From assembly GCA_003024175.1 (NCBI GenBank), contig MDYQ01000021.1, positions 124,001-188,000 of the forward strand: DNA of 64,000 bases, in the 5' to 3' direction. The position numbers and the translations under genes were made by a program. Shown here piece by piece: positions 1 to 64,000 of this stretch (the first letter of the stretch is position 1; each line of letters opens with the position of its first letter). Below the pieces are notes generated by a model, which had not been told where the DNA came from, made no database searches, and was given only the letters and a program-made list of their open reading frames with translations. Origin of the DNA: Planoprotostelium fungivorum. Its lineage: Eukaryota > Evosea > Variosea > Cavosteliida > Cavosteliaceae.

Positions 1-86
1 CTTGTGAAGATCCTGTTGTGCTCTCTCCGAAGCCACGAGGACCCATCTGATGACATTAAGAACATGATCTCCAACATCATGACCCA

Positions 87-1091
87 TCACCTCTTAAATT
101 CGTTCCACACGTGCTCCAACTCGGGTGGTGCTATCTCTCTCGTCGTGCAGTGTTCATCCACGTAGTAATGTGAATAGACAATAGATGCAGCTCCGCAGAC
201 AAAGAGAGCGCATGAGAAGAAGAGAAGCCAAGACAGTGGTGATGTTCTGGGTGGTTTCGTTTGGATAGAGGATGTGGCGTCCTCGATATCTTTCTTCTGT
301 GTCTTGATAGGGGATTTAGATGATTCTTGTTCCTGTGGACTCGTGGGTGCCTGAAGATCATGTCAATGTGTGCAGATGTTAGGATGCATCATTACCTTCT
401 TAACGGATGGAGGTCTGGGCATGTTTCTATCGGCAAAAGCTGATCCGGATGAGCTCTTAACGGCCATGGTCTGTAGTCGTCAATGACAATGCGGAATGTG
501 TTGTTCATGCATACCTTCTTCTTCAAGACGTAACCGACACTGTCTGTAGGTGTGGATGTGCTTTCATCTTTCGAAGCGGGTTGAGGTGTGTGAGGAATGG
601 TGGTCTCTCGATCGATTGAGATCTCATCGTGTTCATCGATCTCCTCCATCACTGTCTTATCCATGAAGTCCTTCTCCACTTCACCTTCGAAGAGGCAACG
701 TCTGATGTCAGGTGCTACGAGGGGTAAATTTGTATGATGACGATGGAATCGCTCACGAGGTGATCTGCGTGCCTTTTCGTCCTTTACATCCGAAGAGCAG
801 CCTCCTTCTTCGAGTTTTAGAATCTCGGCGATCTCTTCTAACATCATCCTCTTTGTTCTACGGCTCTTTCCACCCGAATGAGTCTAAATGGTCAATCAAC
901 AATCTCCTTCGTAAAATAATAAGACTCACGTTCACGACGCCCTTCAGCTTTGGATGGCATTTTACAAACTCTGTGATCTGACTCAATGTGGGGTCCAAAC
1001 CAAGAGCGGGAGAGGATGGTGGCGAATAGATGAGCTCTCCTGACTCCGCCTTCAATTTCTCAAGTTTAGGAGTGACTTTACAGTCTGTCAT
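87..1091 (-). CDS. Unknown tail-anchored membrane protein
   Basis: I see four exons (1091-930, 883-515, 470-396, 350-87) joined by phase-0 GT-AG introns of 44-46 nt, giving about 289 residues. No known domain is recognised. The N-terminal two thirds is hydrophilic and acidic, with short Ser/Pro-rich stretches. One hydrophobic segment of about 20 residues (SWLLFSCALFVCG...) lies some 40 residues from the C-terminus. There is no signal peptide, so a tail-anchored or type II topology facing the cytosol is inferred. The ATG at 1091 opens the first exon and the stop is at 89-87. It is transcribed away from the H2A/F-box gene, with about 170 bp between the start codons. Confidence 0.6.
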
Positions 1092-1258
1092 GTTGCTCTT
1101 GTGGTGATTCCAAAAAATGAGATCATCTTTCAGTTGGCGCCTTTTCGCAAAGTGCGAGAAAATTCAAACGGCCAACTTTGGCGCCTGCATCTGATCAGAA
1201 GACAAATTCTCAATTTGCAAACGAACGTGAGGGTGGAGAGATATCTGGAACACATAAA

Positions 1259-3555
1259 ATGCCAATCATTCCCGTCGTCGATGTCAAATCACTGGATCGA
1301 ACACGACCGCAATATGGACCTCTTGATCCGGGCCCTCCTCCGTCTTCAGCAGCAGGATTACTGGTTCCAGTGTCCTGTGTTTACGAAGATCTCCAACAGC
1401 ACCCTGTCTTTGGCATGGATGGCAGACCGAGAAGACACCAACGCAGCACAAGCAGCCACGTCTATATAGCTAGTGTATTACAGTGTCTGATGGCAGAAGT
1501 GCTAAAATCAGCCGGTAATGCTGCGAAAGAGGAGGGTGTATGCACCATCGAGCCGGATCACATTGGGACAGCATTGAAGAAAGATGAGAAACTGCTCAAG
1601 TTGGTCGTGGCACTGAAGGGAGACGCCGACGTCACCGGAGGAGAGACTCCAGCTGTGGTTGAAACTGACCAAGTTCAAGTGAGTGTCTTCACAAGACGAT
1701 GAGACGCCCTGACTGAGGACATCGATAGTTGTTTGATTTGAACGCGGACTGGCTGCAGATTGTGTTCTACCACGTCGAAACTGTCCATCTCATCCAGTCC
1801 TGCTCGTTCGTGTGCAAGAGTTGGAGGGAGATGTTGCACCCTGACAGCAACTTTTGGAAGCGCCGGTTTCTCAGTCTGTATCACTTGAAGCCGAGGGGCA
1901 ATATACCTGACGAGGCTTATCTTCAGGTATGCGCAACGGTGTATGTAGACTGAGATGGATACGAGGCGTTCCAAGATGGTGCTTACAGCTGGAGAGAAGT
2001 AAATCACACGATGGATGTGCTCTACTATCGCCATCTTCACGCGGTGAGATCACGCTAATGTGACGATCATCGATCGATGATCGACTTGATCTCAGATCAT
2101 GACAATCGAACAGGACTCATCACTGGTCATCTCTAAACACAATTTCGAGATCATGGTTGGCGATATCATAGAAGATTATCATTCAGACACTGAGATGACG
2201 GAAGAGGCAGTCGACGTACTGCAGGCAGCAGCGGAAGATCACGTGATCAAATACATGGAAGATCTGGCTAGACTGGAAGAGAGGGAGGGAAGAGAAGTAG
2301 ACGAAGAGATGCTGAACGAGAGGGACGATATCCGTCTACAACGTTCCGAACGCCTGATCGATCGACTGATCGGCTGCGACTCGGATGACTCCACGACAAA
2401 TGACACAGAGTATATCGATGACCCCATTGCACAGGAACAGAGGTGACATCTCACACAAGTGAAAGAGCTGACTCGTTGTAGACAAGAGATAGAGCGTCGT
2501 CTCGTCTATACCATGGATGAAGCGGAGAGAGAAGGACCGAACCTGACTGACGACGAAGACTGGGCCAATGATGAAAGTGCTGAGCTCTCTGAGTGGTATG
2601 ATAGCAAATGGAGGAGAGTAGGAACGTGCCTGCAATATTACATCGACCTCAATGAAAAGCCACGAGAGACCATCGATCGGGCAGACTATCAGCTCTGGTG
2701 TAGTTTGAACGAAGAAGTGCCCCCGCAGCGATGGAAAGGTCTCGTAACGCACAATATACCCTGGTTGCCGGGTGACATCATCAACACCCGAGGACTGATC
2801 GAAGAGATGATAGAAGAAGGTGATTCAGCAGCAGAAACAGTCGTCTGATGCACGCAGGGTCATCCAATTACTTGAGAGAGTATTGGGGCCGCAGCTGTTA
2901 CGACTTTGCCAGTAGCGTCATGGGATTGCATCACATACGAGAAGAGTTGGACGGAGAGATATTCCAAGTGCGAGAGAACCCGATGGTGGGCAGACGACAT
3001 CGAGTGGTCGAAGAAGAAGCAGAGTGGATCCACCAGGAGCACCTGCGGCAACCTCGTCTCCACTGCTCTTGGAACAAAAGCCTTCCACGTCCGCCCACCT
3101 CTCTCGATGTCATTCGAAGCAAGGCGACGGCACACGTGAAGGGTCTAGAGCTCTTCCACATCATACAAGATGGCTGGCCCTCTCACGAGATGATACGTCA
3201 CCCTCTACCCATCGTGGACATCTTCTCACTCTTTGCTCGTGCGTCGGACGCCCTGTCGGCAGAAGAGAAGAAGATCATCGGTCAGATGCAGCCGAGACAA
3301 TATGATGGATACAACTTGTTACACATGGCCATCGATTGCATGCCTGACGACCCTGAGAACTGCGAGCGGATGGTCAGGAGGCTAATGGAAGAGTATGGCA
3401 TCTCAGTGAGAAGACAGACAGAGACAGACGGGTACACGGCTATCGATCTGGCAACAGAGAATGGCAGAGGAGGGCTATTGAAAGTGCTGAGAGATTACGA
3501 AGAGGAGAATACGGAAACAGTGGTGCAGCTGAAGAAGATGAAAGTGATAGAATGA
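1259..3555 (+). CDS. Histone H2A-fold / F-box fusion protein with ankyrin-like C-terminus
   Basis: Six exons (1259-1678, 1729-1926, 1966-2043, 2096-2442, 2482-2819, 2858-3555) give about 692 residues. Exon 1 carries a divergent H2A histone fold. An AGLxxPVSxVY helix-1 segment is followed by VYIASVLQCLMAEVLKSAGN, equivalent to VYLAAVLEYLxAEILELAGN of H2A, and then an acidic C-terminal segment. A canonical 50-nt phase-0 intron joins this to an F-box (LNADWLQIVFYHV, then SFVCKSWREMLHPDSNFWKR). The rest is acidic and Trp-rich and ends in two weak ankyrin-like units (GYNLLHMAID, GYTAIDLATENGRGGLLKVL). F-box proteins recruit substrates to SCF ubiquitin ligases, so a histone fold could be the dimerisation or substrate surface; that is inference. 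The F-box exon has no upstream Met and an in-frame stop directly before it, which favours fusion over two genes. The fold lacks the usual basic N-terminal tail. Confidence 0.7.
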
Positions 3556-3795
3556 AATTGGGAGAGTACGTCCGATCTTTTGTTCCTAAAAAAGCTGGCT
3601 ATCGCATGGGTTTTGTATATGATTTGATTTTTACCTATTCATCCAACTGAGCGTGTTCAGATAAGAATCATCACGCACAATGTTGTTCATCTCAAACGAT
3701 CTCGAGGACTTGTGAGTCAAACATCTCTCTTCTACAACACATGGTTTCCAATCTCATTCTTCACGGTGACACTCCCTTCTATTTACACGTTCGAT

Positions 3796-5744
3796 TCACT
3801 GCAATCCTAACACGGCCACGTGGTTGTTGGCTAGCCCCACACCAATGTAGTGTCCCGATGCGTCCACGGCAACACAAGAGGGTTGATAGCTCGTCTGAAC
3901 CTTCACCTTTCTCTCCTGCTTCTCCGTATCTGTCGTCTCTTCAGTGAACGAGGCCAGGCTCGCGGTTTCACCTGAAATCTCGATGAAATCTCCGATTACG
4001 GTTCGACACAGCCACGGTCCTTGTACGTAGCAGGCGTCCGGCTGGAAATTTTCTCGCCATTCTTCGTCTATCGACACGTCAGAAACGTCGACTATGGTTC
4101 ACTTTCACCTTCGGTCCAGTTGATCCATTTTTTGTCCGGCAAATTGAGACTCCCAATTCCGTCGGTCGTCTGCACGGTGATGACGTCATCGTTCGGGCTC
4201 AATCGGATGCTAGAGATCTCTCCTCTGAAGAGAGTGGGACACAGTGGGCTCTCAACGATACTTCTTCTGATGTCCATCGTGCAGAGTGGATGTCTCAACT
4301 GCCTGACGTCCCACGCGACGATGAGGCCTGAAGAAGTTCCACAGAATGCGACACGATGATCCGACGTCAGCTGCGATCGTCATCATCATCATGTGAAAAT
4401 TTCGAGTGGAGTGCACCTGTATGGACTGGATCGAACCGTGTGAAGCTTCAGTTCTCCTCGGTTTACCACTGGATCGTGTGTCCCACAGACGCAACATACC
4501 GTCACGGCCTCCACCGATGACCTGTGACCTCTCCCCTACCACCTTCAACTATGAAGAAGGAGAAGGATGTCACCTGAAGAATTTTGAAAATCGAATATTC
4601 CACTGCAACCAGCGGCGTCGAGTGTGAAGGTGGGGGAGTGGCCGTTGTAGTTGGACAGGTCGTACAAAGAGACGGATCGACTGGAAGAGCAGCAGACGCC
4701 GATCTGGTTTCCGTTGAAGTCTAACCATCTGACGGCCTTGATTCTCTGTCCTCTGTATGGGTCTTCAGATCCTAATGGATCATAAAGTGATTGATGTGAT
4801 TGATGTGATGATTCGACGATGAAGATGACGAATTTCCTTACACGTCGATGGTGACCATGGGTGTCGGTAGATTCAAATGTTCGAATTCTTTTCGTTAAGG
4901 TGCTGAAGTTTCACAAAGATGGAGGTGAACAATGTGATGACCATCGTCACATATCAAGAATGTACGAAAGGATACTGGGCTTCCCTGGACCTTCCTCTCT
5001 ACCCAGATTATATTTCTCGTTGTAATTGTGATTGTGAACATTGAGGGAAGAGAAGGTGTCGAAATTGTGTATCTGTAATCTTCCATCGGTGCTACCTGTC
5101 GCCAGACAATTACTTCCACCGTCCGATCGAAATGATATCGATGCAATGTGAGAAGAATGGACCAAGGAGACACGCGAGGTGAAATTCTGTGGTTGATAGA
5201 ATTGAGCTAACTGATGTTGTCAGAGGGTGTGAAATGTCTCTCGTCCAACCTGCTTCCATCTAGAATAATAATGGTCGCTAGCTGAAGAACGGAAAGAGGA
5301 CCCAATTCGTCCAAAAAGCGACCTCTTCCGTATGTCGTTGATGACATTACGTTGACTGATGTTGCACTCTTCCTGTGTCGGTGTTGTGATGTTACCATCC
5401 TTCTTCACTTCATCTGACCTAATACGATTAGTTGTGATCGATCACGAATATAGATTCACTCTATAGGATCCACAATGGTTGGTGGCACGACCCCACCATC
5501 TTGAAGCTTCTGTTCGTTTCTGATTTCGTCCGCTATCTCTCTCGTCTCTTCGGTTTGATCGAGTTTAGACTTCAGAACGGGATGGAAGTACCTCGTCAGA
5601 TCGCTGCGCATGATGATTGTCTTGGAATTTTGAACATCCTTTTTTTCCCGCCACTTTTCTACAGATAAAGAGGACACAAGAGGAACTGCCTGTTTATGTT
5701 CTATCCTAACCACAACACTCTTCTGCTGGTGAACGACGGCACAT
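3796..5744 (-). CDS. WD40 repeat protein
   Basis: A minus-strand multi-exon gene. WD-type blades are clear: HIASISFRSDG...LATGSTDGRLQIHNF, IKAVRW...GVCCSSSRSVSLYDL, IGGGRDGMLRLWDT, VAFCGTSSGLIVAWDVRQ, and a final YIGVGLANNHVAVLG before the stop. The N-terminus (exon from ATG 5744, then EKWREKKDVQNSK...) is charged and helical, followed by a basic KKDG...RKRSLFGRIG region. Introns at about 5455-5410 and 4134-4094 fit well; the exon joins between 5020 and 4780 are uncertain. The propeller probably acts as a protein-interaction scaffold. A DDB1/CUL4-adaptor role is possible for such proteins, but I see no diagnostic motif and do not assign one. It diverges from the seven-TM gene, with 228 bp between starts. 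Confidence 0.65.
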
Positions 5745-5972
5745 CACAAACACCGACACTTCTGACTATTTGAGAAGTCACATCACATCATCAAGTGGTT
5801 CTCCCTCCATAGAACGTCCCAGTCTGCTTTTCAACTCTCCCCTTCTTGGACGACCTGATTGAGTGGTGGGACTGTCATGGGACTGCCTGGGAAGACATTT
5901 TAAACCATTATCGGCAAAATGTGCTGCTCTTGTGAAGCGTCATTTCGGGCCGAACACAACAGCAGCAACCAC

Positions 5973-8159
5973 ATGCCACGAAGCATGCTGCAGACGATAC
6001 TTCTCCTCTCCTCTCTCATCGGCTTCGCCGTGGGAGGTTTTACGCAGTTCCAGGACAATGAGGTAAGGAGTTCGATTGTATAGATCCTAAGGAAGGCTTG
6101 TCAGCTGACTGCAAATCGCCTGTATTACCAGAAAGAAGGAATTTGGGCTAGAAATGCACCTCTGACCAATCGATTTGGGGTTCCAAGCGTGACCATCGAT
6201 CGTGAGACTCATTTCTATACTATTTCATTAATAACTGTAAATTACAGTTACTATTGACGTAGAGACACAGCCCACGTTGGGCTACCTCCATACTGAAGTC
6301 CTCTTATTTAACAACAAGCAGCAATCTTCCATCGGTCTATCCGATGGTGGAGTTGTGAGTGCTCCTCTCTCATCCTGTCCTCTCATTCATATATCTCTTA
6401 ACGCTTCACAATCCACTGGACACATCACTTCTCTAATTTCCTTCAGATTAAGTACTGCTGTTACACGGATATGTTCAACGCTGGTAAATGCGACTCCCCT
6501 GGTCGTGTGATCTATCAACCCGAAGATGTAAATCACCTGTCCGCTCGATGCATTATCATTGAAACCCTTCCAGGTCGAGTTCGCGTGGGTCGCCAACTGG
6601 TATAACCTCACCAATTCAACTTTCGTCCCTGATACCCAGGGCTTCTTTGACATCAACAACGCCACCCAACCAGGTAATGCGACGACCTTCACGACCGTCA
6701 TCAACAGCACGAGCGTCTATACGGTGAGTCGTCTCACATGCACGATGTCATTGACATCCATCAGTACTTCGTCGTTCCCCGCAGCGCCCTCTACACGTTG
6801 TGGGTCGTCAGGTATTTTATTCTGATTTATTTACAAACGATTCACCCTTTCAGCTGCGGCGAGACTGATGGTGATTACGATGGTGCTGTCATCATCAACG
6901 GACAAACCACCATGGTCAACGTCTACGGATATCTCCCCGGTCAATTGGCCCCCTTGGAGGTGACGACCCCGTTCCCGCCCATTCTGAACATCGTAGGTCT
7001 TGTGGTGGGTCCTCTTCTCCTTCTACCTCGTCTGGTTCTGCATCTGGCTGAGATTAGTCACTCGCTACAAGGAGAGCACAGTCTTCCTGCAGCATCTCAT
7101 CACCGTCGTTCTATTTTTAGCCACACTGGAGAACCTGTTGGACGCTTCGAGATACGCAGCATTCAATTTCAAGGGCAATGACAGTGAGGACGTTTTATTC
7201 TCGTTTTATTCTCAACCGTTGTAGATGTGGGTCTGAACGTATTCATCTTCATCGTATCTACGTTCAAGATCACTCTGTCCCTCACGGGTCTCCTCCTCGT
7301 TACCATGGGTTACACCATCACTCGGTGAGTTTTGGCGGGAAAATTTCGGCGGGAAATTTTTCTCACTCTTCACAGTCCCACCCTACCCAAAGGTTACATC
7401 TCCATCGTGTGGATCATGTCTCTCATCTACCTCGGCATCGACTTCATCTATCAATGTCTAGACATGCTGCAGAACACCTCCCAGACTCAATCTTTAGACA
7501 TCAGTGTCGGTGTCGCCACATTCTTCTTGGCCCTCTTAGTCATCGCCACCTTCGTCTTTTTGGCCCTCGTGAGTCTACAACGTTGTAGATGGACTCAATT
7601 TCCACAGATTTACGTCTTTTTGGTCAGGACACTCTTGAGCCTCAAAGTGGCAACGAATCGTGAAAAATATGTCATGTTCAGAAATTTGGGCCTACTCCTC
7701 GCTTTCTTCTGCTTCACTTCCGTCATCCTATTCGCCGTACAGCTGTACGTACCCTACGTACACCATCGAAAACTCACCGAAAACTAGGGCCGGACAGGGT
7801 ATGAACAAGATGGACGACTGGTGGAGGGGTGTCTTCTTCTTCACTGGCTACTGGGACATCATGCACTTCTGCATCATCGTGCCGATTTCTTGGTGGTGGA
7901 GACCCACTGCATTGAAGAACAGGTGAGAAAAAAGAGGCGGGGAGTGAGGATTGAAGCGTGGGCAGGTACGCCTACGATCCAGCTGACGATGGAGAGCCAC
8001 CCAAGATGGTCGAGTTAGAGACGAATCCGGAGGGGTGAACGATGACCATGATGGAGAGGATGATGATGATGGAACAGAAACTTCACGCCACAAGGAGGAC
8101 AGTTGCGGTTCAACGGAGAGTCTGATCCGGAGAGTGCTTATCCTACCAATCGAGAGTAG
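5973..8159 (+). CDS. GOST-family seven-transmembrane protein (GPR107/GPR108-like)
   Basis: About eleven exons. The ATG at 5973 starts a signal peptide (MLQTILLLSSLIGFAVG). A Cys-containing luminal domain with many N-glycosylation sequons follows (NLTNST, NNATQPGNAT, NSTSVY) and ends in NVYGYLPGQLAPLE, the typical entry into the Lung_7-TM_R domain. Seven hydrophobic helices follow (for example WWVLFSFYLVWFCIWLRL and LITVVLFLATLENLL), then DDWWRGVFFFTGYWDI and a cytosolic tail ending SAYPTNRE. Family members are Golgi/endosomal proteins involved in membrane trafficking. Intron 7569-7607 contains a perfect copy of the palindrome TCTACAACGTTGTAGA, and the intron ending at 7224 ends CGTTGTAG. The last exon (splice from about 8037) is inferred; without it the protein would stop at 8038. 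Confidence 0.85.
7574..7589. repeat. Intronic palindrome TCTACAACGTTGTAGA
   Basis: A perfect 16-nt palindrome inside the 39-nt intron 7569-7607 of the seven-TM gene. The same sequence occurs in introns of the P2X, Lon-related and AQR genes. Confidence 0.9.
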
Positions 8160-10497
8160 AGCTCTACGATCCACTTTATGTTAGATTAGAAGTAATAGAT
8201 ACGAGTTTGTCTCTGCTTTCGGTTTGGTTCTCGTGATGCATACAAGATGACGGTGATGTGGTATGGGAGTTACATCATCCAAGATGTGTCTCAAGTGGCC
8301 TCTTACGCTCACGAGACGTTGTATCTGAAACACATGTTCACTTGATGCAGACAAAGTTGAACATGACAATGCAAATGGTAAACACGTTCGTGTCATTATA
8401 TTACATATTTATATTTCTTAGACCCTCATCCGATGGTCCTGTGCTGCTCCTCTTCATTTTGCTTCTCTAATGAACCACTCTGTGTTCGAAGTGAAAAAGG
8501 GCGACTCGGCAGGATGATGTCTGTTTGTGGTAGTCTCTGCTCTAGAGTCTATGTCATGCGATTCAATGGATGGCAGCAGGGGATAGAGGGACCTCTTCGT
8601 CCTTGGTGCAGCTGCGTTCTGCTGTGTTCTGCTTCTGAGGCGGAGTTGTCCTTGGCAACTCCGTGCGACGAGTTTGACAGGATGCGGATGAAATTTCTTC
8701 TTATCTTGGCAGTTGTGGGTACAAACGCACCAATAAAAAGTCCAAACTAGCCGCTCGACAGCATCATCGGCACACCATCGGTTGGTTTACGTAAGAGGTG
8801 ACGATGTATCTCATCTAATATGAACCTCTGACGCCATACGACTGCGATTTAAGCGGCAGGACCTGGAGGAACCTTTCATGATGTAGCTCCACAGGTCTAT
8901 CGCTGGGGAAGTCTGAGATAAACCAACGTATAATCAGCGTCCATTCTTTATCGAACCTGTCGCTGTGAGCGTGACTCCTTCCCTGGCCTGACCGAAAGGA
9001 GATTACGAGCCAGAAGTCACGCACACCTCTCTTGAACTCAGCTGTACTTGCGAGTCGTAGGTTTGTAACACCTACCTAAGCTGCAGATCGTTCTAAACTG
9101 TTTATGGTGGTGGGGCTGCTCCTGTTGGCTGCTGTACAAGCGAGTACGCACATGTTATCGTCACAAAGTTAACACGACGCTGTTCCTTCATAGATTGAAA
9201 TTCGTCTTGTGAACAAGCAACGTCTTCTCCTCTGCTTATCAGAGTGAATTATGAACCGCGCCTGTTGCACAAGAACGTGCGTGTCGTCCTCGCACATCAT
9301 CTCTCACAGAGACGAGAAGAGAAAGAGATCTCAGCACCTCGATGACCGAACATCCTCCGTCTCACTTTCAACGTGCAGTAGGCGATACTTTTATTTAGTA
9401 TCTCCGTTCTCACCGTCTCCTCGACCACCACTCTCTTCAGACGATCATCACCGTCTCAGCCATTCTTCGACATCATCGTCCATCTCGACTCTATCATCGA
9501 CATCTTCTCTTCTTGGACGTGTCCAACTTCATTCTATTCCACGTATCCATACACATCGATCTTTATCTCAGGTCGTAAGACCCACAAGTCTCGTTCCACG
9601 TCATCCACTGCCCGTTCGGAAGTCAAAAATGCAAACCACATGAAAGATTTATTTACGGTGTGAGCCTCCAAGGTAGAACGTGCGACCTCTCAAAAAAATC
9701 CCTTTCACTTTCGCATGCTCATCCCTTCGCCACGGTGCTTCATCGTTTCATTCTCGGCTTCAGATCTGAGGTTACGCCAACAAACAAATTTCTTTATTTC
9801 TGTGACATCAATGTGAACGGCCGTCTGCTGATGGTATAATGTGACGGCGCTTCAACCGACCAGTTACAGGGCTGACGCTGACGGACGACGTAAGGTTGGA
9901 CGTGGAGTGGGGTGCTGACGAACGATTTTCTCTGGTGAATTTATTACGACTGAATAGCCAGACTTCTTGAGTCGATCTGTACAAGAACTCACGAACTGAT
10001 CACGCAGTATCACACAATACAATACTTCCGTTCAGAAGCAAAATCAAGCCTCGTGAATAGACCCAGTCTGAGTCTACTCATCGACTCAGTGTCATTATAC
10101 GAGGGCTTCAAGCAGACCGGTAGAAGTAATATGGAAGCTGTAGATTCAAATCAATTTTGTGAATACTCCTGTGAGATGATGGGCGTCGCATCCGTGTGGA
10201 ACGAGAACACCTCACCATTGCGTCTTACTGCCGTCACCACCAAGTATTGATGTTATGGTTTGGACAGAGAGTAGTCAGCGCTCGAACCACCACAAATCTC
10301 TAAAATTCAAATTTGGCGCTGAGACCCTTGTGGTTGTAGTCACTACCTTGATCCTGTCACAGGACAGCAGGTCCTGTTTCTCTTTTCCTTAGACGCATCT
10401 ATAGATATTGCGTCACGTCCATACTGGACACTGACACAGAGGGAGACGATTTGTATGGATGCAGACCAATCGCATTCAGTGAGTCTCCCCTTCAACG
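8160..10497. other. Gene-poor interval, no supported gene
   Basis: No frame here can be joined into a recognisable protein on either strand. An ATG at 9251 opens a 130-codon frame rich in Ser, His and Arg that stops at 9643 and is followed by AT-rich sequence. It has no homology I recognise, and such frames arise easily from Ser-biased sequence, so I do not call it. A short frame at 8680 begins like a signal peptide (MKFLLILAVV) but stops after about two dozen codons. A small hairpin, GTAGGT...ACCTAC, lies near 9057-9076. Confidence 0.5.
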
Positions 10498-13400
10498 ATG
10501 AATGGTCAAAACGAACAGGTACAATTGACGTCGGTCGATGTTGAGAGATGTGAAGATGATTTCACCGGAAGGAAGATCGACGATGATATCGATGATACCA
10601 ACGTTCTCCCGAAAGAGGTGCTCAATCGAGAAATATTACACACGTAGTCATTATTTGCATCAGAGAGGACAGAGAAAACCTTCCAATCTGGAGCACTTTC
10701 GAAGTATCCCATTCAAACGACAGCCCCAGCCCCATCTGACCTTCTTTCAAAAGTACTCATTCATCACTCGTTGTCGAATACCAATCATTAATCATCAGAT
10801 TACGTTCACTCCTCAAAAGACATCATGGGGTCCCCATCTTCCGTGGAGTCATCTCGGTTCTCATTGGATCGGCTCTCGTTTACATCCCAGAGACATCTGG
10901 CTTCTATGTGATGTCACCTGATATCATCTCCTTCTAATTCTTTCACAGGGGAGGAATCTGAATCTAATGACATTGGTCATCACACTCTATGATTACACAC
11001 AGACGAGAGGATCTGCGGTTCAGAGTGTCTTCTTCTTTCTGGTCGGATTCTGCATCGCGGCAGCTGTCTGTACCTTCTCGACGTGGTTCTCAGATGTCTA
11101 CCAGAAAGAGTACATCATCTTGTGGTTGTGGCTTTTCACCATCTTTTTTGCGTATGCAAGGTGCCAGATCATCTGCATCACCATCATCGACATCATCGAA
11201 GAATCAATTTCAACACGATCGTCAACATCATCATCACTTGACCTTCACATCACGATACGCTCGCATCATCACACATTACGACACATGGATGGCTGATACT
11301 GACATAGAGTAAAACTACCACCAAAATGGACGACGCCAGTCGTGATGGGTCATTTCACCTTTGTCAACACGAGTCTCATCAATTTGAGACATGACGACCA
11401 ATTGGGATATCGTTACGTATTCACTACGTTCCTGGGAATGGTCACGGGACCCATCATCAGCACGATCGTCTCTCAGATCATCCGACCCAGATCAGGCGCT
11501 CACTCTCTTCGAAAGTGAGAACCCATTCGAATTCCTCCTCTTTATTTTTATTTCTCTTCATATTACGACTATCATCGACATCATCATGCGATCATCTCGT
11601 GATGATGAAATTGACACGAAGACACAGAGAGATGAAAGGAACCATGAAAACCATTCGAATTCTGTTACAATCGACATCTGAAGTGTGGATGGGCACATCC
11701 ACTGATGACACGCAGAACGATCTCATCCACCATGAAGTGAGATGAGGTGACAATCCATCTTCCGTGCACTCAGACAGAAACAGAAACGGATCAGAGGACA
11801 TTTCACGACTCTGACGAAGAGATTAGAAGCTCTGAGGTGGGAATTCAGATCGAGTCGGTGGACAGACGAGGAGATCGTGTCCATCGTCAATTTCTTGCAG
11901 CAGACTCTCGTTCACGTCAGGTGATCACACCATCCATACCTCATCAACACATCATCAACGCATCATCAACCATCTGCGATGCATCATCAGTGCATCATCA
12001 TGATCATGTCATCAAATATCTAATGTCTTCAGATCGATGGGTTCGTCGTGTAAGATATCGAATCACGTCAAATCAAGCAACGTCAACATTGAAAGGATGA
12101 TCTACCACATCGGTCCTTCTGTATTACAGATCAAGACTCACCTCATTCGGGTGAAATTTCATACAATTCCACCGTTACGTGAATTATTCTCATTCGAATG
12201 AAACAGATGATGGAGTCCGTTGAGGAATCTCTTCATTTGTCCGAAGGCTTCACCCTACCGCGAGAGAGTTACGCTAACAAACGTGACGCGATCACGTCAG
12301 CCATCCACCAATTTCACGTCGCGAATGATGAGGTCAGCTTGTGACAAATTTGTCACATTCTCATCACCTCATCAGATCACAAAGGACATCACGAGAGAAG
12401 CTGGAGGCTCGAATGCAGCTTGGGATGATGTTCCCCTGGTCTATTTTTACGTCTTCAGCTTGTTAGAATGTGGAAGGGAGCTGCTAAAAATGGCAGATTT
12501 CGTAGAGGAAGCGAACAAGGCTCCATCGTGCCACTTACCTCGAGCTTGGAAGCACACGGTCAGGAGATTTCTCGGATATTTCCACTGTACGACGGTGTGT
12601 GAACCGTGTATGACATGTGATGACGTCATCAAGCGAGGGGGTTACGCCGTGGTAGCAGAGGTGGACGAAAAAGAACCGAAGCAAGAGAGAAAATACGAAA
12701 AAAAGGGACCAGAAGGCTTGAAGAAAGCAATCAAGAGGAGATTTAGAAAGTTCAATTTGAACGTCTACAACGCGATCAACGTCTTTACATCGAAAGAAGC
12801 GAAATATGCGTACAAAGTTGGCATCGCCATATTACTCACCACGATGTGGCAGGTGTGATCTGATTCCATCACATCATCGATAGCACATGGACTGATACGC
12901 ACAGTACGTACCCCACACCCGTCAGACGTATCTCGATTGGAGGGGCGAATGGGCCGCCGTCACCGTGGTGAATATGTTCTCCCCCACGGCCGGCTCCAAC
13001 TTCCTTGACACGTTCCTCATGATCTTCGGCGGTACGATCGGTGCTGGCTGGGCCGTCGTCTCTTGGTTGGTCTTTCCGCACGACCCGTACGGCCTCACCT
13101 TCACCATGTTCCTCATCGCCTTCTATTCTTTCTACGCGAAGGTGGGAAGAGATGAATGAGAAAAGTTGAAACACCACAGATGAATCCAAAGTATCCCAGG
13201 GTGGGTACGGTGACTATGGCAACGTACGGGGTGAGTTGAAGAGATGAGATGGTCACGTGACTGCGATCAGATCGTCATACTCGAAGTGTATTACTCACAC
13301 GGTAATCCAAATTCCCACGAAATCTACGAGTTGGCATACAAGAGGATCGCCGCCACGGCTTACGGGGCTTTTGTCATCCTCGTTGTAGATCGATTCATGT

Positions 13401-14189
13401 GGCCACATTTAGCTCGCATCGAGTTACGTAGGCAGCTGTCGTCCCTATTGAAGGACCTCGCTCTCATCTACAGCGGTACCTTCAGGTGAATGCGTACGGT
13501 ACGTATCGATGTGACGGGGAGACAGACTACTGACGTGCGACGATGAGAGATTGGCAGATCAAGTGCAGAAGGCACAGACGTCAGCTTCGGTTCAATTGGT
13601 GAAAGCAGATGCCCTCATTCGATGGGCATCGATAGAGCCCAGGCTGAAGGGACCTTACCCTACCAAGGTGTGAATCACGTGGTATTCGAAGAAAACTGAG
13701 GGAAATATCAGATGTACAAGAAGATCGTACAGTCGATCGAATTGCTACTGGATAGAACGGTCACGGCGAGAGTTGCAGCGCGTCACAATTTTTCGAAAAA
13801 ATTCCAGCAGACGGTGGGGTTCGAAATCGTGACGATCGCTCACGCAGCCACGACAGGTCATACGACCGAACGAAAAGGTGACGGGAGAGAAGGTGACACA
13901 GTGTCTCCTCCTCTTTTGGATGACCGAGTCTTCCATCTTGTGGAAGAAACGCTTGCCGCGACACCTGCCGGACCTTAGAACGACACGCCACGAGCTGATG
14001 ACAAAGATGACACTCGTCGAATACTTTTCGAGAGTGGGAGAAGTGCAAGGATGTGATGATCTCATTCATTACTTCACGTGGCTGAACGCTTCGATGGAAA
14101 TATCTGTTACATTGGAGGAGTTGGTGCAAGTGTTGAAGGTTCTGTATGGGGAGGAGCATCCCTTGTCTCACGTTGTTGTACAGCGATAA
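10498..14189 (+). CDS. FUSC-like multi-pass membrane protein (aromatic acid exporter/ALMT-like)
   Basis: About fifteen exons from ATG 10498 to the stop at 14187-14189. Two blocks of transmembrane helices flank a large cytosolic region, as in the fusaric-acid-resistance (FUSC) superfamily. Block 1 includes SVFFFLVGFCIAAAVCTFS, YIILWLWLFTIFFAYAR and YRYVFTTFLGMVTGPIIST. Block 2 includes KVGIAILLTTMWQ, FLDTFLMIFGGTIGAGWAVV, TFTMFLIAFYSFYAK and AATAYGAFVILVVDRFMWP. The middle has helical, charged segments and a basic stretch rich in KKRKE. Eukaryotic relatives export or conduct organic anions; the substrate here is unknown. A long intron (about 11162-11308) and another at 11896-12032 contain CATCAT-rich simple sequence. 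The exon around 11632-11734 is chosen by phase and is less certain. The gene converges on the P2X gene, 193 bp apart. Confidence 0.8.
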
Positions 14190-14382
14190 AGTATGGTTGT
14201 CGTTTCTTCGTTACTTGTGGCATAATTGAAGCATTAAGACGTAAACAATCTATCTGTAAATCCACGAGATCATATGAATCACGTTACAATGTGATAAAAT
14301 AATAATCTTCAGAATGTTCTGCTCTTACTTGTACCACACAGAGAAAAATTGAAATAGATAACTAAATTTATTACAGGACATC

Positions 14383-16031
14383 TCAGACAGCAGAAGGGGT
14401 CGCTCCCGTCTTATTATCGATGTCAATGTGCTGTGGTTGCTCTGTATGCATCGAAGAGATCGAACTCTGTCTCGCCGCATTGTCGTTGTCGTCAAACTTC
14501 CTCGCCCTGCCCCCTTCAGTCCCAAATTTTTATATTTAAAACGAAATAAAATCACCCGTAGAATTTCTTCTCTGGTAGGACGTAAATCGCCATGAGATCG
14601 ACCACAGTTGTGGCTACACCAGTGAGGACGGCTCCACCAATGATGGCAGATAAAAGGGCGGGAAAACTGAAGACACCGATGACTCCGGTCTGGACGACAC
14701 CTACAACGATTCCATTGTGAGAGAAGACACTCTGCTGCGTGTCTGGCAGGTTAACTGCCGTGTCGACTCCCTTGATCTGCACGGCTTTGATCCTGGGTGG
14801 GTCAGTCGGTTCTACAACGTTGTAGATGCTCACTTGTAAGAGTATTTGGTCGAATCTCGAACGCTGCTGGAATATTCGATGATGACGACGAGTTGTAGAC
14901 CGTCGTAACGGAGAGTGTGGTTGGACACTTCGGATTGGGCTGGAGGATTTTAATTCATTTTATTCTTCGTCGCTGCATCATCATCGTCACGAGACTCACC
15001 GTCTAAAGAGCTATCGGCGAGATCCAAGAGTTGACCGACGGTGATGATGTCGTTGTATGAGCCCTGGCTGAGCGTCTGCGCGTCGTGAGAAGAATGAAAG
15101 GACGAGTGTAATTTACTCGACTGACGACGAGTTTGTCACCCTTGTAGAAGCCTCCTTCCATGTTCTCGTTCTTGTCTGCAAACTTGCTGCTCCTACCGTA
15201 GACGACGTGCTCGAAAAAGAGCTGGGGGATGTCAGACTACAACGATGTAGACAGATTCGGACTCACGGTGTAATCTTCCACACCGGCAGAGTAGTATCTG
15301 TGACCATGAGTGAGCATGATGATGTAGAGGATGGATGTGGGTCACCTGGTGGTAGTTTGTTTGGTAGGGTCGACCGTATCGGCATCGGAGATGACACAAG
15401 ATGGTTGATCGGGGACGACACAGCTGGTGGGATTGTTCATGGTGATGTTCTAATGAAAATGAGAACGGTGAAAAAGCACATATGATCACCTTGGTACGAG
15501 TGATTACCATGAAGGGATTGCCCAGAGCGTTGGGAAACCTGCAGAGTTAAGCGAACGTCTAAAGATTGTGTAACCCACTGGATGTTATTTCCAGAGTAAT
15601 AGATGCATTGGTAGTTGTTGTAGCCGGCGTAAGTGGTACTGTTCTGTAAGCAGTAAGGATAGCTCTGGGCTGCTCTCAGGTCGGTCGGCTGTTTGAGTCA
15701 ATCACGGGAGGTTCAGTGTATTATCACCGTAGCGATGGTGGTTCTGATCGATCCCACGGGCTGATCCTTCTGCAGATAACCCTGCTGGTACCATACGGCA
15801 TAGACTGTAGTGATTGAGTGATCCATTTTCTCTTAATCGGAAAGACCCACTCGCAACATAAATGAGAATGCCAAGCATGAATCCATAGTGAAGGAGTCCG
15901 AGTCTCCAATCGTGAATCTTCACGATCTTCACCGTCGAGTAGCTGCACAATGATCAATCTCTCTTTAGACGATGGTGTTCTCACGTCAGGGCTTGATCCC
16001 AGAAGTCTCGCGTCTTCATCTTTTGCATCAT
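14383..16031 (-). CDS. P2X receptor (ATP-gated cation channel)
   Basis: About eleven exons from ATG 16031 to the stop at 14383-14385, followed by an AATAAA-like signal. The N-terminus carries the P2X Thr-x-Lys motif (YSTVKIVKI) and a first transmembrane helix (WRLGLLHYGFMLGILIYV). The ectodomain contains IYAVWYQQGYLQKDQPVGSI, Cys pairs and NxS/T sequons. A second helix (PALLSAIIGGAVLTGVATTV) precedes VVDLMAIYVLPEKKFYGG. The usual C-terminal YxxxK motif is not exact here. The family forms trimeric channels; in Dictyostelium they sit on the contractile vacuole. The last exon (after FYG) is inferred from phase and ends in an acidic tail. Introns 14833-14793 and about 15270-15226 carry the CTACAACGTTGTAG palindrome or a one-base variant. 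Confidence 0.85.
14811..14826. repeat. Intronic palindrome TCTACAACGTTGTAGA
   Basis: A perfect copy within the 41-nt minus-strand intron 14833-14793 of the P2X gene, identical to the copy at 7574-7589. Confidence 0.9.
15237..15252. repeat. Variant of the intronic palindrome
   Basis: CTACAACGATGTAG on the plus strand, one base off the perfect palindrome, within another short P2X intron read on the minus strand. Confidence 0.8.
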
Positions 16032-16488
16032 CTTGCCGGTGGCTGCTGCTCTCCTCTTCCCCTGTGGCTAAAATGTCCTCCTCTTGGAAGAAAAAACCCA
16101 GTTATCTGAATCTCAGATCTGGCAGACCCTTATGTGCTCACGCCAAAATAATTTTAAAGATCTCCGACGAAGACACACACAATTATGTTGAGCATAAGCA
16201 CGACGACAAACAGAGCCGCTCATCAGTGGCCAGTTCCCCTCTGTCTATTGAGAGGAGTCCAAAGAGGAACAGATCAGATCTGATCTGTTGCGACTTCCTT
16301 GAAAATAGCCTGCATGACATGATGCCTGCCAGGTGTCGTGACCTACACCTATATAAAGCGTCTCATCATCTCACAGACATTCCATACGATCTTGCACCCT
16401 CCACCCTCGCCCTTCGTCTCCATCTACACATCATCCACCATTAATCACGTTCCCCACCTCCTCACATCATCCACAACATCACTCTCCT
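16032..16488. promoter_or_regulatory. Presumed upstream region of the P2X gene
   Basis: The interval lies between the P2X start and the 3' end of the isovaleryl-CoA dehydrogenase gene, both on the minus strand. An open frame on the plus strand covers most of it but overlaps P2X exon 1 and resembles nothing known. A TATATAAAG stretch at about 16350 could serve as a TATA box on either strand. No RNA gene is visible. Confidence 0.35.
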
Positions 16489-18405
16489 TCAACTCTTGAA
16501 CTCTTTATTCAGAGCTCTTCCGATGATGAGCCTCCTGATCTCGCTCGTGCCCGCCCCGATCTCATACAACTTTGCATCTCTGAGGAATCTTCCGGTGGGG
16601 TATTCGTTGATGTATCCGTTACCACCCAGGCACTGAATGGCCTCGCACGCCATCTGCGTTGCCTTCTCTGCCGTATAGAGGATGACGCCGGCGCAGTCCT
16701 TGCCGATGGTGTCGGTCTTGAGTCCACGATCTGCAGCCTGAGCTACGGTGTAGGTGTAGCTGCGGGAGGCGTTGAGGGTCGTGTACATGTCGGCGAGTTT
16801 GCCTTGCATGAGCTGGTGATGGATGTCAGGTGATGATGCGATGACGATGATGTTTCGTGATGGATGTGATGTGCGATGATGAAACGGAGAGGATGAGTGA
16901 TGTCCATCGTGATGATGGGCGATGACTAGACGGAAAATTCACCTGAAATTCTCCGATGGGAGAGCCAAATTGTTTTCTCTGGTGAACGTAAGGTAGAACG
17001 GTGTCCATACACGCTCTCATGATGCTGCTTCCGTCAGAATCTCACTACTTTCTCGTCATTCTCACCCCAGTGGGCCCGCAGACAGGATCAACCTCTCGTA
17101 ATCGAGACCAGACATTAAGACGTAGACGCCCTTGTTCACTTGTCCGAGAACATTTTCTTCGGGTATTTCAACGTTTTCAAATACCAACTGAGAGGAAGTC
17201 AGATGATAGACATGGACATTAGGAAAAGTGATGATGTGATGGTGTAGGATGATGAGATCACGATGATGAGATCACGATGATGAGATCACGATGATGTGAG
17301 ATGATGCAAGGTGATAGATCACGAACACTCGTGAGATGTCATGACGACAGACGATCGACCGATCGTGATCTCATCATCACCTCGCACGTGTTCGATCCTC
17401 TCATCCCCAACTTGTCCAACTTCTGTGCCGTCGTGAATCCCTTCATTCCCTTCTCTAGAATGAAAGCCGTGATGCTTCCCCTCTGGCTGCCGTTCTCGGG
17501 CGTCGTCTTGGCATAGACGATGAGCACATCGGCGTCGGGGCCGTTCGTGATCCACATCTTGCTTCCATTTAGAACCCAGCGGTCGCCGTGCTTCTCTGCT
17601 CTCGTCTTCATGGACACGACGTCGGAGCCGGAGTTGGGCTCGCTCATGGCCAAAGCCCCGATGTAATCACCAGAGATGAGTTTGGGAAGGTATCTGGAGG
17701 GGATCAGATGATGGATGATGACATGTGGAAACGAGTAAGAGGTGAAGAGGTGGGAGGAAGATGAGAAGGATGATGTGATGATATGGGTTGGGAACCCACT
17801 TATTCTTCTGTGCTTCATTTCCGTTTCGGACGAGCTGGTTGACGCAGAGATTCGAATGGGCACCGTAGGAAAGACCGATGGAGGCAGAAGCCCTGGAGAT
17901 CTCTTCCATCAAGATGCAGTGCTCGAAATAACCGAGACCTAGACCTCCGTGGTCGGGAGAGGCAGTGACACCCAAGAAGCCCATGTCTCCCATCGCTTTC
18001 CACATTTCCTGAATCATGTTTGAGAAGATATGGACAATGCGAAAAGATTCACATTAGGGAAGAGGTTGTCGCGGTCGACTCGTTCTGCGATGGGCAGAAT
18101 CTTTTCTTGTGCGAATCGATAAGCAGTTTCCTTCAACTGGAATGCAGTGAGATCGAATGTCGAAGAGGTTAAATGGGATGACTGACACACCTCCTTTTGG
18201 TCATCGGTGAAGAGGATGTCCACTATGGAAGTCGAACCATATGATCTTTGGAACCTCTTCAATGAAATCAGCGGGGTCAAAACGTACAGGTGCTTACCAT
18301 CATAGGTTGTATCTTCGAAGCATCAATTCTCTTGCTGACGGGCAGGTTGGCTGCAGTCCGACTGCATTGGATGATGTTTCGAGCCGCTCGGTTGAGCTGA
18401 AGCAT
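16489..18405 (-). CDS. IVD: Isovaleryl-CoA dehydrogenase, mitochondrial
   Basis: A minus-strand gene of about seven exons. It oxidises isovaleryl-CoA to 3-methylcrotonyl-CoA in leucine breakdown, passing electrons to ETF. The N-terminus ([20 protein letters not shown]) is Arg-rich with no acids, typical of a mitochondrial presequence. Acyl-CoA dehydrogenase hallmarks are present in order: [73 protein letters not shown], and the C-terminal [20 protein letters not shown] plus [17 protein letters not shown]. The Glu in DYERL aligns with the IVD catalytic base, which lies there rather than in the position used by other acyl-CoA dehydrogenases. Two introns are unusually long: about 17386-17190, with a tandem repeat, and about 16950-16813. 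Start 18405 is the first ATG before the presequence. Confidence 0.95.
17246..17300. repeat. Short tandem repeat in an IVD intron
   Basis: A roughly 14-bp unit (GATGATGAGATCAC) is repeated about three to four times inside one of the long IVD introns. Confidence 0.8.
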
Positions 18406-18825
18406 TTTGAAGAGGATAAATAAGAGATGAACGGGATGGATCTGATGGAGATGGTCCCTCTGCCCCTTCTGATTTTACTTCCCTTCGAGTTTGTAATTTG
18501 ATGTTGTCTACAACTTGTCTGTCTCTTTAAAATTACCACAACTTAACAAAAAAGTCGACGATGACTAGACGATGCAGGCGATCGACATCACGGGTGGATT
18601 GTCTCATTGTGTGCTGCATCATAATTGCTATCGGATGGTACAGAATGAGTGAAAACAATCTTCTTCTGTGTACTGAACGAATATCCAGCTGTGTAAGGCA
18701 TCCACCAGCGACAATATCCATATCATTCAGGTTGAGGATGACAAAATGTTTTGACTTCGGTCTTTAGACAGTGACATCCCCGCGTTCGGTACTAGCATCT
18801 CCGAGTTCCCCGAAGATGCAAGACC
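18406..18825. promoter_or_regulatory. Divergent intergenic region between IVD and the SDR gene
   Basis: About 420 bp separate two start codons on opposite strands. Short frames here do not join into a protein. It presumably holds both promoters; no clear element is seen. Confidence 0.4.
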
Positions 18826-20098
18826 ATGAAGCACCTCAAAACGTTCAAGAACAGATACCAGATGACCAAAGACTACTCCGCCCTATTTGCAAACCCACAA
18901 GGTGCTGGGGATGCGAGACCGACCGCTTTAGACATTGTTCGAGACGAAGGATTAGGTGGACAGTTGAAGGGAAGAGTAGCTCTCGTGACGGGGTGTACCT
19001 CAGGTGACTTCGACGTGATCTCCGGCTCTCGATCTCATTTCAGCATAGGCATTGGGCCTGAGACAGCCAGAGGAATCTATGCGACGGGAGCGACTGTCTT
19101 TATTACGGCGAGAGATCTGAAGAGAGGACAAGAGATCGCCAGAGATATAGATGGCGGTAATCAGGAGAACCCAGTGCAAGTCTTACAAATCGAATTGGAT
19201 TCACTCCAATCTGTAAGAAAAGCAGCTGCGGAGTTTCTCGAGAGAAGCGACCGCCTCAATGTGTTGGTCAACAATGCAGGTATCATGGCTTGTCCTTATA
19301 GTAAGACCGTCGATGGCTTCGAAAGCCAATTTGCAACATGCCACGTGAGTCTGAGATCAAGAAGAGTGTACGATCATCGATTGACCACATCGCAGCTGGG
19401 ACACTTTCTCCTCTTTGAATTGTTGAAGTCGACTTTATTGGAATCATCCACACCCGATTTCCACTCTCGTGTCGTCTGTGTCTCCTCCCTCGGACATCGA
19501 TCAGGTGGCATCCTCTTTGATGATTACAACTTTGAGAAGACACCGTATTCTCCGTGGAGAGCCTACGGGCAAGCAAAAGTGAGAGACGCTCGTCATCAAA
19601 CGATCATCGATCGCCGATGTGATGTCCATCTCATTCGACTCAGACTGCCAACATCTACCTGGCTAATGAGATCGAGAGGAGGTATGGAAGTCAAGGTCTC
19701 CACGCCACCTCTTTACATCCAGGAGGCATCAAGACTGGACTGCAGAAGCACGTAGCTGCCGATATGAAGCGTTTCGAGGTTTGTCCATCTCTATCGTACA
19801 GCATGGGCTCACATGATAATGTCAGAACGATCCCAAAGTATTGGCGACCATTAAGACTACGGCACAAGGTGCTGCAACAACAGTTTGGGCTGCCATCGGT
19901 AAAGAATGGAGTCAAAGAGGTGGACGATACCTGGAAGACATGGCCGAGGCTTCACCCGTAGACCCCAACGGTTCCTTCGGAGGACCCGGCTACGCTCCTC
20001 ACGCTTACGACGAGACGGCTGCAAAGAGGTTATACGATGAATCGATAAAGATGGTCGGTGTCTGCATGTGTCGAAAGATTCGTATGTCGCCCGGGTGA
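18826..20098 (+). CDS. Short-chain dehydrogenase/reductase (retinol dehydrogenase/WWOX-like)
   Basis: About five exons, using NAD(P)H to reduce or oxidise a small molecule. The Rossmann motif TGxxxGIG appears as TGCTSGIGPE after joining exons at about 18999/19046. The family NNAG motif is VLVNNAGIM, and the active-site Ser (CVSSLGH) and Tyr-x-x-x-Lys (YGQAK) follow. The segment ending HATSLHPGGIKTGLQKH is typical of the retinol dehydrogenase/WWOX branch. Introns are short GT-AG. The C-terminal exon ends KRLYDESIKM and then a short tail to the stop at 20098; a small further intron near 20050 cannot be excluded. Substrate is not inferable. Confidence 0.9.
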
Positions 20099-20229
20099 CA
20101 TACCTTCCAAACGTTGACTTTCGCATGAGTCAAACGCCACCACATCTTTTCATCGCCTTAGAGCAAAGTGTGCGAAGACATGGCACGATAATCCTCATAA
20201 TTACATTTATTCTCCTCTACAGTCTGCGT

Positions 20230-20845
20230 TTAGGGGGAACGAACGCCTCTCTTCCGTCGGTCTCTGATGAAGTTGAAGCAGTTCGATTTGACGATGCTCT
20301 GTGATCTCTTTCCGTCTTCCGTCTCGTAATCTACGATGAAGCACAGCATGGTCTTGACTTCTGTCAATCGGTGGCTGACTCGAACGCACATGGGAGCCGT
20401 TCGCAGGTGAGGCGTTGAGAAGGTGGTCTGTTGTCCACAGGGGCCACTCAAGTACGCTTGTTCGTCTTGTTCTAGAGGATCGCCTCTCTCGTCCAGAAGC
20501 ACAACAGATATGTTGACCGATGTGATCTTTCCCAGCAGTGATGAATTCTGCCATCGTGTCAGTCGAGTCTAAAGATGTCTCTGTGTTCACCTGCTTGAGG
20601 GAGATGACAGGCTTGGGTGATAAGAAACGGTTCTCGGTGTCGTACGACTTCCTCTGAAGTGGACGAAGGGGCTCTAAGAGTTCGAACTCTTGCGACGAGC
20701 GTATCAGTGGCATGTTGCTTGGCTTGATCGTGTGGGTGACTCTGTCGGTGCGGTTCTCTGTGTGGTGTATCTCCTCCTGCCATTGTTCCTCGATCCACTC
20801 TGCTATGCCTTCTAAGCCCAGTCCCATTATGTATGTGTCGCTCAT
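20230..20845 (-). CDS. Unknown two-exon protein
   Basis: Two exons joined by an intron from about 20591 to 20549 (GT-AG, phase 0) give about 190 residues. No family is recognised. Exon 1 begins MSDTYIMGLGLEGIAEWIEE and is charged. Exon 2 alternates hydrophobic and polar residues as in a beta-sandwich (ITSVNISVVLLDERGDP, RVSHRLTEVKTMLCFIVDYE) and ends in a basic cluster, RDRRKRGVRS. The gene converges on the SDR gene, leaving about 130 bp between stops. Confidence 0.6.
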
Positions 20846-21807
20846 TGTTGTAACTCTGTAAGAATGATCCTCTCTGCCGCTGAGTCTTGTTGCTATAGCA
20901 CCCTTGTTCCTGCTGCTACGAACACATTATTGATTGACCGAACCACGAAGAGTTGCTCGATTACTCGGCTTAGACCAGATTGGAGGCCAATCGTGGATCA
21001 GATCTGCGCGATGCATATTTATAGCTATTTAGCCGGCGTCAAAGTCTTCCGCGGAAGGTGAATACACTGAATGCGGACATTTGTACCTTCCTAATCCGAG
21101 CGAAGTAGTAGAGTACTCTCTCTCGGAAGGTCCTATTAAGGTGTCGAAGAAAGATCCCCAGTACCTCCGGTGAATCACCATGTCGGATTGTTACGAAGGA
21201 GAGTACCCTCCTCGGTGGTGGGGCAGGAATTATAGCTGTCACAATTGTACCGTTCGTGGTCAAATGAAAAATGCATATTGGTGTGTCTTCCGGGGCAGAG
21301 AGTATGACACGAACTCTGTCTGCCCCAACTTGAGTCATGGCTCCCTCTCTTCGAGGGCATTAAAACTATATGTCGTCTGTATGGTGTGAGAGTGTCTATC
21401 AGACTTCCACACGAACAATTCACCCTGTGAACTCCGACTCACATCCATACATGCAGAGGCGGAGACTATGTGGTTCCACGCTGACGTTCAACTCGCCCAA
21501 GTCTTTCTCATGATGCCCTGTCATTGGACACGTCTCGGAGTTTCACGTGCTGGTGCACATCAGCCTTCAACGTTGACCGGAAGTTCTAAAAGAGGGATGA
21601 CAATCGGAAGCTTGTTGTTTCCATCGCGGTAATCTGATTACTCTCCGCAAGAAGAAATCTATTCCACATTTTGCGGTAGGGACAGATCCCTGGGACGAGA
21701 AAGTTCGTAAGTCTTGTGGCTGTCTTCTAACTAAGCCGAAGCACGGGTGCCGGAAGGTGTAAGTTCAACAACACCAGCAGCGGAAAGAAGGGAAGAAGGC
21801 GAGCGTC
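20846..21807. other. Interval with one doubtful small gene
   Basis: The only candidate is an ATG at 21180 that opens a Cys-rich plus-strand frame (CYEGEYPPRWWGRNY then CHNC) to 21389, possibly spliced onward. A TATTTATAG stretch lies about 160 bp upstream, near 21018. No family is recognised, and the minus-strand frames are no better. I give the frame about 0.25 as a real gene. Confidence 0.4.
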
Positions 21808-23681
21808 TCACGATCCATTTATAGAGTGGCTCGCTCGTCGGCGTCTCCGCGAGCTCTCCAGGGCCAGGGCCTCCATCTCGACCTGAGCTAGACCCAGAGA
21901 TGTTCTCACTGGAGACGTGATTCCGTAGATGGAGCGATGGATGGACGGCGATGTGTGGCCTCTGAGCGAGGATGGTGAGGGTGAAGAAGGGAGGGATCGG
22001 ATGGAACGATTCGATATCGTGCGATGCAGATGTGACGGCGGACTGGAAATGACTCGCGTCTCGAGCGTTTTGAGAGTGTTCTCGAAAGACTCTCTCATGT
22101 ATCTCATCTCATCTTGCATCTGTTGGATGTGACTCTTTAGAGATTCGACTTCGCTGACAGTGGAGCGAAAACTGCACCGTTGAGGTTCGAGTTGTGTCGA
22201 AGGTGAGCATGAAGGTGTTCACCTCTGAGCGGATTGTGGTCGTTCAAACGAATGGATATCACGATCGAATGTGTTCGAGGAGTGATGAAGGGGAGTGGAA
22301 CGAGGTCGGCTGGGCGAGTGATCCTTCGTGGTCTCCTGTGCACCGTAGCTATATCCGTGATGAGGCGTGCGATGGCTCATCATGTACTCACACTGGGTAC
22401 ACATCTTCTTCGTCTGGGTGAGAGGAGCGGTGCGACTTCTGCGAGTGCGGACGGGAATTGGGGCGCGAGGAAGGAGAATGATCGTGAGAATCTCTGGGCA
22501 ATGGAGGCGTCGAACAGCCATAATAGTTGTGGTGAATGATCACCACCTTTTTTCGTGATGATCTTCCCCTTGATGAATTCTGCATGAAGACATCAGCTGA
22601 CGGGCTCGCGATTCCGATGATGCAGATGATACACACTTGTGATAAAGTTGTGCCGTCAGAAGTCACCGATTCATCAGATAGATAGTCTTTCGATCTCTGT
22701 CCACATCAGATCGTGCATCGTACGGACGATGGTCACCCGAGTTGACTTGGATTTCGATCTGCTGTTCAGAGATGATGCAGCTCGCGTCATCTCTTCGTAA
22801 ATATCTTCCGCCATCTCCAGACTCCCCACAGAACCAATGTCTTCTCCATCATCAACATCACTCTGTCCTCATTCAACATCAGCAGGGACAGATATATTAC
22901 CTGTTCATAGAGATGTTCGTTTTCTGAAACGGTGGTGTCGGTTTCTATCGGTAGTCTGGAGTGGTTTGACTCCACCAGAACAACATCATCTTCATCTCGA
23001 TCGAATTTCTGTTCAACGAACCTGGGCAGAAGTCAACCAATAGATGTCACCACATTCCGACCTCTTTCTGAAAGTAGCTTTCATCATTGCATCGGCGGCT
23101 TCGATGTGTCTCATCCTCTCTTGAGTGGAAATGGAGCTGGCAGTGCTGGGTCGATCAGAAGTCGTTTCACGTGGCGTGTTTTGGGTGTCTTCTTCCTCGC
23201 GGTCGACAGTGTCACTGTCCTCTTCATCGATCAGGTGCCCCTCATTTGCACCCTCATCCGTATCTTCCACATCCACCATTGCTTCTGTGAAGTTCAACGA
23301 TCTCGATCAGAAATAAATGTCACCTGTGTGGTGATTGGACTCCTCATTCAATTGAAATGAGTGTCTGTAGCGGTCCATCCCAGTCTGACGACCGTCACCT
23401 TGTATGATGCTATTTCAACTCACATCCGTCTCTTCCACTTTTGTGGCTTCCTCCTCTGATCCCGTAGCACCTGTCGATCATCAACCGAACAATAGTTCAA
23501 ATCGTGTCACCTTCATACAAGAACTCAGCCTCTTTCAATCTCTCTTCTATGGAATCTGAGTGGTTTATCAGAGACGTCCGATAGCATCACCTTCTTCGTC
23601 ACCTTCTTCATCTGACCAAACCTCATTCTCTGGCAGATGTATCTCTTCACTGCTTATCAGGGGTGGAAGTTGCTTGTTCAT
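21808..23681 (-). CDS. Disordered acidic, Ser/Arg/Pro-rich protein
   Basis: Eight or more short exons from ATG 23681. The first part is very acidic (WSDEEGDEEGDA..., VEDTDEGANEG..., DREEEDTQNTP). The middle is rich in Ser, His, Pro and Arg (SRGRSSRKK, DHSPSSRPNSRPHSQKSH). The last part has a short coiled-coil-like segment (MQDEMRYMRESFENTLKTLE) and a Ser-rich tail ending SRRRRRASHSINGS. No fold is recognised, and function is unknown. Several internal splice joins (near 23370, 23060 and 22300) could not be fixed by phase, so the model is approximate. It is head-to-head with the Lon-related gene. Confidence 0.5.
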
Positions 23682-23774
23682 GTTGGCCCGCTGGCATTTA
23701 TAGCCGGTAAGAGGGCACAATATTTTGTGACTCTATACAACGCATCACATCAGATCACGTGCACACATCACAAG
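23682..23774. promoter_or_regulatory. Short bidirectional promoter region
   Basis: Only 93 bp separate the divergent start codons of the disordered protein and the Lon-related protease, so both promoters and 5' UTRs must share this stretch or overlap the coding regions. Confidence 0.5.
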
Positions 23775-26700
23775 ATGATGAATGTTAGAGTCAATCGACT
23801 CTTCACGCATCAAAATTTGAGATTGGGGCAGCCGCATAGAGGGTCTGGGCTCCTTGATCCCATCTCAATCAATCAAGGCATTTCAACTACATTACAAAAG
23901 AGTCCACATGATCTATCTCTCCAGGTAATTTTCTTCTCGTTATGTGTTCATTACATGATCACATTTACATTAATTCCATCTCAAACATTTCAGTTTGTGA
24001 GAAGATCAACGTTAGGGGCTCTACGAGCTCGTATGAATATGAAGTCAAAAATAGACAAGTCATTTCAGAATTCACTTGACTCTGAACCACCAAAGGAGGA
24101 AGGTGATTCACCCATCGATGTCAAGCGGAAGGTGATGCAGTACCCCCCTTCATCTCTCTCACAAGATTCTCAGATTCATCGCAAAGGAAAGACTCTCTTG
24201 GAGAGGATGAAGAATATGGTCGAGGATTTAGAGATGGAGTTGAAGTGAGTGGAACGTTCATGATCGCGAAAGCTCATCCAAAATTCAGAGATTTCAATGG
24301 AAAGCTGAGCGGTGATGACGTTTGGCCCGAGCCCATACCCCTCTCTGAAGCTCACATTCGCAATTTTGAGGTACCTGTCGCAGATCTGCGATGGACCTGC
24401 CCACCCGAATGGACACCCACCAGAGTGGATGGAACAGGGTGAGGGATGTCTCGATTCCGTTCGTCTGAACGGAATTAGGACCAATCGAATCCACGTCTTT
24501 GCACAAGATCGTGTCATGCAGGTGAGCATCTACAACTCAACAACAGAGAACGAGATCTATATCCATCACGATATGTGTGATCTCTTTTTCACGTCAGATT
24601 TCTGTTATAGAGAACTGAGAAGAATAGACTCTGACATTGTCCCACGCTTATCAAAACGTTAATGTGGCCATCTACAACAGTCAATCTGCCGATCAATTCG
24701 ATGTGGTACAGCAGTTGATCCAGGAGACAGCTCCCGCCCAACCTCACAGTCATCCCAGAGATTACGTATGCGTACACGACTTCAAGTCTCCAGGTGACAT
24801 AGATTCCGATGAAATTTCGATCTCACGGCGCGTTGTAGATCGACCACTATCCTTCGAATTGAAGGGAGGGACGGCATCTGATTTCACAGATCACATCAAG
24901 GAGGGTGTAGAGAAGTACAAGGCGAACAATGATATCTTGAACGATATCATGAGTGACCTCCACACGAAATTGGAGGCACTCTTGACAATGAAGGATCAGC
25001 ACAAAACATTGAGACGATGGCTGAAGGGGGTAGACGAGGTCCATCTTCCGAGAAAATTCTGAGAAGATTCCAGGTAAGAGAGAGTATTTCCGCGGAAAAT
25101 TTCGAGAAATACATTCAAGTGAACACTCTCTACTCCACGAAGGAAGAGGAAGAGCAACAGGGTGTGAAGATCGTTGTAGAGAGACTACCCACGGCCGGGC
25201 GGTTGCTAGGTTACCTCGATGACAGTGATAAGGAGGTACCACCCTACAAGAGGGTCAGGGCGGGATCCATCTTGAAGTGGGGAAATTCTGATGAGATTTC
25301 ACTCACTTCTGATAGATCGAACGGTGGCTTCTTGTTGTTGAGCACTCTGGACTTTGATTCTGATCCCAGTGATGCCGGGTGAAGTTTCGATTTTATTTCA
25401 TTTTAATCTCGTTTTCCCCACTGAAGTGGAGGGGCTGACGATCGGACAGGTACACTTCAATCGATGGATTGATGCGTACGTTACGTCGGAAGAGTGTGGA
25501 ATTGGAGTCCGAGGAGAGTGGAATGAGTGTGTCCATACCTTATTCGGGCACAAGAACCATCATGCTGAGTGAGTTCATCCCACCATCATCATCGTCCGTG
25601 TCATCTCGATCATCATCGACGTCGTTCGATCATCATCGATATTGACATCATGTGACTGATGAGACGTTCAGGAGCACTCAAATCACCAAAGAAGAGCAGA
25701 GTGAATACATCCCATGACCTACCCAATCGTCTCTCTGAAATTTCACAGAAAGTTCCCTCCGATTTTCTTGATCTTTTCGCTTTGATCACCAGCTTCGTGG
25801 GTGATGCACCGAGGGACCAGCATCACGTAGAGGAGTATTGTAGATTGATCAACAGTATGCTGTCTAAGGGTGATTATCTGCCCATAGAGAGGAGGTGAAT
25901 CTACAACGTTGTAGACGTGCTCGACTCACGTTCGTCAGTGGTCTACAAGAGTTCGTCGAACAAGCGGCGAGGAGGTGATTTTATTTCATTTTATTTCTGT
26001 TGATGGGCTGACGAGAATTCGAACAGAAGAGACAACGATAAACGATTCAGCATCAACCATAATCCACTTCGTAGAATGATCAACGACGTCGATACATGGT
26101 GAGACATATCTACAACGAACCATCTCACCATCGACACATCTCACCATCGACACATCACATCATCACATCACATCATCACATCACATCATCACATCACATC
26201 ATCACATCACATCATCACATCACATCATCACATCACATCATCACATCACATCATCACATCACATCATCAATCACAACGCAGTACATTTTCACATCATCAC
26301 ATCACCTCATAACACATCAACATCATCATGATGACACCACCTTCTCACTTTCACCAGGGCCAAGAGCAAAGGAGAAACCCTCATCACCCGTCAAGTTATC
26401 CTCCGGGCCCTACAGGACCACGACCACCGCATCAACCGAGAGAGAGAGATGCACATGATGGAGCTGAGAAACAAGCACCTCATCATCTGCAGGAGTGGTC
26501 GAGTCATCGGTGAGATATCCACCCCGGGGGAGGGAGGAGGGGATAACATAGGATGACGTCATCAGGGCAGGGTAATGGTATGACCGTTATGAGGGCCCTG
26601 GGAAGCGACAGTTGGTTCGGTGAGACGTGGAGGATGACCGCCTCCGTGGGTGCCGGAAGATCGGGTAAATAGACGTTTGATGATATCTTAATGACATCAC

Positions 26701-27658
26701 AGGTGCCCACACGATAGAAGAGATATCGGGACAGGCGGGAGATCTTTACGTTCGGTCGGCTGGAATCATCAACGGCTACTTGGTGTGAGTTGTAGATGGA
26801 GGGAATTGGACTGAGAACGACAGGAACACCTTCTCACAAGACGCACCTCTCGCCATGGAGGCCACTCTGTGTGTGGAGCAGATGTACGGAGGGGTGGGTC
26901 ATCATGAGAAGCGTGACGTCTAAAAGGTCACAGTTGGACGGTGACAGTGCTTCGATATTGAAGCTGTGCACTCTCTTGTCTGCTCTGTCCAATATTCCGA
27001 TCAGACAAGACATCGCGGGTGAGTAGAAGGGCATGTCTATTGACTCATGTGATCAGTGACCGGATCAGTCAACCAACACGGACAAGTCCAATCGATCGGG
27101 TCGGCCAACGAGAAGGTGGGGGAGGCCGTTCCCGCCGAAATGTACTGACGCGTTGTAGATCGAGGGATGGTTCGACGAGTGCCACGATTTCGGGTTGACG
27201 GGGACGCAGGGGGTCATCATACCCAAGAGCAACGTTCAGAACCTCATGTTGAGCCCGAGAGTCGTATCAGCCGTGGACGCCGGTCAATTTAAGGTCGTCC
27301 ATCGCATCACACCTCCTCACATTGCAGCATGATGTCTCATCTGTTTACACATCACGACATCATCTCGTTTCATCTTTTTTAATCATCACATCGTCACACG
27401 ACATGATTCCGATGAACGAGACGAACCATCTCTCTGAGTCAAGACGCTGAATCGATATAGATCTACGGAGTCGAACACATCAACGAGTGCTTCGAGATCA
27501 TGTCTGGCGTCAAGATGGGAACGAGAGAGAAGAGCGTGAAAGAAGAAAACCCACCCAACTTTGAAGTGGGCACAGTCAGTTGGTTTGTAGAAGAGAGGCT
27601 CAAGTCCTTCTCTCTATTTGATCGGCTCTATGGAGGGGGAGAGAAGGGAGAAGAATAA
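23775..27658 (+). CDS. Lon-related protease, bacterial LonH/YcbZ type (AAA_32 plus Lon S16 domain)
   Basis: At least fifteen exons. The N-terminal half matches the AAA_32 layout of bacterial Lon-related proteases: LRWTCPPEW, VFAQDRVMQ, then YVCVHDFKSPDRPLSFEL (cf. YVYNFDDPDRPRALRLP) and a helical arm. Next come VVERLPTAGRLLGYL, RAGSILKW...SNGGFLLLSTLD, and a helical region ending in DTWAKSKGETLITRQVIL. The C-terminal S16 domain has GQGNGMTVMRALG, LDGDSASILKLCTLLSALS with the catalytic Ser, and VTGSVNQHGQVQSIGSANEK with the catalytic Lys, then GVIIPKSNVQNLML. The place of the Walker A (GxxGTGRT) reads YNSQSADQ, so nucleotide binding is doubtful. The first exon (MMNVRVNRLF...) is basic and may target mitochondria. 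Exon joins at 24530-24640 and 25380-25680 are tentative. Introns ending at 24838 and 27158 share GCGTTGTAG|ATCGA at their 3' ends. Confidence 0.85.
25900..25915. repeat. Intronic palindrome TCTACAACGTTGTAGA
   Basis: A perfect copy near the 5' end of a Lon-gene intron that starts at 25895 (GTGAATCTACAACG...). Confidence 0.85.
26150..26268. repeat. Intronic microsatellite, 13-bp unit
   Basis: The unit ACATCATCACATC is repeated in tandem with little variation inside the 26101-26357 intron of the Lon-related gene. It is a simple-sequence repeat without spacer diversity. Confidence 0.85.
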
Positions 27659-27898
27659 AAGTCAAGAGGATGATATGTGATGGATTGTCGTCGGATGAGT
27701 CACGAAGGAATAGATGAGAACAAATGAAACGTTACTGAACGATGGACGTTCTCGTTCGAAGAGGTGCTCGTGTCTGATTGAAATGATTTCGTGTGATGTA
27801 TAGACTGTGCGTCTACGATACACCGACCGTTTTCCCAATATCTTTAGATTGTCTTTGGCATAGCTCACCTACATAGCCGTGTGGTCTGAATCTGCATG

Positions 27899-27944
27899 GA
27901 ACTTTCTCTGCAGATGCTCGAGCCGGCTCAATTCCGGAACTTTC
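27899..27944 (+). promoter_or_regulatory. Heat shock elements upstream of the VWA gene
   Basis: TTCCGGAACTTTC at 27932-27944 is a perfect three-unit heat shock element (TTCnnGAAnnTTC). A second two-unit site, GAACTTTC, lies at 27899-27906. They sit 81-126 bp upstream of the start codon at 28025, a fitting distance for HSF control. Confidence 0.7.
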
Positions 27945-28024
27945 CCTCGTTCGGCGAATGATTAGTCCAAAACTGTGCCAGCGAACAGACCATAACAAAC
28001 CAACCACAACACAACACACCAACC

Positions 28025-29494
28025 ATGTCAGCACAACAACATCTATCGCTCCAGCTCGTACCCGAGTCGAAGGCGTCAGGAATGAACGTAAGAGATCTTC
28101 TGATGTTGGGTACACTGCGAGCACCCGCCTTCGAATCGAAGGTGAAGAGACCACCTCTTCAGCTGTGCGCCGTGATCGATCAATCTGGTTCCATGCAGGG
28201 CCCCAAGATCGAACTCGTCAGAGAGGCGACCACCTTCATCGCCACACAACTCACAGAGAACGACTCCATGTCCATCGTCACATACAACAACGACGCAGTC
28301 TTGGCTTTCCCCAGACAGAAGATGACACCCACCAACAAGGAGAGGATCTTCGATTGTATCAAGAACATTAGAGCCAACGGTGGCACCAACATCTGCTTGG
28401 GACTCATAGAAGGTCTCGATACCCTCGAGAAAGACGTGACAAGAGACACCGTCACATCAACTCTTCTCCTCACCGACGGTCAAGCAAACGACGGCCCCAC
28501 CACCGCAGAAGCCATCGTGGGTGCCATTCCAGAGGGTTACAGTGGACACTCTCACAGCAGCCCCATTGGATACGGCTCACCATTCAGAGCACAACAACCG
28601 ATGGACACCAACAAGAAGATCGGAGCCCCGAAGAACGGTGGAAAGAGGGTCATCCAGGGCAGCGTCAACACATTCGGTTTTGGAAACGATCATGACGCCA
28701 CCCTCCTCACCACATTGGCTCGTAAAGCGGAGGGTGTCTACTACTACGTCCCAGGCACCAACGACATCGGCCCCATCTTTGCCAATGTCCTTGGAGGACT
28801 CACCACCGTCTTCGCATTGAAGGTCAAAATTCGATTCGAAGGCCTCAACGGCTGCACCATCCAGAAGGCACACACCAGATACACCGAGAGAAAAGACCCC
28901 GAGGGCAAGTTCATCGAGTTGGACATCCCAGACGTTCAAGGACAAGAGAGGAAGGACGTCGTTCTGTCCATTCGATTACCGGAGACCATTCAAGACGGCC
29001 GCCAGCCATATGTTCGCATGAGAGTCACATACTTCAACACCCTCAGCGAAGAAGAAGAGACAGTCACCCAAGACATCTCCATCTACCGATGTGAGAACCC
29101 GATCACCGAGCCTGTCCCCGCCGAATTAGACATTGAGAGGAACCGCATCAAGGCCGCAGAGGCCATGGAAGAAGCCACCAAGTTGGGAGACGAAGGAAAG
29201 ATGAACCAGGCCGTAAAGAGGATCACCGACGCCATCAATGAGATCACCATCTCCCCCACAGCAAAGGAAACAGTCAACCAGGGACTCCTAGAGGATCTAA
29301 ACCGTGCCACCGTCAATTTCAGCACAGTCGAAGCTTACCGCTATGGAGGACAGCAGATCGCCCAGACGACTTGCAGCAGTCACTGGGCCCAGAGACAGAC
29401 CAGCAACTCGGATAGAGGACAGGCCAGATACGAAACGTCTGCCCGCTCTGATATGAGGCGGAGGTTCGACTCCTTCTCTTCCGAACGCAAGTGA
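28025..29494 (+). CDS. VWA-domain protein, inter-alpha-trypsin/vault-type, stress-promoter linked
   Basis: One uninterrupted exon of 489 residues, unusual in this intron-rich window. The N-terminus begins MSAQQHLSLQLVPESKASG. The VWA domain starts at about residue 47 with a complete MIDAS motif: DQSGSM, a Thr in NGGTNICLG, and DG in LLLTDGQAND. VNTFGFGNDHDATLLTTLA and EGVYYYVPGTNDIGPIFANV are typical of the eukaryotic VWA family with a C-terminal beta domain. The C-terminus has helical, Lys/Glu-rich and then Ser/Gln-rich stretches. There is no signal peptide, so it is probably cytosolic. Codon third positions are strongly C/G-biased, suggesting high expression. Heat shock elements lie upstream. 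Confidence 0.85.
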   Translation: MSAQQHLSLQLVPESKASGMNVRDLLMLGTLRAPAFESKVKRPPLQLCAVIDQSGSMQGPKIELVREATTFIATQLTENDSMSIVTYNNDAVLAFPRQKMTPTNKERIFDCIKNIRANGGTNICLGLIEGLDTLEKDVTRDTVTSTLLLTDGQANDGPTTAEAIVGAIPEGYSGHSHSSPIGYGSPFRAQQPMDTNKKIGAPKNGGKRVIQGSVNTFGFGNDHDATLLTTLARKAEGVYYYVPGTNDIGPIFANVLGGLTTVFALKVKIRFEGLNGCTIQKAHTRYTERKDPEGKFIELDIPDVQGQERKDVVLSIRLPETIQDGRQPYVRMRVTYFNTLSEEEETVTQDISIYRCENPITEPVPAELDIERNRIKAAEAMEEATKLGDEGKMNQAVKRITDAINEITISPTAKETVNQGLLEDLNRATVNFSTVEAYRYGGQQIAQTTCSSHWAQRQTSNSDRGQARYETSARSDMRRRFDSFSSERK

Positions 29495-29629
29495 ACGCGA
29501 AATAAATGAAAAAATGTAGAGTGTCATGTTGGTGTGCGGTTAAGAGGATGAATTGATGGGCTCGTGTGTCGTCTCTGTGTGAGTTATAGAGGCGTGTACA
29601 GTTTCACTTCTCGCCATAAAAAATACAGA

Positions 29630-30546
29630 TTATACGTTGACCCTGTCAGTGATCAAAAGATAAAGAGACAACAGAGAATTAGCCAAAAGTAGCCGTACCA
29701 CTTCATGATGTCCGTTTGTGGCTGCCTCCTTCAAGGCCTCGTTGTCTTCTGTTGATAGATGCACACGATCATCAGCCAAAAGTAGCCGTATCACTTCATG
29801 ATAACCCTCTGTTGCTGCTAATATGAAGGCCTCGTTGTCTCTTTCTGATGGATCCACACAAGGATCGGATAAGAGTAGTCTGACCAGATCAGTTTCACCC
29901 TTCGTGAGGCTGTGATGATGGCTTTGTTGTCTTGTGCTGATGGATCCACTCTAAGATCGACCAAGAGTGTCTCCACTGTCTTGTAGTTTCCAGCATTCAC
30001 TGCTTCTATGATGGCCTGATTGTCTTGCCCTGACGGATCCACTCGAGGATCGAATAAGAGAAACTGTGCCACTCTATTGTTGTCCATATCTCTCCTTCCA
30101 GCAGCGTTGATGATGGGCTGATTGTCTTATGCTGGTGGATCTACTCGTTGATCTGTCGTGAACATCTGTAAAGCCTCAATTGAGCCACATGCACAGGCAT
30201 CAACAAAGGCCTGATTGTCTTGTGCTGATGGATCTACACGTGGATCTGCCAAAAGTAGCTCAATCACCCCGCAGTCACAGAAATTGATGGTGGCACACAA
30301 GATGGTAGATGGATCGACCTTTGGGTGAGCCAGAAGCAGTCTCACTATCTCAGTGTTGAATCCATCAGAGGCATACAAAATGGCGGCGTTCTTCCTTGCT
30401 GATGGGTCGACCTTGGGATGAGCCAGAAGTAGCCTCACTATCTCGGCTGTTGAATTGCAGGATGCGTTTATGATGGCTTCGTTGTCGCACGCTGATGGAT
30501 CTAGCCATTTGCAAGACAAGAGAGTTGTGAAGACGTGATCTTGCAA
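29630..30546 (-). pseudogene. Decayed ankyrin-like repeat gene
   Basis: Tandem units of about 33 residues (pattern HPKVDPSA.DNEAI.NA...EIVRLLLA) run across the interval, a style common in amoeba ankyrin proteins. The frame is broken: a TAA replaces the expected Gln codon at about 30129 in a SAQDNQ unit, and a one-base shift near 29906 moves the last three units to another frame. No intron fits either site. No N-terminal domain precedes the repeats. It may be a truncated, dying member of a larger family; a sequencing error could explain one break but hardly both. Confidence 0.7.
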
Positions 30547-30649
30547 CTGGACACTATGTATGTATATACTTCTTTCGACACACTCTTTTTGTCTGAGAAG
30601 GGGATCTATGCATCAAAAACTCATCTCTCGAACTAAAAATGAAAAATTG

Positions 30650-30763
30650 TGCATCCGGTGGGATTCGAACCCACGCGCGGTTACCCACACTAGAAATCTC
30701 TGTCATTACCGACAGTAAGCTTTCGCTTGAGTCTAGCGCCATAACCAACTCGGCCACAGATGC
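30650..30763 (-). tRNA. tRNA-Leu(CAA) with intron
   Basis: On the minus strand GCATCTG pairs with CGGATGC to form the acceptor stem, with discriminator A at 30650. The D arm is GCCGAGTTGG...GGC. The anticodon stem CTAGA/TCTAG encloses loop CTCAAG with anticodon CAA, followed by an intron of about 30 nt just after position 37, where nuclear tRNA introns sit. A long class-II variable arm (GGGTAACC) and TTCGAATCC T-loop are present. Leu-CAA is a tRNA that commonly carries an intron in eukaryotes. Confidence 0.95.
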
Positions 30764-31341
30764 TGTTGTCGGCCGGTGGGGAATATAATGTCTTTTCGAT
30801 ATAAACCACTAGACTGTGGGTGTGGAGTTCATTCTGATGGAAAGGTTAGATAGCCGTGCAGTTGTTGAGAATCTACGTGGATTAAGAGAGACTGGTGGAG
30901 CTTGTTGTGAAAGTGTGACTGTCGCACTGCTCAGGACGAGACGAATCACGGGATGAGTTTCGACCGAGTACTGATACGATCTAATGGGCGGTGGACAGTG
31001 GTGCGAAGGAAGAGCTTGAACATGATGACATCCTCAGACGATCGTTATCCTCAGAAATCACCATAGAGGCTGCCGCGCGACGAACAGGTGTCGGCCTGTG
31101 AATCGAGAGCCTATCAATTCACGCCGCTCTCTCTTCGGCAGTTTGTCGGTGGTCTGTGGCGGCGATGGGAGTAGATACACACTACCCCTTTGGCCGCAAT
31201 TATCAGCCGACTTCAGATTGAGGGATATTTTCTCCTCCTTAGATGACAGGTGCTCCCGCCGATGACCATCGACCTGCCACAGGACTCGGCGTTGTGAAGG
31301 CCGAGAGCATATACATAGAAGACGGCTAACACCACGACTCT
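30764..31341. other. Intergenic, nothing recognised
   Basis: A 578-bp stretch between the tRNA and the 3' end of the GST gene. Frames present are short or lie in the presumed GST 3' UTR. No RNA or repeat is seen. Confidence 0.5.
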
Positions 31342-32187
31342 TTAATGACGAGATGAAACCTTCTTCCACGATTCACGGCTCGAGCAGCGACCCCACCAGG
31401 CTTTGAAGTGGGGATAACTTGCCAAGACATCGGCATATTCCTTCGTCTTCAAGAGGTAATCGGTGAAGGGCATAAAGCAGACGTCAGCCAAGGTGAACTC
31501 CTCTCCAGCGAAATAAGAGTGTGACGATAGGTGACGATCGAAGATGGTCATTCGATCCTTGAATTTCACATCGGCCTCTTCTACCTGCAGAGGATCAGCC
31601 ACCAGACGGTCTAATGTTCGTCTCACGATGGTCTGATCGGGTTGACCTCCAAACATGGGAGCGAAATACAGCTGACCGACGATCTTAGACACACAATCGA
31701 AGTGAGACTGCTCGGCGGAGATCCATTGTTCCACGGTGGCCCTCTTTTTGACGTCCGTCGGCAAGATGGTGTTACCCTCTGGCCCGTGAACGTTGGCGAT
31801 GTAACGAGCGATGGCACGTGATTCGAACAGTTGGAAATCGCCATCGATGAGAACTGGGATCTGGCCAAATGGTTGATATTTCTCAACATAGTCGTCTAAT
31901 TTGTGTTCTCCTTTCGTCAAGTCTACCGCTTGTAATTCATATTCCACACCTGATGTCCACGTCAACACACGTTGAGAACCAAGTGAGTGACAAGAGCGAC
32001 CGGATCGAAACTCACCCAGCTCTTCCGCCACCATAAATACTCTTCTGGCAGCTGGTGAGATGGCCAGACCTTTGATCTTCAACGGTGTCTTCTTTGCGCT
32101 CTGTACTTGTGTCACAGGTGTTGGTTTTGGCTTACCAACGGGTCCTTTCTTATCGACCGTCTGATCAGAAGAACAACCTGCTCCCAT
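31342..32187 (-). CDS. Glutathione S-transferase with N-myristoylation signal
   Basis: Two exons. The intron (about 32009-31949) is in frame in the raw sequence, but a GT-AG splice restores LGVEYELQAVDL, the expected GST beta-2 region. The thioredoxin fold has ISPAARRVFMVAEELG, FGQIPVLIDGDFQLFESRAI (the cis-Pro and Glu-Ser glutathione-binding motif) and RYIANVHG, as in phi/theta-like GSTs. The all-helical C-terminal domain contains FAGEEFTLADVCFMP and HFKAWWGRCSSRESWKK. The unusual N-terminal extension of about 40 residues begins MGAGCSSDQ, a myristoylation plus palmitoylation signature, predicting membrane attachment. A heat shock element lies about 70-80 bp upstream. Confidence 0.9.
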   Translation of the reverse strand: MGAGCSSDQTVDKKGPVGKPKPTPVTQVQSAKKTPLKIKGLAISPAARRVFMVAEELGEFRSGRSCHSLGSQRVLTWTSGVEYELQAVDLTKGEHKLDDYVEKYQPFGQIPVLIDGDFQLFESRAIARYIANVHGPEGNTILPTDVKKRATVEQWISAEQSHFDCVSKIVGQLYFAPMFGGQPDQTIVRRTLDRLVADPLQVEEADVKFKDRMTIFDRHLSSHSYFAGEEFTLADVCFMPFTDYLLKTKEYADVLASYPHFKAWWGRCSSRESWKKVSSRH

Positions 32188-32221
32188 GGTGGTCCTGTCA
32201 CGCTTGATATTAGGAGCGAAC

Positions 32222-32229
32222 TATTTAAA
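32222..32229 (-). promoter_or_regulatory. TATA-like box of the GST gene
   Basis: TTTAAATA on the minus strand, about 35 bp upstream of the GST start codon and just downstream of the heat shock element. Confidence 0.45.
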
Positions 32230-32255
32230 GGCTCAATCCCCCGCTCAAAGCTTCG

Positions 32256-32268
32256 GAACCTTCCAGAA
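32256..32268 (-). promoter_or_regulatory. Heat shock element upstream of the GST gene
   Basis: GAACCTTCCAGAA is a perfect three-unit heat shock element (GAAnnTTCnnGAA), 69-81 bp from the GST start codon. AQR starts 284 bp away on the other side, so GST is the nearer target. Confidence 0.65.
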
Positions 32269-32551
32269 TACCGCCTCCGTGTCGTTAATGGACCGTCACA
32301 TTCGTTGCATGATGATGGCTGCTGTTTCGTTGAGCCTGGATACGGTCTCCGTCATGTTTGATAATCCCACCGTTTTTCAAAAAATAGAGGAAGGACAGAT
32401 GAAAACATTGCCACTCTCTTCAGATATGTGGATACAATGGCGGGTACCCTTCCTCTCTTTCAAATGACTTTGACGGACTATTGATCGAAAATCACAAAAA
32501 ATATATCTGTCCTCTACAACGAAGACAGCGAGATCACATCGTCAGATCACT

Positions 32552-35500
32552 ATGTCTGGGCGTCCAGAGGACACGATTACGGATAGCTCCAAGGCTAAAT
32601 CCTCCAAAGAAAAGAAGAGGAAGTCTTCCGGTAAGACACCTGAAGGAAAGAGAACGAAACAGCAAGGGAATGGAGCCCGCCGAGGACCCAGATCCAACGA
32701 AAACAAGGCACCTAAGAAGAAAGGACGTATCATTGCCCCCACCGTCAGTGATATCTTAAGTGATGAACTCACGAAGCTCGGTCTCGAGTACTGGACTCCC
32801 ATTGCAGGCAATACAGAGAAGAAACCTTTTAACCCCCAACTGATCGAGGACATCTATTTTAGAGATCTCAGAAAGGGTGATATTCAGAGAATCATGTTAC
32901 TCGAGGTCGGACGTTATTTGGAAAAGTGAGTGAATGGATCTCCTATCGATATTAACGGAGGTAGCTATCTGTGGAAGAATTGGGATGAAGAGAAATCGTC
33001 TATGGCTCATACCATGTCCATCGTTATGATGGTCAACGAGAAATTCAGAGAGAACGTTCACGCTTGGGGTGAGTCATGTCATGAGATCTCTACGTGTCCA
33101 TTCACACGGAGATGTGATCTGTGACACGAATGCAGACTGCTTCCACACCCGCGAGGCCGTTTTTCCCGCCTTTTTCAGCAAGGTGAGACCCTACCCCATC
33201 TTCCATCCGCTCATTCTCCATCAGGCTTTGAAACTGAAGGACGATTACGATCTCACTTACGAAGAGAGCTCTCAGTTCCTAGTGTTCCTCATCAACTGCT
33301 TCCAGAGCTTAGAGGACGCCATGGTCCGAGAACAAGTGGAAAAGTGGGACTCGGAATACTACAACGAGACACTGAACATCGCAGGCTCGTTTCGATCAAG
33401 TTGTGGCACAGCGTCAACCCTCTCGTCATCGAGAGAGAAACTTCAGGCAACAAGAAACTCGCCAGATTCTGGAAGAAGGAATTGAAATCAGGTGTGTGTC
33501 ACCTTCATCGCATCTATATCTCGTCACGTCTTCCTCTATAAAAAATTTCCTGTACCTATGCTGAACGAAACGACAGCGGAAGGAGAAGACGAAGACAGTC
33601 TGGAGCGCACGTTCATGCCGAACCTTCTCGAAGAATTCTTCCAAGTGCTCGACGGCCTGCAGGGAGAATGTGAGTCTGCCTCTCGCGTGGGTCTCTCACA
33701 CAAGGCAGCTCTACCGAGAGATCAGATCCACTTTTGTGAGAGGATTGTCGAGCTGATGGTGGATCTCTTGTCCCAATTACCCACGAGACGATTCTTCCGT
33801 CCACTATTCGAGGACGTCAGGTGAGAATATCTGGAGAAATTCGATCTACAACGAGCTCACTTTGGATCAGGTTCGTGACGAGGTGCAAGATGAGTCGTCT
33901 GGCCAATTCCTCCGAGGGCATTTTATTCGGACAATTTCTCGACTTTTTACGCTTCTACGAGAACTTCGAGGTGAGATTTCGACTCGAAGGTGAAATTTCG
34001 AAGAGAACTCAAGTCGACAGGTGGACGACTTCACGGGTCACCCGTTGACCGAAGAAGATGTTGCCGTGGCTCAGTGCGCCAGGATCCGCAATCTACAACG
34101 CGTCATCTACAAACATTTTCCGGACAAGAAGGATTTGGCCTTCTCCCCCATCTCGACCTTCCAGGTGCGTCTACATCGTTGTAGACGGCCAATATTCACG
34201 AACAAATAGTCCCCGGAGACGTTCAGGAAGCATCTGAAGGGCTTCACCCCGGAAGAATTGAACCAACTGTGTGAACTCATCGGACTACAACCCCCCGCCG
34301 GAGTTTCCGAGGAACTCTCCGAGGAATTTCTCACCAACTCCCTCGTGTCTCTGTATCAAAGACGTATGTCACAAATATCTGCCATCAATGAGATGGCTAT
34401 CTACCCCAACGAAGGTCTCCTGTGAGTGTCTACAACTCGACATCTCATTCGTCTCTCTCTGACCCGTTGTAGATGGAACGACAATGTCATTCCGTCGGAC
34501 GATTACAACGGAGACCAACCGTTGGCCTTACCCAAGTTGAATCTACAATTCCTCACCTTCCACGATTATCTCCTGCGTAATTACGATCTGTACCGATTGG
34601 AGTCTGCCTATCAGATTCGCATGGACATTGAGGATGCAGTACGTCGCATGGACCCCCGCAAAGAGGTGAAATTTCCCGGATATTTCTCGGAATGTTCTCT
34701 GAACGAGTCAGGTCGTACCTTCATCGAATGGAAGATCAGAGAGTGTGAAGACTGTCTTTGGAGGTTGGTCCAGGATGGCATTAGCTCTACAAGACTTCAG
34801 CATCACCAGCGTGGGTGACCCCAAACTGGGAGAATCACGCCCCTCTCAGGTACCCCGTTCCCGCCAAATTTTCCCGCCAAAATTCTGACGAGATCAGGTC
34901 CTCGCCGAAGCCTTCTTGAACTACCGACCCATCAGACATCCACAGAGACAAGAGTGGGAGGATCTCAAAGTCCACGACGTTGTCTTCCTCGTCACCGTAA
35001 GAGCTCCTGTCTTCCCTGGCGAACCCATCGATACCAGCCTACCCATCAGAGACCAGATCGGTATCCAGTACGTACGCGGCGCCACCGTGCTCCAGGTGAA
35101 TCTCGCGGAAAACTCGCGGAAAACTGAATGTGTGAGGTGTACGACGAAGAGAACAACCTCATCCGAGAGATGGACAGATTTGCACCGCGCGCCGGCCACA
35201 CGAGGAAGTTCAGACTACAACTCGACGCGGCGCAGTACCAGCAGGATCTCGATAACGAAGAAGATGTCTACGGAACCTTCAACCTCTTTGTCAGACGCAG
35301 ACCCAAAGAGAACAACTTCAGGGTGACTCTTCGTCCTCTCCCTTTTGTAGCTGATGTCTGTAGGCCGTGTTAGAGACAATTCGTGACATGATGAACACGA
35401 ACAACACGACTGTACCCAAGTGGCTGAACGACATCTTCTTGGGATATGAAGACCCGAAGATCAACTCTGCCAGGAACACGGGAGCTGAATTGGATTTCAA

Positions 35501-38313
35501 CGACACTTTCTTGGACGTCAGACACCTCGTGGACGCTTTCCCCGAGTGGAGAGACGGCAAGGAGGGAAAGAAGGTGAAATCCATTTTATTCTATTTTATT
35601 GTTTGATGACGTCGGGGTAGTTTGTATTTTTAGATCCGGAGGGTCACGAGGTACAGACTGAGGAAGCTCTCGGTGATCCAACGGCCACCCGCATCCAATC
35701 TCCCTTCAAGTTGAAATTTTCAACTCCACCGGAAGGCGGGAAAACATCCCAAGTCATCACCGTAAAGAGTTACGTACCCCCTCTCCCTGGGCCCTACCCT
35801 TACAACGTTCCAAAGAAGAACGTAGTACCCTTCACCGGCTCTCAGGTAAGATGGCTCGTTGTAGTCCGACCTCCTGACGCGTTGTAGATCGATGCCATCG
35901 AGCGCGGAATGTTCGAAGGCCTCACCTTGGTCGTGGGACCCCCCGGTACAGGTACGTCATCACACATCTACAACGCGCCCTGACCCATTTTCCAGGAAAA
36001 ACCGACGTGGCCGTCCAGCTCATCAACAACTGGTACCACTCCTTCCCAGACCAGAGGATTCTCATCGTAACCCACAGCAACCAAGCTCTCAATCAGATCT
36101 TCGAGAAGATCATGGCCTTAGACATCGACCACCGACATCTCCTGCGTCTCGGACACGGTCAAGACATGTTGGACACCGAGGCCGACTTCAGTAAATACGG
36201 CAGAGTCAACCACATGCTGGCCAGACGCCTCGAACTACTGGAGAGGGTGGACAAGTTGGCGAGGTCGTTGGACGTTGTAGATGACGTGGCGCACGGCTGT
36301 GAGATGGCAGAGCAGTTCTACAGGGCACACGTCGTGCCGAAGGTGAACCAGTACAAGAAGAAGGTGAAGGAGCCGGAATTCGCGGGAAAAACGGTGAGAT
36401 TTCGGGGAGATTTCGAAAGAGTGACCGTTGCAGACGGCTCTGTCGGCCTTGTTTCCGTTCCACAAATTCTTCGCGGACGCCCCGAGGCCGTTTTTGGAGG
36501 GAAAGAATTTCCAGGAAGACAAGCGCGTTGTAGAAGGTGAACACATTCATCATCAACATCATCACATCATCACATGACATCTACAAGTTCATCATGAAGA
36601 ACATGACTAAACGAACGTCTGCAGGATGTTTCTTATACATCGAGAACACCTTCACCGAGCTGAGAGAATGTCGTGCCTTCGAACTGCTCCGCTCGAGTGG
36701 TGACCGCAGCAACTACCTCCTCACCAAACAAGCCCGAATCGTCGCCATGACCTGCACCCACGCCGCCGTAAAGGTGAACCACCTCGTTGTAGATCACCGA
36801 AAATGTCTCGTTGTAGTCTGACTCCCCGCAGCGATCGGAATTAGTCTCCCTCGGTTTCAAGTACGACAACCTCATCATGGAAGAGGCGGCGCAGATTTTA
36901 GAGATCGAGACGTTCATTCCCATGCTACTGCAGGAGAGTCGCCATGGTGATGACCCTAGACTGAAGAGGGTGGTGCTCATCGGAGATCATCATCAGCTGC
37001 CTCCGGTCGTAAAGAATGTCGCCTTCCAGAAATATTCTCACTTGGATCAGAGTCTCTTCACCCGTTTCGTTCGATTGGGACTGCCCACCGTGCAGTTGGA
37101 CGCGCAGGTGAGGGCGGGAGATCGAATTGGGACTGATGGGGGGGTAGGGAAGAGCAAGACCTTCTCTGGCGGAGTTGTACAATTGGAGGTACAAGACTCT
37201 GGTCAATCTACCCAACACTATTTCTGATCCCAAGTTTCAACTTGCAAACGCAGGGTGAGTCTCAAACATTCATGCCGTCTCAAACATTCGTGCCGCCTCG
37301 ATTCTTTGTGCCGTCTCGACCGTTCGTGGATTCTGATGAAATTTCAGATTACGTTACGACTACCAGTTGATCGACGTTGGAGATTACGATGGAAGGGGAG
37401 AGTCTACACCCAACCCACACTTCTTCCAGAACTTGGGAGAGGCAGAGTACGTTGTTGCTGTCTACATGTACCTCAGGCTATTGGGTTACCCTGCCAACTC
37501 CATCGCCATCTTAACTACCTACAACGGTCAGAAGCATCTCATCCGAGACGTTTTTCGCGCCAGAACCGGTTGGACCAAGTGAGTCCCAATTCGATTTTAT
37601 TTCATTTTATTTCGTCACGTTTCGGACCCCCCGAGAGTTTTATTTCGTTTTATTCTCTGACTCTTTCAGATTCTACGGCCAACCGCAGAAGATCACAACA
37701 GTGGATCGATACCAAGGACAGCAGGCAGACTACATCCTCTTATCTCTCGTTCGAACGAAGGCCGTCGGTCATCTCAGAGACGTAAGGAGGCTGGTGGTGG
37801 CGATGTCGCGTGCCAGACTTGGCCTCTTTGTCTTTGGACGCAGGGACCTCTTTGAAAACTGCTACGAGCTCACACCCACCTTCTCTAAATTTAGAACCAG
37901 GCCCAATCAGTTGGTCCTCGTTCAGAACGAAGAGTACCCCTCCACGAGGGGTCTCGAGGAGGTGAGGCGTCGCGAATGTTTGTGCCCGTCTACAACGTTG
38001 TAGATGTCGGAGGATAAGCCGGTGCACGAGGTCAAGGACGTCATCGAGATGGGAACCATCATTGCCTCCATGCAGAACAACATGCAGGACAAGATGAAGG
38101 AGGAGCACGCCATGGAGGAAGACAGAGAAGAAGAGAGGAGAAAGGAAGAGAAGGCCTTCTTAGACGCTCAGAAGCAGAGAGCTCAGGAAGAGATGCAGGC
38201 GGAGGTGATGGAAGATGTGAAAGATGATTGGCTGATGAAAAGTTCAGGCGGAGTTGGCGGCCAAGATGAGACACCTGGAAGATGAAGGAGAAGAGGTGCA
38301 GCAACAGATCTAA
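32552..38313 (+). CDS. AQR: RNA helicase Aquarius, intron-binding spliceosomal protein
   Basis: A gene with some 25 short introns; length fits the family (about 1,400-1,500 residues). AQR binds introns upstream of the branch point as part of the pentameric intron-binding complex. A basic, Lys-rich N-terminus is followed by [20 protein letters not shown] and [16 protein letters not shown], equivalent to human AQR. The SF1 helicase core has Walker A split by an intron (VGPPGTG then [13 protein letters not shown]), motif [22 protein letters not shown], motif [42 protein letters not shown], and motifs [23 protein letters not shown] and [15 protein letters not shown]. The acidic/helical C-terminus ends EEVQQQI. 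Several introns carry the shared modules: palindromes at 34170 and 37989, and acceptors ending CGTTGTAG at 34472 and 35887. Confidence 0.95.
34170..34185. repeat. Variant of the intronic palindrome (TCTACATCGTTGTAGA)
   Basis: Within a short AQR intron starting GTGCGTCTACATCG; one base differs from the perfect palindrome. Confidence 0.85.
37989..38004. repeat. Intronic palindrome TCTACAACGTTGTAGA
   Basis: A perfect copy in the penultimate AQR intron. Its right arm may itself serve as the 3' splice site (CGTTGTAG|ATGTC). Confidence 0.85.
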
Positions 38314-38624
38314 ACATGGACGAATACAACTTTTAATGGATTGCATCACCAATTGTCGTATATTAACGTGTCTCTCTGAACATGTTTGAGAAGATGGTGT
38401 ATGATGCAGTGTGTGTCCATAGACGTTGACTACGTCGAGCCACCCACAGTCCTCATGCTGGGACAATCAGATGTCAAATGTGTCCTGTTGGAAGGTCAAA
38501 ATTGGAGATGGAAGAGTATAGACGTCCGAATGGCTCCTCGGTGACAATGACATCGTCACAGATTGCATTTCAAAAACAGTTGGACATGATTCGACATTCG
38601 ATAACATGGTAACTATTTATCCTC
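38314..38624. other. Convergent 3' region between AQR and TCTP
   Basis: About 310 bp between two stop codons on opposite strands, presumably both 3' UTRs. No feature is seen. Confidence 0.5.
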
Positions 38625-39258
38625 TTAGACCTTCTCCTCAGAAAGACCGTCCTTGAAGAACAGGAAGCGGGGAGCAGTCTCTCCCTCCTTGTAGTAGGAC
38701 AGGGGAACCATAGCCTCGGAATCCATGTTCTCTCCCGTGTAGAAGGTGTACTCGTCGAACTCTCCCAGAACCTTCTTGACGAAGGGCTGGATCTTGGCCT
38801 GGAAGACCTCAGCACGGTCGGGCTTAGTCTCCTTCAGCTTGGAGAGGATCTGTGGGAAATTGTGAGTCTTACGTCTCTCGATCCTTCCATTTCGACTTCA
38901 CCTTCTTCATGTACTCCTTGATGTAGACCATGTACGACTTCTTATCGAAAGCGGTCTGCTGCAGTCTCATGGCATCGATGAGGTTGTTGACCTGCTGGAC
39001 GGAGGGGTCGAATCCCTCATCCTCCTCTCCTCCCTCGGCGGAAGCGTTGGCTCCGATGTCGTAGTTACCCTCCTGCTTGGTGATCATCTTAGTCTCGACC
39101 TCGTAGACGATGTCATCGACCTCGGTGGTGGGGAAAGAGTCAGAGAAGAGCTCGTCGCCTGCGATGGAAGATCAGAATCGCCCACACCTTCTACATTGCA
39201 TCCGATAGACATGATAGAGGTGAATCTTACCGCTGAGAATGTCCTTGAAGAGCTTCAT
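38625..39258 (-). CDS. TPT1: Translationally controlled tumour protein (TCTP)
   Basis: Three exons. TCTP is an abundant cytosolic protein linked to growth control, calcium binding and TORC1/Rheb signalling. The sequence shows MKLFKDILSGDELFSDSFP, YEVETKMITKQEGNYDIGANASAEGG (the flexible acidic loop, here with EEDEGFD), the helical hairpin around VNNLIDAMRLQQTAFDKKSYM, and the C-terminal FYTGENMDSEAMVPLSYYKE signature, ending PRFLFFKDGLSEEKV. Length (about 170 residues) is normal. Introns interrupt after MKLFKDILS and after YMKK. The short presumed leader contains CTTTCTCTT, possibly a pyrimidine tract. Confidence 0.97.
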
Positions 39259-39701
39259 GTTTAAGAGAAAGTTGCTGACTTTGCTTTGAAAAAAGTGGGA
39301 GCCGACGTTTCTCACCAAATTCTATGTCATTTTTCTCGTAAGATATCATGGGTTCAAATATTCGAGACGATCGTCAGAAAAGAAGAACGACTGCATGTTG
39401 GAGACCTCTTGAGAAGTGGAGGACGTTCTCTTACCATGTGAGTAAGTGATCATCGATTTGAAAGGTTGTCTCTTTTTCATCGGATGAGAAGATGAGACTA
39501 TCGAAGAACTCTCTTCTTCCCATCTCAATGTCTGAAGTGTGTATCTTCTAAGATCTTCCTCAATATGTGAATGCTGCGATGGATGTGGAAATACGACATA
39601 TCATCGACCGATTTGATGTCAGGAGGCATTCATGTTTCCTCTGTTGTAACCCTGTCCTCTCCCGATGGCAACATGATCAGACGAAACATTGAAGTAATTT
39701 A
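39259..39701. other. Region between SF3B5 and TCTP
   Basis: About 440 bp with the SF3B5 3' UTR and the presumed TCTP promoter. A 60-codon Ser-rich frame on the minus strand (39528-39346) matches nothing. Confidence 0.4.
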
Positions 39702-40094
39702 TCAATCCTCTTCAGTTGGTGGTGGTGGTCCACAAGGTCTCACAGCTTTCTATTGTCGAGATTGAGTCGTGCGAAAATGAACGACGCAGGATGATTTCGC
39801 CTATATGGAACATGATGAACTCACCGACAAGAACTCGTGTCTCAATCTCGCATGTGAAACATTCTCTGCGATGGCGAAATAACTCAACAGACTTGGGTGG
39901 CTCACATAAGAGGCATAACTATCTCTGTGTTGGTTCGTCACCCACTCGCTGATAAGGAGTCAACAAGAAGCTCTATGCACATCATCTCACTATTTGGTGG
40001 TATCAGCATGCCCTGTTCCGACATACTTGGATTGAAGGTGCTCTAATTGAGCGTTGATGTTCTCACGAGGAACGTAGTTGACGTTGAATCCCAT
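39702..40094 (-). CDS. SF3B5: Splicing factor 3B subunit 5 (SF3b10)
   Basis: A small gene split into three short exons, easy to miss. After splicing it reads INAQLEHLQSKYVGTGHADT, TKYEWVTNQHRDSYASYVSH, SLLSYFAIAENVSHARLR, then CGPPPPTEED at the stop. This matches SF3B5 nearly end to end (human: IHSQLEHLQSKYIGTGHADT, KWEWLVNQHRDSYCSYMGH, LNYFAIAENES, CGPPAD). Length is close to the usual 86 residues. SF3B5 belongs to the SF3b core of U2 snRNP and supports branch-point recognition. The ATG at 40094-40092 is in frame. It lies head-to-head with the BAR-SH3 gene. Confidence 0.93.
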
Positions 40095-40217
40095 TGCAAA
40101 TGAGCCGATGTGATGGGAGCGAATGAGGTGATGTGTCAGAGTTGTAGTTGCGTCAATGAAAAGTCTCGGTTTTCATTGAATTTCACATCGCGCTCATCTT
40201 CCACAACCACAGTCAAC
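40095..40217. promoter_or_regulatory. Bidirectional promoter region, SF3B5 / BAR-SH3
   Basis: Only 123 bp between divergent start codons. No TATA box is evident. Confidence 0.45.
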
Positions 40218-41872
40218 ATGTCCAGTCTACTAGCCAAGGCCTCTACGGCCATACACAGAACAAAGCAAGCGGTGAGATTCTCTTTCATCATCTTTGCAAA
40301 GATTGACTCTTCAGGCCCTCGTTAAGATCGGAAAGGCCGATGCAACGGTCGATATCGAGTTCAACCAAGAGAGGGAGAAGCTGTTGGCTCATTTCAAAGC
40401 ATGCAAAGAGTTCAAAAAATCGACGAAGAAGTTGATGAAAGCCATGGAGAGTGAGTCTTTTCTTCTAAAGAGTCCCTCTCTATCCATCCTCTCACGTCAT
40501 ACAATGGTTCGTATCGACGTCACTCCATGCCGATTCGACATATAGATCTCTCCAAGGCACAGATCACCCTGGCCCAAGATCTCACCGGTGTCTATGATAC
40601 CGCCGGAGATCTCTACTCTGCCGTCACGAAGAATCAAGATACGGCCAATCAGCTGAACGAATCCTACGCTGCCTTTGTGAGATCTTGACATGAGAGACTT
40701 CTTCCTCACATCCTTTAGAACTCCACCTTCACCGCGGACATTTTGGACCCCGCCCGAAAGTATCTGCAACAGTTTAAAGAAGTCGAGGTGAGTCAGAGTG
40801 CCTCCTCCATTCTACTCTCGTTCTCATCATGCACGCACAACACATCTCGCCATCCCCGCATGTTCCCATCACATTACATCCCGTCACGTCTTCATCTTCT
40901 CATCTGCTACATCTCATCTTCTACACCTCACGTCTCACACATCTCCCGCACCTGATCTCATCATCATCGTCCCACACGTGATCTCATCATCTCAGAAACG
41001 CATCGCCACCCGTTCCACTCGCAAGGCAGACATGGACCGATACCGTCACGAGCTCCTCGCTTTCCAAGAGAAGGCGAAGGACAAGAGGATTGCCGTGGCA
41101 GAGGAGAAGTACGAGACTGCGAAGACAAAGTACGACGCCATCAACGACGAGCTGACTCATGACATGCCCGTCCTCTTAAACGATCGCGTCACCTTCTTCG
41201 AGCCCGTCTTTGCTACGGTGAGTCATCGTTTGACATCATCTCACCATCACATCATCTTCCATCGTGATGTCGAATGAGGAGATCGGATCATCACGATCTC
41301 ATCTCATCTTCCATCACCTTCTCATGCTTCACAGTACCTCTACGCTCTCAACGAGTACTACGTCAGCGGTGATGCCATCACGGGACAGAACATCCACATG
41401 GTCCAGCACATCGATCGTGCATCGGCTCACACGCATGCCAAAGTCATCACCCCGAAAGAAACCTCCGCTGCCTTCCAGCAATTCACCCCCGTTCACAGCA
41501 GCGTATCCAGCCCAACTTCTACGCACGGTGATTACGCACAGCCAACTAGTGCCGTGCCGCCTGCCATGCAGGGAGGGTGAGGAGTTTCACGCGAGATTTC
41601 GACTCGAAATGACGCGTTGTAGATCGCCGAATTCCGGGTACGGAGCCCCCGCTCAGGGTTATGGAGCTGCAGCTCCAGCTCCCGCTCCCCGTGGAGCGCC
41701 GGGTAGGATCCAGGCGAGGGCCCTCTATGACTTCCCCGGCGGTGATGCGGATGAGCTGCCGTTCAGGGTGGGTGATGTTCTCACGGTTCACAATCAGAAC
41801 GGAGAGTGGTGGGAGGGAGAGATCAACGGAAGGAGAGGACTCTTACCTTCAAACTACGTTCAACTCTTGTGA
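40218..41872 (+). CDS. BAR domain plus SH3 protein (amphiphysin/Rvs167-like)
   Basis: About seven exons. The N-terminal BAR domain is long, helical and charged (VKIGKADATVDIEFNQEREK, LLAHFKACKEFKKSTKKLMK, ILDPARKYLQQFKEVEKRIA, HELLAFQEKAKDKRIAVAEE, LLNDRVTFFEPVFATYLYAL), the order seen in amphiphysin. A Pro/Ala/Gln/Gly-rich linker follows, and then a C-terminal SH3 domain with ARALYDFPGGDADELPFRVG, the Trp pair in GEWWEGEINGRRG, and LLPSNYVQLL. Such proteins bend membranes and recruit actin or dynamin partners during endocytosis. The proline-rich adaptor at 61-62 kb has many possible SH3 ligands. The last intron (about 41579-41622) ends ATGACGCGTTGTAG, a member of the shared-acceptor set. Confidence 0.92.
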
Positions 41873-42509
41873 GAATAAAATCCACGACATGTTGTTTGAT
41901 GTGTCTTCGTCATGATAATATCATCCAATGGGTCTTACGACAGGTCTGAGGGATGAGAGGGAGGCATGTTGTGAAAGACGTACGAGGGAGGTAATTCTGT
42001 TATAGCGAAAGCCATGAACGAGTGAAATGTTGGATAGAAAGGATCAAGGACTTGAGACGTGGACTCGAAAGTGATCGAAGAGAAGAGGCATCGGACACAC
42101 GTGTATCGTTTAAAGAGTAGAAGATAGAAAGAGGTTGGACATTGAATTTATTACAAGGAAGAGTGACCACGGGCATCTGAATGAACATGAGTTGATGTAC
42201 CGTTTGGAGGATGATTCTATACACAAACAACGAAGTGAAGAGATAAACCTCTATAACGAAGATCTTCCCGGCGCATATAACACAACATCCATTGATAGGT
42301 TGCGTGGAATTTAACCGGGGGTGAAGAAAGAAAAGAGGAAGAAGAAGTTGATCTCACCTGTTGGTCGACGCGATTGTGATCTGATCGAGAAGGTCAAAAC
42401 AATGAGATATCATCGATATGTTATCGTACGTAATTGCAAACACCGTCACGTCATCAACGTCTATCTGTAAATCTCATCACAACAACAATAGAACAGCCAC
42501 AACAGGAAC
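41873..42509. other. Intergenic, nothing recognised
   Basis: About 640 bp. An AATAAA lies just after the BAR-SH3 stop. A CATATAA motif near 42276 may be a TATA box of the following SDR gene. No frame is convincing. Confidence 0.4.
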
Positions 42510-43633
42510 ATGTCTACTGTCGATAAGCGGATCATACTTCTCACTGGTGCTGGTAGAGGATTGGGGTTGGCAGTGACGAAACTACTTCTACAAGAAGAGA
42601 AGAATATCCATCTCCTAGCTGCATGCAGATCGGTTGACGCGGGTGAGAAATCCATACGAACACTTTTGGAAGGAATAGACATACAATCTAATGGAAACAC
42701 TCTTCAGGTGAGATTCATATGGTTGCTATCGATCATCTTACTGAAGATACAGATCATTCCCATCGATCTATCATCTCCTGACACCATCCGGGACGCTGCG
42801 AAATCCATCGAGTGAGCATCCCTCCTCTCCTTCTTCTCACTCTATTTAGACACGAACACGGCCGACTCGATGTCTTGATCAACAATGCAGCCATCGCAGA
42901 TCGAGACAGCGCCAAGAAGACGTTCGACATCAACTTTTACGGAACAAAGGTGAAGAACGTCCTCTATCAATTGACACGTGATGTAGCTGATGGATGATGC
43001 CTTCATCCCTCTCCTGTCGAAATCAAAAGACGCGAGACTGGTAGAAGTGTCCAGTGGACTGGGAGCTATCGCCCACGCCCAACTATCGACCGAATTGAAA
43101 CAAAAATTCGATGCAGAAGACTTGACGTTTACAGATCTCAACTCGCTGGCACAAAAGTATGTCGGAGGTGATCATCTCTCACATCCCACGATGATCGTCT
43201 TTCGATCGGACGAACGAGATGGTGATGGGTTCTGAAGCGATGCAGGAGACATCGAAGAGTTTGGTGATCCTTCCAAGGGCATGGGATCATACGGTCAATC
43301 GAAACAATTTCTCAACGCTTATGGCAGGATGTTATCTCGCCAATTGAAACCACAAGGTATCTCACCATCATCATCAACCACCATCGTGTTCTCGATGGTT
43401 AAAGAGGACGAGGTGTCACCGTCTCCCTCGTCTGTCCTGGATTCTGCAACACGGCACTCAACGGTTTCAGAGGTACGAGATCCACAGAAGAGGGTGAGGC
43501 GATCGATGTGCGTGTCTGCATCGATTGAACGTGATCAGGAGCCAAGTCGATCATCGAGGCCACACGAGTTGGTATCGACCAGACAGGTCTCATCTGGAGG
43601 GACGGTGCACGTCTTCCCTTCACTTCCTCTTGA
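42510..43633 (+). CDS. Short-chain dehydrogenase/reductase (carbonyl reductase-like)
   Basis: About seven exons. TGAGRGLG is the Rossmann motif after MSTVDKRIILL. DVLINNAAIADRD holds the NNA motif, FDINFYGTK follows, VEVSSGLG carries the active-site Ser, and YGQSK the Tyr-x-x-x-Lys. VTVSLVCPGFCNTAL matches the SDR C-terminal PG motif, and the protein ends LIWRDGARLPFTSS after a short last intron starting at about 43490. The layout fits carbonyl-reductase-type (CBR1-like) SDRs; the substrate is unknown. A long insertion between the Ser and Tyr (TELKQKFDAEDLTF) is typical of that group. Confidence 0.88.
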
Positions 43634-44092
43634 AATAAATCAGAGATCACTTCTTCGGTTGTCCATCAGGGGTGGATGGTGATGGACGATGATGGATAAC
43701 GAGTGAAACAACAGATGTTGTAGAGGTCTACAACACACGTACGATCTGGCGAGATGAGTGGCTGTGAACACTTCAAGGGGATCAGATTGTTTCTTTTGTG
43801 TTGATGAGAGAGAATGTCGTATTCTTATACCCCGAAAAGATCAAGAGATCGATCCGGCCCTTAAGAAATACAAGTGCTGTCAAAGCCGAGGCTTAGGCCC
43901 GCTATAAGCCGCAACATCTACAAAAATGCAGGGAGACAAGAAGGCCCGCCGCTTCGCGTTGCTTTTCCATGAAGTTAAATTTACGCGACAATATCAAACA
44001 ATCTCTTCTTTTTATTATGGTACAACATCGTCATCGTCCAACAGGTACATAACTCACACTATCAAGTAAAATTCACGCTTTCTTTCATCGTT
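43634..44092. other. Convergent intergenic region with an inverted repeat
   Basis: About 460 bp between convergent genes. It holds GTTGTAGA-GG-TCTACAAC at 43717-43734, which uses the same arms as the intronic palindrome but in the opposite order. A short plus-strand frame (MQGDKKARRFALLF...) near 43926 is not recognised. Confidence 0.45.
43717..43734. repeat. Inverted repeat GTTGTAGA-gg-TCTACAAC
   Basis: Two 8-nt arms, perfectly complementary, with a 2-nt spacer. They are the arms of the intronic palindrome swapped round, here outside any intron I can model. Confidence 0.8.
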
Positions 44093-45709
44093 TTATTCAT
44101 CAGCTTGTCCTGAGCAGGCGTCAGCGCGTGGGGTTCAAGTTCTTTTGTTCTCACCAGTTGCAAGGAGGGGCTTGCCGTTGGACCTGGGAGGAGACATCAC
44201 CTTCTCGATGTTGCTGCCGCCCCAGCTGCCGCTCAACTTTGGTGACTCGTTCTCCTTGCTGCGTGGCGTCAGAGGCTTATCTTCTACGTATGCCACTCAC
44301 TTGACTTGGTGTGACATCATATCCACCTCAGAGAAGGGGCGAGGGGGTAAGACAACGGCGGGAGATTCTTTATTCAATCCCTCTGGCAATGTGTTCTGAA
44401 CGAGTCAGCATGAGACATGTCACATGAGTCGATCGATCGAGCCGATGAAAAAGTTTCACCTCGGTCAGAGTCTGGAGCACAGAGACGAAATCTTGTCTCG
44501 ACCATTTTTGGAAGGCTGAGAGAGATTAAAATGAATTAAAAGAAGAGATTGGGGGTTTTTCGTATAGAGTTCTCACCTTCTGTGTAGCCAGGCTTAGTCT
44601 CGGTGGTTCCCAGGGGTGGGAAATTGGCGAGAGTGTGTTCCACGTGAACACCTGCATTCTATCAGATCATGTGATGGATGTGACGTGTGCATCACTCGTT
44701 CTCCTCTTTCGGTTCTCGGGCTTGGCAGTGGGTGTGGTCTTCTCAGCTCCCTTCTTGCCTTTCGATTTTCTGTCTCTGTTTCCACATCAACATGATACGA
44801 TGAACGTGATCTGAGACGGCTCACCCCTTGTTCTGTTGTGTCGTGCTGTTTTGGGGGATGGGGACGGGTGTCGGAATGTTAACCGTGGCGTTGCTTCTGA
44901 AGACGATGGTCAGAAAAAGACTGCATCATATGATCTCACATGATGTGAAAATCGGCCTCTTGCTTGATTCTGGCCAGTATGGGTTTGTCCTTGAATTTTT
45001 GGTTGCGTAACTGAGACACGTGAATCATCGTACGATTGGAAATGATAATGGATGTCCACCTTGTCGAAAGAAGCAGTGGCTCCCTCACTGCTCTCAAACT
45101 TGACGTACCACATGTCTCCGATCTCGGGTACTATCTCTGTAACTTTTCCGTGACCCTCTCCGTTGAAGATCTGCTCGACCTCCTGCACAATGGTCAGGTG
45201 AGGTGTGAACATGCTTCGAGCTCACCTCTTTAGGGGTATCAGAGGGGATCTCTCTGAGAATGAGAGTTCTTCTCGATCGGGTCAAAGTGGGTCGGATCAA
45301 TCCCTTGGTCTCGTCGACTTGAGCGTTGTCGAGTGTTTTCATGGCTTTGAGGATGGTATCTTGATCTCCCGTCAGGTTTCGGACGGCCTGTGTTCGTGTC
45401 ATTTTGGTCTCGAAAATGTTGCACCATCGAGACGAAGAGAAAGTGGTTTCAAGGTGATGAGTATGACGTTGAACAAGTTTACCTTGAAGTTGGCTATGGT
45501 CTTGATTGGAATGTAATTTTGGGCATCCATCTGTGAAACGAGCCAACGATCTGTTGACAAGTTCTCCTTAGAGAAGTAGTATCTGATTTGTTTGACGAGA
45601 GCATCATGGAGATCTTGGCCCGCTGCATATGATTGTCATCAGCAAGACGAGGTGACAATCAGGGTGAAGACTCACACAAGGGTGCAGCTGGTTTCGTGGG
45701 TTCAGTCAT
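44093..45709 (-). CDS. LARP4: La-related protein 4-like RNA-binding protein
   Basis: About ten exons on the minus strand. The La motif spans LVKQIRYYFSKENLSTDRWL, MDAQNYIPIKTIANF and NLTGDQDTILKAMKTLDNAQ. LILREIPSDTPKEEVEQIF then begins an RRM that ends in KDKPILARIKQE. This order and spacing fit LARP4 (human: FSRENLSKDLYLISQMDSDQF, IVILREIPETTPIEEV). LARP4 binds poly(A) RNA and PABP and stabilises mRNA. The C-terminal part is low complexity, with a basic patch (KSKGKKGAEK) and ANFPPLGTTETKPG. The last two exons (stop at 44093-44095) are inferred from phase; a shorter reading would stop at 44297. Confidence 0.88.
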
Positions 45710-46001
45710 TATGATCAACAGGCTTCTCTTCTCCTTCTCGTCTGAATCTTTTCCTTTGTAGACGTCAGAAGTTTTCGTGTAATATTTCTCCGTTTTTCAC
45801 GTCGTCAGGACAGCCTATCTCCCCCCCATCCATACCATGAACGCCCGCCTCCATCACCTTCCCCTCACTTTCCCTCTTCCTATGTGGACAGATCTAATGC
45901 AGTTAGTGTGAGCTCAAAATGGACTTTAAAAATCCAGCAATAATTCCGGAGCATCAGCTGAGACGGGTGACAGCATCTGAAGAGCAGCAGTGGCCTCTAT
46001 C

Positions 46002-48220
46002 ATGGAGGAGCACCCAGTGCTACCACCAGTGAGGCTGCGCGTGAGATCATCGAGCTCGGAACCGTTACCACCGAGTCAGTCGCCCAAGTCGAGAATGAGA
46101 AGAGATGAAACTTCACAAGTGACGGCGTATCTTCAATCACACAAGATCGAACTGATGTTCCAAGTGAGCCTGATTAGATGTGTTCGACCGACAGCTCATC
46201 ATTGCCAGAACCTTGCGTCGTCTATCATGTTTCACAGACCGGAAGATCCACGTCGATTCCTGTTGAAAGAGTTGAGACAAATGCAGACGAAGAAATGGAG
46301 TAACAGCGAGGACATGAAACATTCAATCAGAGATCTCCCAGGTCTAACAAAACGACCCAGCAGTTCGAATCTCAGAGTAGACCAGTTTTCCACGACCAGC
46401 GAGGTCCGTGAACATGCACCCGTTCGCAGTGTAGAGAAGAGCAACATCTCTTTCGAGCCTGCACCATCGCAGACACACGATCATACAGAACAAGTCGAGA
46501 TGCTGAGGGACACGTTCAAGAAGATCTCTCTTCCACAGGTGATAGGCTCATCATGTGATGCGTTTCTCATTCTGAATGTGAAAGGTCACGCGGCACCTCA
46601 GTTTAGCCACAGAATTTGTCGATAAATCTGGCGGAAAGTTCAGACCGAGTCGATCGGTGGACACATCACCATGCAGCTCACCGGCTCACTCCCCCACGTG
46701 AGAGCATCCCTTCCATCTTCGCTCACATCGTTCAGCTACGGAGGCAGCAGGAGTTCCTCTCCGAAATCGGGCAACATACCCACATCACCTTCATCGGTAT
46801 GGTCGACCGAGTCTTCTTCATCAAGAGACGACAAGGGTTACCTCCACGTGAATCAATACATCATACTGTCCACCATAGGCAGAGGCATGTACGGTAAAGT
46901 CAAGCTGGCAGAAGACACCATCACGGGCGCGAAATTTGTGAGGGACGTGAACGGAACGATGTGATGACCTTGTGAAGGCCGTGAAAGTGTTGAGAAAGCA
47001 GAGACTGAAGAGGATGAGGAGACTGAGACCAGGAAAGATCAGTGATGCTCTGCAAGATCTACGCGAGGAGATCGCCATCATGAAGAAGTTGAACCATCCC
47101 AACAGTAAGTTTCGAATTGGACGCTCGAGCTCACCATTTGCAGTCATCAAATTGTACGAAGTGTTAGAGGATACGCAATCGGACAAGTTATACATGGGTC
47201 GGTGTCCTTCATCATCGTAGACGGATTTCGATTGACATGTACTCAGTGTTAGAATTGGCCAGTGAAGGACAAGTCATGTCTCTCAGAGAGGACGGCACCA
47301 CAGTCACCCGGCTCGATTCTGACACCGCCTGGAAATACTTTAGAGACCTCATCGCCGCTTTAGAATACCGTGAACTCTCTCTTGGTGATGTCATCTGACG
47401 TCATCCAGTGCATCACCAGAACATCATCCATCGTGACATCAAACCGGAAAATCTGTTGGTCACCCACAACAAGACGTTAAAGATCTGTGACTTCGGTGTA
47501 GCACAGTCCATCGAGAATTCGGCTCAGACCTTGACGGGATCACAAGGCAGCCCTGCTTTCTTAGCACCGGAGATTCTCGTCGGTAGCAGTGAGTCGTCGC
47601 TGATGAAGAGCAGCGTTGAAGAACGAACAGAGAAGGCTTTCCGAGGTAAGCCGTTGGACATCTGGGCGGCAGGCGTCAGCTTGTACTGTTTCGTGTTTGG
47701 CCGTGTCCCCTTTAGAGGGAAGAACTATTTGGACCTTACGGCAAGAGTTCACCGTGAAGAGTGAGTGGAAAACCAACCGCCGTCATCTTCTTCATGCTGA
47801 TTTCCATCAGGTTGTCTTTTCCTGAAGACATCAGTTCAGAGTTGAAAGATCTTCTGAGTCGCATGATCGAAAAGGAGCCGACCATGAGAATTCCTCTGAA
47901 GGATATCCGCGTCCACGATTGGGTGACAAAGAGGGGCACGGCACCACTACCCGAATACAAGCACGAGGAGGTGATAGAAGAAAGAGATGAGAATGAGATC
48001 TGACGGTGTAAAAGGTCACGGTGACCGAGGAGGAGATTTCGGGTGCGATCAAAAACATTGACACGTTGCGAGTACTGGTGAGACCCTCTTTCCGCATCAT
48101 CCACCTTGGAAGGTTCTCACCCAACCCCAGATGAAAACGAAAATGATGGCCAGTAAGTTCCGAAGGCGCAGCACATCATTTCAACCAGGGATGAACGAAG
48201 ACATCATCATTCACCCGTAG
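46002..48220 (+). CDS. CaMKK-like Ser/Thr kinase with N-terminal RIIa-like docking domain
   Basis: About ten exons. Near the N-terminus, VTAYLQSHKIELMFQ then FHRPEDPRRFLLKELRQM resembles the RIIa/Dpy-30 dimerisation-docking helix pair. A Ser-rich linker follows. The kinase domain has the Gly loop TIGRGMYGKVKLAED, VAIK-type Lys in FAVKVLRKQRLKR, HRDIKPENLLV, DFGVAQ, and the APE region SPAFLAPEIL. LDIWAAGVSLYCFVFGRVPF and HDWVT end the domain. An Arg/Pro-rich insert after the VAIK Lys (RLRPGKISDALQDLREE) and the C-terminal VTVTEEEISGAIKN are features of CaMKK. CaMKKs phosphorylate AMPK and CaMKs. The upstream neighbour LARP4 is divergent, 292 bp away. Confidence 0.88.
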
Positions 48221-48579
48221 AAAGAGACATGTAAATACAGGACCGCATTTCGGCCGAGGGCACCCTATCTTAATTCTCACCCTCTTAATGCCTACCCAGG
48301 CCAGGTGCTGGTGGAAGCGATCTGGAGGAGAATTCGTGAACCACAAGGTCTGGGGTGGTTCCCTTAGCGCATCTGTTCCCCTTTTGGGCTGACTTCGACA
48401 CCGTAATAAGTCGGGGTTTAAATTTCGCTCCACGACAGCTTCTCAATTCTCCAGCAGAGTTTGAGGTATGACATGGCCTTAGAGGGAAGTTCTTTCCAGG
48501 GCCCTTGACCGATTTCGCTGAGTGGTGCGACCTACGTCTTCGACAGACCCAGGAGCAAAACAGAGGAGACAGGGAGAGC
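48221..48579. other. Region upstream of the pseudokinase
   Basis: The open frame of the pseudokinase extends back to about 48472 without an ATG, so an upstream 5' exon may lie here. I could not find one with matching phase. Confidence 0.4.
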
Positions 48580-49404
48580 ATGAGGCTGGAACAGGAGCAA
48601 CCGCGAGGTCGGCTGAGCAGCATCAAGACGCTGAGAGAGAGATCGTCGTCCATCGAGCTGGCACAGACTAGCGAGGGTGTCCATAGAATCGTCCACAAAT
48701 TGGAGAAGAGGGAGAGTCAGAAGCACCTCGCTGAGAGTCTAATGAGTGCCGGAAAGACACTGAAGCACCCCAACATTCCAACAATGGTCGATTCATACGA
48801 AACCGTCTCGCACTGGAACTTCATCTTCGAGTACACGCCGGGAGACTCCCTGGAGTCCATGCTGAAGACGATGAATGGACCTGCACCCGAGACACTCCTT
48901 CAACCTCTCTTCAAGCAACTCGTCAAGGCCATCAGACACTCTCACAAGAGGGGAACGGCACACATGGACCTGAGGCCGGACAACATTCTCATACAGGCCA
49001 ATGGCGACGTGAAGGTCATCGATTGGGAGCTCTCCTGCCGTACCTCGAAGAGAGATCCTTGCCGTCTGTGGGTTGGCTCTCCCGATTACGCCGCTCCAGA
49101 GATCCTCCTCCATACACCATATGATCCTCTGTCGGCGGACGTATGGTCGCTGGGAGTCATCCTGTACCTCTCTGTCGTAGGTAGGCTCCCCTTTGAGGCC
49201 GCAGATCGAAAGAAGGGCATAGTCAGAGGAGCCCATCCTTCCTTTCGGTGGAACAATGACATCCACTCTGCCTCGTCGAGCCTGGTGCACTTGCTGGAAT
49301 GCATGCTACAAGTCGATCCCAAGAAGAGGGCGACCATCGAGGAGGTATCCAAACACAAGTGGCTCAAAGACACGAAGGGAACGAAGAAGCGAAGGAGTGT
49401 ATAG
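48580..49404 (+). CDS. Protein pseudokinase, CAMK/Tribbles-like fold
   Basis: A single exon of about 275 residues from ATG 48580. The kinase fold is clear from HPNIPTMVDSYETVSHWNFI, LFKQLVKAIRHSHKRGTAH, GSPDYAAPEILLHTPYDPLS, ADVWSLGVILYLSVVGRLPF and a C-terminal MLQVDPKKRATIEEVSKHKWL. Key residues are altered: there is no glycine-rich loop, HRD reads HMD (HMDLRPDNIL), and DFG reads DWE (VIDWELS). It therefore looks like a pseudokinase, as in the Tribbles group, which acts as a scaffold. A missing 5' exon could restore a Gly loop but not the DFG motif. It lies 360 bp after the CaMKK-like gene, same strand, so a diverged duplicate is possible. Confidence 0.75.
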   Translation: MRLEQEQPRGRLSSIKTLRERSSSIELAQTSEGVHRIVHKLEKRESQKHLAESLMSAGKTLKHPNIPTMVDSYETVSHWNFIFEYTPGDSLESMLKTMNGPAPETLLQPLFKQLVKAIRHSHKRGTAHMDLRPDNILIQANGDVKVIDWELSCRTSKRDPCRLWVGSPDYAAPEILLHTPYDPLSADVWSLGVILYLSVVGRLPFEAADRKKGIVRGAHPSFRWNNDIHSASSSLVHLLECMLQVDPKKRATIEEVSKHKWLKDTKGTKKRRSV

Positions 49405-49851
49405 AGGAGGAACGCTGTAACATACTGCATCGAAATTTAGATAAAGAACGTGAACTTTCTACGTTTGTAAATTTGTCTGTGTGGTAGCACCGGAACAACT
49501 CTCCTTGATTGCTTGCGCTTCTCGTTCACCATCGCGCTTTTCAAGTTGCCCTATGGCTCTGCGAATATGCCTCTGCTTATTTCAAAGCATGATGTCGCGC
49601 GCTATCGTTTGTCCTCCCACAGCGTAAGGCTCGCGCACAACCTGATGCCTCATTGTGATGTGATGGAGGATGAAAAATGATGATGCGCCCCTATATAGCA
49701 AATTCTCAAGCCTCTATACAGCTGCTGAACGGGTTATGCACTCAAAGGTCCATACAAATGGCACGAAGTCTTTGAAACTGAGCTTTGACCATCTAATCAT
49801 TGCCGTATTTCGAATTATTGGTATGTCTGAAGTTCAAACGATTATCTCATC
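49405..49851. other. Intergenic between pseudokinase and tRNA
   Basis: About 450 bp. A CTATATAG stretch lies at about 49692. No gene or repeat is recognised. Confidence 0.4.
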
Positions 49852-49923
49852 AGCGAAGTGGCGCAGTGGAAGCGTGTGGGGCTCATAACCCCAAGGTCGT
49901 AGGATCGAAACCTACCTTCGCTA
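49852..49923 (+). tRNA. Initiator tRNA-Met (CAT)
   Basis: AGCGAAG pairs with CTTCGCT (first pair A-U), the D arm is GCGCAGTGGAAGCG, and the anticodon loop is CTCATAA with anticodon CAT in a GGG/CCC-rich stem. The T loop ATCGAAA with A54 and A60 is the eukaryotic initiator signature. No intron. A T-run follows at 49924, fitting a pol III terminator. Confidence 0.97.
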
Positions 49924-49929
49924 TTTTTT
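49924..49929 (+). terminator. Pol III T-run terminator
   Basis: A run of T residues directly downstream of the initiator tRNA. Confidence 0.7.
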
Positions 49930-49951
49930 GCCATCTGCCCCATTTTATCGT

Positions 49952-50532
49952 TCACTTTCTGTTCATGATCTCTGATGCCGTCCGCCCTTTCTTATCCTTC
50001 AACTCTGTGCTCGCTCCTTGCTGACTCAAGAATTCAAAAGCATCGTTCTGTCTCTCACTCGCTGCCTTATGCAGTGGAGTCATTCCTTCGTCGTCGATCG
50101 CATCTAAGGTGGCACCGGCGGCGATCAACAGCTCGATCACTTTCACATTACCTCGATATGCTACGATCGTCAATCATCGATGGATCCATTACGGTCACCC
50201 GCTCGGTGCAAAGGGGTAGCATCTGCTTTCGTTCTTGCGTTCGGCGATGCTCCCTTTGATGTTAACAGCCTGCATATGTCCACGTGACCATTTCTGGCCG
50301 CATAATGTAGAGCCGTATATCCTGATGTGTCTACTTCATTGACGTCTCTTCCGGAAGAGATGAGGGAGGAGACTCTCGACAGATTGCCAGATGATGCACT
50401 GCTCCACAGACCTCTCTGAAACTCGAGTTCGTCTAAACTCTGACCAAACTGACTCTTTCCTGCGCACTGGCACGCTTCTGTGTGGGAATGATTGTGTGAC
50501 ATGATCGTATCACAGTGCGAAATGGTTGGCAT
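49952..50532 (-). CDS. ANKRD39: Ankyrin repeat domain protein 39 homologue
   Basis: Two exons (intron about 50206-50168). The protein reads SLDELEFQRGLWSSASSGNL, then [40 protein letters not shown] and GMTPLHKAASERQNDAFEFL. This tracks human ANKRD39 ([62 protein letters not shown]) over its length. The Cys/His-rich N-terminus (SHNHSHTEACQC) also resembles that family. ANKRD39 function is poorly known. Start 50532 is the first in-frame ATG; 50502 is an alternative. Confidence 0.9.
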
Positions 50533-50579
50533 TTCATGCGACGAATTACAATGCTCTTTCTTCCCGCCAAACACCCAAA
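50533..50579. promoter_or_regulatory. 47-bp gap between divergent start codons
   Basis: ANKRD39 and the coiled-coil gene start 47 bp apart on opposite strands. The gap includes TTCCCGCC, an E2F-like core. Transcription starts must overlap or lie within the coding exons. Confidence 0.5.
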
Positions 50580-51612
50580 ATGAGGCAGGACGATGACATC
50601 ATCCTCTGGACCACGACTCTGCGTCAATTAGACGCCAGGTAGGTTGAAAAGAGCTCCCTCGGGGCTGATCTTCGTGCAGCCAGAAGAAATGCGAGAAGGA
50701 GTGGATGTCAACCTTCTTTGGTCAAGTGGTGGGAGCACACCACCATTCACAGGTAGCATCTGTATATCTGATTTAGCCTGCTGACGATTTCTGACAGCAT
50801 CACCAGGCCAACTCCCTCGAGCAGATCAAGATACAAATGCTTCACGAAATCCAAACAGAAGACAGTCAATTACGAAAAGAGAGGAAGATGCTTCACGAGT
50901 TCTGTGATGGCACTAAAAAGTTGATGACGGCAATGCAAGACATCGTCTCACAACTGAATCATCCCGACACGAATGAAGAATCGCGACCAAAGTTAACATC
51001 GAAACTTCGAAACGTAGCCCAGAGGATCGAATCAAAATTGGACGATCGCCAGAGTGTGCACCGACCTCTGTGAGATCATCATGTTATCTATGAAAGCAAC
51101 AAAAGGTTAACGAATTACAGAGCGAACGCATTGTACGAGGAGGGAAAGAAGTTAGACAGGGCGTTGGACAATTTTGTCAAGTTCATGCAATCACCAGATT
51201 GGGAGAAGGTCCCACAGAGGCCACCGACAGAAGTAGAGTATCAACCGTTCTTAGAGAGACCAGAAGAGGTGAACTTTCAGCACATCGACACCGACCGATG
51301 TCCGATCGATCGCATTGCGATGTGAGGTGACACATACAGGTGGAAGAGAGGGAGGCGGAGAAAGAGAATATGAAACAGAAGAAGGTGGAAGAGAGGCAAT
51401 CCAAACAACAAAAGATCGAACAGTGGAAGGCCGAGAGGGCGAAGAAAGAGGCAGCCGAGTTGCAGAAGAAGGAGAAGGAAGAATCGGCTCAGAGACAAGA
51501 GAAACTGAAGAAAGAACGAGCCATTTCCAAATTTCGAGAAAGGCAAAAGTCGCTGTTGCATCAGCACATCGAGCAGAAGAGAGAGGAAGAGACGAGACAG
51601 AGAAGTCGTTGA
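50580..51612 (+). CDS. Coiled-coil protein
   Basis: About five exons. Most of the length is helical and charged: RKERKMLHEFCDGTKKLMTA, SKLRNVAQRIESKLDDRQSV, LDRALDNFVKFMQSPDWEKV. A long Lys/Glu/Gln-rich C-terminal coiled coil (VEEREAEKENMKQKKVEERQ through KSLLHQHIEQKREEE) closes it. No catalytic motif is present. The layout resembles CCDC112-type proteins, which I give only as a possibility. The first exon (MRQDDDIILWTTTLRQLD) is followed by one or two small exons whose joins (50640-50800) are uncertain. Confidence 0.65.
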
Positions 51613-51974
51613 GTAGTACATTCATGTCGGCTGAGTGGACAAATAAATGATAAAATTGTACTCAGCATCGTAACCTGGGACTGCCTGAGTAGTGTCTTGT
51701 AGGGGTAAGGTGTGCATGACTTGGATATTAGGGTTTAGAGGACCTCGGCCGTGCGAGGGCGGTATCACGGTGGGCCCACTCCCCGACAAACACGCCGCCC
51801 TATGCGTAGATTTCCTTTGATTTGCCCTTCATAAAACATAAACCGACATGATATTGCGAGGCCGAGGGCGGTTTTTCAACCGATTTTCCACACACGTCAT
51901 GTCACCAGGAAGCAAACTTTTGTTATTTTCACAAACGTTTGGTTGACGCTGACATAAGCTGCAGAACAGAAGCC
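51613..51974. other. Intergenic between coiled-coil and GPCR genes
   Basis: About 360 bp, locally GC-rich (CGGCCGTGCGAGGGCGG near 51748, GGCCGAGGGCGG near 51860). No gene is seen. Confidence 0.4.
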
Positions 51975-53098
51975 ATGGTCCAGTGTACCTCATGTGTTAT
52001 CGTATCATCCATCGCCACGCTCAGCTGTCTGTCCGCCGCCACCATGATAGGCTGTTTATTCTTGTTCAAGATGCATAAATCAAGGCCTGGACAGCTCTTG
52101 CTCTTCCTCGCCATCGCCGACTTCCTGCAGGTGAGATCCCCGACCTCTATCACTGTCAATGATGGATCTCTGATCCAAACATCAGTCGATCGCCATCCAA
52201 CTCAGTTATGCATGGACCTCTTCGGGCATCACGCAGAACTCTCTCTGCACTTTTCAAGGATTCCTCATCAACTTCACCGACATCGCCTCTTCCTTGATGG
52301 CCGGCTCCATCTGCGTCTATACCGTCATCATCGGTGAGACACGATACCATCCTCCTCCTCTAAATGTCACGAGGTATCTGTCGCATTCGCATCCGACATT
52401 TCGTTCCCCTCTCGGTTGCCTTCTCTTTCGGCTTTCCTTTCATCCTCAGCATCGCCGGCCTCATCATTGGCTCGAGAGATCACCGACCCTTCTATCAACC
52501 GACATCGGCATGGTGTTGGATCACGGAGGTTCCTTACGGGACGTACCGAGTCACCTTCCATTACCTCTGGATCATCATAACTCTGGCCGTCATGTTGGGC
52601 ATGTATGCTCTGATGGGATATCGTATGACAGTCACCATGCATCTGGCCGAACAATTCAGCACGAAGAAATCAGAAGAAGAGAGAGAGAAGAGTAAGAACA
52701 TCGTTCTCAACATGATCTGGTGAGTGTTCGTTCCCCTTCCATCATCGACTGGAATCTGATCGATCGCACTCGCTCATGTTCTCATCTAGGTATCCCATCG
52801 TCTTCTGCATCGTCTTCATGCCCCTCGCTTTGGCTCGACTCGTCGTCTACGGAGGTGGATACGTCTCAGACACATACACCATGGTGGCCGTGTGCCTCTT
52901 TTCGTGCAATGGCTTCCTCAATTTCGTCTCTTACGGTCTGACACGTAGAATGCACAAGAGGTGACGCAGAGATCGCATGTACCATGCTGATGTCACCTCA
53001 GATTCCACACGTGGTTCGTTGAAGGCAGCAGCAGCGTCCAGAATGAGAGTATAGAGGTCATGGTGGACCCCCTCGATTTCATACCCAGAAGTGCATAG
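51975..53098 (+). CDS. cAMP receptor-like GPCR (Dicty_CAR family)
   Basis: Five exons. Seven hydrophobic helices are visible: VIVSSIATLSCLSAATMIG; LLLFLAIADFLQ; GFLINFTDIASSLMAGSI; VPLSVAFSFGFPFILSIAG; TFHYLWIIITLAVMLGMYAL; FCIVFMPLALARLVVY; YTMVAVCLFSCNGFLNFVSY. The segment NSLCTFQGFLINFTDIASSL is characteristic of the slime-mould cAMP receptor/crl family. A cytosolic loop with KKSEEEREKSKN precedes helix 6. The tail is short and ends DPLDFIPRSA. The ligand is unknown: family members outside Dictyostelium are orphan receptors. The acceptor of intron 1 is chosen inside the longer candidate so that the phase fits (LQ|SIAIQLSYAW). Confidence 0.9.
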
Positions 53099-53262
53099 AC
53101 ACCAAGAATTACACAAAAGATGAAGAAGATTGTGCCGTCGTGACAATGATGCCTGCAGCCAGTCATCGCTCGGAGAATATAAATATCGATCTTCTGAACG
53201 CCTAAACTTTGTGTCCCGTTTGTGATCATGATGGGAGGCTTTTTTGAATTTAAAGTTTGTAC

Positions 53263-54964
53263 ATGTCATCACATCGGATCGAATCGGGAGGAATGATGCG
53301 ACCAACCCTGAAGAAGCTCAGGCATTGGTCCAGTGAGAGGACCTTGACGGTCCTCCTGATCAGTGTCCTCTTAGACTTCACCGGTGTGGGTATCATCGTG
53401 CCTCTTCTTCCCTTCTATGCCACCTCTTTGGGAGCTGATGCTACAATGTTTGGAATCTTCTCCACAGTATATGGTATCTCTCAGATGTTAGGTGATTTAC
53501 ATACATGTTTGTTCTAGCATCGGACGATAGAGTCGTCACTATTTATAAAAAAGTATCAGTCACACCGATTGTGAATAGGTCTTGATAATGACTATCATTG
53601 ATTCGATATCAGGAGGACCCATCATGGGAAGAGTGGGTGATCAATTTGGAAGGAGAACGGTTCTCCTTCTGTCTTTCTCTGGTGCTGCCATCGGTTACCT
53701 TGGGGTGACGTCGATATCCTAATCTTCTCCCATGTTCCAACACCCCGTCTAATCACTGCTGCTGCTGACGAAACGATCGCAGGTGGGTCTATCTACCTCA
53801 TTATGGTGGTTGATGTTATCTCGCATTCCAGTGGGGCTTATGAAACAGACAATGAGTGTGTCGAAGGCATTCGTGGCCGAACTGGCCTCACCCAGCAATC
53901 GGTGAGTCTCTCCTCTCGATCTCATGATGACCTCCGCGTACAGAGCGAAGACATTGGGATATGTTCGTACGGCCGCTGGCATCGGTTTCATCATCGGTCC
54001 CATCTTGGGTGAGTTTAAGAGGTAGTGTCATCGTTGAGATCGATGCAGCTGGAGTCTTTTCAAAGTACGACTCCAAGTTTCCCGCCTTTTTTGCCTCTTT
54101 CCTCTTCATCGTGGACGTCATCTTTGTCCTCATCTTCATCCCACAACCTTCGGCAGTCATCTCCGTAAACACGATGGAAGAAGAGGTGAACCACGCTCAT
54201 CATCTTCTCAGCCCATCTTTACATCATCACCGTCATCATCTCCCATCTTCTACATCTCACTCTACGTCTCAGAAACCAGAACCGAAGCCCATCTTCTCAT
54301 TAGAAGTCTTTTCCAAGAAACAACTCAACGATTTATTCTTCGGTCCGTTCGGCCTCCTCTTCATCATCCACTTCTGGACTCATCTCGCCCACATCTTCTT
54401 TCACAGCAACCTCACCCTCTACACTCAGACGAGATACGGACTCGATCCATCGACGAACAGCTACCTCTTCTCTTACATGAGTCTGCTGGATGTCATCTCA
54501 CAGACATTCATCATCGGCACGGCGACGAAAAAATATTCGGAGCAGACAATCGTCACGAGAGGAATATTGGTCAACTCGGTTGCCTTCTTTCTCGTCGTAT
54601 TATTCGATCCCCTGTGGACATATGCACTCGCTCTGGTGATGATGTGATGGAACGTGATGATGCTGATGGACGGTAGATACCTCTCACGGCCTCTTATTCG
54701 GTCAGCATGACTTGTCTGTCATCGCTCATCACGAAGGTGGCGCGAAAGCAGGAATTGGGAGTGACTGTGGGGCTGTCTGACTCACTCGAGAGTTTCTGCA
54801 GGATATTGGCCCCGGCTATCTCCGGTTTCTTTCTATCCAAATTGGGACATCTGTCCCTGCCGGCGGTGGCGGGAAGCATGCTTTTGGGACTGTACGTTTA
54901 CGTTTGGAAGAGGGAGCTCATGTTCTCTTCGGTGGTGGAGAAAGAGCAAGTGAAGCCGGCCTGA
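53263..54964 (+). CDS. Major facilitator superfamily transporter
   Basis: About seven exons and twelve predicted helices. The N-terminal half has LLDFTGVGIIVPLLPFYATS and the MFS motif A, GRVGDQFGRR, followed by SKAFVAELASPSNRAKTLGY and AAGIGFIIGPILAGV (motif C-like GP). A loop rich in Glu/Lys/Pro separates the halves. The C-terminal half has FGPFGLLFIIHFWTHLAHIF, PLTASYSVSMTCLSSLIT and LGVTVGLSDSLESFCRILAP. The layout resembles TetA/MFSD-type drug or solute:H+ antiporters; the substrate is unknown. It begins 165 bp after the GPCR gene on the same strand. Confidence 0.88.
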
Positions 54965-55121
54965 CCAAGAGAAGAAGAATTTCTATAGGAATCAGCGATC
55001 TTCGTCACCTGAGTATGGAGAGAGGGCCGATAAAAAGTCGATCAGATGTGTGATCATCGCCATCACTCTCTTCTCTTCTTTCTGTCAACATCGTATCAAT
55101 TCTTGACAGTAAAACAAGTAG

Positions 55122-55229
55122 ATGATGCGAGTCCTCCACTTGTCGATCTCTCCCGATGGACAGACAGTTGTCACGGGTGCAGGGACCAGACTCTTCGGTT
55201 CTGGAACATCTTCCCTCCTGCGAGAGGTG
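55122..55229 (+). pseudogene. Fragment of a Cdh1/Fizzy-related WD40 gene
   Basis: RVLHLSISPDGQTVVTGAG, then in another frame DQTLRFWNIFPPAR, matches the last WD repeat of Cdc20/Cdh1 (RVLYLAMSPDGQTIVTGAGD, ETLRFWNVFP). One base is missing at GGGACCAG, where GGGGACCAG would keep the frame. No upstream blades are found, so this is a short 3' fragment, probably from a retained duplicate. Confidence 0.7.
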
Positions 55230-56223
55230 AGAGGATGTAGGGGAGGAGAAGCTGACCGAGTGGAGGTGCCACCTGTGGGGCTTCGGCTTCACTGTCACTC
55301 CGAACGGACATACGATGAGTCGATTCGAATAGATGGAGCGAAAATGGTTATTGATGATGTTCGATATGTGCGTCGTGGAGGTACGATTTCGAGTGTGGAC
55401 GTGATGGAGTGTGGGGGGTGTTCTCACCGAGATGTTACTGTTACGATTCCATCATGTATCCGTGGTGATACAACATCTCGGGCTCTCAAAGGCTGTATCA
55501 CAGAGTTGATCAGGATCGTCAGCTGTGGGATGAAAAGTTAAACATTAGTGGATGTGATACACATCTTGTTATGACCGTCACCTTGGCCCTGCGGTGCACT
55601 ATAAGAGATCAATCACAGTAGAATTAATGAGAGCTGCCATTGGCTGTGCAATGCGTCCTTCTGTTGGCTTTGTAGGTCCTGTCCGAATGGGTAATTTCCC
55701 ATACATCAAAATCCTTCATCCTTGGACTAAACCTGCTGGTAAGAGCTGCTAGATTGACGTGATATTGAGCTGATGATCAGGATATAGCTCCTGCGGGAAG
55801 GGGGGTCTTAGGGAGGGTACCAGGTCATTGATACTTTACCCAGGTAGAGAATCACCTGGGCTACACGGTGATGTATTCCATTTTTTCGTCCAGATGTTTG
55901 TAACAGAGAAAAGTGCCAATGTACACTATTTTTTAGTGTATGCGACAGTAATCCACACTTTGCTCATCTTGGGCAACGTTTTTGTGACCCAAGTGACATG
56001 CTGACAAATGATCAAACAGTGCGTTGGTATCACTGTGTTGGTTAGTTGTCTTGGGCACTGCTGTGGTCAGCATAGTTCATTATATGTTGATCTTCATCTG
56101 GTGGCAAAAGCTATCATACTGAACAAAATTGAGCATCTGATAGTATACAAGCAGAGATAGAAGGAAAAAGTCCGTTTCACTTTTTCGTTGGGTGTTTTAC
56201 TTTTTCGTCAGTCTGGCGTTTCA
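55230..56223. other. Gene-poor stretch, unusual composition
   Basis: About 1 kb without a supported gene. A frame to 55541 continues from the Cdh1 fragment but is not conserved. The second half is AT-richer than its surroundings and contains a hairpin TACACTA-ttttt-TAGTGTA (about 55922-55940) and a near-duplicate CACTTTTTCGT / TACTTTTTCGT (about 56178-56210). No transposase or RT frame is visible. Confidence 0.45.
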
Positions 56224-56418
56224 TCAGTCGTCCCACCTGCACACAGAAAGAAGTTTGAGACGGATCGACAGGATAACACTGTAGACAAGGAGGAAGGCCG
56301 TGATCATTGCCGTAGTAAAGCGATTCTGTCCAGTTCTCTTCTTTGATTCCTCCTCCGTATCAATTACCTCTACTGTCGTCTCTTCCTCTCGTATACTCGT
56401 ATAATCTCCATGCCACAA
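56224..56418 (-). CDS. Possible small tail-anchored protein
   Basis: A 64-codon frame: an acidic N-terminal half (REEETTVEVIDTEEESKKR) followed by one hydrophobic segment (TTAMITAFLLVYSVILSI) and a short basic tail. That resembles a small tail-anchored protein. There is no family match, and upstream exons may exist. Confidence 0.35.
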   Translation of the reverse strand: MWHGDYTSIREEETTVEVIDTEEESKKRTGQNRFTTAMITAFLLVYSVILSIRLKLLSVCRWDD

Positions 56419-56562
56419 TTAATTACCTCTGTGAAATTACGGAATAGAAGAATACATCATTACCATCCTCTTCTATTTCCTACGCGACATCACGACGCAC
56501 GATCAGAGCACCATCACCACGATGCATCGCAGTCATCAAGAGATCTCACACGAACGTCTTCT

Positions 56563-56850
56563 TTATTCGTTGATGGCCTCGAAAGACAAGAAGGGCATGG
56601 ATTTGTGCGTCTCCTTCACGTTCATCACTGCCTTCAGGTACTCATCGATTCAATGCATCATGTATTCCACGTATTCTGTATCGTTTTCTCCGTACTTCTT
56701 CAACTTTGGAAAGTCAGTGCACAAGCCACGTTCACCCTCTATAATAGTTGAACATCATGCTCATTCACCTCCAGCATCACACCTTCAACTTCGTCTCTTG
56801 ATTCCAATTCCATAATGCTTTTGTGCGTAACTTGGATCTTGTCCACGTCT
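56563..56850 (-). pseudogene. Decayed copy of a PX-domain 3' end
   Basis: The minus strand encodes [20 protein letters not shown], stop, then [18 protein letters not shown] and LSFEAINE. It is a close relative of the intact PX end of the kinase gene at 58015-58350. The first part is degraded and an in-frame TGA replaces the Arg codon after MMH. It sits about 1.4 kb from its source, downstream of the homeobox gene. Confidence 0.75.
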
Positions 56851-56968
56851 GATCGACTTTTGTTCGGCGCTCGATTCATGTAGACCGGTCATCGCCGTCA
56901 TCCTCTTCTCTTCTTTATGTGAACATCTTATCTCTTCATGCCAGTGAAACTTGGGCTGACCTTGCAGC

Positions 56969-57265
56969 TCACGTATCGTTCTTCTCCTTCATCCTTCTGT
57001 TCTGAAACCAAATCTGTATCTTTCTACTGGTCGTGTTGTGGATGGTTGCCAATCGTCCTCTCATCTCGGCACTAGGGTACCGCGTTCTCTTGTAAAGGCT
57101 CTCCAGCATCTGCCTCTGCAACGGAGGAGTAGGCTTTCTCCTCCTCCTGCAGGTTGGAACATCATCGACGTTGTGTTTCCTCCGCTGAACCCAAGAGAAC
57201 GCCTCGAAGGATTCTAAGGGTGTGATGTTCTGCTCATGTTGATGGATGAGTCGCCTGACGTCCAT
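56969..57265 (-). CDS. Homeodomain transcription factor
   Basis: A single visible exon from ATG 57265, 98 residues. After about 38 residues (MDVRRLIHQHEQNITPLESF...) a complete homeodomain follows: basic arm CRRRRKPTPP, helix 1 QRQMLESLYKRTRYPSAEMR, and recognition helix SRKIQIWFQNRRMKEKN, with the invariant W, F, N and R. The TGA directly after KNDT coincides with a possible donor (AC|GTGAGC), so further exons are possible. The family binds DNA in the nucleus. A decayed homeobox copy lies upstream (57583-57830). Confidence 0.8.
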   Translation of the reverse strand: MDVRRLIHQHEQNITPLESFEAFSWVQRRKHNVDDVPTCRRRRKPTPPLQRQMLESLYKRTRYPSAEMRGRLATIHNTTSRKIQIWFQNRRMKEKNDT

Positions 57266-57582
57266 GCTTCCGTCACCTAGGTAATTTGATCACTCCGTTA
57301 TCGTCATATTCATTTTGATTTCATAAGTAGCCGTGCGGCTACTTCAACGCAATGATCATTACACGAGATTTCTCACGTGAGCCCCTCTCAAGCTCGTTTC
57401 ACAAAATGATGAAAATGAAACTGGCGCGGGTTCAAAGACCGTCTCACAAAGCGCCCGGTTCTGAATCTTTTGTTCGCCCTCAGAGCCCGCAGATTTGCTG
57501 GGCAATACCAGAATCTGAGAAGAGTAATGATGCGTAGTCCACAAGGTATGACATCTCTCCTTGGCTTATGTGGGGTATCTTT

Positions 57583-57830
57583 CTACTGGCAAACCCTAAA
57601 CCCCAATGTCATATTGAATGCCCATCCTACCAGCTCCCTTCGTACCTTGGTGGGTATCTCTTCTCTTTGAAGATGTTCTCCAACGTCTGCTTCTGTATGG
57701 GAGAGATGTTGTCCTTCTCCTCCTACACGAATGCTCATACAGTTGCGCTCCAGGATAGTTCCACTGAACTCTAGAAGTGACATCGAAAGAAGGTCTCAGT
57801 TCGGTGATCTGTTCGTGATGGATGAGGTCC
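57583..57830 (-). pseudogene. Decayed homeobox copy
   Basis: ITDLIHHEQITELRPSF mirrors the N-terminus of the homeobox gene next door, and in another frame KDNISPIQKQTLENIFKEKR then YPP mirrors helix 1. The frame breaks and the recognition helix is lost (no WFQN). It is a tandem duplicate of 56969-57265 in decay. Confidence 0.7.
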
Positions 57831-58014
57831 GTGATGTTCATGTCGTGTGATTTTCGTTTTGATCGGGCTATCAAAACCGTTTCATTATCACAACTTGCTT
57901 CTATCGCCGAGATGAGAGCCCGCGGGTGACGTTTGTGACGGGCATTCATTCAGATTCTCCCCCGTACGTTTGTGAATACGCACGAGTATGCATACTGGTG
58001 CCCGAAGGTCTTCT

Positions 58015-60885
58015 TTATTCGTTGATGGCCTCGAAAGACAAGAAGGGCAGCATGGACTTGTGTGTCTCCTTCATGTTCATCACTGCCTTCAGGTACTCAT
58101 CGATTCGATGCATCATGTATTCCACGTATTCCGTATCGCTTCCTCCGTACTTCTTCAACTTCGGGAGGTCAGGCAGCCCGGCCACGTTTGCCCTCTATAA
58201 GAATTGAACATCATGCTCATGCACATCATCACGATCACCTTCAACTTTGTCTCTTGATCCGTAAAATCACTCATGCTGCGGAAGACGTACCACTCCCGGC
58301 TGCCGTGCGTAACTTTGATCTTGTACACGGTGTAGTAGAACAAGAAATTTCCTCCTCCGTTTCAGTCGCATTCGCAGGTTCTAGACTCACTTCGCGCCTC
58401 CGTGGCCACGGCGTGTGCCGTAAGTGGCTCCGTGTCGAGTTTTCGCAGGGTGACGGGTGCCGATGAGGTCTCTTTGGTTAAGAGTGCCTTGTGACCGAGA
58501 GAGAGGGCATCACGGTTGGCATCCACTTCATGTTTAGAAGGTAAGGTGGGTGTGGATGGACTCGATATGGCCACCCAGTCGTTTGACAGACGATCTGATG
58601 ATGGTGAGCGGATCATCGTGATGATGTCACATGATGGTGGTGAGATGATGATGTGGTGGTGGTGGTGAGATGATGATGATGTCACATGATGGTGATGAGA
58701 TGATGATGATGTCACATGATGGTGGTGAGATGATGATGATGATACATGATCACGATGATGTTACAGATCGTGATGATGGCTTGTTCATGATCGTGATCAT
58801 GTTATACGATCATGATCATGTGTTGATCATGATCGTGATCAATGTGATGAGTTCGAGTCAATAAGTAGACACCTGCACCAGTGAGTCTCCTGTCACTCTG
58901 AATCTTTCGGATGGTGGGTTGCGGTGGATTGTGAGTAGGTGTTCCCCTCCTCTGTGATGCAGCTGCAGAGTTGTTGCTCTGAGGATTTTGACTCGTGATC
59001 TGCGTCCAATCCATGCTGGCGACGTTCTGTATGTTTCGTATGACCTACGATATTGTCAATCTGCAACGTTGTAGATGAACACGGATTCGAATAGATCACC
59101 TGCTCTCGTTTTGCAGTGTTGTATTTCTGTACCCTCCTCAGCGTGTCGTTGAGGTTGTAACTCTGTCGCCTGTCAATCGAAATCCAAACGAAATCTCGAC
59201 TCGAACCTCGGGCGTCTTGTTGTGTTTCGTGATCCACGAGTGGGCCAGGAGTTCCTGGGAAAAGTGAGTGAATTTTCGCGGAACGGACGAGCGTGGACCT
59301 TGGCTGATGGCCTCCGGTTGGCATCCTTATTGAAGCATTTTGTCAGGAAATCGGTCAATTCCGGGGAAATATCATCGGGGAACGGCGGTCGAGCGTCTGG
59401 GAGAGGTAAGGTGTTTCATTCGTTTGAAGCGTTGTAGATGGACGTGAACTCACCGTTCACCATCCTGTACAGTGCCGTGATGCCTGGTGATGGTGAGTTA
59501 TCGTTGAGGAAAATCTGGATATCATCACGAGTTTAGAATGTTTTGTTATCCGAAAGATAATATTGAATTCAAAAATAATTTCGAAGATTTCGAATTCAGA
59601 AATTCTCAAAAGAAAAAGTTATCATTGCATATATTCACCTGAGTTATCAAAATAAGGCGGGAAACCGGTGATCAACTCTAATATGGTACAAGCTAAACTC
59701 CAAATGTCACTCTTCACCGTCGCTCTCGATGGCTCGCTGATGGTCTCTGGTGCCTAGAGAGGTGAGCGCCAATTTTCATCGAAATTTCACCATCCAAAAC
59801 GGACTACCCTCAACCACCGCACCACCGGGAAATTTCGAGGAATCTTCAGAGACGACAAACGATGTCATGGCGATACCGAAATCTGCGAGATGTCAGTCTC
59901 GAATCTGCGAATCGCACACGCACCTGCCAGCTTGATGACACCCTCTTTTGTGATGAGAAGATTTGGACCTTTGATGTCTGATGGACTCATCAGTGTACGA
60001 TTCAGAGAGAGACACACCTCTGTGGATGATCGAATGTTCATGCAGGTAGCTGAGACCATTCAACACTTGCTCGATGTAGATGGAGACGAGAGGTTCTGTG
60101 TGTGTCAGAAGAAATAAAATGAAATAAATGTCTGTGCACCTGGAAAGATACCGTATTCCTCCAGAACGGCCGAGAGAGAGCCACTGTCTACGTATTCTAA
60201 TACGAGATTGATGTGTGACTCGCTGACGATCACATCGATGTATCTCACGATGTTCGTGTGAGCGAACGTCTTTAATAATGATATCTCCATCTGTTCGTGT
60301 CCTCAGATTCGTCATCGGGGATGGAGGATGTGATGTAAATGTATGGGTGACATCATTCCCAGCACAACATACCTTGAGGGCATCCTCTCCTTGTTTTCTC
60401 CTCTTCATTCGTTTGATGGCGACAAATTGACCGTTCTCGACGTTCAATGCTTTATAGACAGTGGAGTATGCACCCTTCCCGAGTTGGTCTCCCAATTTCT
60501 GAAATCATTAATATCCTCTTCTACATCTCACGGCTCTCGTTCGATCCGTATGAATACATTATCATACAAGTAGGATCGATTAGCATGTCCATGTCTCCTC
60601 ACGTATTTTTCAATGTGCTTCTTTTTGTTTGCAGATCCTTTCCTCTGTGCCTCTGAGCTGAGACTCAACATCTTTTTGAATTCTGCTGGATTCGGTCCAT
60701 CGTGAGCTGTATCTTTGATCGGTGAAGAGGGAGGATAAGCGACGGGGTCTAGATCAGTGTCACACGACGAAAGATGTGCATTGGATCTCACCTTTGACCG
60801 ATTCGGAAGGCTTGCTGTTCTCTAATACAGGTGATTTGAAGGGACTGTTGTCCTTTCTCTTCGCTGCTCTGGCCAGACCTTGCAT
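58015..60885 (-). CDS. STE-type kinase (SepA/Cdc15/MAP3K-like) fused to a C-terminal PX domain
   Basis: About twelve exons. The kinase domain starts [36 protein letters not shown] holds the Lys, [10 protein letters not shown] the catalytic loop, DFGIAM the Mg motif and SPFWMAPETI the APE, then [26 protein letters not shown] is the STE11/Cdc7 signature, closest in pattern to SepA/Cdc15 kinases of the septation network. After a Ser/Thr/Pro-rich linker ([20 protein letters not shown]) the frame joins through a short intron to [20 protein letters not shown] and [12 protein letters not shown], a PX-like fold, ending [13 protein letters not shown] domains bind phosphoinositides, so the kinase may be targeted to membranes. 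The intron at about 58870-58640 contains microsatellite DNA. The linker-PX join is in phase, but no transcript is available. Confidence 0.8.
58617..58770. repeat. Intronic simple repeat (GATGATG / TCACATGATGG)
   Basis: Units such as GAGATGATGATGATGTCAC and ATGATGGTGGTGAGATGATG repeat in the long intron of the kinase-PX gene. Degenerate palindromic GATCATGATC runs follow to about 58845. Confidence 0.8.
59060..59075. repeat. Variant of the intronic palindrome
   Basis: TCTGCAACGTTGTAGA, one base off the perfect palindrome, inside a short intron of the kinase-PX gene. Confidence 0.8.
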
Positions 60886-61084
60886 CGAGACCGCACAAAT
60901 GAAGGGGCTAATGTCATGTCGATGTCTACAATTGGTTTCACATTCCAATCCACCACACAGAAATGGCAGTCAGAGATGAACGCCCACGAATCAAGTTCCA
61001 AAGTGATAGAGACAACATAGAAGACGGTAGTATGATCGGCACCTTTATACAAATTACCTCGAAATATACAATCTTAACTCCATC

Positions 61085-62456
61085 CTATTGAGACACTTGG
61101 TAATCACCACTGCTGAAGTTGTCTCTCGAGTGGTAGTTGGCTCCGCTGTAGAAAGAGCTATCGGACTGTAAGGTGCTGACCACACTCTCTGCCTTCTCCA
61201 TCGTCTTCACGTGGAATCCGGCCATGTTGATCAATTTGAGCGCGTGTTCCGCTGTCTTGACGGGAAATCCTGACCAAACATCAGACCATCCCATCACCAA
61301 GTCATCCCAATTGAAAAGAGGGACTCACCCATGCGATGAGACAGCAAATCCAGCACCCTCTCCAGCCTCTCTGCCTCTTCTTCAGGGGACGACGTGGGTG
61401 TCTCTTCTCTTGAAAAGGCGGCCAGCAGTTTCGCAGACGCTTCCCTCTCCAAATTTCGGGGAGGCCTGGGGACAGGAGGTAGAGGTGACTTGTCCTTCGT
61501 CTCTGCGTTGTAGATAGGACGAGAGGTGGGACGAGGTGGCAGCTGTGGCCGGGGTGATCTGCATGTCGATGGAGACAACATCCTGGCCTTGCCGCAGATG
61601 CGACCCGTCATCTCGGGTGATTTAAGTGTGATGGGCTCGATGACCTTGGCTACGGCGACATCGGTCGTTTCGATGGAGATCTCGGGGGCGATCTGTGAGC
61701 TCTCGGTTGGGGTGGGTGGCTCGAACATGTGCGGTGTCGTGATGCTCTGGGCTTTCGATGGCCGTGCGGGTAATGGAGGTGGTGCGATTGTGGAATGGCG
61801 GAGGGTGGAAGGTCTGGGAGGGATGCGAGGGGCTGTTTCGGTGGGTCTCGTGGGGGATGGTGTCGGAGATGGCTTCACAGGGGACGATGTGAAGCTTTCT
61901 GATTTGGAGGCCTTCAAGATGGAGGCCGGCATGGTCAGATGGTTCGTTCTTTCATTGAGAGCGGCCTTGGGGCGGGACTCTGAGATGGAATTAGAAGATG
62001 ATCAAGTGTGACGTCTCACTCTTGTCGGCGGACTGGCTCTTGGAGATGGTTTTGTATTCCTTCTCTACTAAAACCTGCCAGTTAGACATCTCTTTGTGTT
62101 CGATGTCCTGGAATGAGCCATTGAGGAAGTCTTCACCACTGAGGGGACAGAAGATCTCGAGCGCAGCATCGTTGAGACGATTGATACGGGTCCTCTGCTC
62201 GTGTACGGTCTCCTGGTCAAAGTCAGTCACACATCACGTGAACAACCATGCGAAAGAGGTGTAAAGGGGATGGTCTAAAAAAGGTGCCCACCTCTTTGGC
62301 TGTCTGGCCACCATTGGAACGTCGGATGATGTCCTTGATACCTTTCAAGAAAGGTTTCTTGGAGTTAGGTGAAGAGCTCATGTTAGAACTGGTGTTGAAA
62401 AACGCCTTTGCTCTTGACTTTCGCGACGCCTGAAGGATTCTGAGCTTCCGGCACAT
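61085..62456 (-). CDS. Proline-rich adaptor-like protein
   Basis: Four exons on the minus strand. The N-terminal part has a helical segment (ETVHEQRTRINRLNDAALEI, then SNWQVLVEKEYKTISKSQ). The large third exon is Pro/Ser/Thr-rich with many SH3-ligand motifs (PRIPPRPSTLR, APPPLPARPSKA, PQLPPRPTSRP, PLPPVPRPPR). The C-terminal exon is short (KTAEHALKLINMAGFHVK) and ends in a Ser/Tyr-rich tail. There is no catalytic domain. A role as a ligand for SH3 proteins, such as the BAR-SH3 protein in this window, is a guess. Two in-frame starts exist (62456 and 62381). Confidence 0.65.
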
Positions 62457-62641
62457 CTTTTTTGAAAATTTGAACGGACATATTTCCCGCCCGAAAGATA
62501 TGAATGCCAACAGAGAATTCGACGTGCGACAGGCATGCTGAGCCTAGTGATCTGGTCAACTTGAAGATGAAACGAGGCAGGTAAAGCTTTTGAAATCCAC
62601 AGAAAGGACAGGGCTTGCATGATCTCACGTCATTTATACAA

Positions 62642-63262
62642 TCAGAAAGCGGCCAAGAGCACTGTTGTCAGGAGGAGAAGAATTTGTGGCGTCATCTTCC
62701 AGATCTCATTCTTCTTGCTGGCATCAGTTACATTTCCATCGTCTACTTGATTCAACAGGTCGTATGCAGCCCCCGTTCCACAGAAACTCTCAGAGGATCC
62801 AATCATGGTAGATTGACAATACTGTCCACCGTTGCAGCCCCCATACGTCACTCCCGAAGATGTGTATGCTGCCGTGCGACAGGTGAGATCAGAAAAGTAG
62901 TTCGTGATGGTATCCACGGCCGAAGGAATGGGTCTATCTATCGTACTTTGTACCACTGCATAATGGTAGGCGTCCCCGATGGTATCACGGTTACACTTGT
63001 TGAGGGAGTAGGTGATGGAGCTGATGGCCACCTCACTACAAGCACCATTGAGATATGTGCTGATAGTAGCAGTGGTAGAGTCGTACGCGACCAGCTGGCT
63101 GTTGTTCACCAAGCCCACAGAGACGATGATATTGCATGATGTTGGATAGGTGGTAGCCGAGGTTGCATTGATCGTACTGCAATCGGACGATGAATATTGG
63201 TAGAGGATGAGCTGCTGCGCGTGGACGATGGAGATGATGAGAGAGAAGAGATACGTACGCAT
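62642..63262 (-). CDS. Secreted or GPI-anchored surface protein
   Basis: A single exon of 206 residues. It begins with a signal peptide (MRTYLFSLIISIVHAQQ). The body is rich in Ser, Thr, Asn, Tyr and Cys, with eight or more Cys suited to disulphides (CSTINATS, CRTAAYTSSGVTYGGCNGG, FCGTGAAYD) and several N-glycosylation sequons. It ends in a hydrophobic stretch without a cytosolic tail (QILLLLTTVLLAAF), which fits a GPI-anchor signal. No family is recognised; it resembles small surface proteins of amoebae in general style only. Confidence 0.75.
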   Translation of the reverse strand: MRTYLFSLIISIVHAQQLILYQYSSSDCSTINATSATTYPTSCNIIVSVGLVNNSQLVAYDSTTATISTYLNGACSEVAISSITYSLNKCNRDTIGDAYHYAVVQSTIDRPIPSAVDTITNYFSDLTCRTAAYTSSGVTYGGCNGGQYCQSTMIGSSESFCGTGAAYDLLNQVDDGNVTDASKKNEIWKMTPQILLLLTTVLLAAF

Positions 63263-63515
63263 TTCGGCTAAGTGACGGGGAAGAAGTCACCTTCAGCGAA
63301 CCTGCCTCTGTGACGACATTGACGCCCTCGGGTGGTCTGTGAATCGCACAATTCACTGCAGGGACTTTATAATAAGCCCGAAAACAAACTCCGGTGATCT
63401 AACGCAACTGTTCTCGTCGTACGTTTTATCTCTGTCTAGATCATTCCAAGCCCGTGATAACAATCTAGACAGCCCTCTTGGTTTTTGTCTTTAAGTCGAT
63501 GGATGATGCTCTCCG

Positions 63516-63637
63516 TCAGAAGTTCAACATCATCTTCACTTGGTCTTCGTCACCGTAGATCTGAACCAACTGTTCGACCATGCTCTTCATTCTCTTTTCG
63601 GGGTGCTTCAGTTCATGAAAGGGCTGAAAGCGCTCGT
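63516..63637 (-). CDS. Terminal exon of a possible small gene
   Basis: An exon reading DERFQPFHELKHPEKRMKSM then VEQLVQIYGDEDQVKMMLNF before a stop, with an acceptor (CATCAG) directly upstream and a matching donor (GTGACG) 35 nt further up. The 5' exons toward 63780 could not be fixed. No family is recognised. Confidence 0.4.
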
Positions 63638-63856
63638 CTGATGGACATCAAAACGGACGAGACGATCGTCACCCACGTTCTTCTTCCTCCTCTCCCCTCT
63701 GTCTCTTGGTTTCTGCTCTTTCCCTTCGCTCAAGACTTACATCGCACTATGTGTTAGACTGACGTGAACTGCATGTCTCCTTCGGTGCTGCGATGTTCCT
63801 GAATGGATGTTAGATTGAAGGTCTGATGATCCGCTCACTCTCGAGAAGAGGTGTGC

Positions 63857-64000
63857 ATGTCAGATGGTTGGACCACAGTGATGGGCGGAATATCACGAGC
63901 TGTTGATGTGGTGGGATACCTGGCGTACAAGAAGCCCAAGCAGGCGATGGTCTTGGTTGGCATCATCATCGTTCTCTTCATTGGCGCTCTGTACCTCTTC
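63857..64000 (+). CDS. Partial gene at the right edge, membrane protein
   Basis: The ATG at 63857 opens a frame that runs off the window. After about 30 polar residues (MSDGWTTVMGGISRAVD..., AYKKPKQ) comes one hydrophobic helix (AMVLVGIIIVLFIGALYLF). Too little is present to name it. Incomplete at its 3' end. Confidence 0.5.
   Translation, partial: MSDGWTTVMGGISRAVDVVGYLAYKKPKQAMVLVGIIIVLFIGALYLF

Follow-up and report, generated by a model that had tools for sequence, protein, structure and literature searches.

Gene Structure

The stretch of 64,000 nt of Planoprotostelium fungivorum DNA that was analysed, here called the window, contains at 1259-3555 on the plus strand a gene which, from a comparison with its paralogs, is modelled as six exons encoding a protein of 686 residues with a pI of 4.88 (Table 1). 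The modelled protein is composed of an H2A-like histone fold, followed by an F-box, an H3-like histone fold, an acidic middle and an ankyrin-like region. All five modelled introns are of the GT-AG type with lengths of 38-70 nt.

A preliminary description of this DNA had placed an H2A/F-box gene at 1259..2043. The fusion and its splice join are supported by the data discussed below, but the end at 2043 is not, because the model continues to 3555; that account was also incomplete, as neither the H3-like fold encoded by exon 4 nor the ankyrin exon was noticed, and the conserved paralogs were missed as well. The 50-nt phase-0 GT-AG intron that had been proposed between the H2A-like and F-box exons is borne out by the coordinates, and the TGA that ends read-through of this intron is present at 1700-1702, as had been stated. 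The F-box exon does lack a start of its own, i.e., an in-frame TAG at 1726-1728 immediately precedes its frame and leaves no ATG upstream.

Because of an in-frame TGA at 1951-1953, a second short intron is needed for the frame to reach 2043. The boundary of this intron is less certain than that of intron 1, since the corresponding 42-nt stretch in the paralogs C381 and C55 fits either a GC-AG intron or read-through. At the site of intron 4, these two paralogs are modelled as one longer open acidic exon. A Pfam search of the frame 2459-2845, which contains exon 5, gave no match.

Table 1. Elements of the modelled gene in the window
Feature	Position	Strand	Description
Exon 1	1259..1678	+	140 aa; start codon ATG 1259-1261, H2A-like frame open up to 1678; family-specific N-terminus MPIIPVVDVKSLDRTRP..., H2A-like fold, then 20-residue linker
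H2A-like histone fold in exon 1	about residues 29-120, nt 1343-1618	+	
Intron 1	1679..1728	+	50 nt, GTGAGT...AG, phase 0; donor GTGAGT at 1679, acceptor AG at 1727-1728
Exon 2	1729..1926	+	66 aa, F-box
Intron 2	1927..1965	+	39 nt, GT-AG, phase 0; covers in-frame TGA 1951-1953; placed by eye
Exon 3	1966..2043	+	26 aa, AFQDGAYSWREVNHTMDVLYYRHLHA
Intron 3	2044..2113	+	phase 0; an alternative acceptor ending at 2095 would give six extra codons
Exon 4	2114..2442	+	H3-like histone fold at about nt 2114-2371
Intron 4	2443..2481	+	39 nt, GT-AG, phase 2 (window copy)
Exon 5	2482..2819	+	conserved within the family
Intron 5	2820..2857	+	38 nt, GT-AG, phase 1; 35 nt in C381, 40 nt in C55
Exon 6	2858..3555	+	family-specific region and ankyrin-repeat similarity (about nt 3322-3489); stop TGA 3553-3555

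Frames of an apparent upstream gene are found head-to-head with this gene at 392..1091 on the minus strand; if the minus-strand frame 858-1091 has the start of that gene, the two start codons are separated by about 170 bp. Further into the window, a tRNA-Met (cat) was identified with ARAGORN at 49852..49923 on the plus strand.

The H2A-like Fold

The proposal that exon 1 encodes a divergent H2A fold is upheld by searches of the PDB, where phmmer yielded a best E of 4.1e-9 and, at E<=0.01, 205 distinct sequences, of which the best 60 are all H2A, H2A.Z or H2A-containing chimeras. A profile built from the four copies of exon 1 retrieved 208 distinct sequences at E<=0.001 (best 8.6e-16), and in the alignment obtained with this profile, residues 24-116 correspond to H2A 13-97, i.e., the region that spans helix 1 to helix 3. 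An HMM made from a single H2A sequence of the same genome scored 39.7 bits in the window protein, to be compared with 4.0 bits for the best of 900 shuffles. With the Pfam Histone model (cut-off 26.4), exon 1 alone scored 21.6, which is below the cut-off, and the whole modelled protein 30.3, which is above it. The AlphaFold model of exon 1, obtained with the four-sequence alignment, displays helices at 38-47, 64-91, 99-108 and 110-120 in the order of H2A, at low confidence (pLDDT 49), and a Foldseek search with this model returned only nucleosome or histone-complex entries among the 50 matches listed. Taken together, these sequence comparisons argue firmly for H2A homology of exon 1 as opposed to a chance match.

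That the protein is not a core histone, as was suggested earlier, is supported: the DNA-contacting basic residues of H2A are gone from the window copy, and the modelled product is not a small stand-alone protein with a basic tail. A shorter product, formed by retention of intron 1, is possible.

The H3-like Fold

In a phmmer search of the PDB with exon 4, 167 distinct sequences were found at E<=10 (best E 0.012), and the best 60 of these 167 are H3 throughout. When the genome itself was searched, the four family members were followed by seven matches, five of which are the H3 genes of the genome as located by PF00125. An HMM made from two H3 sequences of the genome gave 22.2 bits with exon 4 of the window copy and 12.5-14.0 bits with the other three copies, i.e., all four exceed the top score (9.3 bits) that 10,000 shuffles of these exons gave. 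When 2,542 open frames, taken from the window and from other loci that were fetched, were scored with the H3 HMM, the window exon reached 23.7 bits (E 5.4e-6) and ranked behind 14 frames, all at H3 or H3-variant loci (12 inspected); the H3-like frames of the other copies scored 9.8-11.8 bits, just over the first unrelated frame (8.9).

Other measures are weaker. A single H3 sequence matched the whole window protein with 17.6 bits, and C381 and C55 with 5.5 bits, which is noise considering that the best of 900 shuffles reached 5.4. The four-copy profile of exon 4 reached H3 only at E 0.12. Pfam gave no significant Histone match for exon 4 alone, an E of 0.11 for the longer frame 2099-2443, and no Histone match in any of the four H3-like exons searched separately. 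The families that Pfam did list for these exons, CENP-T_C in two of the four (best E 0.072) and a phage family in one (E 0.037), were rejected. The similarity to H3 extends from helix 1 to helix 2 and is weaker in C381, C55 and the four-copy profile. The alignment of loop 2, which holds an insert, and helix 3 is unreliable; the AlphaFold model (four-sequence alignment, with a weak pLDDT of 66) comprises helices at 8-25, 30-57 and 64-92, the last being the predicted third helix. Fold searches with this model were not decisive. The H3-like fold is acidic, with a pI of 4.29 over 86 residues. Overall, the comparisons point clearly to H3 descent of exon 4 in the window copy, which is likely also to apply to the whole family. 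Hidden H2B or H4 folds were sought in the window, C381 and C55 proteins, and none scored above shuffles.

The F-Box and Ankyrin-like Exons

Exon 2 alone is recognized as an F-box domain by a curated model, PF12937, with an E of 2.7e-5 and 24.3 bits, equal to the cut-off of 24.3; the score is under this cut-off both in the full-length protein (19.7 bits) and in the genome scan (23.6). The four-copy F-box profile yielded four matches, three of which are FBXO6, FBXO2 and FBXO44 at E 0.005-0.02, the fourth being a DNA polymerase-type enzyme (E 0.0075). The genome has three Skp1-family matches over the cut-off and a large F-box repertoire, with at least 151 matches at E<=0.1.

The Ank_4 model gives exon 6 an E of 1.7e-4 and 22.3 bits, just short of the 22.7-bit cut-off, and the full-length protein 19.6 bits. 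In C381, C55 and C462, the last frame extends beyond the ankyrin exon, past the end of the window copy. By eye, this extension holds a second F-box-like stretch (IDHLPRDIIEY...) and further conserved sequence; here C381 and C55 are not in register, and Pfam lists one F-box stretch for C55 only.

Paralogs and Evidence for a Single Protein

Three more loci in the genome (C381, C55 and C462) share the exon order of the window copy, where the H2A-like part of C462 is partial, i.e., the order is identical in all four loci that bear exons 2-6. A fifth copy, C204, comprises only the first 20 codons and is cut off by the end of its contig. The C462 copy is a pseudogene from which about the first 47 codons have been deleted, such that the upstream region is joined to about codon 48, and it carries an in-frame TGA in the acidic region.

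Intron 1 occupies the same position and phase in the four loci, with lengths of 50 (window), 54 (C381), 53 (C55) and 54 nt (C462), and reads GTGAGT...AG in each. The interior of the intron is saturated with changes: when the window copy was aligned with C381, C55 and C462, 320, 281 and 342 of 1000 shuffles, respectively, reached the observed score. The coding sequence on both sides was compared by codon position between the window copy and C381 and C55, with C462 left out. Over the 45 coding bases before the intron, the numbers of differences at codon positions 1, 2 and 3 are 2, 4 and 9 for C381 and 3, 5 and 9 for C55; over the 45 bases after it they are 5, 2 and 6 for C381 and 3, 1 and 8 for C55. 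This excess at third positions next to a saturated interior indicates that the frame was maintained as far as the two splice sites once the intron had diverged. The retention of boundaries, phase and flanking codons in spite of the saturated interior suggests that the histone fold and the F-box are parts of one protein, and we consider the comparative evidence for such a single spliced product to be good. The gene is presumably transcribed and spliced.

The origin of the family was also considered. Searches of viral contigs gave no confirmed relatives for either the ankyrin-exon alignment (18 pattern matches) or the H2A alignment (50), no relatives of the ankyrin exon were confirmed among 18 pattern matches in prokaryote genome contigs, and three exons searched against PHROG had no match. 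A viral origin is regarded as unlikely on the basis of the viral-contig searches with these two family alignments and the PHROG result, and the modelled GT-AG introns argue against a viral histone repeat. With one copy a pseudogene and no relatives beyond the genome in the viral and prokaryote contigs, the family is possibly young and unstable.

Selection and Loss of DNA Contacts

Rates of substitution were determined for each segment by the Nei-Gojobori method and are given below as dN/dS pairs. For the window copy and C381, these are 0.423/0.802 for the N-terminus, 0.293/0.667 for the H2A fold, 0.206/1.219 for the linker, 0.243/1.064 for the F-box, 0.140/1.585 for exon 3, 0.223/1.084 for the H3-like fold, 0.340/1.537 for the middle and 0.229/0.965 for the ankyrin exon. 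For all segments, dN stays below dS when the window copy is compared with either C381 or C55, where dS ranges from 0.55 to 2.9. The ratios are mostly higher within the young pair, C381 and C55, i.e., 0.073/0.119 for the H2A fold, 0.068/0.076 for the linker, 0.020/0.147 for the F-box, 0.062/0.200 for the H3-like fold and 0.175/0.322 for the ankyrin exon, and in the short exon 3 (26 codons) dN exceeds dS (0.084/0.069). Judged from these rates, selection on the family appears to have been mostly purifying.

The retention of DNA contacts was scored at 8 positions of H2A and 11 of H3, which we take to be the DNA-contacting sites. In the window copy, none of the 8 H2A sites and one of the 11 H3 sites (three of which are located in the poorly aligned loop 2) are identical; in the histones of the same genome, the corresponding numbers are 6/8 for H2A, 4/8 for H2A.Z and 11/11 for H3. 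The hydrophobic class of the core positions is kept at 25/30 positions of the H2A-like and 20/23 of the H3-like fold in the window copy, at 26/30 and 18/23 in C381, and at 25/30 and 19/23 in C55. Three of the six residues of the H2A acidic patch are kept in the window copy and five of six in both C381 and C55.

Other Histone Loci in the Genome

The locus C133 was considered as a second histone/F-box fusion, because matches to PF00125 and PF12937 are found close together there. However, the H3 frame comes to an end, and about 270 bp farther on a separate F-box frame opens with an ATG of its own and precedes what looks by eye like a WD40 gene; we do not read the two as fused. Divergent H3 variants are found at C133, C155 and C9, each occupying at least two frames, as though divided by introns, and each with an IPRA.F.RLV core. 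These three variants are possible candidates for centromeric H3. An H4 frame at C289:110549-110647 is without about 39 middle residues as compared to the H4 at C444:121914-122024. The latter, on the plus strand, forms a head-to-head pair with a canonical H2A (121068-121403, minus strand), the stretches that matched being some 0.5 kb apart.

Comparison with Known Systems

The nearest layout that was found is that of ABTB2, which, as far as it is described, also combines histone folds with a cullin-ligase-type domain in one polypeptide, together with ankyrin repeats, to which an ankyrin-like region corresponds here. The cullin-ligase-type domain is of the BTB type, and BTB domains serve CUL3. 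In the available part of a 2026 review, double histone folds are listed for SOS, ABTB2, SPT3 and some animal proteins, where the ABTB2 of animals is composed of a double histone fold, ankyrin repeats and BTB domains, with DNA binding reported for certain states of the cell cycle (PMC13088155). The repurposing of histone folds together with ankyrin repeats and a cullin-type adaptor is thus already known. Compared by these descriptions, the fold types, their order and the adaptor all differ: ABTB2 has a double fold and BTB, its relative Cca3S an H2B-like followed by an H2A-like fold, whereas here H2A-like and H3-like folds flank an F-box (PMC13088155). These differences suggest that ABTB2 and the family described here arose independently.

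Two other systems share the reuse or fusion of histone folds. Like the present protein, the histone domain of SOS1 is an example of folds reused outside chromatin with loss of DNA-binding features; to our knowledge, SOS1 has no F-box. Its folds differ in that an H2B-like and an H2A-like fold form a tandem pseudodimer, according to the part of the review available (PMC13088155). The histone doublets and quadruplets of Nucleocytoviricota similarly unite several core-histone types in one chain. The viral quadruplets are described as forming nucleosome-like structures (PMC11222145, in part), whereas the window protein has lost its DNA contacts and carries an F-box between the folds. The accessible text of the same article states that histone fusions are not observed in eukaryotes (PMC11222145).

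Routes from SCF to histone degradation are known from Rcy1, Met30 and Cdc4, and are in this respect similar. In the sections at hand, SCF-Rcy1 and SCF-Met30/Cdc4 act in trans on Cse4, and none of these F-box proteins is described with a histone fold, Met30 having a WD40 domain (PMC13079627). ASB9-CUL5 is also comparable: in this cullin ligase the substrate receptor has ankyrin repeats, and H3 and H4 are ubiquitylated when free but not when in nucleosomes, H2A and H2B to a much smaller extent; in the part of the article that was available the interaction is highly electrostatic, no histone fold is named, and the adaptor is a SOCS box, not an F-box (PMC12914668).

A search of the open literature by titles and the first parts of abstracts, the coverage of which is limited, gave no F-box/histone-fold fusion. 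The term "F-box" is absent from the available portions of PMC11222145, PMC10919886, PMC13088155 and PMC11390915, and the text consulted of the 2026 review does not describe a family with H2A-like and H3-like folds flanking an F-box (PMC13088155).

Proposed Function and Alternatives

The reading that we favor, tentatively and at somewhat less than even confidence, is that the protein is an SCF substrate receptor, which uses mimicry of a histone partner as bait. The F-box would bind Skp1 and thereby recruit Skp1-Cul1, the H2A-like arm would pair with H2B and the H3-like arm with H4, and the captured partner would then be ubiquitylated; these partners could be replaced by other proteins whose histone folds engage in the same kind of handshake. 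Since basic tails and the residues that contact DNA are missing from both arms, the expected target would be soluble histones, whether orphan or in excess, and the complex would stay out of nucleosomes, i.e., incorporation into nucleosomes looks unlikely. H2B is a plausible target, and H4 is an equally likely partner because the H3-like arm is also present. It is a bolder suggestion, and one that we regard as rather doubtful, that partner mimicry constitutes a new mode of substrate choice by a ubiquitin ligase, in which an H2A-like fold catches H2B and an H3-like fold catches H4 within a single SCF receptor.

Alternatively, the H2A-like and H3-like folds might pair with each other, either as an intramolecular pseudodimer or across two chains, to form a scaffold or dimerisation module in an otherwise ordinary F-box/ankyrin ligase, where the substrate is chosen by the ankyrin region. 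This is the main alternative, albeit on the unlikely side. It is consistent with the presence of both folds in one chain and the loss of their DNA contacts; on the other hand, H2A and H3 are not known to form a handshake with each other naturally, and about 112 residues (linker, F-box and exon 3) separate the two folds in the model. The available part of the 2026 review describes double histone folds as intramolecular pseudodimers, notes that the SOS double fold serves intramolecular interactions and has lost its DNA-binding electrostatics, and presents ABTB2 as joining such a fold with ankyrin repeats and BTB domains, but the double folds of SOS and Cca3S are H2B-like then H2A-like (PMC13088155).

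It is improbable that the protein is a decoy or defence receptor aimed at histone-fold proteins of invaders, e.g., viral histones, or at histone chaperones. Copies of the gene do come and go (four loci and a truncated one, with one a pseudogene), histone repeats are encoded by giant viruses according to the portion seen of PMC11222145, and the H2A fold has the highest dN/dS among segments of more than 60 codons (0.44 with C381 and 0.51 with C55). This value is nevertheless below 1 in all three comparisons, and no relative was found in the viral contigs.

A decaying family that makes no useful protein is very improbable: C462 lacks about its first 47 codons and has an in-frame TGA, the distal end of C381 is, by eye, out of register with that of C55, and dN exceeds dS in exon 3 between these two copies, but the models of the window copy, C381 and C55 are free of internal stops and dN is below dS in all window-copy segments. 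Least probable of all is that two adjacent genes, one H2A-like with transcripts that end at the TGA at 1700 and one encoding the F-box, H3-like and ankyrin parts, merely look fused. Stops inside the intron would allow an H2A-only product by intron retention in every copy, and the divergent H3 of C133 is located about 270 bp upstream of an unfused F-box gene, so that neighbourhood by itself proves nothing. However, the F-box exon lacks an upstream start at all four loci, only 50-54 nt separate it from the H2A-like exon, and both splice sites as well as the phase have been retained around a saturated intron interior, which makes separate neighbouring genes unlikely.

Implications

If partner mimicry by an SCF receptor is the correct reading, the protein would be a surveillance ligase for orphan histones that is itself built from histones and that recognizes unpaired histones via the surface that is normally covered. 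Such a ligase would be unlike the histone-degradation routes described in the literature consulted for comparison. It would offer a simple test of how cells might distinguish orphan from paired histones and would represent a natural design for recognition of an exposed dimer interface.
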